34,283 nt of DNA from Anaerolineae bacterium (GTDB taxonomy: Bacteria; Chloroflexota; Anaerolineae; 4572-78; J111). The stretch covers positions 1 to 34,283 of the forward strand of contig JAFGDY010000134.1 of the NCBI GenBank assembly GCA_016931895.1, read 5' to 3'. The position numbers and the translations under genes were made by a program. Shown piece by piece: positions 1 through 34,283 of this stretch. Position 1 is the first letter of the stretch; each line of letters opens with the position of its first letter. The notes below the pieces were generated by a model. It searched no databases and was not told where the DNA came from. It saw only the letters and a list, made by a program, of their open reading frames with translations.

Positions 1-1
1 G

Positions 2-64
2 GAAAAGAAGCCTGCCCTTAAGCTTACTCCTGAACAATTAGCTCTTTTCCCTGACTTCATTTAG
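2..64 (+). CDS. 3' end of an unidentified gene (partial)
   Basis: An open frame enters from the left edge and ends at TAG 62-64. The visible 20 residues end LALFPDFI. The preceding part (KKPALKLTPEQ) is lysine-rich and has ordinary coding character, but it is too short to assign a family. The next gene on the same strand starts about 130 bases downstream. Confidence 0.4.
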   Translation, partial: EKKPALKLTPEQLALFPDFI

Positions 65-192
65 TTATCCCGAACTCAGGTTATTAGTAAAAAGTATATC
101 AGGTTTAAAGAGCCGGGTCAAGCAACTCCTTCCCCCATTGGTACTATGGATTTTTTAATTTTGCGTTTTGCCCTTTATCTGGGGGTAGGTGT

Positions 193-1053
193 ATGATGTT
201 TTTTGACTCAATATCAGGAGCCGGAAGGGATGATGGCTCAATTCCCGGGCATTCAATGCAAGAACAATTAACCCATTTGCGGGCGGAATTAGCCCAGATA
301 CATCATGAACTCATCGAAGCCGAGGCAGAATTGGCCGACCGGCTGGCCGAAGTGAACGCCTTTGAGTTTGAATTTGAGGCCAGGGTGGGTTATTTATTTG
401 ATACCCTGGAAGCGCTGGAAAAAGAAATCCAGTGGTACACCGAGCGCATGCAAACTCTGCGCAGTAAGCAGGTTTTTGGCCAGGCTCACGTTCCGGTTGA
501 CGTGCAGTACCGGCGCGCCTGGCAAGCCCCGCCGCCAACCGCGCCCACGCCGCCGCCCCAACCCCTCAATGCGGCCGGCGAGGCGGAGATCAAACGATTG
601 TACCGCCAATTGGCCCGCCGGTTTCATCCCGACCTGGCCGTAGATGAAGCCGATCGGACCCGGCGCACCGAAAAGATGGCGGCCGTTAATAACGCCTACG
701 CCGCCCGCAGCCTGGTTGAATTGGTAGCCCTGGCCGCCGGGCCGGACACAACCCTTGGCCCCGCCCCAGACCAGACAGAGACGCAGTTGATCCAGGCCCT
801 GCAAGCCGAGTTGCATCGCTGCCAAAGCCGTCGGCGTCAAATTCAGAAGGAATTACGTAATGTGCGGTTTCGGCCCAGCGTGGAATTGAGCATTGAGGTT
901 AAAATGGCCCGCCGCCAGGGACGCGATTTATTGGCCGAGATGGCCGCCGACCTGAAACAAAAAATTGCCCGCCAAACCGCCGAGCGAGATATGCTCAAAG
1001 CCCAATTTGACCAGTTAGGACCGGAACAGGGCTTTATTAGAATTGAGCGTTGA
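193..1053 (+). CDS. J-domain protein with flanking coiled coils
   Basis: This 286-residue soluble protein has a DnaJ-like J domain in its middle (about residues 130-180). The HPD signature is at H145-P146-D147, preceded by a basic helix (IKRLYRQLARRF) and followed by a helix containing AVNNAYAA. J domains stimulate Hsp70 (DnaK) ATPase, so a co-chaperone role is the family expectation. Residues about 20-95 and 195-275 are heptad-rich and charged, probably coiled coils, with a Pro-rich linker at about 112-125. There is no zinc-finger, G/F-rich or DnaJ C-terminal domain, so this is a class III (J-domain-only) protein; its client is unknown. ATG 193 follows a GGGGGTAGG ribosome-binding site; ATG 196 is also possible. 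The convergent gene on the other strand ends 9 bases beyond its stop, leaving no room for a separate terminator. Confidence 0.8.
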   Translation: MMFFDSISGAGRDDGSIPGHSMQEQLTHLRAELAQIHHELIEAEAELADRLAEVNAFEFEFEARVGYLFDTLEALEKEIQWYTERMQTLRSKQVFGQAHVPVDVQYRRAWQAPPPTAPTPPPQPLNAAGEAEIKRLYRQLARRFHPDLAVDEADRTRRTEKMAAVNNAYAARSLVELVALAAGPDTTLGPAPDQTETQLIQALQAELHRCQSRRRQIQKELRNVRFRPSVELSIEVKMARRQGRDLLAEMAADLKQKIARQTAERDMLKAQFDQLGPEQGFIRIER

Positions 1054-1062
1054 GAGCGCGAA

Positions 1063-1407
1063 TTACAGCGTGGAATAATAGACCAGGCCGCCAATGACGG
1101 CCAGGATAATCAAACTGGCAATGAACCAGCCCCAATTAATTGAACGCCACTGCGCCGGGAGATTTTGCTCAACGGCGGGCTCCGGCAGGGGAATGAACAT
1201 TTCGCCGGGGTCGTCGGGGAGCCATTTTTCGCCGTCGTGTCGGTACCAGGTTTCGCTTTCATGGCCAAACATCCAATAGTAACCATCTTCGGCCACGTCA
1301 ATCAACCCCAGTAGGGATTCTTCAAAGGCGCGCTCGCCCATTTCGCCGGCGACAAGTTTTGCTTTTAAGGCCTTCACGGATTGTTCGACCGTCATGAAAT
1401 CAATCAT
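1063..1407 (-). CDS. Small tail-anchored protein with SHOCT-like N-terminus
   Basis: This 114-residue protein starts with a short helical segment (SVKALKAKLVAGEMGERAFEE) resembling the SHOCT/short-linker helix found in many small bacterial membrane proteins. An aromatic segment follows (YYWMFGHESETWYRHDGEKW). A single hydrophobic C-terminal helix (about residues 93-112, WGWFIASLIILAVIGGLVYY) leaves only two or three residues outside. The expected topology is a cytoplasmic domain held in the membrane by its tail. Its ATG overlaps the stop of the PP2C gene (ATGA), so the two are translationally coupled and may form a phosphatase/membrane-partner pair. Function is not known. Confidence 0.7.
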   Translation of the reverse strand: MIDFMTVEQSVKALKAKLVAGEMGERAFEESLLGLIDVAEDGYYWMFGHESETWYRHDGEKWLPDDPGEMFIPLPEPAVEQNLPAQWRSINWGWFIASLIILAVIGGLVYYSTL

Positions 1408-2318
1408 AAGTTTCTATCCGTATAAAATTTGCCTTCAGGCAGGGTAGTAGGCTTCAGGCGGACGACGGGGGTAGGGCGCGTATCAGCGGCGATGGTAGAG
1501 GCGGCCTCGGCTTCCATCTCGGCAACGTAGCCCCCCTCGGGAGGAGGCGTGTCGCGCACTTTAATGATAATGGTGGTGATGTTGTCGGGGCCGCCGGAGG
1601 CGTTGGCCAGATGGGTGAGTTGTTTGGCCGCCTCAAGGGGCGAGTCGGTGGCGCAGAGCGCCTCTTTTATGGCCGCATCGCCCACCGGCCCCCATAAACC
1701 ATCGCTGCATAGGATGATGGTATCATCCAATTGCAGTCTGTCGGTAAACGTGTGAATTTCTAAATCGGTATCCTGTCCCAGGGCCTGGTAAAGAACATTC
1801 TGGCGGGGATGATTCAGGGCTTCTTCTGCCGTAATCTTGCCCAACTCGCGCAAGCGGGAAACCAGGGAATGGTCCCGGCTAATGAGCTGCAATTCATTGT
1901 TACGCAACAGATAGGCCCGCGAATCCCCAATGTTCATAACCACCAATAAATCATGGTACAATAGAGCCGCCACAATGGTGGTGCCGCCGCCTTCGGTGGC
2001 TTGCATCACTTGCAGGTTTGCCTGCTCAATGGCTTTTATCATGGCCTCAATGATGGCCTGTTGCGGCTCTTTTTCCGGCAGGTGAGCGGCGGCGTAATAT
2101 TCGGCAAACGTGGTTTGAATAGTTACCCTGGAGGCCACCTCACCTTTTTGATGCCCCCCCATGCCATCGGCCAGCACGTAAAAGTAACCTCTTTGGGCCA
2201 AAGTATCGCCATCAAAATTCACGGGAAGTTGGTAGGCATCCTCGTTGTGGCTACGCAGCAGGCCGGTATCGGTTACTCCGGCGTAATGGAAGTACATATC
2301 TGGTTTTGAGGTATTCAT
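1404..2318 (-). CDS. PP2C-family protein serine/threonine phosphatase
   Basis: A 304-residue metal-dependent phosphatase (PPM/PP2C, the Stp/PrpC group) that would remove phosphate from Ser/Thr proteins, typically opposing Hanks-type kinases; no kinase gene is in the window. The metal-binding motifs are intact: RSHNEDAY near the N-terminus, ADGMGGHQKGEVAS, GDSRAYLLR, RDHSLVSRL, CSDGLW and GGPDNITTIII. The open frame extends upstream to 2402. I chose ATG 2316-2318 because the extra residues do not look like PP2C and because AGGA lies 11 bases upstream; the typical bacterial start (hydrophobic strand, then GVTDTGLLR) follows directly. About 50 Pro/Ala-rich residues follow the catalytic core. It overlaps the downstream tail-anchored gene by 4 bases. 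Confidence 0.9.
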   Translation of the reverse strand: MNTSKPDMYFHYAGVTDTGLLRSHNEDAYQLPVNFDGDTLAQRGYFYVLADGMGGHQKGEVASRVTIQTTFAEYYAAAHLPEKEPQQAIIEAMIKAIEQANLQVMQATEGGGTTIVAALLYHDLLVVMNIGDSRAYLLRNNELQLISRDHSLVSRLRELGKITAEEALNHPRQNVLYQALGQDTDLEIHTFTDRLQLDDTIILCSDGLWGPVGDAAIKEALCATDSPLEAAKQLTHLANASGGPDNITTIIIKVRDTPPPEGGYVAEMEAEAASTIAADTRPTPVVRLKPTTLPEGKFYTDRNL

Positions 2319-2410
2319 TGATAACGTTGTCCTGTGGGCACGGTTTGAGATTACGCTTCTATTTTGGCATAGATCACCAACATGGTCAATAGCCAGAAAC
2401 AACCATTTTT

Positions 2411-2440
2411 ATTATAGTCCGGGTAGGGACAAATCACCAA
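2411..2440 (-). promoter_or_regulatory. Possible promoter of the PP2C gene
   Basis: Read on the minus strand, a perfect TATAAT (plus 2411-2416) lies about 95 bases upstream of the PP2C start. A weak -35 (TTGGTG) is 18 bases further upstream. The -10 is convincing; the -35 is not. Confidence 0.4.
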
Positions 2441-2471
2441 ACCCTCTGCTAAAATGTTGGCTCCGGCCAGA

Positions 2472-2500
2472 TAGACACTTCTGGCGGGTTAGTTTATAAT
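2472..2500 (+). promoter_or_regulatory. Promoter of the orphan acidic protein gene
   Basis: TAGACA (2472-2477), a 17-base spacer and TATAAT (2495-2500) match the sigma-70 consensus at 11 of 12 positions. Transcription would start near 2507 and the leader would carry the heptamer tract at 2516-2543 before the start codon at 2609. Confidence 0.65.
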
Positions 2501-2515
2501 ACAGGCGAATAGAGA

Positions 2516-2543
2516 GCGTTACGCCATACGTAATACGCCCTAC
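2516..2543 (+). repeat. Heptamer tandem repeat (4 units, GNNNTAC)
   Basis: Four consecutive seven-base units, GCGTTAC, GCCATAC, GTAATAC and GCCCTAC, share the pattern G-N-N-N-T-A-C with no gaps. It lies in the untranslated leader of the next gene. It resembles the short tandemly repeated heptamers (STRR) described in cyanobacteria. Confidence 0.6.
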
Positions 2544-2608
2544 ACCGGGAAGAGTTGCCTGTAGAATAAGGCGCCATCCGTTAAATCACTATTTGAGGAG
2601 AATATACC

Positions 2609-3403
2609 ATGAGTGACAAACTCAATTTGCCTCGCCTTCCCCGGCGAACAGTAAAATATGTCACCGATCCGGGCGAGATGAGTGAGGCCGGGGTGCGGGG
2701 CATGCTGAGCAATCCGGTTTATGCCGGCGTGCCTCCTTACCAGCGCATCGTGTCCGACGAAGCCTGGATTCAATCTGCCGCCCAATTGATAGAAGATGAG
2801 GGGGTTGAACAGTTTTTGGTCAATATGCTCTACATGCTGCGGAACAGCATGGTTGATGTGGTGCCCGATGAAGCCATTCCCGCCGATTATGACGGTCCTT
2901 GGCCTGAAGAGGATGAAGACGAAGAAAATTTATCGTTCCCCGCTAATTCGTCCGACCCATCTTCTCCCTGGCTTTATCCTTTGGAGGGGCTTATCTTTTG
3001 TTCGCACGATGGACTGCCCATGATTATTCTTGACAACGAGTTTCTGTGTGTGGGCGAATATCTGTACGCTCACCTGGAAGACGCCCCCATTACCGACCTG
3101 ATTACCGAACCCGTTTTGACCCTTGTTTTTCAAAACGGTCACACCTTACCCCTGCTCTGCCCCGATTGCGGCCAATCTTTTCATACCGACGATTGTAATG
3201 AGTTGTTAGATACCCTCAACGGCCTCATCATTACCAATATTGAATGGGATTATGACACTCAGGAGTTGGTAATTAGTTTTGGCAAACCGGAAGAGGTGGA
3301 AAGTGAGGAGGAACCCGCAGAAATATTATCCATTCATCTTAACTCGGTGCGCGAATTGACCTGTCCGGGCCAACAAGAGTGGCCGGACAATGAGGAGATG
3401 TAG
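2609..3403 (+). CDS. Orphan acidic protein with CxxC...HxxxC motif
   Basis: A 264-residue soluble protein that I do not recognise. The start is well supported: AGGAG lies 9 bases before ATG 2609, under a good promoter. The N-terminal third is neutral. Residues about 95-120 form an acidic, low-complexity linker (PWPEEDEDEEN). The C-terminal half contains hydrophobic strands and one possible metal site, CPDCGQSFHTDDC, that is CxxC followed by HxxxC. The C-terminus is again very acidic (EEVESEEEPAEIL). There is no signal peptide or membrane segment. The downstream phosphatidylcholine synthase gene starts 22 bases after its stop, so they may be cotranscribed. Confidence 0.75.
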   Translation: MSDKLNLPRLPRRTVKYVTDPGEMSEAGVRGMLSNPVYAGVPPYQRIVSDEAWIQSAAQLIEDEGVEQFLVNMLYMLRNSMVDVVPDEAIPADYDGPWPEEDEDEENLSFPANSSDPSSPWLYPLEGLIFCSHDGLPMIILDNEFLCVGEYLYAHLEDAPITDLITEPVLTLVFQNGHTLPLLCPDCGQSFHTDDCNELLDTLNGLIITNIEWDYDTQELVISFGKPEEVESEEEPAEILSIHLNSVRELTCPGQQEWPDNEEM

Positions 3404-3425
3404 GGGGTGACAAGGTATAAAAAAT

Positions 3426-4163
3426 ATGACCAGTGACTTCTCGATCACCTGGCACCACCGCATTTTGGCCTGGCTGGCGCATCTCTTTACGGCCAGCGGG
3501 GCCGTGTTTGGCCTGTTGGCCCTGGATGCTCTTCATCGGCAGAAATGGGGCCTGGCTTTTTGGTTAATGGGTTTTGCCATTATTGTGGATTCGGCGGACG
3601 GCGTGCTGGCCCGGTTGGTTCGGGTAAAAACAGTATTGCCCCATATTGACGGCTCGCTTTTGGACAATTTGCTGGACTATCTTAACTACGTGATGGTGCC
3701 GGCCTTTTTTTTATTGCTCAGTGATCTGCTTCCGGCCAACTGGAGGCTGGTGGGAGCCGGGGTTATTGTGCTGGTCTCGGCGTTTCAATTCAGCCAAACC
3801 GAGGCCAAAACCGACGACCACTTTTTTAAGGGTTTCCCCAGTTATTGGAATATTGTGGTTTTTTACCTGTTTCTGTGGCAGTTGCCGCCGCCGGCCAACC
3901 TGGCGATCATCCTCTTGTTGGCTGTGCTGGTTTTTGTGCCTATTAAGTATGCCTATCCCTCCCGGCCCGATTACCTGGCCCGCAGTCGCTGGCTGCGGGG
4001 CGCTTTTGTGCTGGCCACTATTCTGTGGGGGATAGCCGCCGCCGCGCTCCTGTGGTTTCATCCGGCAACCAGCCGGTTTTGGGTGATTTACTCTATTGGC
4101 TATTTCGTTTTTTACGTCCTGTTGAGCATATACCGCACCCTTGTGCCTTTGGAAAAGGAGTAG
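3426..4163 (+). CDS. pcs: Phosphatidylcholine synthase (CDP-alcohol phosphatidyltransferase)
   Basis: This 245-residue integral membrane enzyme would condense CDP-diacylglycerol with choline to make phosphatidylcholine and CMP. The CDP-alcohol phosphatidyltransferase signature is complete: D58-G59-x2-A62-R63, then G76-x3-D80-x3-D84. The 12-residue gap between AR and G, with the sequence VKTVLPHIDGSLLDNLLDY, is the form known from bacterial Pcs rather than PgsA or PssA. The length is also typical of Pcs. About seven or eight hydrophobic segments are visible. If correct, the organism makes phosphatidylcholine directly from choline. Assignment to Pcs rather than another family member rests on motif spacing only. 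Confidence 0.8.
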   Translation: MTSDFSITWHHRILAWLAHLFTASGAVFGLLALDALHRQKWGLAFWLMGFAIIVDSADGVLARLVRVKTVLPHIDGSLLDNLLDYLNYVMVPAFFLLLSDLLPANWRLVGAGVIVLVSAFQFSQTEAKTDDHFFKGFPSYWNIVVFYLFLWQLPPPANLAIILLLAVLVFVPIKYAYPSRPDYLARSRWLRGAFVLATILWGIAAAALLWFHPATSRFWVIYSIGYFVFYVLLSIYRTLVPLEKE

Positions 4164-4233
4164 AGGCTGGTTTTTTTGTGCTTAAATTCGGTTTGGGCCT
4201 AATAAAACCCGGCCCATACTTCCGCAATATTAC

Positions 4234-4623
4234 TCAGCCATCCTTCAACAGCGGGGCCGGCTGAAACCCATGCCGCTCCAGCCACTCCCAATCCGGCCCG
4301 GCCCAGCCAACCTGGTTAAAATCAACCCGGCCCTGCCGGTCAAAAATAATCCCTTCCGCTTCCAATAACTCCCGTTGATGCGCGCTGCCATGCCCGCTGC
4401 TGCGCAGGCTGATTTTACCCTGGCGATTAATGACTCGCTGCCAGGGCACGTCGGTACCAAAAGGTAGGGCCGCCATCGCATAACCAACCATCCGCGCCGT
4501 GCAGCCACCCACAATGGCCGCCACCTGGCCGTAAGTGGCTACCCGGCCGGCCGGAATTTGGCAAACTACGGCGTAAATCCGCTCGTAGGTTGGGGCGTTT
4601 TTTAACAAAGTTGGAGACGTCAT
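4234..4623 (-). CDS. Alkyltransferase-like protein (ATL), MGMT homologue lacking the active-site Cys
   Basis: A 129-residue protein with the DNA-binding half of O6-alkylguanine-DNA alkyltransferase: YGQVAA (DNA-binding Tyr about 31) and ARMVGYAM with the arginine finger (about R44). At the position of the catalytic PCHR motif it has P60-W61-Q62-R63, so the acceptor cysteine is replaced by tryptophan. This is the defining feature of ATL proteins, which bind O6-alkylguanine lesions and hand them to nucleotide excision repair instead of repairing them. The C-terminal tail (about residues 98-129, GRVDFNQVGWAGPDWEW) is longer than in the shortest ATLs. Its ATG overlaps the stop of the decarboxylase gene by 4 bases, so it is translationally coupled downstream. 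Confidence 0.85.
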   Translation of the reverse strand: MTSPTLLKNAPTYERIYAVVCQIPAGRVATYGQVAAIVGGCTARMVGYAMAALPFGTDVPWQRVINRQGKISLRSSGHGSAHQRELLEAEGIIFDRQGRVDFNQVGWAGPDWEWLERHGFQPAPLLKDG

Positions 4624-6065
4624 TTTTTTAATTCCTCCACTTTTTCCTGCAATACTTCCAGCACCCGGTCAACTTCATCCAGGTGAGAGCGAAAACATAA
4701 CACGGCCAGCCGCAGGATGAATTTGCCATCGAGCATGGTGGAAGAAACAAAAACCCGGCCGTCGTTTTGCACCGCCTGGGCCAATTTTTGGTTAAAAACA
4801 TTGGCGTTGCCGCGGGGCGGGAGGTAGCGATACGTGGCAATGGAAAGGTCGGGATAAGGGCCAACCTCAAAGCCGGTCAGCGTTTGCACCTGTTCATGAA
4901 AATAACGCGCCAGCAGTATTTTCTCAGCCAAAACCGCCCGGAAAGGAGCCACGCCCGCCAGCTTCAGGGCCAGCCACAGCCGTAATCCCCTAAAATGCCG
5001 GGTCAACTCCGGCGACAGGTCCGCCGGGGAGATGATTTCAGCCGGCGCAGTCTCGGCATCTTGCATATAGGGCGCATCCTGGTAATAATGGGCCTGGTGG
5101 AGTTGTTGGCCGTTCTTTACCAAAATGGCCCCGGTGCCGTAGGGCAGAAATAGTCCTTTGTGCGGATCAATAACCAAGGAATCGGCTTTTTCCAGGCCGG
5201 GCAAAACTTCTTTGCCTTCTGCACACAGGGTAAAAATGCCGCCATACGCGCCATCGGTATGCAACCAGAGCTGGTGCGTGTGGGCGATGTCGGCAATATC
5301 CGGCAAGGGGTCAACCGCGCCCACGTCGGTAGTGCCGGCCGAGGCAATGATTAGCCAGGGATGCAACCCGGCCTTTTTATCGCTCAAAATTGTTTCGGCT
5401 AAAACCTCGGCCCGCATGCGGTACTGCCGGTCCAGCGGAATATACCGTTTGACACACTCCCTTAACCCGGCCAGGCGCAGCGCCTTATCTACCGAATGGT
5501 GAGTTTGCCGGGATAAATACACCACCGACCGGTCAAAATCTTTGGCTTTTAAATCATGGACTTCCCTGGCCGTGACAATCCCGGCCAGGTTGGCAATGCT
5601 TCCCCCGGAAGTTAAAGTGCCGGCAGCATTGGCCGGATAGCCCACTTCACCGGCCAGCCAGGCCAATAGCATTTGTTCCATCCGCACCGCCCCCGGCGAA
5701 GCAAAAAACAAGCCGGCGTAACGATTGGTCACTGCCGCCAAATAATCCCCCAAAGCCGCAAAATAGAGACCTCCCCCGGGGATGTAACCAAAAGCCCCGG
5801 GCGAGGCCGGATTGATGCCCACCTGGTCCACATTGTGTTGCAGGAGGTTCAGGGCTGTGTCCAGCTCAATTGGTTCGTCCGTAATGGGCGAATCGTACAA
5901 CCCCCTGCCCCCATCGGCCAAAATCGCGTAAGCCGGGGCCTGGGCCAGATTTTCCAAAAAACTCTCCGCGTATTGGCCAACCCCGGCCAATAAATTGGCG
6001 CGTTCGGCCGCATCCGGTTCCAGAGGCCGGGCCTGATTTTGGAGCGCTCTGATTTTGGCGCGCAT
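4620..6065 (-). CDS. Group II pyridoxal-phosphate amino acid decarboxylase
   Basis: A 481-residue cytoplasmic PLP enzyme of the aromatic-L-amino-acid/glutamate/diaminobutyrate decarboxylase family. Visible landmarks are TSGGSIANLAGI (phosphate-binding region), HHSVDKALRLAGL, HTDGAYGG with the Asp that contacts the PLP ring nitrogen, and IDPHKGLF with the Schiff-base Lys at about K303. The length fits the family. Substrate cannot be decided from sequence alone; tyrosine/DOPA/tryptophan-type and 2,4-diaminobutyrate-type enzymes share these motifs. AGGAG lies 8 bases upstream of ATG 6065. It is the first gene of a two-gene unit with the ATL gene. No transporter for a decarboxylase system is next to it. 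Confidence 0.85.
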   Translation of the reverse strand: MRAKIRALQNQARPLEPDAAERANLLAGVGQYAESFLENLAQAPAYAILADGGRGLYDSPITDEPIELDTALNLLQHNVDQVGINPASPGAFGYIPGGGLYFAALGDYLAAVTNRYAGLFFASPGAVRMEQMLLAWLAGEVGYPANAAGTLTSGGSIANLAGIVTAREVHDLKAKDFDRSVVYLSRQTHHSVDKALRLAGLRECVKRYIPLDRQYRMRAEVLAETILSDKKAGLHPWLIIASAGTTDVGAVDPLPDIADIAHTHQLWLHTDGAYGGIFTLCAEGKEVLPGLEKADSLVIDPHKGLFLPYGTGAILVKNGQQLHQAHYYQDAPYMQDAETAPAEIISPADLSPELTRHFRGLRLWLALKLAGVAPFRAVLAEKILLARYFHEQVQTLTGFEVGPYPDLSIATYRYLPPRGNANVFNQKLAQAVQNDGRVFVSSTMLDGKFILRLAVLCFRSHLDEVDRVLEVLQEKVEELKK

Positions 6066-6164
6066 CTTCTTTCTCCTGGTGCTAGAAATTTGTAGGATAG
6101 AGTAGATTACCCAATTTTTTAAAGAATAACAAAATTAGCATCACGGAATTAATTGAAAGTCCAA

Positions 6165-6202
6165 TAATCTCGTGTCCAAACTGGAGTTTGGGCATGAGAT
6201 TA
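6165..6202. repeat. Long imperfect palindrome downstream of the metal ATPase
   Basis: Arms of 17 bases (TAATCTCGTGTCCAAAC and its partner at 6186-6202) enclose a 4-base loop, with two mismatches that can be G-U pairs in RNA. It lies between the ATPase stop (6257) and the decarboxylase start (6065), both on minus. It could end the ATPase transcript, but no T-run follows, so a dispersed palindromic element is equally possible. Confidence 0.55.
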
Positions 6203-6256
6203 AGCATACCAAAACTAGCGCTGTTGGTTAAACGTGAGGGAGAGGGTAAGACAATT

Positions 6257-8530
6257 TCAGACGTTGTTGTCTTTTTGCATTAAACGCATCCCGTTCAAAG
6301 TGACCAGGAGGGAGGCACCCACGTCGGCAAAAACTGCCATCCATAGGGTGGCCACGCCAAAAAGAGCGGTCACTAAAAAAACGGCCTTGATGAGCAGGGC
6401 AAACCAGATGTTGAACCGAATGGTGCGGGCGGCGCGCCGGCCCAGGGCAATTGCGCCGGGCAGTTGGGCCAGGTCGTCGGCCATCAGGGCCACGTCGGCG
6501 GTTTCCAGGGCTTGGGCCGTACCGCCCGCGCCCATGGCAACGCCAACACTGGCCGCCGCCAGGGCTGGGGCATCATTGACCCCGTCGCCAACCATGGCCA
6601 CGGTATTGCCGTATTCGTTAACCAAATCCCGCACAACCATCACTTTGTCCTCCGGCATTAGCCCGGCCTTTACCCGGTCCAGGCCCAATTGCCGGCCAAT
6701 GGCTTTGGCCACGGTGGGATTGTCACCGGTGAGCATGACGGTGTGGGCCACGCCTATTTTTTTCAGAGCGGCAATAGCGGACCGGCCGGTCTGGCGGGGC
6801 GGGTCGCTCACGGCCAGGTAGCCGCACAAGGCATCATTCTCGTGGACCAGCATGGTGGTGTGGCCGTTGGCCTCGGCTGCGGCAACGCGCCGGCAGAATT
6901 CGGCGGCGTGGTTCCGGTTGGAGTGCAACAGGGCGTGACTGCCCACAGTGACCAGTTGGCCGTTCACCCGACCCCGCACGCCTTGTCCCGGCAAATTTTC
7001 AACCTGCCGGGCCTGAAGGTGGGGCAAGGCCCGGCCTTGAGCAGCCAGGATGATGGTTTGGGCCAGGGGATGGGTGCTGTAACGCTCCACAGCCGCTGCC
7101 TGAGCCAGCATGTCGTCGCAGTGGCGGCAGGCAATCAGCGGATCGCGCGCACGGGCTTCAGCGCAGCAATTGTCGGCACAGGCAATGTGGACCAGTTCCG
7201 GCCGGCCCTGGGTCAGCGTGCCGGTTTTGTCAAAGGCCACCACTTTTACCCGGCCCAAGGCTTCCAAAAACGCCCCACCCTTGATCAATACCCCGCGCCG
7301 CGCCGCCGAGGCAATGGCGCTGACCACGGCCACCGGCGTGGCAATCACCAGAGCGCAGGGACAGGCGATGACCAGCAAAGTGAGCGCGCGGTAAAGCCAG
7401 CCCCGCCCACCGGGCGAATCCAGAAAAGGTTGGTCAAACAATAGAGGCGGCAGCACGGCCACCAGCGCCGCGCCGATGACCACCAGAGGGGTATAGACTC
7501 GGGCGAATTTATCCACAAAACGTTGGGTGGGCGTTTTTTGGCTTTGCGCTTCTTCAACCAGGTAAATGAGCCGCGATAGGGTGTTGTCCGCAGCCAGGCG
7601 GGTGACTTCAACTTCCAGCAGGCCATTGCCGTTGACGGCGCCGGCAAACACCTCGTCGCCGGGGCTTTTTTCTACCGGGAGGCTTTCGCCGGTGAGGGGG
7701 GCCTGGTTTACGGCGGAGTGGCCGCTGCGCACCCGGCCATCCATGGGGATGCGCTCGCCGGGTTTAACAATAATGCGGTCGCCCACGGCCAGCGCCTCAA
7801 CCGGAACATTTTGTTCGCGCGCGTCGCACCAGGGGCAGGGGCCGCTGGTGTAAAGGCCGGAGCCATCGGGCAGGGAGCGGCCTCGACAATCCGGGCAGTC
7901 CAGGCGCGGGCGCAGCACGACGGCCGCGGCGGGGGCCAGGTGGGTAAGGCTGCGGATACTATCGCGGGTGCGCTCCATGGTGTAGCCTTCCAGGGCTTCG
8001 CCCAGGCTGAACAGCACAATCACGGTGGCGGCCTCGCCGTATTCGCCAATGGCAAAAGCGCCAATAGCGGCCAGGGTCATTAATATGTTCATATCCAATC
8101 CCTGGCCGCTGCGCAGGGCGGCCCAACCTGTTTTGGCCGGAAAATAAAGGCCAAACAGCCCGCCCACCAAAAAGAAGGCGAACGAAACCACCCCGCCGCC
8201 GCTCACGCCTTGCGCCAAAAAAGCCAGCAGAATAAAAACGGCCCCAACCAGGGTGAGCATATTACGCGGCCGGTGCAGCAGGTTGAACCAGAGCCGGCTT
8301 TTGGAGCGAGGCCGGGAAAAGGCCTCCGGCGCGGCCACGCCGTAGCCCAACGCTTGAACTTGCTTGACCACTGTTTCCCGGTCAACCTGCCCCTCAACTT
8401 TCATTTTGGCCGTGCCAAAGTTGACCCGGCAATAAACAACGCCGTCCAGGTTGGCCACGGACTTTTCCAATTTCAGGGCGCAGTCGGCGCAGTCCAGGCC
8501 AGTGAGGTGTAACTGAAGTTTTTGGTTCAT
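6257..8530 (-). CDS. P1B-type Zn/Cd/Pb-translocating ATPase (ZntA/CadA-like)
   Basis: A 757-residue membrane pump that would export soft divalent metals using ATP. From the N-terminus it has an HMA domain with GLDCADC, transmembrane helices, actuator TGES, the metal-channel CPC (IACPCALVIATP), the phosphorylation site DKTGTLTQG, an HP motif in the nucleotide domain (STHPLAQ), MLTGDN and GDGVNDAPAL. Unusual features are an insertion with two CxxC knuckles (LDCPDCRG and GPCPWCDA, about residues 212-235) just before the actuator TGES, and extra cysteines (CADNCC, CRHC) in the nucleotide domain. ATG 8528-8530 follows GGTGA by 6 bases and begins 5 bases after the ArsR stop; an upstream GTG at 8539 is possible. 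It is cotranscribed with the ArsR gene, whose sensor sites point to Zn/Cd/Pb. Confidence 0.92.
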   Translation of the reverse strand: MNQKLQLHLTGLDCADCALKLEKSVANLDGVVYCRVNFGTAKMKVEGQVDRETVVKQVQALGYGVAAPEAFSRPRSKSRLWFNLLHRPRNMLTLVGAVFILLAFLAQGVSGGGVVSFAFFLVGGLFGLYFPAKTGWAALRSGQGLDMNILMTLAAIGAFAIGEYGEAATVIVLFSLGEALEGYTMERTRDSIRSLTHLAPAAAVVLRPRLDCPDCRGRSLPDGSGLYTSGPCPWCDAREQNVPVEALAVGDRIIVKPGERIPMDGRVRSGHSAVNQAPLTGESLPVEKSPGDEVFAGAVNGNGLLEVEVTRLAADNTLSRLIYLVEEAQSQKTPTQRFVDKFARVYTPLVVIGAALVAVLPPLLFDQPFLDSPGGRGWLYRALTLLVIACPCALVIATPVAVVSAIASAARRGVLIKGGAFLEALGRVKVVAFDKTGTLTQGRPELVHIACADNCCAEARARDPLIACRHCDDMLAQAAAVERYSTHPLAQTIILAAQGRALPHLQARQVENLPGQGVRGRVNGQLVTVGSHALLHSNRNHAAEFCRRVAAAEANGHTTMLVHENDALCGYLAVSDPPRQTGRSAIAALKKIGVAHTVMLTGDNPTVAKAIGRQLGLDRVKAGLMPEDKVMVVRDLVNEYGNTVAMVGDGVNDAPALAAASVGVAMGAGGTAQALETADVALMADDLAQLPGAIALGRRAARTIRFNIWFALLIKAVFLVTALFGVATLWMAVFADVGASLLVTLNGMRLMQKDNNV

Positions 8531-8535
8531 AAAAG

Positions 8536-8901
8536 TCACCGATGTTTGATATGTTCTAAACCACGCCGGAACAGGTCACGCACGTGCTCGTCGTCAAGGG
8601 TGTAATACACCAGCCGCCCTTCTTTGCGGTTTTTGACCACGCGCAGCTCGCGCATCAGGCTGAGTTGGTGAGAAACGGCGCTTTGCGACATGCCCAGGCT
8701 GGCCGCCAGATCGCACACGCACAGCTCGGTATGGGCCAGGAGCGAAACAATACGCACGCGGGTTGGGTCGGCCAAGGCCTTAAAAATAGCGGCCAGGCGG
8801 GTGGCCGACAGGCCGTCCAGCAGGCGCTGTTGGGCCTGTTTTACTTTTTCTTCGTCAATAATAATTTTGGCGCAGCGCTCGGCCGGCGGTGTTTGGGGCA
8901 T
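8536..8901 (-). CDS. ArsR/SmtB-family metal-sensing repressor
   Basis: A 121-residue winged-helix repressor that should release its operator when it binds metal. The recognition helix region is SQSAVSHQLSLMREL. Both classical SmtB/CadC sensor sites are visible. The alpha-5 site has D104, H106, H117 and H120 (SmtB has Glu at the last position). The alpha-3N site has C61-V-C63-D64 with C10 in the N-terminal arm. This suggests response to Zn(II) and also Cd(II)/Pb(II). It is the first gene of the unit, 5 bases from the ATPase start, and the operator-promoter lies directly upstream, so autoregulation is expected. Confidence 0.92.
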   Translation of the reverse strand: MPQTPPAERCAKIIIDEEKVKQAQQRLLDGLSATRLAAIFKALADPTRVRIVSLLAHTELCVCDLAASLGMSQSAVSHQLSLMRELRVVKNRKEGRLVYYTLDDEHVRDLFRRGLEHIKHR

Positions 8902-8914
8902 TGTTGTCTCCGCT

Positions 8915-8964
8915 AATATATGAATAGTTACTCATATATTACCTTGAAAAAAAGAGGTTGTCAA
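8915..8964 (-). promoter_or_regulatory. Metal-regulated promoter with SmtB/CadC-type operator
   Basis: Read on minus, TTGACA (plus 8959-8964), a 17-base spacer and TAATAT (plus 8936-8941) form a strong sigma-70 promoter. Overlapping the -10 and the start region is a perfect inverted repeat, AATATATGA-N8-TCATATATT (8915-8940), the AT-rich dyad typical of SmtB/CadC operators. Repressor binding there would block RNA polymerase. It drives the arsR-ATPase unit. Confidence 0.85.
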
Positions 8965-8987
8965 GGTGGTGAACAAAAGCCCGGGTT

Positions 8988-9281
8988 TTACCACGTAATC
9001 TGAAACCCCTGAAATTCGCCGCCGGGAGTTTCGTAGGCGGTTTCCACGTTGTCTACCCGGGCCGAGGGCGGGCCGTCGTAGCACCAACTGACGGCGTTTT
9101 TAACCGCTTTTTCATCCCCTTCAAAAATCGCCTCCACCCGGCCATCCCACAAGTTACGCACCCAGCCGGTCAGTCCCAATTCCTGGGCTTTGCGCTGCGT
9201 ATGCCAACGAAAATTGACCCCCTGCACCCGGCCAGAGACAAAAACGTGGGCGCGGGTCACTTTTGTGTTTTGATCGGTCAT
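8988..9281 (-). CDS. acyP: Acylphosphatase
   Basis: A 97-residue small cytoplasmic enzyme that hydrolyses acyl phosphates. The catalytic Arg lies in GRVQGVNFRW and the catalytic Asn in WVRNLWDGRVEA; the rest follows the ferredoxin-like acylphosphatase fold, ending FQGFQITW. ATG 9279-9281 was chosen because AGGAGG lies 7 bases upstream; an upstream extension to 9299 is less likely. An extended -10 (TGC followed by TACAAT on minus, plus 9314-9319) lies about 33 bases upstream of the start. Confidence 0.92.
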   Translation of the reverse strand: MTDQNTKVTRAHVFVSGRVQGVNFRWHTQRKAQELGLTGWVRNLWDGRVEAIFEGDEKAVKNAVSWCYDGPPSARVDNVETAYETPGGEFQGFQITW

Positions 9282-9313
9282 TGGACCCTCCTGCCGCAAT
9301 TTTAACCATTAAT

Positions 9314-9322
9314 ATTGTAGCA
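9314..9322 (-). promoter_or_regulatory. Extended -10 promoter element for acylphosphatase
   Basis: On the minus strand TGC precedes TACAAT, an extended -10 element that can work without a good -35. No convincing -35 is seen 17 bases upstream. Confidence 0.4.
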
Positions 9323-9338
9323 CAAAAATCTGAGATGA

Positions 9339-9366
9339 GACAGGGCAAATTGCCAATCGCCCTGTC
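9339..9366. repeat. Perfect 8-bp inverted repeat in a divergent intergenic region
   Basis: GACAGGGC and GCCCTGTC are separated by 12 bases. The dyad lies between the divergent acylphosphatase and BTAD-regulator genes, upstream of both candidate promoters. It may be an operator or a small hairpin. No T-run follows it. Confidence 0.5.
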
Positions 9367-9389
9367 AAAAGGGTCAAATTGATTTTCTG

Positions 9390-9405
9390 AATTCCCAACC
9401 TATGT
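9390..9405 (+). promoter_or_regulatory. Possible promoter region of the BTAD regulator
   Basis: Two overlapping -10 candidates lie just before the start codon: TATGTT, with TTGATT 16 bases upstream, and TATACT a few bases later. Transcription would start very near ATG 9418, leaving a leader of only a few bases. No clear Shine-Dalgarno sequence precedes the ATG, so a leaderless message is likely. Confidence 0.4.
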
Positions 9406-9417
9406 TATACTTCACTC

Positions 9418-12400
9418 ATGCCACAGCTTGCTATCCGGTTATTAGGATCATTTCAAGTTACATTAGACTCACGCCCCGTGACCGCTTTTGCCTACAATAA
9501 AGTGCGGGCCTTGCTGGCTTATTTGGCAGTGGAAGCCGAGCATTTTCACCGGCGCGAAACCCTGGCTACGCTATTTTGGCCCGACCAAACCCCCAAACTG
9601 GCCCGGCAAAATCTGCGCCAATCGCTAGCAACCCTGCGCCGGGCTATCAATGATCAAAACGTTTCGCCCCCATTTTTACTGATTGATGGCGATACGGTCC
9701 AATTCAACTGTTCTAACCAGACCTGGCTGGATGTGGCCGACTTCCGGACGCATCTGGAGGCTGACGGCCATGTTCATCCCTATCCCGACATCGAAAGCTG
9801 TCAAAGCTGTATCCAACACATGGCACAAGCCGTCGCCTTATACAAGGGTGAATTTCTGGCCGACCTGCTCTTGGGCGACAGCGTCGAGTTTGAAACCTGG
9901 GCGATTGCCTGCCGGGAACGATTCCACATCCAGGCCCTAACCGCGCTCTATCACCTTACCCGCCATCACCTGCGCCGGGGCGAGTATAACCAGGCCCAAA
10001 CCTACGCCCTCCAACAGATGGAGCTGGACCCCTACCGGGAAGAAGCTCACCGGCAGTTGATGCGGATTTTGGCCTGCACCGGTCAGCGCGGCGCGGCGCT
10101 GACCCAATACGAAACTTGCTGCCGCATTTTAAGCGAAGAATTGGGCGCGGAACCCTCGCGGCAAACCCAGGCTTTATACAAGCGCATCCGCTCTGCCGGA
10201 ACAAGGTGCCCCCACAATTTACCGCCGCAACTCACCTCGCTGATTGGCCGGGAGGGGGAACTACAATACCTGGCCGAACATCTGGCCAACCCCAACTGCC
10301 GCCTGCTGATCCTGACCGGCCTGGGCGGCATTGGCAAAACTCGCCTGGCTCTCCAGTCGGCCCAAGAACACATTGGGATTTTTCTGCACGGCGTTTACTT
10401 TGTCCCGCTGGCTGCGCTGAGTTCGAGCGAGTTTCTGGCCTCGACCATTGCCGACGCCCTGGGTTTATCTTTTTCCGGTGAAGAAGACCCGCAAACCCAA
10501 CTTGTGAATTATTTGCGAGAGAAAGAGATATTGCTGGTGTTGGATAGTTTTGAACACCTGCTGGCTTCCCCGGTAACAGAAAAGGCAGGGCTAGATTTAC
10601 TGCTGGAAATCCTCAAAATCGCGCCAGAGGTAAAAATAATGGTGACATCCCGGCAACGCCTGAATCTTCAGGCCGAGTGGGTTTTTAAAGTACAGGGGCT
10701 GGCATTCCCCCAAAAGAACTTTGAAAAAGGCAACTTTCATCAAGCAAGCATCGAAAGTTACAGCGCGGTGCAACTCTTTTTCAAGCGCGCCCGTCGCGTC
10801 GAGCGCGAATTTTCACTTTCAGGCGCAACCACAGCCACGGTGGGTCGTATTTGTCAACTGGCGGAGGGGATGCCGCTGGCAATTGAACTGGCTGCCGCTT
10901 CGGTAGCAACCTTATCGTGCGAGCAAATTGCCGCCCAGATCGAAAGCAGTCTTGACACCCTGACCACGACCATGCGCGACGTGCCCGAACGCCATCGCAG
11001 CGTGCGAGCGGTTTTCAAACACTCCTGGCAGTTGCTTGCCGAAGCGGAACAGCGTGTTTTTCGAAAGCTAACCATCTTTCGCGGCGGTTTTACCGCCCAG
11101 GCAGCCCGGCAGGTGGCCCAGGCCACCCCGGAGGTTTTGTCCAACCTGATTAATAAATCTCTATTGCAACAGGATGCCTCAGGACGGTACGGCATCCACG
11201 AGTTATTGAGACAATTCGCTGCCGAAGAACTCAACAATTATCCTGCGGAAAAAGAAACAGCTCTTGAACGCCGTTGTACATATTATGCCGACTTTCTACA
11301 CCAAAGAGCCGCACCCCTGAATATAAACTTTCATCCAGAAATTCTGGCAGAAATTGGGGTCGAGATCGAGAATATCCGGGCCGCCTGGCAGTGGGCTGTG
11401 ACCCAGGCAAAACTCGAAGCCGTTGAGCCTTGCCTGGAAAGCCTCTATCAATTCTACTGGGCGCGAAACTGGTTTCACGAGGGCAAACAAGTATTTGCGC
11501 AAGCCGAGGAAGTAGCCCTGGCGGCGGGTCAAAATGATAGCCTGCTTCTGGCCAAGATTTGGACGCGACAGGCTGAGTTCGAGAGCTGGCTGGCTCACTA
11601 TGACGGGGCCAAGATACGGTTAAAAAATAGTATCCGGGTTTGCCGGACACTTCAAGAGCAGGATGAACTGGCTTTGGCCCTTCAATTGCTGGGCCGGGTT
11701 CACTATTGGCAGGGTGAACACGTACCGGCCAAAGAACGCTTTGAGGAGAGCCTGACGCTTTACCGCCAGACAGACAACAAGGCCGGGATGGCCCTGAGCC
11801 TTAACAATTTGGCCAATACCATCGGTGACCTATCAGCCGATTATGACCAGGCCCAATCTCTTTATCAAGAAAGTTTGGCTCTTGCCCGGGAAATTGACGA
11901 CCGGTTTGGTATCGCCCGGGCGCTGATCAACCAAGGGGCAGTAGCTCAAGAAATAGGAAACTATCCAGAGGCGCAACAACTCTACCGGGAAAGTCTGGAG
12001 GTTTATCAAAAAATTGGTTACCGGTATGGGCAGTCGGCTGCGCTCAACTATCTGGGGCAGGTTACCAGCTTATTGGGTGAGCATGTCGCGGCCAAAACAT
12101 TTCTACAGCAAAGCTTTGACCTGAGCCAGGAAACGGGCGACCACCGCTCAATGGCAGATTGCCTGAAACAGTTAGGCAATGTAGCCTGCCGCATGGACGC
12201 CTACCCGGAAGCAAAAGAATATTTTGCCGAAGCCTTAAACCTGGTTATGGAAATACAAGCGGATCAGATGGCACTGGATATTTTGATAGGGGTGGCGAAC
12301 CTTTTCCAACAACAGGGCAAACAGGAAAGCGCCTTGGAGTTGCTGGCCTTCGTTATTCATCAATCGCAAGGTAGCCAGGAACGTAAAAATCGCGCCCAAG

Positions 12401-12513
12401 CTCTTGTGCCCAAATGTGAGGCGGGGCTTTCACCGCCAGTGATAACACGATGCCGAGAACGCGGGGAAAGCCAAATCCTGGCCGAAATCGTGGCGGCGGT
12501 CCTGGCTGAATGA
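9418..12513 (+). CDS. SARP/AfsR-like transcriptional regulator (wHTH-BTAD-NB-ARC-TPR)
   Basis: A 1031-residue signal-transducing regulator. Residues 1-95 are an OmpR-type winged helix (LLGSFQV start, TLATLFWPDQTP, LRQSLATLRRAI). Residues about 125-265 are a bacterial transcriptional activator domain with helical repeats. An NB-ARC/STAND ATPase follows, with P-loop TGLGGIGKTR (about 301) and Walker B LLVLDSFEH (about 372). From about 740 to 985 there are six or so tetratricopeptide repeats (for example ALALQLLGRVHYWQGEHVPAK). STAND proteins are usually held inactive until a ligand binds the repeat domain, which allows oligomerisation and DNA binding. The ligand and targets are unknown; the adjacent genes do not form an obvious regulon. 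Its stop is 18 bases from the convergent remnant at 12531. Confidence 0.9.
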   Translation: MPQLAIRLLGSFQVTLDSRPVTAFAYNKVRALLAYLAVEAEHFHRRETLATLFWPDQTPKLARQNLRQSLATLRRAINDQNVSPPFLLIDGDTVQFNCSNQTWLDVADFRTHLEADGHVHPYPDIESCQSCIQHMAQAVALYKGEFLADLLLGDSVEFETWAIACRERFHIQALTALYHLTRHHLRRGEYNQAQTYALQQMELDPYREEAHRQLMRILACTGQRGAALTQYETCCRILSEELGAEPSRQTQALYKRIRSAGTRCPHNLPPQLTSLIGREGELQYLAEHLANPNCRLLILTGLGGIGKTRLALQSAQEHIGIFLHGVYFVPLAALSSSEFLASTIADALGLSFSGEEDPQTQLVNYLREKEILLVLDSFEHLLASPVTEKAGLDLLLEILKIAPEVKIMVTSRQRLNLQAEWVFKVQGLAFPQKNFEKGNFHQASIESYSAVQLFFKRARRVEREFSLSGATTATVGRICQLAEGMPLAIELAAASVATLSCEQIAAQIESSLDTLTTTMRDVPERHRSVRAVFKHSWQLLAEAEQRVFRKLTIFRGGFTAQAARQVAQATPEVLSNLINKSLLQQDASGRYGIHELLRQFAAEELNNYPAEKETALERRCTYYADFLHQRAAPLNINFHPEILAEIGVEIENIRAAWQWAVTQAKLEAVEPCLESLYQFYWARNWFHEGKQVFAQAEEVALAAGQNDSLLLAKIWTRQAEFESWLAHYDGAKIRLKNSIRVCRTLQEQDELALALQLLGRVHYWQGEHVPAKERFEESLTLYRQTDNKAGMALSLNNLANTIGDLSADYDQAQSLYQESLALAREIDDRFGIARALINQGAVAQEIGNYPEAQQLYRESLEVYQKIGYRYGQSAALNYLGQVTSLLGEHVAAKTFLQQSFDLSQETGDHRSMADCLKQLGNVACRMDAYPEAKEYFAEALNLVMEIQADQMALDILIGVANLFQQQGKQESALELLAFVIHQSQGSQERKNRAQALVPKCEAGLSPPVITRCRERGESQILAEIVAAVLAE

Positions 12514-12530
12514 AACCTGCCGACCAAAAT

Positions 12531-12662
12531 TCAAGTAGCCACATTCTCGATAGCCTCCGCTAAATCACACATCACGTTAATGACCCGCCGCAGATGATTG
12601 ATATCCGCCTCGGCCCCCGTAAAAATGCCGTGACTGTCTTGAAAGCGTAGTTCCCTGTAGTG
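12531..12662 (-). pseudogene. 43-codon coding remnant directly after a lipoprotein stop codon
   Basis: On the minus strand the frame of the lipoprotein continues past its TAG for 43 sense codons and then TGA (12531-12533). The sequence begins HYRELRFQDSHGIFTG and ends AEAIENVAT. It has no start codon or ribosome-binding site at its left end. The composition looks protein-like (amphipathic, HLRRVINVMCDLAEAIENV), so it is probably the C-terminus of a lost gene. Readthrough of the stop is an alternative but is less likely. Confidence 0.35.
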
Positions 12663-13841
12663 CTAAAAACCAAACAAATACCATTGTCCGTTCCGATTGA
12701 CCAACTTCATCGTTTCTTCATTATTCCCATCCGGACCAAATAAAAATGGCACTTCCGCCTGTGTCCCGTCGGGGTTGATTGTTGCCTTCCCGTTTATTTT
12801 CCCAGCGGCAAAATACTTGATAAATTCCTCCCGGTCTGTCTCATCCGTAGCCCAATTGCAAATTGTCTGTGTATCGTTGTCGTTTTCGCCTTGCGGGTCG
12901 CACAAGCCTTGCAGCAGAGTGAAATTGCCGGATTGGGCGGCATCAAAAATAGTTTGCACCACGCTTTCGGGCGATGTTGCGGGCGCGGCGACCGGCGCGT
13001 CGCTGGCAACGGCGAAGATGTACGCGCCTTTATTTTGGTCAATGTCTTCAACGCTGACAATATAGGTCAGGATTTTACCGCCGCTATCGGGCACAGTGAA
13101 GGTGAATTGTTCGTTCTCGCCGGGGCCTGACTCATTGAACTCAGCCAGAACAGTCTGACTTTCCAGATCACGAATTTTGACCACCAGATCAACCGGGGTG
13201 TCGGGGTGGGGAATAACATTGCCCTGCAACGTAGCCCCGCCGGGCGCAGTGTAGGTGTAGTAGAGCAGCCCGCCTTCGGGCAAGCGGCCAATGCTGAAAT
13301 AGTTGGGGTCTAAAGCAAAGCTAACTTTGGGCGAGGCTTCAAAAGCAGCCACATAGTCGCCGCCTTGTCCCCCGGCGTCTTCAACAACAATGTGATAAAG
13401 CGCATTCTGGGGAATGTTCACCACCAGAGAGTCGTCGTTGTTGGGCACCGCGCCTAATATCTCGCCGGTATTTGCGTTTTGGATACCAATGAGCATCTCG
13501 GCAGTTGAATAAATGCTGGCCCCGACCTTGTCGCCGGGCGAGGCCAGGAAGAGGAAACGCTGCGCTTCGCCCGGTTCCAGGCTGTTCTCAAAGCCGATTG
13601 AATGGCCGGGGGCGCGATTTATATCAATGTCCATGAGGGACGGCTCTGCGCCGGTTTGAGAGCTTTGGCCTGCGGTTTCCTCGGGGGTCGGGGTTGCCGT
13701 AGGAGGCCCCGGGGTTGGCGTTGGCGCCGGCGTGGGGGGAGGCTTATCGCCGCCGCCACAAGCAAAAACAAAGAGCGTCAAGCCGATGGCCAGGGTTGTC
13801 AATAGCCGCATTCTTGGGGTTTGTTTACTTTTGTTGAACAT
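12663..13841 (-). CDS. Secreted lipoprotein with beta-sandwich domain and C-terminal DUF4878-like domain
   Basis: A 392-residue lipoprotein. The signal peptide (MFNKSKQTPRMRLLTTLAIG) ends at lipobox FVFAC, where Cys would be lipidated. A Pro/Thr linker follows, typical of Chloroflexota surface proteins. The middle (about residues 85-300) reads as two PPC-like beta-sandwich modules (LEPGEAQRFLFLASPGDKV and similar). The last 100 residues (SPESVVQTIFDAAQSGNF to NGQWYLFGF) resemble the DUF4878/SnoaL-type cone fold seen in lipoproteins. No catalytic motif is evident. ATG 13839-13841 has AAGGAG 8 bases upstream; 15 further residues upstream are unlikely to be translated. A second lipoprotein lies upstream on the same strand. 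Confidence 0.8.
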   Translation of the reverse strand: MFNKSKQTPRMRLLTTLAIGLTLFVFACGGGDKPPPTPAPTPTPGPPTATPTPEETAGQSSQTGAEPSLMDIDINRAPGHSIGFENSLEPGEAQRFLFLASPGDKVGASIYSTAEMLIGIQNANTGEILGAVPNNDDSLVVNIPQNALYHIVVEDAGGQGGDYVAAFEASPKVSFALDPNYFSIGRLPEGGLLYYTYTAPGGATLQGNVIPHPDTPVDLVVKIRDLESQTVLAEFNESGPGENEQFTFTVPDSGGKILTYIVSVEDIDQNKGAYIFAVASDAPVAAPATSPESVVQTIFDAAQSGNFTLLQGLCDPQGENDNDTQTICNWATDETDREEFIKYFAAGKINGKATINPDGTQAEVPFLFGPDGNNEETMKLVNRNGQWYLFGF

Positions 13842-13887
13842 TTTTTTCTCCTTAATTTTTGTCTGGTTAGAATATGAAGGTGCCAAC

Positions 13888-13977
13888 TCAAAACGCTAAA
13901 TCATAATAGCCCGCCAAGGCGATGACAAACTCAACTAAATCACTGTCATCGGCAATGTTTTTCCGGCTAAAATTTGT
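13888..13977 (-). pseudogene. Short coding remnant upstream of the lipoprotein
   Basis: On minus, 29 sense codons ending TGA (13888-13890) read TNFSRKNIADDSDLVEFVIA and then LAGYYDLAF. There is an upstream stop in the same frame and no start codon. It may be the tail of a deleted gene or chance. Nothing else was seen in the 196 bases between the two lipoprotein genes. Confidence 0.2.
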
Positions 13978-14037
13978 TTAAAGTGTTTAGTTTGTCGGGG
14001 CGAACATACGATGTAAATGCTTCTTACTATTTTGGAG

Positions 14038-14652
14038 CTACGGCAACTCAACGTAGGGCTGCAACCACGCTGATACCTGCCCGATGCCCACGGCCACGCC
14101 ATAAACTTTTTTGGTCAACTCGTCCCTCTCAAAGCGAGTCTCACTGCTACACTCGGCGGGCATTGCGCCCGCTAAAACCGTGTCGGCCACTACGACGCCG
14201 GTTTTTGCCTCGCGTAAGGTGATGTTTGTTTGATACTGCAAACGCTCGACGGATGCTTGTCGCCCGTTTTCAAGCGTGTAAGGGCAACTTTCGACGAGAA
14301 CTTCAGCAACTTGCATGCAGGCCACCAACTCTACCTCCGGCAAGGTTTGCGGCGTCCACTCCGGGCGCAAGGGGTCGCGCGGGGCACGCCAATTGCCCTC
14401 GACGCTGCCACGCGCTAATACAACCGGATGTACGCCCGACATTTGGCTATAAGCGGCTGCCTCTGCAACAGCTTGACCATCGCCACTGCAAACCGGCAAA
14501 ACAGGTTTGAGCACTTGCTCTTCCCAGGTCGCTTGCGCCTGTTGGGTAGCTTCACGTTGCGCCTTCTCGCTGGAGCCGCAGCCGGTAGCGATAACCACAA
14601 TCAACAAGATGGACCCAGTAATTAAAATCCATCTTGTTCGTTTGTTTTCCAT
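14038..14652 (-). CDS. Hypothetical lipoprotein
   Basis: A 204-residue protein with a basic N-terminus (MENKRTR), a hydrophobic stretch and lipobox-like IATGC, so it is probably anchored at the cell surface. A coiled segment rich in Gln/Ala follows (EKAQREATQQAQATWEEQ). The mature part contains four or five further cysteines (VCSG, VACMQ, ESCPY, AECSS), which could form disulfides outside the cell. No family was recognised. It starts 30 bases after the stop of the small gene upstream and probably shares its transcript. AGGAGG lies 14 bases before the ATG, which is far, so the start is somewhat uncertain. Confidence 0.7.
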   Translation of the reverse strand: MENKRTRWILITGSILLIVVIATGCGSSEKAQREATQQAQATWEEQVLKPVLPVCSGDGQAVAEAAAYSQMSGVHPVVLARGSVEGNWRAPRDPLRPEWTPQTLPEVELVACMQVAEVLVESCPYTLENGRQASVERLQYQTNITLREAKTGVVVADTVLAGAMPAECSSETRFERDELTKKVYGVAVGIGQVSAWLQPYVELP

Positions 14653-14682
14653 TCCTATTGACTGACCTCCTCTTTTTTAATA

Positions 14683-14916
14683 TCACTCACGCCCTGGTGA
14701 TTGTTTTATATTTTTTGCTTCATCCGAGTGCGGCTGGTCAGATGCCGAAATCTCGGCCATCTGCTCTTTTAAAAAAGTAACCAGACGCTCCAGGCTGGCA
14801 AAGCCCCGCTGTTCATTCCTGGTCAGGTTGACCAGCACAAATCGCCAGCTAGATTTTTCTCCAGCACTTTCTTGCCACAAACGAATCAGATAAGAGTGGT
14901 ATTTGGGTTCAGCCAT
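14683..14916 (-). CDS. Small conserved-type hypothetical protein (77 aa)
   Basis: A short soluble protein: an N-terminal beta-rich half (YHSYLIRLWQESAGEKSSWR, then FVLVNLTRNEQRGFASLERL), a helix (VTFLKEQMAEI) and a polar tail. The pattern 'YLIRLWQE...WRFVLVN...GFASLERLVTFL' looks like the small proteins often next to BTAD regulators and lipoproteins in Chloroflexota, but this is from memory. No function can be given. It is likely first in a unit with the lipoprotein at 14038. Confidence 0.6.
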   Translation of the reverse strand: MAEPKYHSYLIRLWQESAGEKSSWRFVLVNLTRNEQRGFASLERLVTFLKEQMAEISASDQPHSDEAKNIKQSPGRE

Positions 14917-14943
14917 TTTATTGTTCTTGGGTGTTCGGCCAGA

Positions 14944-15303
14944 CTAGTATCGTTTTGACTCTGTGATGCCATCATAACACGGGGGCGTCAAAAAAGCGTG
15001 AAAAAGAGAACCCTCTTGCGAGTATTGTTTGACCCATTCTACCGTGGTAAGGATGTTCAACTCGAATTCGACCAGGAGACCTGCGACAGATATGGTCGCG
15101 CCCTGGCTTACCCACCCAAAAGGAGACGCAAAGGTTAAAGTTTTTATTCTCCCACTCCTCACTCAAGGTCATTAAGGCCGGGGTTGTATTTACGTTGGTT
15201 TGACCAAAACCCTCTTTAGCAGTACAATCGTAGTGGGTTATCAAATTTGACACCTGGTAAGACCTTTCACCCTTCTCTCCCCCCACCTCCTCCTCCGAGA
15301 TGA
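14944..15303. other. Decayed or non-coding stretch
   Basis: Two overlapping minus-strand open frames (72 and 104 codons) are present, but neither has a ribosome-binding site or recognisable motif. Hydrophobic residues swap between frames, as expected for old, frameshifted coding DNA. I see no RNA gene or clear terminator here. Confidence 0.3.
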
Positions 15304-15443
15304 TGGTTCAACTCTGACTATGCCACACCACATGCCACATATCTGGCTGCCACCTGCCTCGCCTCCCTGACCGGCGACTCCAAGCTAATACCAACTACCT
15401 CACCGATAACGACAGCGTTAATTATCTGCGCCCAAGCAAGTAA
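15304..15443 (+). pseudogene. Frameshifted coding remnant
   Basis: Frame 15304 reads WFNSDYATPHATYLAATCLA and then SLTGDSK. At about 15387 the protein-like reading jumps to another frame, NTNYLTDNDSVNYLRPSK, ending at TAA 15441-15443. Both halves have coding-like composition, so this is probably a gene end broken by a frameshift. The family was not recognised. Confidence 0.35.
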
Positions 15444-15445
15444 CC

Positions 15446-15501
15446 GTAGGGACAGCGCCTTGTGCCTGTCCTCTGGGGCGACCACAAGGATACGCCCCTA
15501 C
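15446..15501. repeat. Double-hairpin dispersed repeat with GTAGGG/CCCTAC ends
   Basis: Ends GTAGGG and CCCTAC are inverted. Inside are two hairpins, GGACAG...CTGTCC and GGGGCG...CGCCCC. Such 'GGGGCGACCACAAGG'-type units are common dispersed repeats in environmental bacterial genomes. It lies just after the broken frame ending at 15443. Confidence 0.6.
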
Positions 15502-15736
15502 CTTACCGGATTAATTTCTAAAAATTCATCAGAAACGCCTGTTTCTATTGAAGCAACAAGCTGTTGTCTCGTTTTGTGATTCCCGGCCCAAGCCCATAAC
15601 GAATTTAGACAACCAACGGATAAAAAAACGAATACTCGGCAGCAGCGAAAAATCCGTTCCCTTCAACAGGCTCAGGACAGGTTCCTCATCAATCCACTAT
15701 AGTGTTGGGGGCGAGGAAAAGAGCCAAAACTATTAG

Positions 15737-15872
15737 GAGTTACGCAGTTGGGCGTTTAAATGTCATTCGAGCGAAGAATGAGCGAGAAATCTCCAAGAAA
15801 CTCGCCTGCAACCGGCCAAATTGGAGATTTCTCTTCGCTTCGCTCATCGAAATGACATGAACTGCGTAACTC
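15737..15872. mobile_element. MITE-like element 1 with 13-bp terminal inverted repeats
   Basis: Terminal repeats GAGTTACGCAGTT (15737-15749) and AACTGCGTAACTC (15860-15872) are perfect inversions. Inside, the left part (TGTCATTCGAGCGAAG, then GAGAAATCTCCAA) is nearly the reverse complement of the right part (TTGGAGATTTCTC to TCGAAATGACA), so the whole 136-base element can fold into one long hairpin. It has no coding capacity. It lies directly upstream of the propeller gene, whose ribosome-binding site starts about 17 bases beyond it. The terminal sequence recurs at 17284-17400. Confidence 0.7.
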
Positions 15873-15903
15873 ATAACTATATTAGCCATAGGAGAACCAA
15901 ACC

Positions 15904-17187
15904 ATGAAACATTTCAAAAAAGTAAGCCAATTTGGTCTGAGTATAACCCTGGCCGGCCTGCTGTTGCTGCTGCTGGTCACCAGCCTCTGGGCCGCAAGCT
16001 TTTCCTTGACCCGCGTCACCACCGCTTCGCCCAGTGGCCGGTTCAGCGAGTACCCCAGTATCAACAGTGATGGCCGCAAAATCGCCTTTGACAGTACTGC
16101 CGACTTCCTGGGCCAGGGCATTCCTGCGGGTCAATACGAAATCTGGCTGTACGACACGGCCACCATGACCCTCACCCGCGTCACCACCGCTTCGCCCAGT
16201 GGCCGGTTCAGCCGGCACCCCAGTATCAACAGCGATGGCAGCAAAATCGCCTTTATGAGTAACGCCGACTTCCTGGGCCAGGGCATTCCTCAGTGGCAAT
16301 ACGAAATCTGGCTGTACGACATGGCCACGATGACCGTCACCCGCGTCACCACCGCTTCGCCCAGTGGCCGGGCCAGCCGGCACCCCAGTATCAACAGCGA
16401 TGGCAGCAAAATCGCCTTTATGAGTAACGCCGACTTCCTGGGCCAGAGCATTCCTGATAATCAAGACGAAATCTGGCTGTACGACACGGCCACGATGACC
16501 GTCACCCGCGTCACCACCGGCGCGGTGGGCCGGGCCAGCCAGGCCCCCAGTATCAACAGCGCCGGCAGCAAAATCGCCTTTCAAAGTACCGCTGACTTGC
16601 TGGGCCAGGGGATTGCTGGTCCAGACGAAATCTGGCTGTACGACACGGCCACGATGACCGTCACCCGCGTCACCACCGGCGCGGTGGACCGGTACAGCGA
16701 GTACCCCAGTATCAACAGCGATGGCAGCAAAATCGCCTTTATGAGTAACGCCGACTTCCTGGGCCAGGGCATTCCTCAGTGGCAAGACGAAATCTGGCTG
16801 TACGACACGGCCACCATAACCCTCACCCGCGTCACCACCGGCGCGGTGGGCCGGGAAAGCGAGTACCCCAGTATCAACAGTGATGGCCGCAAAATCGCCT
16901 TTGTCAGTGACGCCGACTTCCTGGGCCAGAGCATTCCTGATAATCAAGACGAAATCTGGCTGTACGACACGGCCACCATGACCGTCACTCGCGTCACCAC
17001 GAGTGGTACTGGCCGGGACAGCGACTACCCCAGTATCAACAGTGATGGCCGCAAAATCGCCTTTCACAGTGATGCCGACTTCCTGGGCCAGGGCATTCCT
17101 GATAATCAATACGAAATCTGGCTGGCGGCCGGCGCGAGCAGCGTTAAGACCTACTTGCCCCTGATCCTCAAGAATTCGTCGCCGTAA
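15904..17187 (+). CDS. Secreted seven-repeat TolB/PD40-like beta-propeller protein
   Basis: A 427-residue exported protein. Residues 1-31 are a signal peptide (hydrophobic core GLSITLAGLLLLLLVTSLWA). Seven repeats of about 53-55 residues follow, each built as PSINSDG-KIAF-S-ADFLGQGIP, then EIWLYDTATMTVTRVTT, which is the WD40-like PD40/TolB blade. Seven blades would close one propeller. The repeats are nearly identical in DNA, so they expanded recently or are being homogenised. The C-terminus ends VKTYLPLILKNSSP, a YLPLxLKN tail that I associate with exported Chloroflexota proteins. AGGAG lies 9 bases upstream of the ATG. The gene is flanked on both sides by elements sharing TTACGCAGT termini. 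The ligand or enzyme role is unknown; no catalytic residues are evident. Confidence 0.85.
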   Translation: MKHFKKVSQFGLSITLAGLLLLLLVTSLWAASFSLTRVTTASPSGRFSEYPSINSDGRKIAFDSTADFLGQGIPAGQYEIWLYDTATMTLTRVTTASPSGRFSRHPSINSDGSKIAFMSNADFLGQGIPQWQYEIWLYDMATMTVTRVTTASPSGRASRHPSINSDGSKIAFMSNADFLGQSIPDNQDEIWLYDTATMTVTRVTTGAVGRASQAPSINSAGSKIAFQSTADLLGQGIAGPDEIWLYDTATMTVTRVTTGAVDRYSEYPSINSDGSKIAFMSNADFLGQGIPQWQDEIWLYDTATITLTRVTTGAVGRESEYPSINSDGRKIAFVSDADFLGQSIPDNQDEIWLYDTATMTVTRVTTSGTGRDSDYPSINSDGRKIAFHSDADFLGQGIPDNQYEIWLAAGASSVKTYLPLILKNSSP

Positions 17188-17212
17188 GCCGGTAGTTGAT
17201 CCATAAAAAAGA

Positions 17213-17263
17213 CCCAAAGGGGGGCGTCATCAATGTAGCTGAACCCCTTTGGGGCTTTGTTTG
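17213..17263 (+). terminator. Probable terminator of the propeller gene
   Basis: CCCAAAGGGG (17213-17222) and CCCCTTTGGG (17244-17253) form a 10-bp stem with a 21-base loop, followed by GCTTTGTTT. The T-run is interrupted, so termination may be partial. It lies 25 bases after the stop codon. Confidence 0.6.
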
Positions 17264-17283
17264 GTGGAGTTTGGAGGAGTAGC

Positions 17284-17400
17284 AGTTACGCAGTGGGGGA
17301 ATTATTAGCCCTCCCTAAATCCCTCCCAAAGGGAGGGACTTACCTAGTTCTCCCCCCGTTGGGGGGAGCTAGAGGGGGGCCATGCGTGTCAACTGCGTAA
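17284..17400. mobile_element. MITE-like element 2 with hairpin array
   Basis: Inverted ends TTACGCAGT (17286-17294) and ACTGCGTAA (17392-17400) match the termini of the element at 15737-15872. The interior is different: two perfect short hairpins with 3-base loops, CCCTCCC-AAA-GGGAGGG (17321-17337) and CTCCCCCC-GTT-GGGGGGAG (17350-17368). These are enclosed by a weaker pairing between GCCCTCCCT and AGAGGGGGGC. There is no coding capacity. Confidence 0.6.
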
Positions 17401-17429
17401 GGAGTCTAAGTTAAAGCCAAAAAATTGGT

Positions 17430-20400
17430 CTACTCAGCCGGCTCGCTGAACCCGGGTAACAAAGGGTCGTCAACAACAGTCTGCCCATATCGCCCCGCCG
17501 CCGCTGTTAAATCATAAATGTCTACCAGGCCATCGCCGTTCACGTCGGCGGTGTAATCGGCGCTGTTGTAGCGGGCGGCGATGAAGGTCAGGTCAAAGAT
17601 GTCCACCAGGCCGTCGGCAGTAGCGTCACCCTGGGATAAGGCTTGGCGGGAGAAGAGGTCAAGGCTGAAGCCGCCATCATCCGCTGCGCCTGAAGCCGGG
17701 AAAACGCCGGGGCACTGGTTGGCGTGGTCGCCAATTACGGTGACCGTGCCGGGGTTGGCGCCGCTGGTAACGTACACCCGGTCGGTGGTGCGGTCAACGG
17801 CAATGCCTTCGGAGGGGTTCTCACTGACGTTTTGGGGCAAGGGTACATGGAAATAGCTGGACCAGCCCTTGGGAATGAAGAGGGCTTGATTTAATTCGCT
17901 GCCGTCGGCGGTGGAGGTGGTGGCCCAGATGTGGCCGCCGTCGTAGCCGGGGCCAATATCGGGGTTAACGGCAATGGCCCGCAAGGGCAGGGGGCGATGG
18001 CGATTGTAGCCGCGCTGGAACGCGGCCCAACCCAAGAATTGGTCAGGGGCGCCGTGCAGCGTGCCAATCGCTACAATACGATTGGTGGCCACCGTGGCCA
18101 CGTAGACCAAACTGCGCGTTTCATCCACGGCAATGCCGTAAGGCGGGCCGCTATCCCAAAGAGGAACCACGCTATTAATTGAGGTTCCTTTGATGACAGT
18201 GACCGAGTTATTACCGGAATTGGCCACGTACACTTTGCCGGTAACGGGCGAAGCGTCCAGGTGGAAGGGCCGGTTGAAATTGCCGGTGAGCGTGGTTTCC
18301 ACGGTACGAGAGGCAACATTGATAACCGAAACCGAGTTGTCCAGGCTGTTGGCCACGTAGAGGTAGCCGTAGATGGGGTCAAAAACAACGTCCCATGGCC
18401 CGTTGCCCACGTCAACGGGGGAGAGAACGTTGAAACTGGTTGCGTCGGTGTTGATCTCGATGGGCGTCACCTGATCGCTATCATAATTAGTCACCCAGAG
18501 CATGTGGTGCAGCCCGTCATAAGCAATGCCGTTAGCGGCGTTAACATCGGCAATGGTGGCAATGGTAGCGAGGGTATTGGTATCAAACACCGAAACGCTG
18601 TTGCTGCCATAATTGGCCACGTAGGCTCGCTGTTTAGCGGCGTCCAGGGCAATACCGCGCGGAGTCTGGCCCACCGTGACCGTGCCCAAGGTGGTGGGGG
18701 CGCAATCGTGCGCCGGGAGCGGGACAGGGGTGGGGGTTGGCTCCGGTTCCGGCTCGTAGCTGCCGATGGCCAGTTTGCTGACAAAAACATCCTTAAAACC
18801 TTCTAAAGTGGTATCAAAAGCGCCCTCGGAAATAGGGAAATCTGTGGAACTGGTGGGGCCGGTGAGGTAGGCGTTACCGCCGGTATCCACATCAAGACCG
18901 TAAGCCTGGTCGTAACCTTCAGCCGTGCCCAGATAGGTAGAGTAGGCCAGGCCGGCGCCGTCGGCCGTTAACTTGGTCACAAAAATATCGGGCGGGGGGA
19001 ACATTTCCTCCGCCGCATCAAAAACGGGATCAAAGGCAGTGGGCGTGGTGGGAAATTCGCCGGAAGCGGTTTCGCCGGTTACATAAATGGCGCCGGTGCT
19101 GCCCAAAGCCAGGGCGTGGCCAATGTCCTCGCCGCTGCCGCCCAGGTAGGTGGCAAAGACCACGTTATTGCCTTCAGGATTCAGCTTGGCCACAAAGGCG
19201 TCGCCCTCGTACTCTTCCACCTCGCTGTTGTAATCGGGGTCAAACGCGCCAGGCGTGACCGGAAAGTCAGGAGAGCGGGTATTGCCGGTGAGATAAACAT
19301 TGCCCAGCCCGTCCACCACAATGTCTTCGGCGTACTCGGTTTCAGTGCCGCCCAGGTAGGTGGAGTAGACCAGGTCGCTGCCGGTGGGGTTCAATTTAAA
19401 AACAAAGATCTCCTGGTCATCGTAAGTGGTATCCAGCGCGCCGGGCGTTGTCGGGAAGTCGGTAGAATGAGTGTAGCCCGACACGTAGGCGTTGCCGCTT
19501 TCATCTACCACCACGCCGGCAAAGGAGTAGTCGGCATCGTTGCCGCCCACAAAGGTGCCGTAGAGCAGGTCGCTGGCCTCGGGATTTAGTTTGACCACGA
19601 ACACGTCGTACCAGTTGTCAATCTCGGTATCATAAGCGCCGGGGGTGGTGGGAAAATCGGGCGACGGGGTGAAGCCGGTAACGTAGGCATTACCGGCGCC
19701 GTCCACGTCAATGCCCCAACAGAACTCGTTATCTATGCCGCCCAGATAGGTGGCAAAAAGTAAGGCCGTGCCGGTGGGGTTGAACTTGGCGGCAAAGGCG
19801 TCGGCTTCGCCATCCAGGTTGGTATCAAAGGCGCTGGCCGAAGTAGGAAAATCTGGGGAGGTGGTATAACCGGCCAGGTAGGCGTTGCCGGCCTCATCAA
19901 TAACAAGGTCGGTGGCTGTGTCGTAGTCTGTTCCGCCCAGGAAGGTGGCGTAAATCAGGTCACTGCCGTCGGGGTTGAATTTGGCCACAAAGGCATCGCT
20001 AAAAACGCCTTCGATGGTGGTGTCAAACGCGCCAGGGGTGGTGGGAAAGTCATTATAGGCCTGACCCGTAACGTAGGCGTGGCCGGTCGCATCAACCGCA
20101 AGGCCCCGGCTGCTATCCAGTTCGCCTGCGCCGCCCAAAAAAGTGCTATAAACCAGGTCCGCTGCGCCGGCAATTTGAGCCAGGGAGTCAGAGGGCAGGG
20201 AAGCCGCAGCGAATGGCTGCCGCACCAGGTTGCCCTCAACCTCCGGCAACAAGTCAGGGCCGGCGGTTGGCAAGTCGGGTGATTCAACTTGGAACAGCGG
20301 CAGGGTGAATTCGTCCAGGGCGGTGGTCAAGCGCAAATGGCCGGTTTCAGCCACGACCAATGTTTCTGCGCCTTCAACCTGCAAGGAAATGTCTTCCAGG

Positions 20401-20987
20401 GAGATTATGTTTTGGGCGTTCGGCTCGTTTTGCGCCACAGCAATGTCTTTTCTCACCAAGCGTTTGACCAATTGCCCGTTTTGGCCGGTTAGTTCCAGGT
20501 CAATCCCCGGATAGAGGTCTACATAACGCACACCGCCCCAAACCGGAACATTGGTTTGCCAGCCCGCCGGGTTGCTGCCCCTGAAGTAGGAGATTTGGGC
20601 ATCGAGGCGATGGAAGGGTTCTATTCTAGGGTGAGGGTTAGCGTTGACAAAGCTCAGTTTAAGATTGACCCCAGGACGTGATTCGTTGGCCAGCAAGGCG
20701 CCGACGGGGTCTGGATTCATTACTTCTTCCACTTCAGCCGGTGAATCTTTAATGAAGGTGAACCAGAGCGCGTTTTCGGCCAGGCAAAGGGGGGTGGGGC
20801 CGCCGTAAACCCGAAATTGTGTCGCCTGGTCAAATTGGCCCACGTTTTCAACAAACAGTAAGGATTGGTCTGCTTGGGCCAGAACCGGCTGCCCAGAATA
20901 TCCTGGCCAGGTAGTCAAGATAAGGGCCAACATTATCAAAACAATCATCTGACCAATTTGCCTATAAGTTTTGCCGTACAACTTCAT
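17430..20987 (-). CDS. Secreted two-propeller protein (SBBP and YVTN repeats) with C-terminal dockerin
   Basis: A 1185-residue exported protein. A signal peptide (about 1-38, ending VLAQA) precedes a DUF7948-type N-terminal domain (LLFVENVGQFDQATQFRVYG). Seven SBBP repeats follow, each with a YSTFLGG-type strand and GNAYVTGxTxSxDFPTTPGAFD. After a Pro/Thr linker (EPEPEPTPTPVPLPAH) come YVTN-type repeats (RGIALDAAKQRAYVANYGSN and similar), a second propeller. The last 80 residues hold two dockerin-like calcium loops (DATADGLVDIFDLTFIAARY and DVNGDGLVDIYDLTAAAGRY). Dockerins bind cohesins, so the protein may dock onto a surface scaffold; no cohesin gene is in the window. The start has no strong ribosome-binding site beyond GAGGGG about 6 bases upstream. 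A structured leader precedes it. Confidence 0.88.
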   Translation of the reverse strand: MKLYGKTYRQIGQMIVLIMLALILTTWPGYSGQPVLAQADQSLLFVENVGQFDQATQFRVYGGPTPLCLAENALWFTFIKDSPAEVEEVMNPDPVGALLANESRPGVNLKLSFVNANPHPRIEPFHRLDAQISYFRGSNPAGWQTNVPVWGGVRYVDLYPGIDLELTGQNGQLVKRLVRKDIAVAQNEPNAQNIISLEDISLQVEGAETLVVAETGHLRLTTALDEFTLPLFQVESPDLPTAGPDLLPEVEGNLVRQPFAAASLPSDSLAQIAGAADLVYSTFLGGAGELDSSRGLAVDATGHAYVTGQAYNDFPTTPGAFDTTIEGVFSDAFVAKFNPDGSDLIYATFLGGTDYDTATDLVIDEAGNAYLAGYTTSPDFPTSASAFDTNLDGEADAFAAKFNPTGTALLFATYLGGIDNEFCWGIDVDGAGNAYVTGFTPSPDFPTTPGAYDTEIDNWYDVFVVKLNPEASDLLYGTFVGGNDADYSFAGVVVDESGNAYVSGYTHSTDFPTTPGALDTTYDDQEIFVFKLNPTGSDLVYSTYLGGTETEYAEDIVVDGLGNVYLTGNTRSPDFPVTPGAFDPDYNSEVEEYEGDAFVAKLNPEGNNVVFATYLGGSGEDIGHALALGSTGAIYVTGETASGEFPTTPTAFDPVFDAAEEMFPPPDIFVTKLTADGAGLAYSTYLGTAEGYDQAYGLDVDTGGNAYLTGPTSSTDFPISEGAFDTTLEGFKDVFVSKLAIGSYEPEPEPTPTPVPLPAHDCAPTTLGTVTVGQTPRGIALDAAKQRAYVANYGSNSVSVFDTNTLATIATIADVNAANGIAYDGLHHMLWVTNYDSDQVTPIEINTDATSFNVLSPVDVGNGPWDVVFDPIYGYLYVANSLDNSVSVINVASRTVETTLTGNFNRPFHLDASPVTGKVYVANSGNNSVTVIKGTSINSVVPLWDSGPPYGIAVDETRSLVYVATVATNRIVAIGTLHGAPDQFLGWAAFQRGYNRHRPLPLRAIAVNPDIGPGYDGGHIWATTSTADGSELNQALFIPKGWSSYFHVPLPQNVSENPSEGIAVDRTTDRVYVTSGANPGTVTVIGDHANQCPGVFPASGAADDGGFSLDLFSRQALSQGDATADGLVDIFDLTFIAARYNSADYTADVNGDGLVDIYDLTAAAGRYGQTVVDDPLLPGFSEPAE

Positions 20988-21021
20988 TTTTACCCCTCTT
21001 TCTTTCCCCTCTAACTGAGAA

Positions 21022-21055
21022 CAAAAAGAGCCAGACCTTCGGGGACTCTGGCTCT
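21022..21055 (-). terminator. Intrinsic terminator on the minus strand
   Basis: On the minus strand AGAGCCAGA, an 11-base loop and TCTGGCTCT form a perfect 9-bp stem followed directly by TTTTT. It ends about 36 bases before the dockerin-protein start, downstream of a promoter for that gene, so it may act as an attenuator. It could also be the distal terminator of the LysM gene, whose stop is about 240 bases upstream. Confidence 0.75.
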
Positions 21056-21233
21056 ATGGATGATTGAAAATAACAACAGGCAAAACAGGGCCAGCGAAGG
21101 GCCAAGCAGCGCTTTCCTTCTGACTAACCTCTCCAGGATACAATAAAGAGAATAGTCCGACCAATAACATATTTCACCTGCTGCGGATTAATTTTTAAGG
21201 AACAAACTGAATCCCGGCCATTTTGGCCTGACA
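21056..21233 (-). ncRNA. Candidate structured leader RNA upstream of the dockerin protein
   Basis: Between a promoter (21240-21268) and the terminator there are about 180 transcribed bases with several stems on the minus strand. One is GACTA...TAGTC enclosing TCTC...GAGA (plus 21122-21157). GCAGC...GCTGC (plus 21106-21184) surrounds it, and GGCC stems are also present. No motif of a riboswitch class I know (c-di-GMP-I/II, cobalamin, TPP, fluoride, guanidine) was found. Promoter plus stems plus terminator just before a start codon is the usual layout of an attenuated leader. Confidence 0.4.
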
Positions 21234-21239
21234 CACCTT

Positions 21240-21268
21240 ATCATAGCACAAAGCAGGCCGATTTTCAA
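21240..21268 (-). promoter_or_regulatory. Promoter upstream of the dockerin protein
   Basis: On the minus strand TTGAAA (plus 21263-21268), a 17-base spacer and TATGAT (plus 21240-21245) match the sigma-70 consensus at 10 of 12 positions. Transcription would start near 21233, giving a leader of about 245 bases. Confidence 0.65.
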
Positions 21269-21292
21269 TAGGCTTAACGGGGGATATTGTAG

Positions 21293-22366
21293 CTACCGCC
21301 CGCGCCACCAATCTTTGCGGGTGCGGGGATCCATGAACCGGCCAGTGTCGCGGATAGCCACGCGAATTTCATTATCGCGGGCGCGACCAAACGCCTGACC
21401 CGCGCGGAGGGCCGGGAGATGGCGGCGTCCGGCGGCATTCATCCGCTCGTACAGAGCCAGCAAATCAGGCTCGGTACAAACTCCTTCAACGTGGATGGTG
21501 TAACCCGAAACCACGCTGTCTTCGCCCGTATATTTGAGAGTGAGACGCTCCGGGTCGGCGTATAACACCATAACGGCGTAACCCTGGCCGATGCTATAGC
21601 CCGCTTCCGGCACGTGGATGGTTTCTCCCCGTTCAACCTGGAGACCCAACAACGTCACCTCAAAATCGGTGATTGGCCCGCCGCGCGAGTTTTTGCCCCA
21701 ATTCCAATGATTGACGCGATAAACGTTGGCAATAACGCCGGCCCGTTTATCGGCAAAGAGACCGGGCAGTTGGGGGGCGCGGGAGTCGGTGGGGCCGGAC
21801 ATGTCAATCAGCCCCAGGCGGGCGGTGGTGGGACTGTAGCCGCGCAGGGCCAGGTTGATGTCGCCGTGTTGGGCGGCGGGGCGGTCGGTGGGTGAGCCGA
21901 CAATGGGGATGGCGCCGTAAGTTTCACCGGGGATAGGCGCGCAGGGGTCAATTTGCGGCGTAGGTGGTTGTGGGGTTGGGATTGGGGTTGGCGGCGGTGG
22001 CGTTGGAGCCGGTATTGGCGATGGAGCGGGGGTAGGAGTTGGCGAGGCAGGAGGGGTAACGCCGGCAATCGCCGGGATGAGCAGAACCTGCCCCACCCAA
22101 ATCATGCCGGGGCTTACCAGCCGGTTGGCCTGCTGAATAAGGGGATATTTATGAGCGTCGTCGTAAAATTGGCGGGCAATCTTGGCCAGGGTATCGCCGC
22201 GCTGCACGGTGTAGGTTAAAAATCCACCGGCGGCGCCACTGCGGGCGTAAGCCACAATTAGGTTGGCCAGGATTTGCTCCAGGGGTTTGCCCTCGTTTTG
22301 AGCGCGCCGCAACGCAGCCTGATAGATAGCATCGTCCAAATCAACAGCAAAGTTTCGCGCGGGCAT
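21293..22366 (-). CDS. LysM protein with ribbon-helix-helix-like N-terminus
   Basis: A 357-residue protein. The first 45 residues (MPARNFAVDLDDAIYQAALR, then RAQNEGKPLEQILANLIVAYAR) look like a ribbon-helix-helix segment, one strand followed by two helices. A LysM domain follows (about 50-97: YTVQRGDTLAKIARQFYDD, then PLIQQANRLVSPGMIWVGQVLLIP), normally a peptidoglycan binder. Next is a 50-residue Pro/Thr linker and a 200-residue C-terminal domain with no recognised motif (LALRGYSPTTARLGLIDMSG and similar). No signal peptide is visible, so how the LysM domain would meet the cell wall is unclear. ATG 22364-22366 follows AGGAGG by 6 bases, which settles the start over the upstream 13-residue extension. 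Confidence 0.75.
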   Translation of the reverse strand: MPARNFAVDLDDAIYQAALRRAQNEGKPLEQILANLIVAYARSGAAGGFLTYTVQRGDTLAKIARQFYDDAHKYPLIQQANRLVSPGMIWVGQVLLIPAIAGVTPPASPTPTPAPSPIPAPTPPPPTPIPTPQPPTPQIDPCAPIPGETYGAIPIVGSPTDRPAAQHGDINLALRGYSPTTARLGLIDMSGPTDSRAPQLPGLFADKRAGVIANVYRVNHWNWGKNSRGGPITDFEVTLLGLQVERGETIHVPEAGYSIGQGYAVMVLYADPERLTLKYTGEDSVVSGYTIHVEGVCTEPDLLALYERMNAAGRRHLPALRAGQAFGRARDNEIRVAIRDTGRFMDPRTRKDWWRGR

Positions 22367-22498
22367 GAGGTTCCTCCTCTTTGGTGGATGAGTATCACGG
22401 CTCATTAATATCCTTTCGTTTAATCAAAACGCAGCCTGATTATAATGAAACCACAGCCCAAAGCAAACTGACCAACTCGCAGAATGGAGTTTACACCA

Positions 22499-23128
22499 TC
22501 AGGTCAACTTCATCACCACCATGCCAAATAAATTGGCCGCAGCATCAGCTTTATCGGACATATTGGCCACATGGCGGTAAACTTCGCGCCGCCGGAGCAT
22601 CACCATCAAGGGCTTAAAGTCTTTGGCTTTGGTAAATAAATCGGCAATGGCGGTGCGGTAGATACTTTCCACCTCATTCTCCAGCTTTTTAGCTCGTTGC
22701 GCATGTTGGCCGGCCACCCGGGGATTGGCGCTCAAACGATGCATAGCCATAGCCAACTCCTCGGCTTCCTGTCGCACCAGCGAGACCATCTCAAGCAAAT
22801 ACTCGTCAGCATCAATCTCCAGCAAACTCATTTCTTCAATAGTGGTAAAAGCATAATCAATCATGTCATCAATGTAGAGCGAGAGATTAAAAATATCTTC
22901 CCGGTCAATTGGCGTGATAAAAGTGTTATGCAACTCGTCAATCAAAATCCGCCTGATTTCATCGGCCTCATATTCTTTGGCCCGAATTTTTTCAATACTT
23001 TCCTCGTTAGGCTGCTGAATGCACTCTTGTAGCAATTTAATGCCTTCAACGGTCACTTCGGCTTGTTGGATGAGAAGACTGATAAAAATGTCTTCTTTTT
23101 TATTTTTGAAAATGTTCAGGAAACCCAT
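22499..23128 (-). CDS. DUF47/PhoU-like phosphate transport regulator
   Basis: A 209-residue all-helical protein of the DUF47 (TIGR00153) family, related to PhoU. It starts MGFLNIFKNKKEDIF and contains the acidic helix pattern characteristic of the family (EYEADEIRRILIDELHNTF, TPIDREDIFNLSLYIDDMID). These proteins accompany low-affinity PiT transporters and are thought to regulate them. It follows the PiT gene by 11 bases on the same strand and has AGGGG upstream of its ATG, so the two form an operon. The length is usual for the family. Confidence 0.9.
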   Translation of the reverse strand: MGFLNIFKNKKEDIFISLLIQQAEVTVEGIKLLQECIQQPNEESIEKIRAKEYEADEIRRILIDELHNTFITPIDREDIFNLSLYIDDMIDYAFTTIEEMSLLEIDADEYLLEMVSLVRQEAEELAMAMHRLSANPRVAGQHAQRAKKLENEVESIYRTAIADLFTKAKDFKPLMVMLRRREVYRHVANMSDKADAAANLFGMVVMKLT

Positions 23129-23139
23129 TATTTATACCC

Positions 23140-24132
23140 CTATGCAACAATAAAATTAATTGGATAATATAACAATGCCGCCACAATGGCCGTAGCCGGA
23201 ACCGTTAAAATCCAGGCCAGGACAATATCGCTCATCACGCCCCAACGTACTTTGGATTTTCGCTCGGCAGCCCCAACGCCCAAAATGGACGAACTGACCA
23301 CCTGGGTCGTGCTCACCGGCCCACCCAGGAGTGAAGCAGTCATAATAACCAGCCCGGAGGTCAGTTGAGAAGTAAAACTATGGATAGGCCGAATCCGGTA
23401 AAATTTGCCCCCCAGCGTATGGATAATGCGCCAGCCGCCTGTAGCTGTACCAATGGCAATGGCTCCTGCGCTAATTAAAATGACCCACCATGGCACCTCA
23501 AAGCTTTCCTGAAAACCCAGCGCCACCAAGCCCATCGTAATAATTCCCATTGTCTTTTGGGCGTCGTTAGTGCCGTGGCTTAAGGCTAAAACGAGCGCTG
23601 TGGGAATTTGGATACGCATAAAAAAGATACTTGCTTTAGGAGTTGCCCCCTGGGCCAGCCACAAAGTCAAACGCATAATGAGAATGCCTATAAAAAAACC
23701 AATCAACGGCGAGGTAAACAACGCAATGACAACCTTTTGCAATCCCTCCAGCCGAATAACCGACAGCCCCGAACCAACAGCAACCGCGCCTAAAATCCCG
23801 CCAATGAGGGCGTGTGACGAACTGGAGGGAATGCCAAAATACCAGGTGACAATATTCCACAGGCTGGCACTTAGTAACGCCGCCATTACCACGGCAATGG
23901 TGATAGAATCTGCCGGAGCCACCTCGTTGCCAATTGTTTTAGCCACAGCTACCCCCAGGAGAAACGGGCCGGCAAATTCGGCTAATGCCGCCAGGGTTAA
24001 GGCAGCCCTGGCCGTCATCGCCCGCGACGAAATCATTGTCGCCACCACATTAGCGCTATCATGAAAGCCGTTGAGAAAATCAAAAATCAAAGCCAAGATA
24101 ATGAGAATAGCCAGCAGAACCAATGGAGACAT
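23140..24132 (-). CDS. pit: PiT-family inorganic phosphate transporter
   Basis: A 330-residue inner-membrane carrier for phosphate (proton- or metal-phosphate symport in bacteria). The two inverted halves each have the PiT signature: NGFHDSANVVATMISSRA near the N-terminus and LSHGTNDAQKTMGIITMG in the second half. FGIPSSSSHALIGGILGA and GPVSTTQVVSSSILGVG are the paired reentrant motifs. The length fits the short bacterial form. AGGAAAGG lies 5 bases upstream of ATG 24132. It is the first gene of the pit-DUF47 operon, with a promoter about 60 bases upstream. Confidence 0.93.
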   Translation of the reverse strand: MSPLVLLAILIILALIFDFLNGFHDSANVVATMISSRAMTARAALTLAALAEFAGPFLLGVAVAKTIGNEVAPADSITIAVVMAALLSASLWNIVTWYFGIPSSSSHALIGGILGAVAVGSGLSVIRLEGLQKVVIALFTSPLIGFFIGILIMRLTLWLAQGATPKASIFFMRIQIPTALVLALSHGTNDAQKTMGIITMGLVALGFQESFEVPWWVILISAGAIAIGTATGGWRIIHTLGGKFYRIRPIHSFTSQLTSGLVIMTASLLGGPVSTTQVVSSSILGVGAAERKSKVRWGVMSDIVLAWILTVPATAIVAALLYYPINFIVA

Positions 24133-24193
24133 TTTTATCCTTTCCTAAAATTGGCCGGCAAAGACGTTTCGCCCAGTTGGTTAAAATATCTTT

Positions 24194-24234
24194 ATTATAG
24201 TAAAATTTCAGCAGGCTTCAAATGAAACATTTGA
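24194..24234 (-). promoter_or_regulatory. Promoter of the pit operon with overlapping inverted repeat
   Basis: On the minus strand TTGAAG (plus 24216-24221), a 16-base spacer and a perfect TATAAT (plus 24194-24199) form the promoter. A perfect inverted repeat, TCAAATG-AAA-CATTTGA (24218-24234), overlaps the -35 and could be the binding site of a regulator. It does not look like a direct-repeat PHO box. Confidence 0.6.
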
Positions 24235-24359
24235 GCTAAAATGGCTAACCTGCCAAAAGTAATTATTAAGTTTGTACTAAGGATTCCCAACTAAGATTCC
24301 TGAAGATAAGGCAGATTATTGAAAGTGCCCGGCTTCTAAACCACTGCCCTATTTCCTAT

Positions 24360-24387
24360 TTGAAACTGTGCCAGACCATGCTATATT
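24360..24387 (+). promoter_or_regulatory. Promoter of the receptor-type lipoprotein gene
   Basis: TTGAAA (24360-24365), a 16-base spacer and TATATT (24382-24387). Transcription would start near 24394, which excludes translation from the earliest in-frame start at 24368. Confidence 0.55.
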
Positions 24388-24442
24388 TGTATCTAAGACA
24401 AGGCCGATTTACCGATTCATGGCAAAAAACAGGATGGGTGAG

Positions 24443-25501
24443 ATGAAGCGCATTAATCTTGCCCGGCATACCTTAAAAATTTATATCCTGTTGATGGCGG
24501 TTTTTCTATTGCCGGCCTGCGCCGGGAAGGGATTCGACGGCGCGCCGCCGACCTTAAAAATCGGCCTGGTGGCGCCGTTTGAGGGCTTGCATCGCCCGCT
24601 GGGGTATGAAGTATTGTTTGCCGTTAAATTGGCCTTACAGGAAAGGAATGCAAGCGGAGGCGTCAACGGCTATCAGGTTGAGTTGGTGGCGTTGAATGAT
24701 TTTGACGAGCCGGCCGAAGCTCAAACGCAAGCCAGAGCGCTTATTGCCGACCCGGATGTTTTGGGCGTGGTGGGGCATCTCTCATCGGCCACCACCCTGG
24801 CGGCAATGCCAATCTATCAGGAAGCCAAACTGGCCCTGAGCGTACCCTGGACGATTGACGCGACTGCAATGAATATCCAGAAAAAAGGAGTAGTGAGGGT
24901 AGCCGCCGATTATGCCGATACGTCTGCCCGGCTCAACACGTTTAGCCAGGAATGGGGTTATAACCATAGGCTGAATGTGGCCGAGGTAGATCTTGACTCG
25001 TTGCCCGTTGAGCTCCAGGCCCTGGAATTGACGGGCGAAGGGGTTGCTGCCGGTGAAACCATTTCGGCCCTGCGCCGGGCCGGGGTATCGCTGCCGCTTT
25101 TGGGGCAGGTTGACGTGGGCAGCCCGCAGCCAGTTCAGGTAGCTAACGGCGCGGCCACAGGTCTTATTTTTGTTTCACCGGGGCCGGCCCCCCGCGATGC
25201 GCCGGGGACGGAGGCTTTTATGGAAGCCTATCAAACATTGGCCGGCTTCTCGCCCGGCCCGCGGGCTGTATTGGCTTACGATGCGACCAACATTTTGCTC
25301 AACGCCATTGAGCAAGCAATGTTTGGGTCTCACCAACCCACCCGGTCAGAAGTAAGCGCCCTGATCAACCAGGTCCAGCAACAAGGTCTCAGCGGCGATA
25401 TTGTTTTTGACCAGCAGGGGCGGCGCCTCAACGCGCCGGTGTGGGTGTATCAGATTTTCGAGGAGGAGCAGCAGTATCCAGGGGAATTGATTGCCCCCTG
25501 A
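24443..25501 (+). CDS. LivJ/ABC-type substrate-binding lipoprotein (compact)
   Basis: A 352-residue lipoprotein of the type I periplasmic-binding fold used by branched-chain amino acid receptors. The signal peptide MKRINLARHTLKIYILLMAV ends at lipobox LLPAC. The ligand-binding start is typical (LKIGLVAPFEGLHRPLGYE, then NASGGVNGYQVELVALND, VVGHLSSATTLAAMPIYQEA). The middle of the second lobe (after VRVAADYADTSARLNTF) is shorter than usual, so part of the family fold may be missing. ATG 24443 was chosen for its signal peptide and promoter position; ATG 24419 and 24434 are alternatives. No ABC permease or ATPase genes follow; the next gene, 13 bases downstream, is a glycosyltransferase. It may be a sensor or an orphan receptor. 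Confidence 0.75.
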   Translation: MKRINLARHTLKIYILLMAVFLLPACAGKGFDGAPPTLKIGLVAPFEGLHRPLGYEVLFAVKLALQERNASGGVNGYQVELVALNDFDEPAEAQTQARALIADPDVLGVVGHLSSATTLAAMPIYQEAKLALSVPWTIDATAMNIQKKGVVRVAADYADTSARLNTFSQEWGYNHRLNVAEVDLDSLPVELQALELTGEGVAAGETISALRRAGVSLPLLGQVDVGSPQPVQVANGAATGLIFVSPGPAPRDAPGTEAFMEAYQTLAGFSPGPRAVLAYDATNILLNAIEQAMFGSHQPTRSEVSALINQVQQQGLSGDIVFDQQGRRLNAPVWVYQIFEEEQQYPGELIAP

Positions 25502-25514
25502 GGAGAGATTGTCT

Positions 25515-26723
25515 ATGCGTATCTTAATGCTTTCCTGGGAATATCCCCCCAACCTCGTCGGTGGGTTGGGCCGGCACGTGGCCGAACTGTCGCCCGCCCT
25601 GGCCCAACAACATACCACTGTTCACGTGGTCACGCCAACGGCCAAACCGGAGGATGCCTCCAGAACTATTGAAGATGGCGTGGTCGTCCACCGCGTTTTT
25701 ACGCCAACTCTGAATATTCAGACCAATATTTACGACCAAGCTGTCGCCGCCAATCAAGTATTGCAAGATTACGCTCGTCAAATTGACGAGCAATTTGACA
25801 TTATCCACGTGCACGATTGGTTGACCGCTTTTGCCGGGATGGCCCTGCAAAAAGCCTGGAACCGGCCCCTGGTGGTCACTATTCACGCCACCGAACGAGG
25901 CCGGGGACGCGGCCACATTGACAACGACCTGGAACGAGCCATTGATCAGACCGAGCAATATGTAATTGAACAGGCCAACCACGTGATTGTGTGCAGCCGC
26001 TACATGTTGCACGAAGTGCAAACTTACTTCCATACGCCTCTCTCCCGGCTGGACGTTGTTTTTAATGGGGTCAATATTGACGATTTGCGGAACGGACATT
26101 CCAAAGAAGAATTGATAGCCTTTAGGGACAGATGCGCCCGTCCGCAAGATCGCGTTGTTTTTGCCGTGGCCAGGCTGGTATACCAAAAAGGCTTGCATCG
26201 CCTGGTTGAAGCCGCGCCCCGCATTTTGGCCCAATTCCCGGAAACACGCCTGATCATTGCCGGGCGAGGGCCTGAAGCCAAAAACTTAAAACAAGAGGCC
26301 TGGCACCTGGGGGTGGCAGACTGCATTGATTTTGTTGGTTTTATCTCAGACAAAGAACGCAACCGGTATTATCAAACCGCCTGCTGCGCCGTTTTTCCCA
26401 GCCTCTACGAACCGTTTGGGATCGTGGCCCTTGAGGCCATGGCCCTCGGCTGCCCGGTAGTGGTCAGCGACGTGGGCGGCCTTTCCGAAATTGTCAAACA
26501 TACCGAAACCGGCGTAACCATTTATCCTGATAATGCCGACTCTGTGGCCTGGGGCGTGATGCATATTCTGGCAAACCCCCGTCGGGCGCTGAATTACGCG
26601 GCCAGAGCCTACCAGACGGTTGACGAGTTATACAATTGGGCGCGTATTGCCCGTTTGACCAGGGGCGTGTATCGCCGTGTTCTGGATAAATACGATTTGG
26701 TCAGCGTCTGCCCCAATTTTTAG
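25515..26723 (+). CDS. GT4-family glycosyltransferase (glycogen synthase-like)
   Basis: A 402-residue GT-B fold retaining glycosyltransferase. The N-terminal Rossmann domain starts MRILMLSWEYPPNLVGGLGR and has HVHDWLTAF. The C-terminal domain has ARLVYQKGLHRLVEAAPRI, GRGPEAKNLKQEA and PSLYEPFGIVALEAMALGCP, the nucleotide-sugar site with the E-x7-E motif. The GGLGRHV start is shared by glycogen/alpha-glucan synthases and by other GT4 enzymes, so the product (glucan or surface polysaccharide) cannot be fixed. ATG 25515 follows AGGAG by about 8 bases. It lies 13 bases after the lipoprotein stop on the same strand and ends at a clear terminator. Confidence 0.88.
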   Translation: MRILMLSWEYPPNLVGGLGRHVAELSPALAQQHTTVHVVTPTAKPEDASRTIEDGVVVHRVFTPTLNIQTNIYDQAVAANQVLQDYARQIDEQFDIIHVHDWLTAFAGMALQKAWNRPLVVTIHATERGRGRGHIDNDLERAIDQTEQYVIEQANHVIVCSRYMLHEVQTYFHTPLSRLDVVFNGVNIDDLRNGHSKEELIAFRDRCARPQDRVVFAVARLVYQKGLHRLVEAAPRILAQFPETRLIIAGRGPEAKNLKQEAWHLGVADCIDFVGFISDKERNRYYQTACCAVFPSLYEPFGIVALEAMALGCPVVVSDVGGLSEIVKHTETGVTIYPDNADSVAWGVMHILANPRRALNYAARAYQTVDELYNWARIARLTRGVYRRVLDKYDLVSVCPNF

Positions 26724-26726
26724 GCC

Positions 26727-26757
26727 ATAGGGCCAGGGCAATGCCCTATCCCTTTTT
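26727..26757 (+). terminator. Intrinsic terminator after the glycosyltransferase
   Basis: ATAGGGC (26727-26733) and GCCCTAT (26743-26749) form a perfect 7-bp stem with a 9-base loop, followed by CCC and TTTTT (26753-26757). It isolates the glycosyltransferase transcript from the arginine operon promoter, which begins 16 bases later. Confidence 0.75.
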
Positions 26758-26772
26758 GAGACGCACCCCTAT

Positions 26773-26801
26773 TTGACAGCAACCCTCAACTGTGCTAAAC
26801 T
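26773..26801 (+). promoter_or_regulatory. Promoter of the arginine operon
   Basis: A perfect TTGACA (26773-26778), a 17-base spacer and TAAACT (26796-26801). Transcription would start near 26808, about 170 bases before the argC start codon. No obvious ARG-box palindrome overlaps it. Confidence 0.75.
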
Positions 26802-26829
26802 CGCCCCCATAAATTTTTGAGAAGCGATG

Positions 26830-26889
26830 ATGATTTTGCATGTATTGCCCAGGAGCCCGCGTCTTCAGCCAGACCTTATGTCTGGATAG
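26830..26889 (+). CDS. Candidate leader peptide of the arginine operon
   Basis: A 19-codon open frame, MILHVLPRSPRLQPDLMSG, ending at TAG 26887-26889. GAGAAG (26819-26824) lies 5 bases before ATG 26830; ATG 26827 would add one Met. Arg codons are AGG (26851-26853) and CGT (26860-26862). The frame runs through the 5' arms of the leader hairpin and stops exactly at the segment that can form an antiterminator. A ribosome stalled at the second Arg codon would cover CCAGAC (26869-26874) and free the competing strand. Two Arg codons is few for an attenuation peptide, so translation is not certain. Confidence 0.5.
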   Translation: MILHVLPRSPRLQPDLMSG

Positions 26890-26956
26890 CGGGCGTTGGC
26901 AAATCCTTACGCAGTTATCAAACCGGCTCCAGACATTCTTGTCAGGGCCGGTTTTT
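26845..26956 (+). promoter_or_regulatory. Attenuator: leader hairpin, alternative antiterminator and terminator upstream of argC
   Basis: Hairpin A has three stacked segments: TTGCC/GGCAA (26845-26849 with 26898-26902), GCCCGC/GCGGGC (26855-26860 with 26889-26894) and CCAGAC/GTCTGG (26869-26874 with 26880-26885). The terminator has ACCGGC/GCCGGT as the base of AAACCGGC/GCCGGTTT (26920-26927 with 26947-26954), plus inner CC/GG and GACA/TGTC, then TTTTT (26952-26956). ATGTCTGGA (26878-26886) is perfectly complementary over 9 bases to TCCAGACAT (26928-26936). That pairing breaks both hairpin A and the terminator. The structure ends 8 bases before the argC ribosome-binding site. No T-box motif was found. 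Confidence 0.7.
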
Positions 26957-26976
26957 CATTTGATGAGGTGAAAAAA

Positions 26977-27993
26977 ATGATCAAAGTAGGCGTTTTTGGC
27001 GCAAGCGGTTATACCGGTTTTGAAATCGTGGGCATACTCAAAAAACATCCGGCAGTGACCCTGGCGTTTGCCACCTCAGAAAGCGCGGCGGGTAAAATGC
27101 TAAGCGATCTGTATCCCGTGCCCTGGAATATTCCCCTGGTAGCCGCCGCCCAGGCGCCGCTGGAGCAGGTTGAGGCTGTGTTTTGCTGCCTGCCTCACGC
27201 CGCCAGCATGCCCACCGTGAGCGCCGCCCGGCAGGCCGGGGTGCGCGTCATTGATCTCTCCGCCGATTTCCGGCTAAACAATGTGGCAGTGTATGAAAAA
27301 TTCTACAACACCCCCCACACGGCTCTGGACTTATTGGCCGAAGCCGTATACGGCCTGCCCGAAATCTACCGGGATAAAATCCGCCAAACTAACCTGCTGG
27401 CCTGCCCCGGTTGTTACCCTACCAGCGTTATACTGGGGCTATATCCCCTGCTCAAAGCCAAAATGCTAAACCCGACTGCCCCCATCATCACCGACAGCAA
27501 AAGCGGTGTGAGCGGGGCGGGTCGCAAAGCCAGCCTCAAAACGCACTTTGTTGAGGCCAACGAGAATCTATCGCCCTACAATATTGGGCAGGTCCACCGT
27601 CACACCGCCGAGATGATCCAGGAAATCAACAAACTGGGCGGCCCCGGCGACCGAGTTATTTTTTCGCCGCATCTTGTGCCCCTCAACCGGGGGATGTTAT
27701 CTACCATTTACGTGACCCTGGCCCAAGACACGCCGGCTGAAGTAGCGCAGCAACTCTACACCGACACCTATGCCGATGAGCCGTTTATGTGGGTTCTGCC
27801 GCCGGGCCAACTGGCCGGTATGGCTCACACCCAACGGACAAACCGCTGCGCCGTTTCCATTACGGTGGTAAATTTGCGCCAGTTGATTATCTGTTCTTCA
27901 ATTGACAATCTGCTCAAGGGCGCCTCCGGGGCCGCGGTGCAGAATTTTAACCTCATGTTTGGCCTGGATGAGACGGCAGGATTAATTGAATAA
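26977..27993 (+). CDS. argC: N-acetyl-gamma-glutamyl-phosphate reductase
   Basis: A 338-residue cytoplasmic enzyme of arginine synthesis that reduces N-acetylglutamyl phosphate to the semialdehyde with NADPH. The nucleotide-binding start is VGVFGASGYTGFE. The catalytic Cys is C146 in LLACPGCYPTSV, and the proton-donating His is in GQVHRHTAEMIQEI. The end, NFNLMFGLDETAGL, is typical of ArgC. ATG 26977 follows GAGGTG by 6 bases. A longer frame opening at TTG 26896 lies inside the leader hairpin and is rejected. It is first in the operon; the second ArgC-like gene follows after 23 bases. Confidence 0.92.
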   Translation: MIKVGVFGASGYTGFEIVGILKKHPAVTLAFATSESAAGKMLSDLYPVPWNIPLVAAAQAPLEQVEAVFCCLPHAASMPTVSAARQAGVRVIDLSADFRLNNVAVYEKFYNTPHTALDLLAEAVYGLPEIYRDKIRQTNLLACPGCYPTSVILGLYPLLKAKMLNPTAPIITDSKSGVSGAGRKASLKTHFVEANENLSPYNIGQVHRHTAEMIQEINKLGGPGDRVIFSPHLVPLNRGMLSTIYVTLAQDTPAEVAQQLYTDTYADEPFMWVLPPGQLAGMAHTQRTNRCAVSITVVNLRQLIICSSIDNLLKGASGAAVQNFNLMFGLDETAGLIE

Positions 27994-28016
27994 ATCAGAG
28001 AAAGGGAACCAATTCA

Positions 28017-29072
28017 ATGATTGAAGTAGGCGTCTACGGCGCTTCCGGCTACATGGGCGGCGAAGCCCTGCGTATCTTGAACGAACATCCCCAGGTAAAA
28101 GTGGTCTGGGCCACCAGCCGCAGCGGCCGGCCCCTGGAATACTTTCATCGGAACCTGTACGGCTCCGGCCTAAGGTTCATTCACCCGGACCAGATAACGC
28201 CGTGCCAGGCTATATTTTTTGCCGTGCCCGGCGGCACCCCCATGTCAATGGCCCCAGACTTATTAGCCCAAAACACCAAGCTCATTGACCTGGGGGCGGA
28301 TTTCCGGTTAAAAAACCGGGAGGATTGGGAACGTCTCTATCGCAAAGAGCACGTGTGTTGGGATATTGCGGCCGGAGCGGTCTACGGTATCCCGGAGCTA
28401 CACCGGGAGGAGATCAAACAGGCCAGGGTGATTGCCAACCCCGGCTGCTTCTCGTCGGCCGTTATTCTGGGGTTGGCGCCGGTGGTGAAGGCGAGCCTGA
28501 TTGACGCTGAAAGGATTGTGGTGGATGGTCTATCCGGCACGGCCGGCGCCGGGGCTGAATTAGACATAACCAGCCATCATCCTGAGATTGCCAACAACAT
28601 TGTGGCCTACAATGTGATAGATCATCGCCACACCTATGAGATGGAACAAGAGCTGGGCCTTTTGAGCCGGTCAGCGGTCACCATCCATTTTACTTCAAGC
28701 TACGTGCCCATCACGCGGGGCATTTTGGCAATCTGTCACTGTTTCCCTCGCCGGCCGGTCAGCCGGGACGAAATATTGGCGCTTTATTCTGATTTTTACG
28801 GCCGGGAGCATTTTATCAAAGTGTTTGACCTGCCCAAAGACCCCCAGGCCACCTGGCAGTATCGCCCCTACCCCTGGGTGGCCGCCGTATCGGGCACAAA
28901 CTTTTGCCACATTGGCCTGGACGTTGACGAAAAACGCAATCGCCTGGTAGTCTTTAGCGTCTTGGACAGTGTCGGCAAAGGGGGCGCGCATGCCGGCGTG
29001 CAAAACTTGAATTTGATGTTTGGCCTGGACGAGACAACGGGCCTGGAAAGAGCCGGTTTGCATCCTTATTGA
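28017..29072 (+). CDS. ArgC/LysY-family semialdehyde-forming reductase (second copy)
   Basis: A 351-residue paralogue of the preceding gene with an intact active site: GASGYMGGEALRIL, catalytic C144 in ANPGCFSSAVILG, and HRHTYEMEQEL. It differs throughout from the first copy, so it is not a recent duplication. Sequences such as GGEALRILNEHPQVKVVWAT and HRHT-EMEQEL recall LysY, which acts on LysW-bound aminoadipyl phosphate or glutamyl phosphate, but no LysW or LysX gene is in the window. It may act on acetylglutamyl phosphate, aminoadipyl phosphate or a different acyl phosphate. The end is NLNLMFGLDETTGL, as in ArgC. It starts 23 bases after argC and is followed by a 188-base gap holding heptamer repeats. 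Confidence 0.8.
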   Translation: MIEVGVYGASGYMGGEALRILNEHPQVKVVWATSRSGRPLEYFHRNLYGSGLRFIHPDQITPCQAIFFAVPGGTPMSMAPDLLAQNTKLIDLGADFRLKNREDWERLYRKEHVCWDIAAGAVYGIPELHREEIKQARVIANPGCFSSAVILGLAPVVKASLIDAERIVVDGLSGTAGAGAELDITSHHPEIANNIVAYNVIDHRHTYEMEQELGLLSRSAVTIHFTSSYVPITRGILAICHCFPRRPVSRDEILALYSDFYGREHFIKVFDLPKDPQATWQYRPYPWVAAVSGTNFCHIGLDVDEKRNRLVVFSVLDSVGKGGAHAGVQNLNLMFGLDETTGLERAGLHPY

Positions 29073-29082
29073 TTGAGAAGCA

Positions 29083-29117
29083 CGATGAACGACGAACGAC
29101 GAATGACGAACGACCAA
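29083..29117 (-). repeat. Heptamer repeat, five units, inverted relative to the next tract
   Basis: CGATGAA, CGACGAA, CGACGAA, TGACGAA and CGACCAA follow each other without gaps. Read on minus they become TTGGTCG, TTCGTCA, TTCGTCG, TTCGTCG and TTCATCG, the same family as the tract at 29143-29237. The two tracts can pair as a hairpin in the operon transcript. Confidence 0.7.
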
Positions 29118-29142
29118 TTTACTTTTCCCTCGCCGGTCAACG

Positions 29143-29237
29143 TTGGTCGTTGCTCATTGGTCGTCGTTGGTCGTTGGTCGTTGGTCATTGGTCATTGGTC
29201 GTCGTTGGTCATTGGTCATTGGTCGTCGTTGGTCATT
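29143..29237 (+). repeat. Heptamer repeat TTGGTC(A/G) with TCG interruptions
   Basis: About a dozen copies of TTGGTCG or TTGGTCA stand head to tail, interrupted three times by an extra TCG. They fill the gap between the second argC-like gene and argB. The heptamer resembles cyanobacterial STRR-type repeats as I remember them. The tract ends 9 bases before the argB ribosome-binding site. Confidence 0.75.
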
Positions 29238-29260
29238 AATTGTTGCCCAGAGGTAAGGCG

Positions 29261-30001
29261 ATGCTTGTTCTAAAAATAGGCGGGCAGGAATTGGACAACC
29301 CGGATATTGTCAAAAGATTAGGCCAGGCGGTAGCGGCGCTAGAGGCCCCACCCATCCTGGTTCACGGGGGCGGCAAAGAAATCCGCGAGCTGCAAAAACG
29401 GTTGGGCGTTGAACCCCAATACATTGACGGCCTGCGGGTCACCGATGCCGAGTCATTGGACATTGTGCAAATGGTGCTGGTAGGCCGGATCAACAAGCGG
29501 TTGGTCTCGTCACTGTCGCTGGCGGGAGTAGACGCTTTTGGCATGTCGGGCGTAGATCGAGCCGCCGTTAAGGCTGAAAAATTGGAACATCCCGGCGGCG
29601 ACCTGGGCCAGGTAGGCCGGGTGGTGGAGGTGCGGGCCGTGGTTTTTACCCGTTTATTAGAAGACGGCGTCACTCCGGTGCTGTCTCCCATCTGCTACGG
29701 GGCCGACGGCGGCATATTCAACGTCAATGCCGACCACGTGGCTACGGCCGTGGCCATTGCCACCCAGGCCGAGGCGCTGGTGTTTGTGTCTAACGTGCCC
29801 GGCGTGCTGCGGGATAACCTGCTGCTGCCGCACCTGACCGTAGCCGAGGTTGAGCAGTTGATCATTGAGAAGGTAATTGTGGACGGGATGATCCCCAAAG
29901 CCCGTTCCGCCCTGGCCGCCGTGTACGGCGGCGTACAGGCAGTGAGAATCACCAATTTGGATGGTTTGAAAGCGGGGACGGGCACGACGATTGTCCAATG
30001 A
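29261..30001 (+). CDS. argB: N-acetylglutamate kinase (ArgB/LysZ family)
   Basis: A 246-residue amino acid kinase that phosphorylates the gamma-carboxylate of N-acetylglutamate with ATP. Motifs are VLKIGGQEL (ATP site), ILVHGGGKEI, GLRVTDAESLDIVQMVLVG, the GMSGVDR loop, PICYGADGGIFNVNADHVAT and MIPKARSAL. The short length and lack of an N-terminal arginine-sensing helix suggest the arginine-insensitive type. ATG 29261 follows GAGGTAAGG by 2-3 bases; the longer frame from 29240 lies in the spacer. ArgB is preferred over LysZ because GLRVTD and the argA/argD context fit the acetylated pathway, but LysZ activity is not excluded. Confidence 0.88.
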   Translation: MLVLKIGGQELDNPDIVKRLGQAVAALEAPPILVHGGGKEIRELQKRLGVEPQYIDGLRVTDAESLDIVQMVLVGRINKRLVSSLSLAGVDAFGMSGVDRAAVKAEKLEHPGGDLGQVGRVVEVRAVVFTRLLEDGVTPVLSPICYGADGGIFNVNADHVATAVAIATQAEALVFVSNVPGVLRDNLLLPHLTVAEVEQLIIEKVIVDGMIPKARSALAAVYGGVQAVRITNLDGLKAGTGTTIVQ

Positions 30002-30043
30002 GGGGAATGACATAACCCAAACAAAACTTTAAGGAGACACCTG

Positions 30044-31240
30044 ATGATGAACCCCCAAGAAATCATTGATCTGGAACAAAAATACATAGTCCAAACTTAC
30101 AGCCGCCCGGACCTTGTTTTTGAGCGTGGCGACGGCGTATGGTTGTACGATACCGAGGGTCGGCAGTATCTTGATGCCGGCAGTGGGATTGCCGTGAATG
30201 CGCTGGGCTACAACAATAACCTTATTGTCGAGGCCATCCGGCAAAATGCAGCGGGGTTGTTGCACGTATCAAACCTTTACCATACGGCCCCTCACGCGTT
30301 GCTGGCCCGCGATTTGTGCGAGGCCTCTTTTGCCGACCGGGTTTTCTTCTGCAACTCCGGCACCGAAGCTAACGAGGCCGCGCTCAAATTTGCCCGCAAG
30401 GTTGCCCGTGCGGCGGGCGACTCTACCAAAACTAACATCGTTGCTTTTAGCGGCTCTTTTCACGGGCGCACCATGGGCGTATTGGCCTGTACGGCCACCG
30501 AAAAATACCGCCAACCTTTTGAGCCCCTTATCGGCAATGTTACTTTTGCCCAATTTAACAATCTCAATAGCGCCCGCCAGGCCATCACCAACCAAACCTG
30601 CGCCGTGATTGTGGAGCCGATCCAGGGCGAAGGCGGAGTAACGCCGGCCACGCCTGAATTTCTGGCCGGTCTGCGCTCCATCTGCAATGATGTGGAAGCG
30701 CTGCTGATCTTTGACGAGGTGCAGTGCGGGCTGGGCCGCACCGGCACGCTCTGGGGTTACCAAGGCTATGGCATTGTTCCCGATATGATGACCCTGGCCA
30801 AGTCGTTGGCCGGGGGCTTGCCCATGGGGGCCACGCTGGTGAGCCAAAAAGTGGCCGGCGTAATGCAGCCCGGCGACCACGCCAGCACTTTTGGCGGAGG
30901 CCCCTTGATGGCTACCGTGGCTCGGGCCGTGTTCAAACAACTCAACCAACCGGAGTTTTTGGCCGACGTGCAGGCCAAAAGCAATTACCTGGCCGCCAAA
31001 CTGAATGAGGTGGTCAAACAATCTCCCCTTTTAAACGGGGTGCGCGGCAAAGGTTTGATGTGGGGTCTGCTCTCTACCATTCCTGCCGCTGAAATTGTGG
31101 CTGAAGCCCGCAATCACCAACTCATCATTCTCATGGCCGGGGAAAAAATTGTGCGACTCTTGCCGCCGCTGATCATTACCCGGCAAGAAATTGATATGCT
31201 GGTAGAAAGATTATCGGCCACATTGGAAGCAGTGGGATAA
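30044..31240 (+). CDS. argD: Acetylornithine aminotransferase (ArgD/LysJ family)
   Basis: A 398-residue class III PLP transaminase that converts N-acetylglutamate semialdehyde to N-acetylornithine with glutamate. Visible motifs are FCNSGTEANEAALKFARK, FSGSFHGRTMGVLACTAT, VIVEPIQGEGGVTPA, IFDEVQCGLGRTGTLWGYQ and the Schiff-base Lys at K253 (MMTLAKSLAGGLPMGA). The length matches the family. Start ATG 30044 follows AAGGAG by 7 bases; an adjacent ATG at 30047 would work as well. It comes 42 bases after argB. The broad specificity of this family would allow succinyldiaminopimelate or LysW-lysine substrates too. Confidence 0.92.
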   Translation: MMNPQEIIDLEQKYIVQTYSRPDLVFERGDGVWLYDTEGRQYLDAGSGIAVNALGYNNNLIVEAIRQNAAGLLHVSNLYHTAPHALLARDLCEASFADRVFFCNSGTEANEAALKFARKVARAAGDSTKTNIVAFSGSFHGRTMGVLACTATEKYRQPFEPLIGNVTFAQFNNLNSARQAITNQTCAVIVEPIQGEGGVTPATPEFLAGLRSICNDVEALLIFDEVQCGLGRTGTLWGYQGYGIVPDMMTLAKSLAGGLPMGATLVSQKVAGVMQPGDHASTFGGGPLMATVARAVFKQLNQPEFLADVQAKSNYLAAKLNEVVKQSPLLNGVRGKGLMWGLLSTIPAAEIVAEARNHQLIILMAGEKIVRLLPPLIITRQEIDMLVERLSATLEAVG

Positions 31241-31249
31241 GATAAGATG

Positions 31250-31277
31250 TGGCAAGTGACAGGTGTCAAGTGTTACG
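31250..31277 (+). repeat. Heptamer tandem repeat (TGGCAAG-type, 4 units)
   Basis: TGGCAAG, TGACAGG, TGTCAAG and TGTTACG stand head to tail between argD and argA. The units begin with TG and mostly keep the pattern TGNCANG. The sequence differs from the other heptamer tracts in the window but has the same period. Confidence 0.55.
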
Positions 31278-31313
31278 GATCAAGTATCTTGGAACACCCC
31301 TTACGTAAGGTTT

Positions 31314-31895
31314 ATGACTATGACAAACACGCAAAAAATTAATGTCCGCCGGACGCGGCCAGCCGACGTGCCCCGGATGATGCCTCTTTTAAACAAATAT
31401 ATTGAGCAGGGCGAAATATTGCCCCGCACCCAGGATGACGTGTACCGTTCTATCCGCGAGTGGGTAATGGCCGAAACGGAAAACACTCAACTGGTGGGGG
31501 TGGGGTCCCTGGTGATCATGTCGGCGGACCTGGCCGAAGTCCGGTCGCTGGTCATCCACCCGGCCTTTCACGGGCAGGGGATTGGCCGCCGGATGGTCAA
31601 CCTGCTGCTGGCGGAAGCCCGGTTTTTGGAGATTCGGCGGGTCTTTGCCCTCACCCGCAAACCGGACTTTTTTTTGAAGCTGGGCTTTCAACTGACCAAA
31701 CTGGAAAAACTACCCGGCAAAGTGCGGCGAGATTGCGTGTTCTGCCCTATCTTCCACGCCTGCGATGAAGTAGCCTTGATAATCTCCCCTAAAGAATTGG
31801 CTCCATCCGCCCCGCCAGCCGGGCCGGCCAAGGCGGCCCGGAATGGAACGGCAGCGTCCCAGCCGGCGCTGTCAAGATTGGTTGAAAAAAAATGA
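31314..31895 (+). CDS. argA: N-acetylglutamate synthase, short GNAT type
   Basis: A 193-residue GNAT acetyltransferase that makes N-acetylglutamate from acetyl-CoA and glutamate, the first step of the acetylated arginine pathway. The acetyl-CoA site is VRSLVIHPAFHGQGIGRRMV. The C-terminal signature LTKLEKLPGKVRRDCVFCPI, followed by CDEVALI, is the mark of short ArgA proteins that lack the kinase-like domain. About 30 low-complexity residues rich in Ala/Pro follow. ATG 31314 follows TAAGG by 4 bases; ATG 31320 is possible and the frame opening at 31263 is too early. The last bases overlap the next gene (ATGA). Confidence 0.88.
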   Translation: MTMTNTQKINVRRTRPADVPRMMPLLNKYIEQGEILPRTQDDVYRSIREWVMAETENTQLVGVGSLVIMSADLAEVRSLVIHPAFHGQGIGRRMVNLLLAEARFLEIRRVFALTRKPDFFLKLGFQLTKLEKLPGKVRRDCVFCPIFHACDEVALIISPKELAPSAPPAGPAKAARNGTAASQPALSRLVEKK

Positions 31896-32416
31896 AAGAG
31901 AAACTCCGTATCCGAGAAATACGCCCGGCCGATTGTGCCGTTATCGCCCAGGCATTTTTAGACCAGGGTTGGCATAAGCCCATCTCCCAATATGAAGGCT
32001 ATCTCCGAGAACAAAATGAGGGCAAACGGGTGGTCTTGGTGGCTGAGAATGAAGGTCAATTTACCGGCTACCTGACGATTTTATGGGAGTCCTTTTATCC
32101 ACCGTTCAGAGAGGCCGGGATTCCCGAAATTGTGGATTTTAATGTGCTCGTCAAATATCAACGCCGGGGCATTGGCACAGCTTTGATGGCGGAAGCGGAA
32201 AAAAGAATCGCCCGGAAATCAGCGGTGGTGGGCATTGGCGTGGGTTTGATGGCAAACTACGGAGTCGCCCAACAAATGTACGTCAAGCGCGGTTACATCC
32301 CCGATGGCTGCGGCATTTCCCAAAATGAGCGCTTTTTGCAAGGGGGAGATAAAGTGACGGTGGATGACGATTTGATTCTTTGTTTCACCAAAAAACTGAA
32401 CCGGGAGCCGGAATGA
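31892..32416 (+). CDS. GNAT-family N-acetyltransferase
   Basis: A 174-residue acetyltransferase. Motif A is NVLVKYQRRGIGTALMAEAE, the pyrophosphate-binding loop of GNAT enzymes. The N-terminus (LRIREIRPADCAVIAQAF) and the end of the domain (NYGVAQQMYVKRGYIPDG) are also typical. The substrate is unknown. ATG 31892 overlaps the argA stop by 4 bases and its own stop overlaps the next start the same way, so the three GNAT genes are translationally coupled. A role in the arginine pathway is possible but not shown. Confidence 0.85.
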   Translation: MKEKLRIREIRPADCAVIAQAFLDQGWHKPISQYEGYLREQNEGKRVVLVAENEGQFTGYLTILWESFYPPFREAGIPEIVDFNVLVKYQRRGIGTALMAEAEKRIARKSAVVGIGVGLMANYGVAQQMYVKRGYIPDGCGISQNERFLQGGDKVTVDDDLILCFTKKLNREPE

Positions 32417-32850
32417 ACCTGACCATTGTTCCCTTTACGCTTGAACACTACGAGCCGGTGATTGCCCTGTGGCGGCACACCGAGGGCGTTGGCCTTAGCA
32501 GCGCCGATTCCAGGGAAAACATCCGGGCCTACCTGGAACGAAACGTGGGGATGAGCTTCATTGCCCAAAATGACGGCGTACTGGTAGGGGCGGTACTCAG
32601 CGGCCACGATGGTCGGCGAGGCTACATCCATCACCTGGCAGTACACCCAGAGTATCGCCGCCGGGGCATTGGCCGCCAGCTTGTCGAGAGGTGTCTGTCT
32701 GCCCTGCAAGCCGCAGGCATTCAGAAATGCCATCTTTTTATTTTTCAGCAGAACGTTGACGGCATCCGGTTTTGGGAAAGCATCGGCTGGTCCAGGCGGG
32801 TAGACATTGGCGTGATTTCCAAAACCATTGCGGGAACGGCAGGAGGATAA
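32413..32850 (+). CDS. GNAT-family N-acetyltransferase
   Basis: A 145-residue acetyltransferase. Motif A is [20 protein letters not shown]; the N-terminus is [20 protein letters not shown], and [20 protein letters not shown] is the C-terminal strand-helix with the usual Asn-x(n)-Phe-Trp. The layout is close to YpeA/RimI-like proteins. The substrate is unknown. ATG 32413 overlaps the previous stop (ATGA) and GGGAG lies 6 bases upstream, which rules out the earlier frame start at 32380. Its stop overlaps the next start (TAATG). Confidence 0.85.
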
Positions 32851-33245
32851 TGGCGATGACTTCGTTGGTCAAAATCTTCACCCTGCTGGCCAGTCTTAAC
32901 GCCGCGCTGGCCGTTGGCCTGGGGGCGTTTGGCGCTCACGCGCTCAAAACCAAGTTGCCGGCAGATTTGATGGCTACCTATCAAACCGGGGTGCAATATC
33001 ACTTCTACCACGCCCTGGGCTTGTTTGCCGTGGCCTTTGTGGCCTCGCAGTGGCCCGCGTCTGCCCTGGTCAAATGGTCGGGCTGGCTGATGCTGGGGGG
33101 CATCATCTTGTTCTCGTTCAGCCTTTATGCCTTGAGCATCACCGGCTTCCGGTGGCTGGGCGCAATTACGCCGCTGGGCGGGGCGGCCTTTATTGCCGCG
33201 TGGCTATTACTGGCCGGAGCCGTTATTTTTAATTTAGCGCAATAA
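32850..33245 (+). CDS. DUF423 small membrane protein
   Basis: A 131-residue membrane protein with four hydrophobic helices. DUF423 hallmarks are [49 protein letters not shown] and [19 protein letters not shown]. The family is widespread and uncharacterised. ATG 32850 follows AGGAGG by 3 bases and overlaps the preceding stop by one base, so it ends the coupled series of the arginine operon. No terminator is visible after it. Confidence 0.88.
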
Positions 33246-33350
33246 GCCGATATTACCGGTCAGCTTGTTCACCACTTCGCTTGGCCCATAAAGAGCCAGG
33301 CCCAAATAGTGAAGTTGGTCGGCAGGTGTAATGATACCCGGTAAGGACAG
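33234..33350 (-). pseudogene. Possible minus-strand coding remnant (C-terminus)
   Basis: On minus, the frame reads SLPGIITPADQLHYLGLALY, then [17 protein letters not shown], ending TAA at 33234-33236. It has the look of a real protein C-terminus, but further upstream the frame runs antisense to the AraC remnant. The family was not recognised. It overlaps the end of the DUF423 gene. Confidence 0.3.
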
Positions 33351-33491
33351 GATGCCGAATCTATCAAACAAATCTTTACCTACGACACCGACTTCACGGA
33401 CCAAAGCTACTTCAGCCACAAATTTAAGCAAGTGGTGGGGGCCACGCCGCGCCAGTATCAATTGGCGCAAAATGCTCCCCGCCGTTTATAA
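33345..33491 (+). pseudogene. C-terminal remnant of an AraC-family regulator
   Basis: A 48-codon frame ending TAA 33489-33491 contains DFTDQSYFSHKFKQVVGATP, the second helix-turn-helix and signature of AraC/XylS regulators. A stop lies just before it in frame and no start or N-terminal domain exists. The fragment is clearly a broken gene end, joined to unrelated DNA at about 33345. Confidence 0.75.
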
Positions 33492-33504
33492 CCACCACCG
33501 GGTT

Positions 33505-34230
33505 TTACGGCAAACCGCGAAAGGCCAAAAAAATTCTTTTGAGGTGAAGCTTGAGCGGTTGGTCGGCCCGAAAATTGGTTAAATACACGGAGAACAAAAC
33601 CAGAAGACCACCGGTCATTTGCAGCAGGGTTAATCTTTCCTGCAAAATGGCCCAGGCGCCAATGGCCGTTACCACGGGCACGCAATTCAAAAAAATGGCC
33701 GTTTTGGTGGAAGATATTTTTGATAAGGCGTAATTGTAACAAACAAACGCTCCGATTGTGGCAAACAGGGTCAAACAAACCAGGGCCACCAGGGAGCGTC
33801 CGCTGACGGCGGCCCATTGGACATGGGGTAGTTCCCAAAAAAATGCCGGCGCAAAAAACAGCGCCCCATAAAAAATTTGCAGCTCGGTTACATCCAGGGC
33901 GGAACGGGCTTGGGCCAGATTTTTCATCACAATAATATAAACGGCCATTGACATCACGGCCCCAAACATCAAAAAATCGCCAAACATCGGCCCGCCAAAA
34001 ACCCAACCGAATTGAGGATCACCCGCAATCAAGATCAGCATGCCGACTATTGAAAGCGCAAGGCCCGCCAGCACCGGCCAGGTAGGCCGTTCCCGCAAAA
34101 AAAGCGCCGACAGGCATAAAACGGCCAGGGGAATAGTGGCCACAATAAGCGAGGCCTTGGAAGCCGAAGTATACTGCAAACCCGTTGTTTCACACGTAAA
34201 GTAATCAACCTCCCGCATAGCGGGAGGCAT
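33505..34230 (-). pseudogene. EamA/DMT-family transporter, N-terminally truncated
   Basis: The frame encodes about seven or eight transmembrane helices of a drug/metabolite transporter (normally ten, about 300 residues). Visible family motifs are YTSASKASLIVATIPLAVLC with FLRERPTW, YNYALSKISSTKTAIFLNCV and WAILQERLTLLQMTGGLLVL, the second EamA repeat being complete. The first two or so helices are missing. The open frame begins inside a hairpin array (ATG 34228-34230, MPPAMREVDYF), and those first residues come from the palindrome. The gene was probably cut by insertion of that array, and its 5' part may lie beyond the window edge. Function is likely lost or altered. Confidence 0.65.
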
Positions 34231-34283
34231 TAGGAAGCCCCCCAGAGGGGGGCAACTGGGATAGGAAAGCCCCGTTGGGGCTA
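34209..34283. repeat. Array of three GC-rich hairpins with 3-base loops
   Basis: Three perfect hairpins stand in line: CCTCCCGC-ATA-GCGGGAGG (34209-34227), GCCCCCC-AGA-GGGGGGC (34237-34253) and AGCCCC-GTT-GGGGCT (34268-34282). Each of the last two is preceded by TAGGAA. The array continues to the window edge, so its full extent is unknown. It resembles the interior of the element at 17284-17400. Confidence 0.7.

Follow-up and report, generated by a model that had tools for sequence, protein, structure and literature searches.

A very likely ribosome-mediated attenuator of the arginine operon in Anaerolineae, and related leaders with exchangeable control codons

Here we present a leader that very likely (probability about 0.93) acts as a ribosome-mediated transcription attenuator, of the trp/his kind, ahead of the arginine operon of an Anaerolineae bacterium. 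The leader lies in a stretch of 34,283 nucleotides that was analysed as a whole, hereafter the window, and all of its features are on the forward strand. Its parts, their conservation, the compensatory change in its switch helix, the identity of its codons, its geometry and its modelled folding are shown by computation; its behaviour in vivo and its sensing of charged tRNA are inferred, with no transcript or reporter data to draw on. In a bolder reading, which we consider likely, a single homologous switch core of the Anaerolineae has been copied before different operons and re-addressed by its control codons: Arg before argC, argG and carAB, Lys before lysW, lysX and homocitrate synthase, and Pro before proS. 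The core would then parallel the T-box, but be read by the ribosome, and would stand in for ArgR; its codon content would predict the product of the enzymes downstream.

The regulated operon begins with argC (26977-27993; TIGR01850, E 1e-112) and continues, by NCBIfam matches, through a second argC paralogue, argB, argD and a GNAT acetyltransferase resembling N-acetylglutamate synthase (28017-31895). The tandem argC genes (window 26980-29069) are about 38% identical, and each scores above the equivalog cut-off for argC; genome G007 (contig C383) has this tandem as well. Directly after the upstream glycosyltransferase gene, at 26735-26755, there is a terminator-like hairpin, AGGGCAATGCCCT, then CCCTTTTT, which is consistent with the arg operon being an independent transcription unit. 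A sequence scan identified a sigma-70-like promoter at 26773-26801, composed of TTGACA (26773-26778), a 17 nt spacer and TAAACT (26796-26801) with an extended -10 TG. No other such match occurs within 25500-28500, and the same promoter precedes homologous leaders, for example L023, L024 and that of the same-genus genome G006. Reading on from the promoter, a weak Shine-Dalgarno sequence, AGAAG, is found at 26820-26824, followed by the leader ORF, (M)MILHVLPRSPRLQPDLMSG, at 26827-26889. This ORF starts at ATG 26827 or 26830 and stops at TAG 26887-26889, giving 19 or 20 codons, and has in-frame Arg-rich homologues across the class. It contains two Arg codons in all, AGG at 26851 and CGT at 26860.

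The RNA that spans and follows the ORF can adopt mutually exclusive folds. A three-part 1:2 hairpin, the anti-antiterminator, occupies 26845-26902, with arms pairing 26845-26849 with 26898-26902, 26855-26860 with 26889-26894 and 26869-26874 with 26880-26885, and folds at -26.7 kcal/mol. The intrinsic terminator (3:4) with its T-tract lies at 26921-26956, the stem at 26921-26953 plus the T-tract folding at -20.7 kcal/mol (z -5.7). Between the two, the switch strand or region 2, ATGTCTGGA (26878-26886), is the perfect 9-bp complement of region 3, TCCAGACAT (26928-26936), in the 5' half of the terminator (p 0.005 relative to dinucleotide shuffles). The competing 2:3 fold, across 26870-26945, reaches -23.1 kcal/mol. 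The entire leader folds more stably than its shuffles (z -3.9). A small predicted hairpin (TTTCATTTGATGAGGTGAAA) at 26954-26973 also overlaps the argC ribosome-binding site and might have a translational effect. The original prediction, made from sequence alone, had proposed the promoter, the leader ORF, the 1:2 hairpin, the terminator and the exclusive 9-bp switch helix, and all of these held, at the positions it gave them. Its claim of a Shine-Dalgarno sequence held only in part, since AGAAG is present but weaker than had been implied.

In the proposed mechanism, transcription would start at approximately 26808 and a ribosome would then translate the leader. When charged Arg-tRNA is scarce, the ribosome would stall with CGT 26860 in its A site and cover 26869-26872, leaving region 1 unable to trap region 2. 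The free region 2 (26878-26886) would then pair with region 3 (26928-26936), no terminator would form, and argC and the genes downstream would be transcribed. When Arg-tRNA is plentiful, the ribosome would reach the stop codon at 26887 and either cover region 2 or release and allow the 1:2 hairpin to reform; with region 2 unavailable, region 3 would pair with region 4 and transcription would end near 26956. In the absence of translation, the 1:2 hairpin would be expected to form, making termination the default.

Equilibrium folding of the full window leader did not discriminate these states, the finished terminator winning in every one of them, and therefore the switch must be kinetic. In our folding model, the ribosome masks positions from -15 to +12 relative to the codon in its A site, with the polymerase just beyond region 3; both the footprint and the kinetic assumption were our own choices. 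The probability of the 2:3 pairing in the window was 0.00 with no ribosome, 0.05 with the ribosome at AGG 26851, 0.94 at CGT 26860, 0.83 at CAG 26866, and 0.00 at both GAC 26872 and the stop codon. Two parts of the predicted mechanism thus held in the model, namely that a stall at CGT 26860 yields the antiterminator and that a ribosome at the stop hides the switch strand; that AGG 26851 is nearly irrelevant in this model had been missed. The model therefore predicts CGT (26860-26862) as the effective control codon of this leader.

The same behaviour extends to the class. Among 77 scored leaders, the median probability of the 2:3 pairing was 0.01 without a ribosome and 0.00 with one at the stop, and an Arg codon was able to flip the switch in 64. 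Arg accounted for 29% of switching codons vs 14% of other codons, and the last Arg codon mostly begins 13-24 nt (mode 20) ahead of the switch strand. For six class leaders the model found no switching codon. The stop codon lies far past region 2 in families f20 and f12 and in leaders L030 and L185, where a ribosome at the stop would leave region 2 unblocked. Counting against an attenuator in the window itself are the mere two Arg codons of its leader and the weak Shine-Dalgarno sequence.

We collected upstream regions through ArgC searches of the window's family, of named genomes (Anaerolineae, Chloroflexi, Ardenticatenia and Aggregatilineales MAGs) and of 150 genomes of the class. The statistics rest on 110 distinct regions upstream of argC. 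Almost all of them belong to Anaerolineae, the search of named genomes having contributed a few loci with other labels. The leader is plain in the window's family, with the peptides MLTLTYISRRPRPQPDTLSG, MNAFYLEPRSPRIQPDPMSG and MLAVIYRLRPGPHFWSG, all given up to their stop codons as are those below, and the same-genus genome G006 encodes MNLMILINVLPRSPRIRPDLLSG. G006 (L003) lacks the leader only in appearance, owing to a break in the assembly: the leader is carried at the end of a further contig, which shares approximately 84 nt with the end of the argC contig. In leader L005 the frame is broken, which might be a sequencing error. More distant leaders differ in RNA sequence and keep the run of Arg, as in ELRRPRRRPQTDPVWQG, IRRPRRRPAPCQGGPD and VRRPRARTGST. 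Because the homologous leaders retain every part of the attenuator, the occurrence of these parts together is more than chance.

This conservation was quantified by counting short upstream ORFs that have four or more Arg within 8 codons, using dinucleotide shuffles as the control. Such ORFs were present in 53% of the 110 regions vs 13% in shuffles; the corresponding figures were 18% vs 12% on the opposite strand and 20% vs 21% for the argC genes of other phyla. Arg was the sole amino acid enriched in the short upstream ORFs of the argC set, no other departing strongly. Terminators folding at -8 kcal/mol or lower were found in 97/110 leaders, and the GTCTGG core is strongly conserved among near relatives. 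Outside the class, the attenuator was also found in one family, f69 (MKKQMLTNLFSPALRLRRPRTNEVRWACAVCAG, plus a terminator), and no Arg leader was seen in genomes of f54, which is Dehalococcoidia-like, or of f59.

Simple per-sequence shuffles gave only weak p-values for the switch helix (median 0.12), and for that reason we turned to a swap test, in which the best helix between a leader and the 5' half of its own terminator is compared with those obtained when partners are exchanged between families (2000 swaps). The cognate helices beat the swapped partners at z 4.4-5.8, with 0/2000 swaps reaching the observed value, and the excess was also found in the 41 sequences without the common CCRGA core. 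Across families the paired strands take forms as different as GTCTGGA/TCCAGAC, GGTCCGG/CCGGACC, CGTGTGTC/GACACACG and GTGAGGTCA/TGACCTCAC. Since cognate helices outperform exchanges between families, the pairing evolves by compensatory change. The original prediction had named two checks of its model: that a short ORF carrying Arg codons should be conserved, and that the mutually exclusive pairings should show compensatory change. Both were positive across the class, the latter for the switch helix by the swap test. The ribosome-mediated attenuator model it put forward is supported by every computational test that was run, with the reservation that this is computation only, without RNA or in vivo data.

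It had missed that the element is one of a family with exchangeable codons, and that it also stands ahead of argG and carAB. We searched with the pattern GTCTGGATAG-N22-52-CTCCAGA and with a covariance model, R1, built from the hits to this pattern. Of the 24 exact-pattern matches, two (L269 and L272) are without a terminator or a related operon and appear to be chance matches; six were obtained with the pattern reversed. Together, these searches reach other operons within the class, and the leader codons correspond to the genes downstream. Arg-rich leaders stand ahead of argC, argG and carAB, with Lys after the run of Arg at carAB; those rich in Lys stand ahead of lysW, lysX, homocitrate synthase and homoaconitase; and those rich in Pro stand ahead of either proS or a metallophosphoesterase gene cluster, which at some of these loci is followed by proS. 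Over the 12 codons that precede the common tail we counted R, K and P and assigned each leader by simple majority, scoring the match to the operon from the printed peptides, with a choice of start codon that was partly subjective. The codon content matched the operon in 46/49 leaders (permutation z 8.9, 0/100,000 reaching the observed value). One of the three exceptions is the window leader itself, in which Arg and Pro tie at two each. The remaining exceptions, L331 and L339, carry Arg as well as Lys before LysX-family genes, which could possibly be ArgX.

A second model, R2, built from argC leaders only, recognises the Lys and Pro leaders at E 1e-12 to 4e-3, and in 43 control loci it returned nothing below E 0.7. 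The loci in the codon-operon test were themselves found via the shared core, so that a homologous core common to the Lys, Pro and Arg leaders is likely, without convergence being excluded.

ArgR is nearly absent from the class. Its family, PF01316, scored over the cut-off in just 1/150 class genomes and is absent from the window's own genome, so that no ArgR regulon can be called. Across the phylum it was over the cut-off in 22/121 genomes, in families outside the class, and the window's genome was not among them.

Several other explanations could be offered for such a leader. If it were a metabolite-binding riboswitch, the main alternative named at the outset, the 1:2 hairpin would be an arginine aptamer and the ORF incidental, and it is true that the leader folds well and that conservation of the GTCTGG core among near relatives is high. 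However, neither the window nor 12 related loci have an Rfam match, scans at gathering and permissive thresholds giving nothing meaningful; for the T-box in particular, there was no match at the gathering score in these loci and none in the permissive scan. Class-wide, there is no conserved unpaired core of the kind expected for an aptamer, and the core varies across families while its base pairing persists. Because a single RNA core is used for Arg, Lys and Pro operons and the codons alone differ, the riboswitch is disfavoured. It could not account for codons that match their operon, and we regard it as very unlikely.

We hold nascent-peptide sensing, of the fungal AAP or SpeFL type, to be just as improbable. 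Here a conserved peptide ending in QPDxxSG would arrest the ribosome on free arginine, and the tail PDxxSG does recur in many families. However, the letters TCTGGA persist outside the ORF, out of frame or past an earlier stop, in L004, L026, L028 and L106, where the core of region 2 is retained even though the ORF ends sooner, so RNA pairing explains the peptide tail. In many families the tail is unrelated (VWQG, GGPA, FLR) yet the Arg run is retained, Lys and Pro versions exist, and in the leaders compared there was no conservation as peptide near the stall site of the kind that marks an arrest peptide. The remaining possibility, a constitutive terminator or processing element with any arginine control exerted at the promoter by an unknown repressor, can draw on the strong terminators and the conserved promoter, but it is all but excluded: it leaves unexplained the operon-matched codons, their spacing and the compensatory switch helix, and ArgR is absent.

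Amino-acid attenuation of the textbook kind is familiar chiefly from Proteobacteria and Actinobacteria. The attenuator described here shares with the trp/his/leu-type attenuators of Proteobacteria (e.g. the His leader, Rfam RF00514) a leader peptide with control codons, the 1:2 / 2:3 / 3:4 logic and an intrinsic terminator before the first gene. It differs from them in that it would sense Arg, Lys or Pro, and in that it is found in Chloroflexota. Leaders of three pathways on one RNA core are a feature of the Anaerolineae; proteobacterial attenuators of different pathways are not known to share one. T-box riboswitches likewise re-address one RNA architecture between amino acids through codon identity, but they bind tRNA directly and need no translation, whereas the Anaerolineae codons sit in a translated ORF. 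In the Salmonella speF leader, Arg codons of orf34 also alter the structure of the mRNA at low arginine; that leader, however, controls ornithine decarboxylase rather than an arginine-biosynthesis operon, acts via Rho, RNase G and masking of the ribosome site, and has no intrinsic terminator reported (PMC6386406). For the cysS uORFC-8-2 and ilvB-II attenuators, uORF codons match the downstream gene and attenuation has been proposed, but they concern other amino acids, other phyla and a single pathway each (PMC8632094, PMC10272879). Our literature search returned attenuation reviews and uORF motifs, but neither an attenuator of arginine biosynthesis nor any in Chloroflexota; the comparative paper Lopatovskaya 2010 (doi 10.1134/S0026893310010164) was not covered. 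The mechanism is already known; as far as this search reached, the novelty lies in the amino acid, in the phylum and in control codons that can be exchanged on one common core.

Arginine synthesis would be governed by attenuation throughout a large, little-studied and mostly uncultured class that is nearly without ArgR. The codon swaps within the family can serve attenuation theory as natural experiments, the element is a candidate for an Rfam entry, and the leader codons offer a direct means of assigning function. At L311 (G311:C118), for example, an Arg-rich leader (RIRRARAKPGHLSG) stands before a LysX-family ligase, which suggests that this is the ArgX of LysW-type arginine synthesis; the same genome has a Lys-rich leader before homoaconitase.

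Some loci of the family are worth recording in their own right. The Pro-rich leaders L262, L263, L265, L266, L273, L274, L310, L312, L313 and L320 stand ahead of a conserved gene cluster (metallophosphoesterase, NUDIX, MazG-like or ParB-like), which in some cases has proS downstream of it. The cluster is thereby linked to prolyl-tRNA supply, for reasons that are unexplained. At L332 (G022:C399) the leader VIRRKLAKKPDPRSG is upstream of carB, with an intervening gene that has no family match. Two attenuators of the same kind stand in tandem before lysW at L254/L340 (G295:C10), both with Lys-rich leaders, and L342 may be a further tandem case, with a weaker second model match upstream of its leader.
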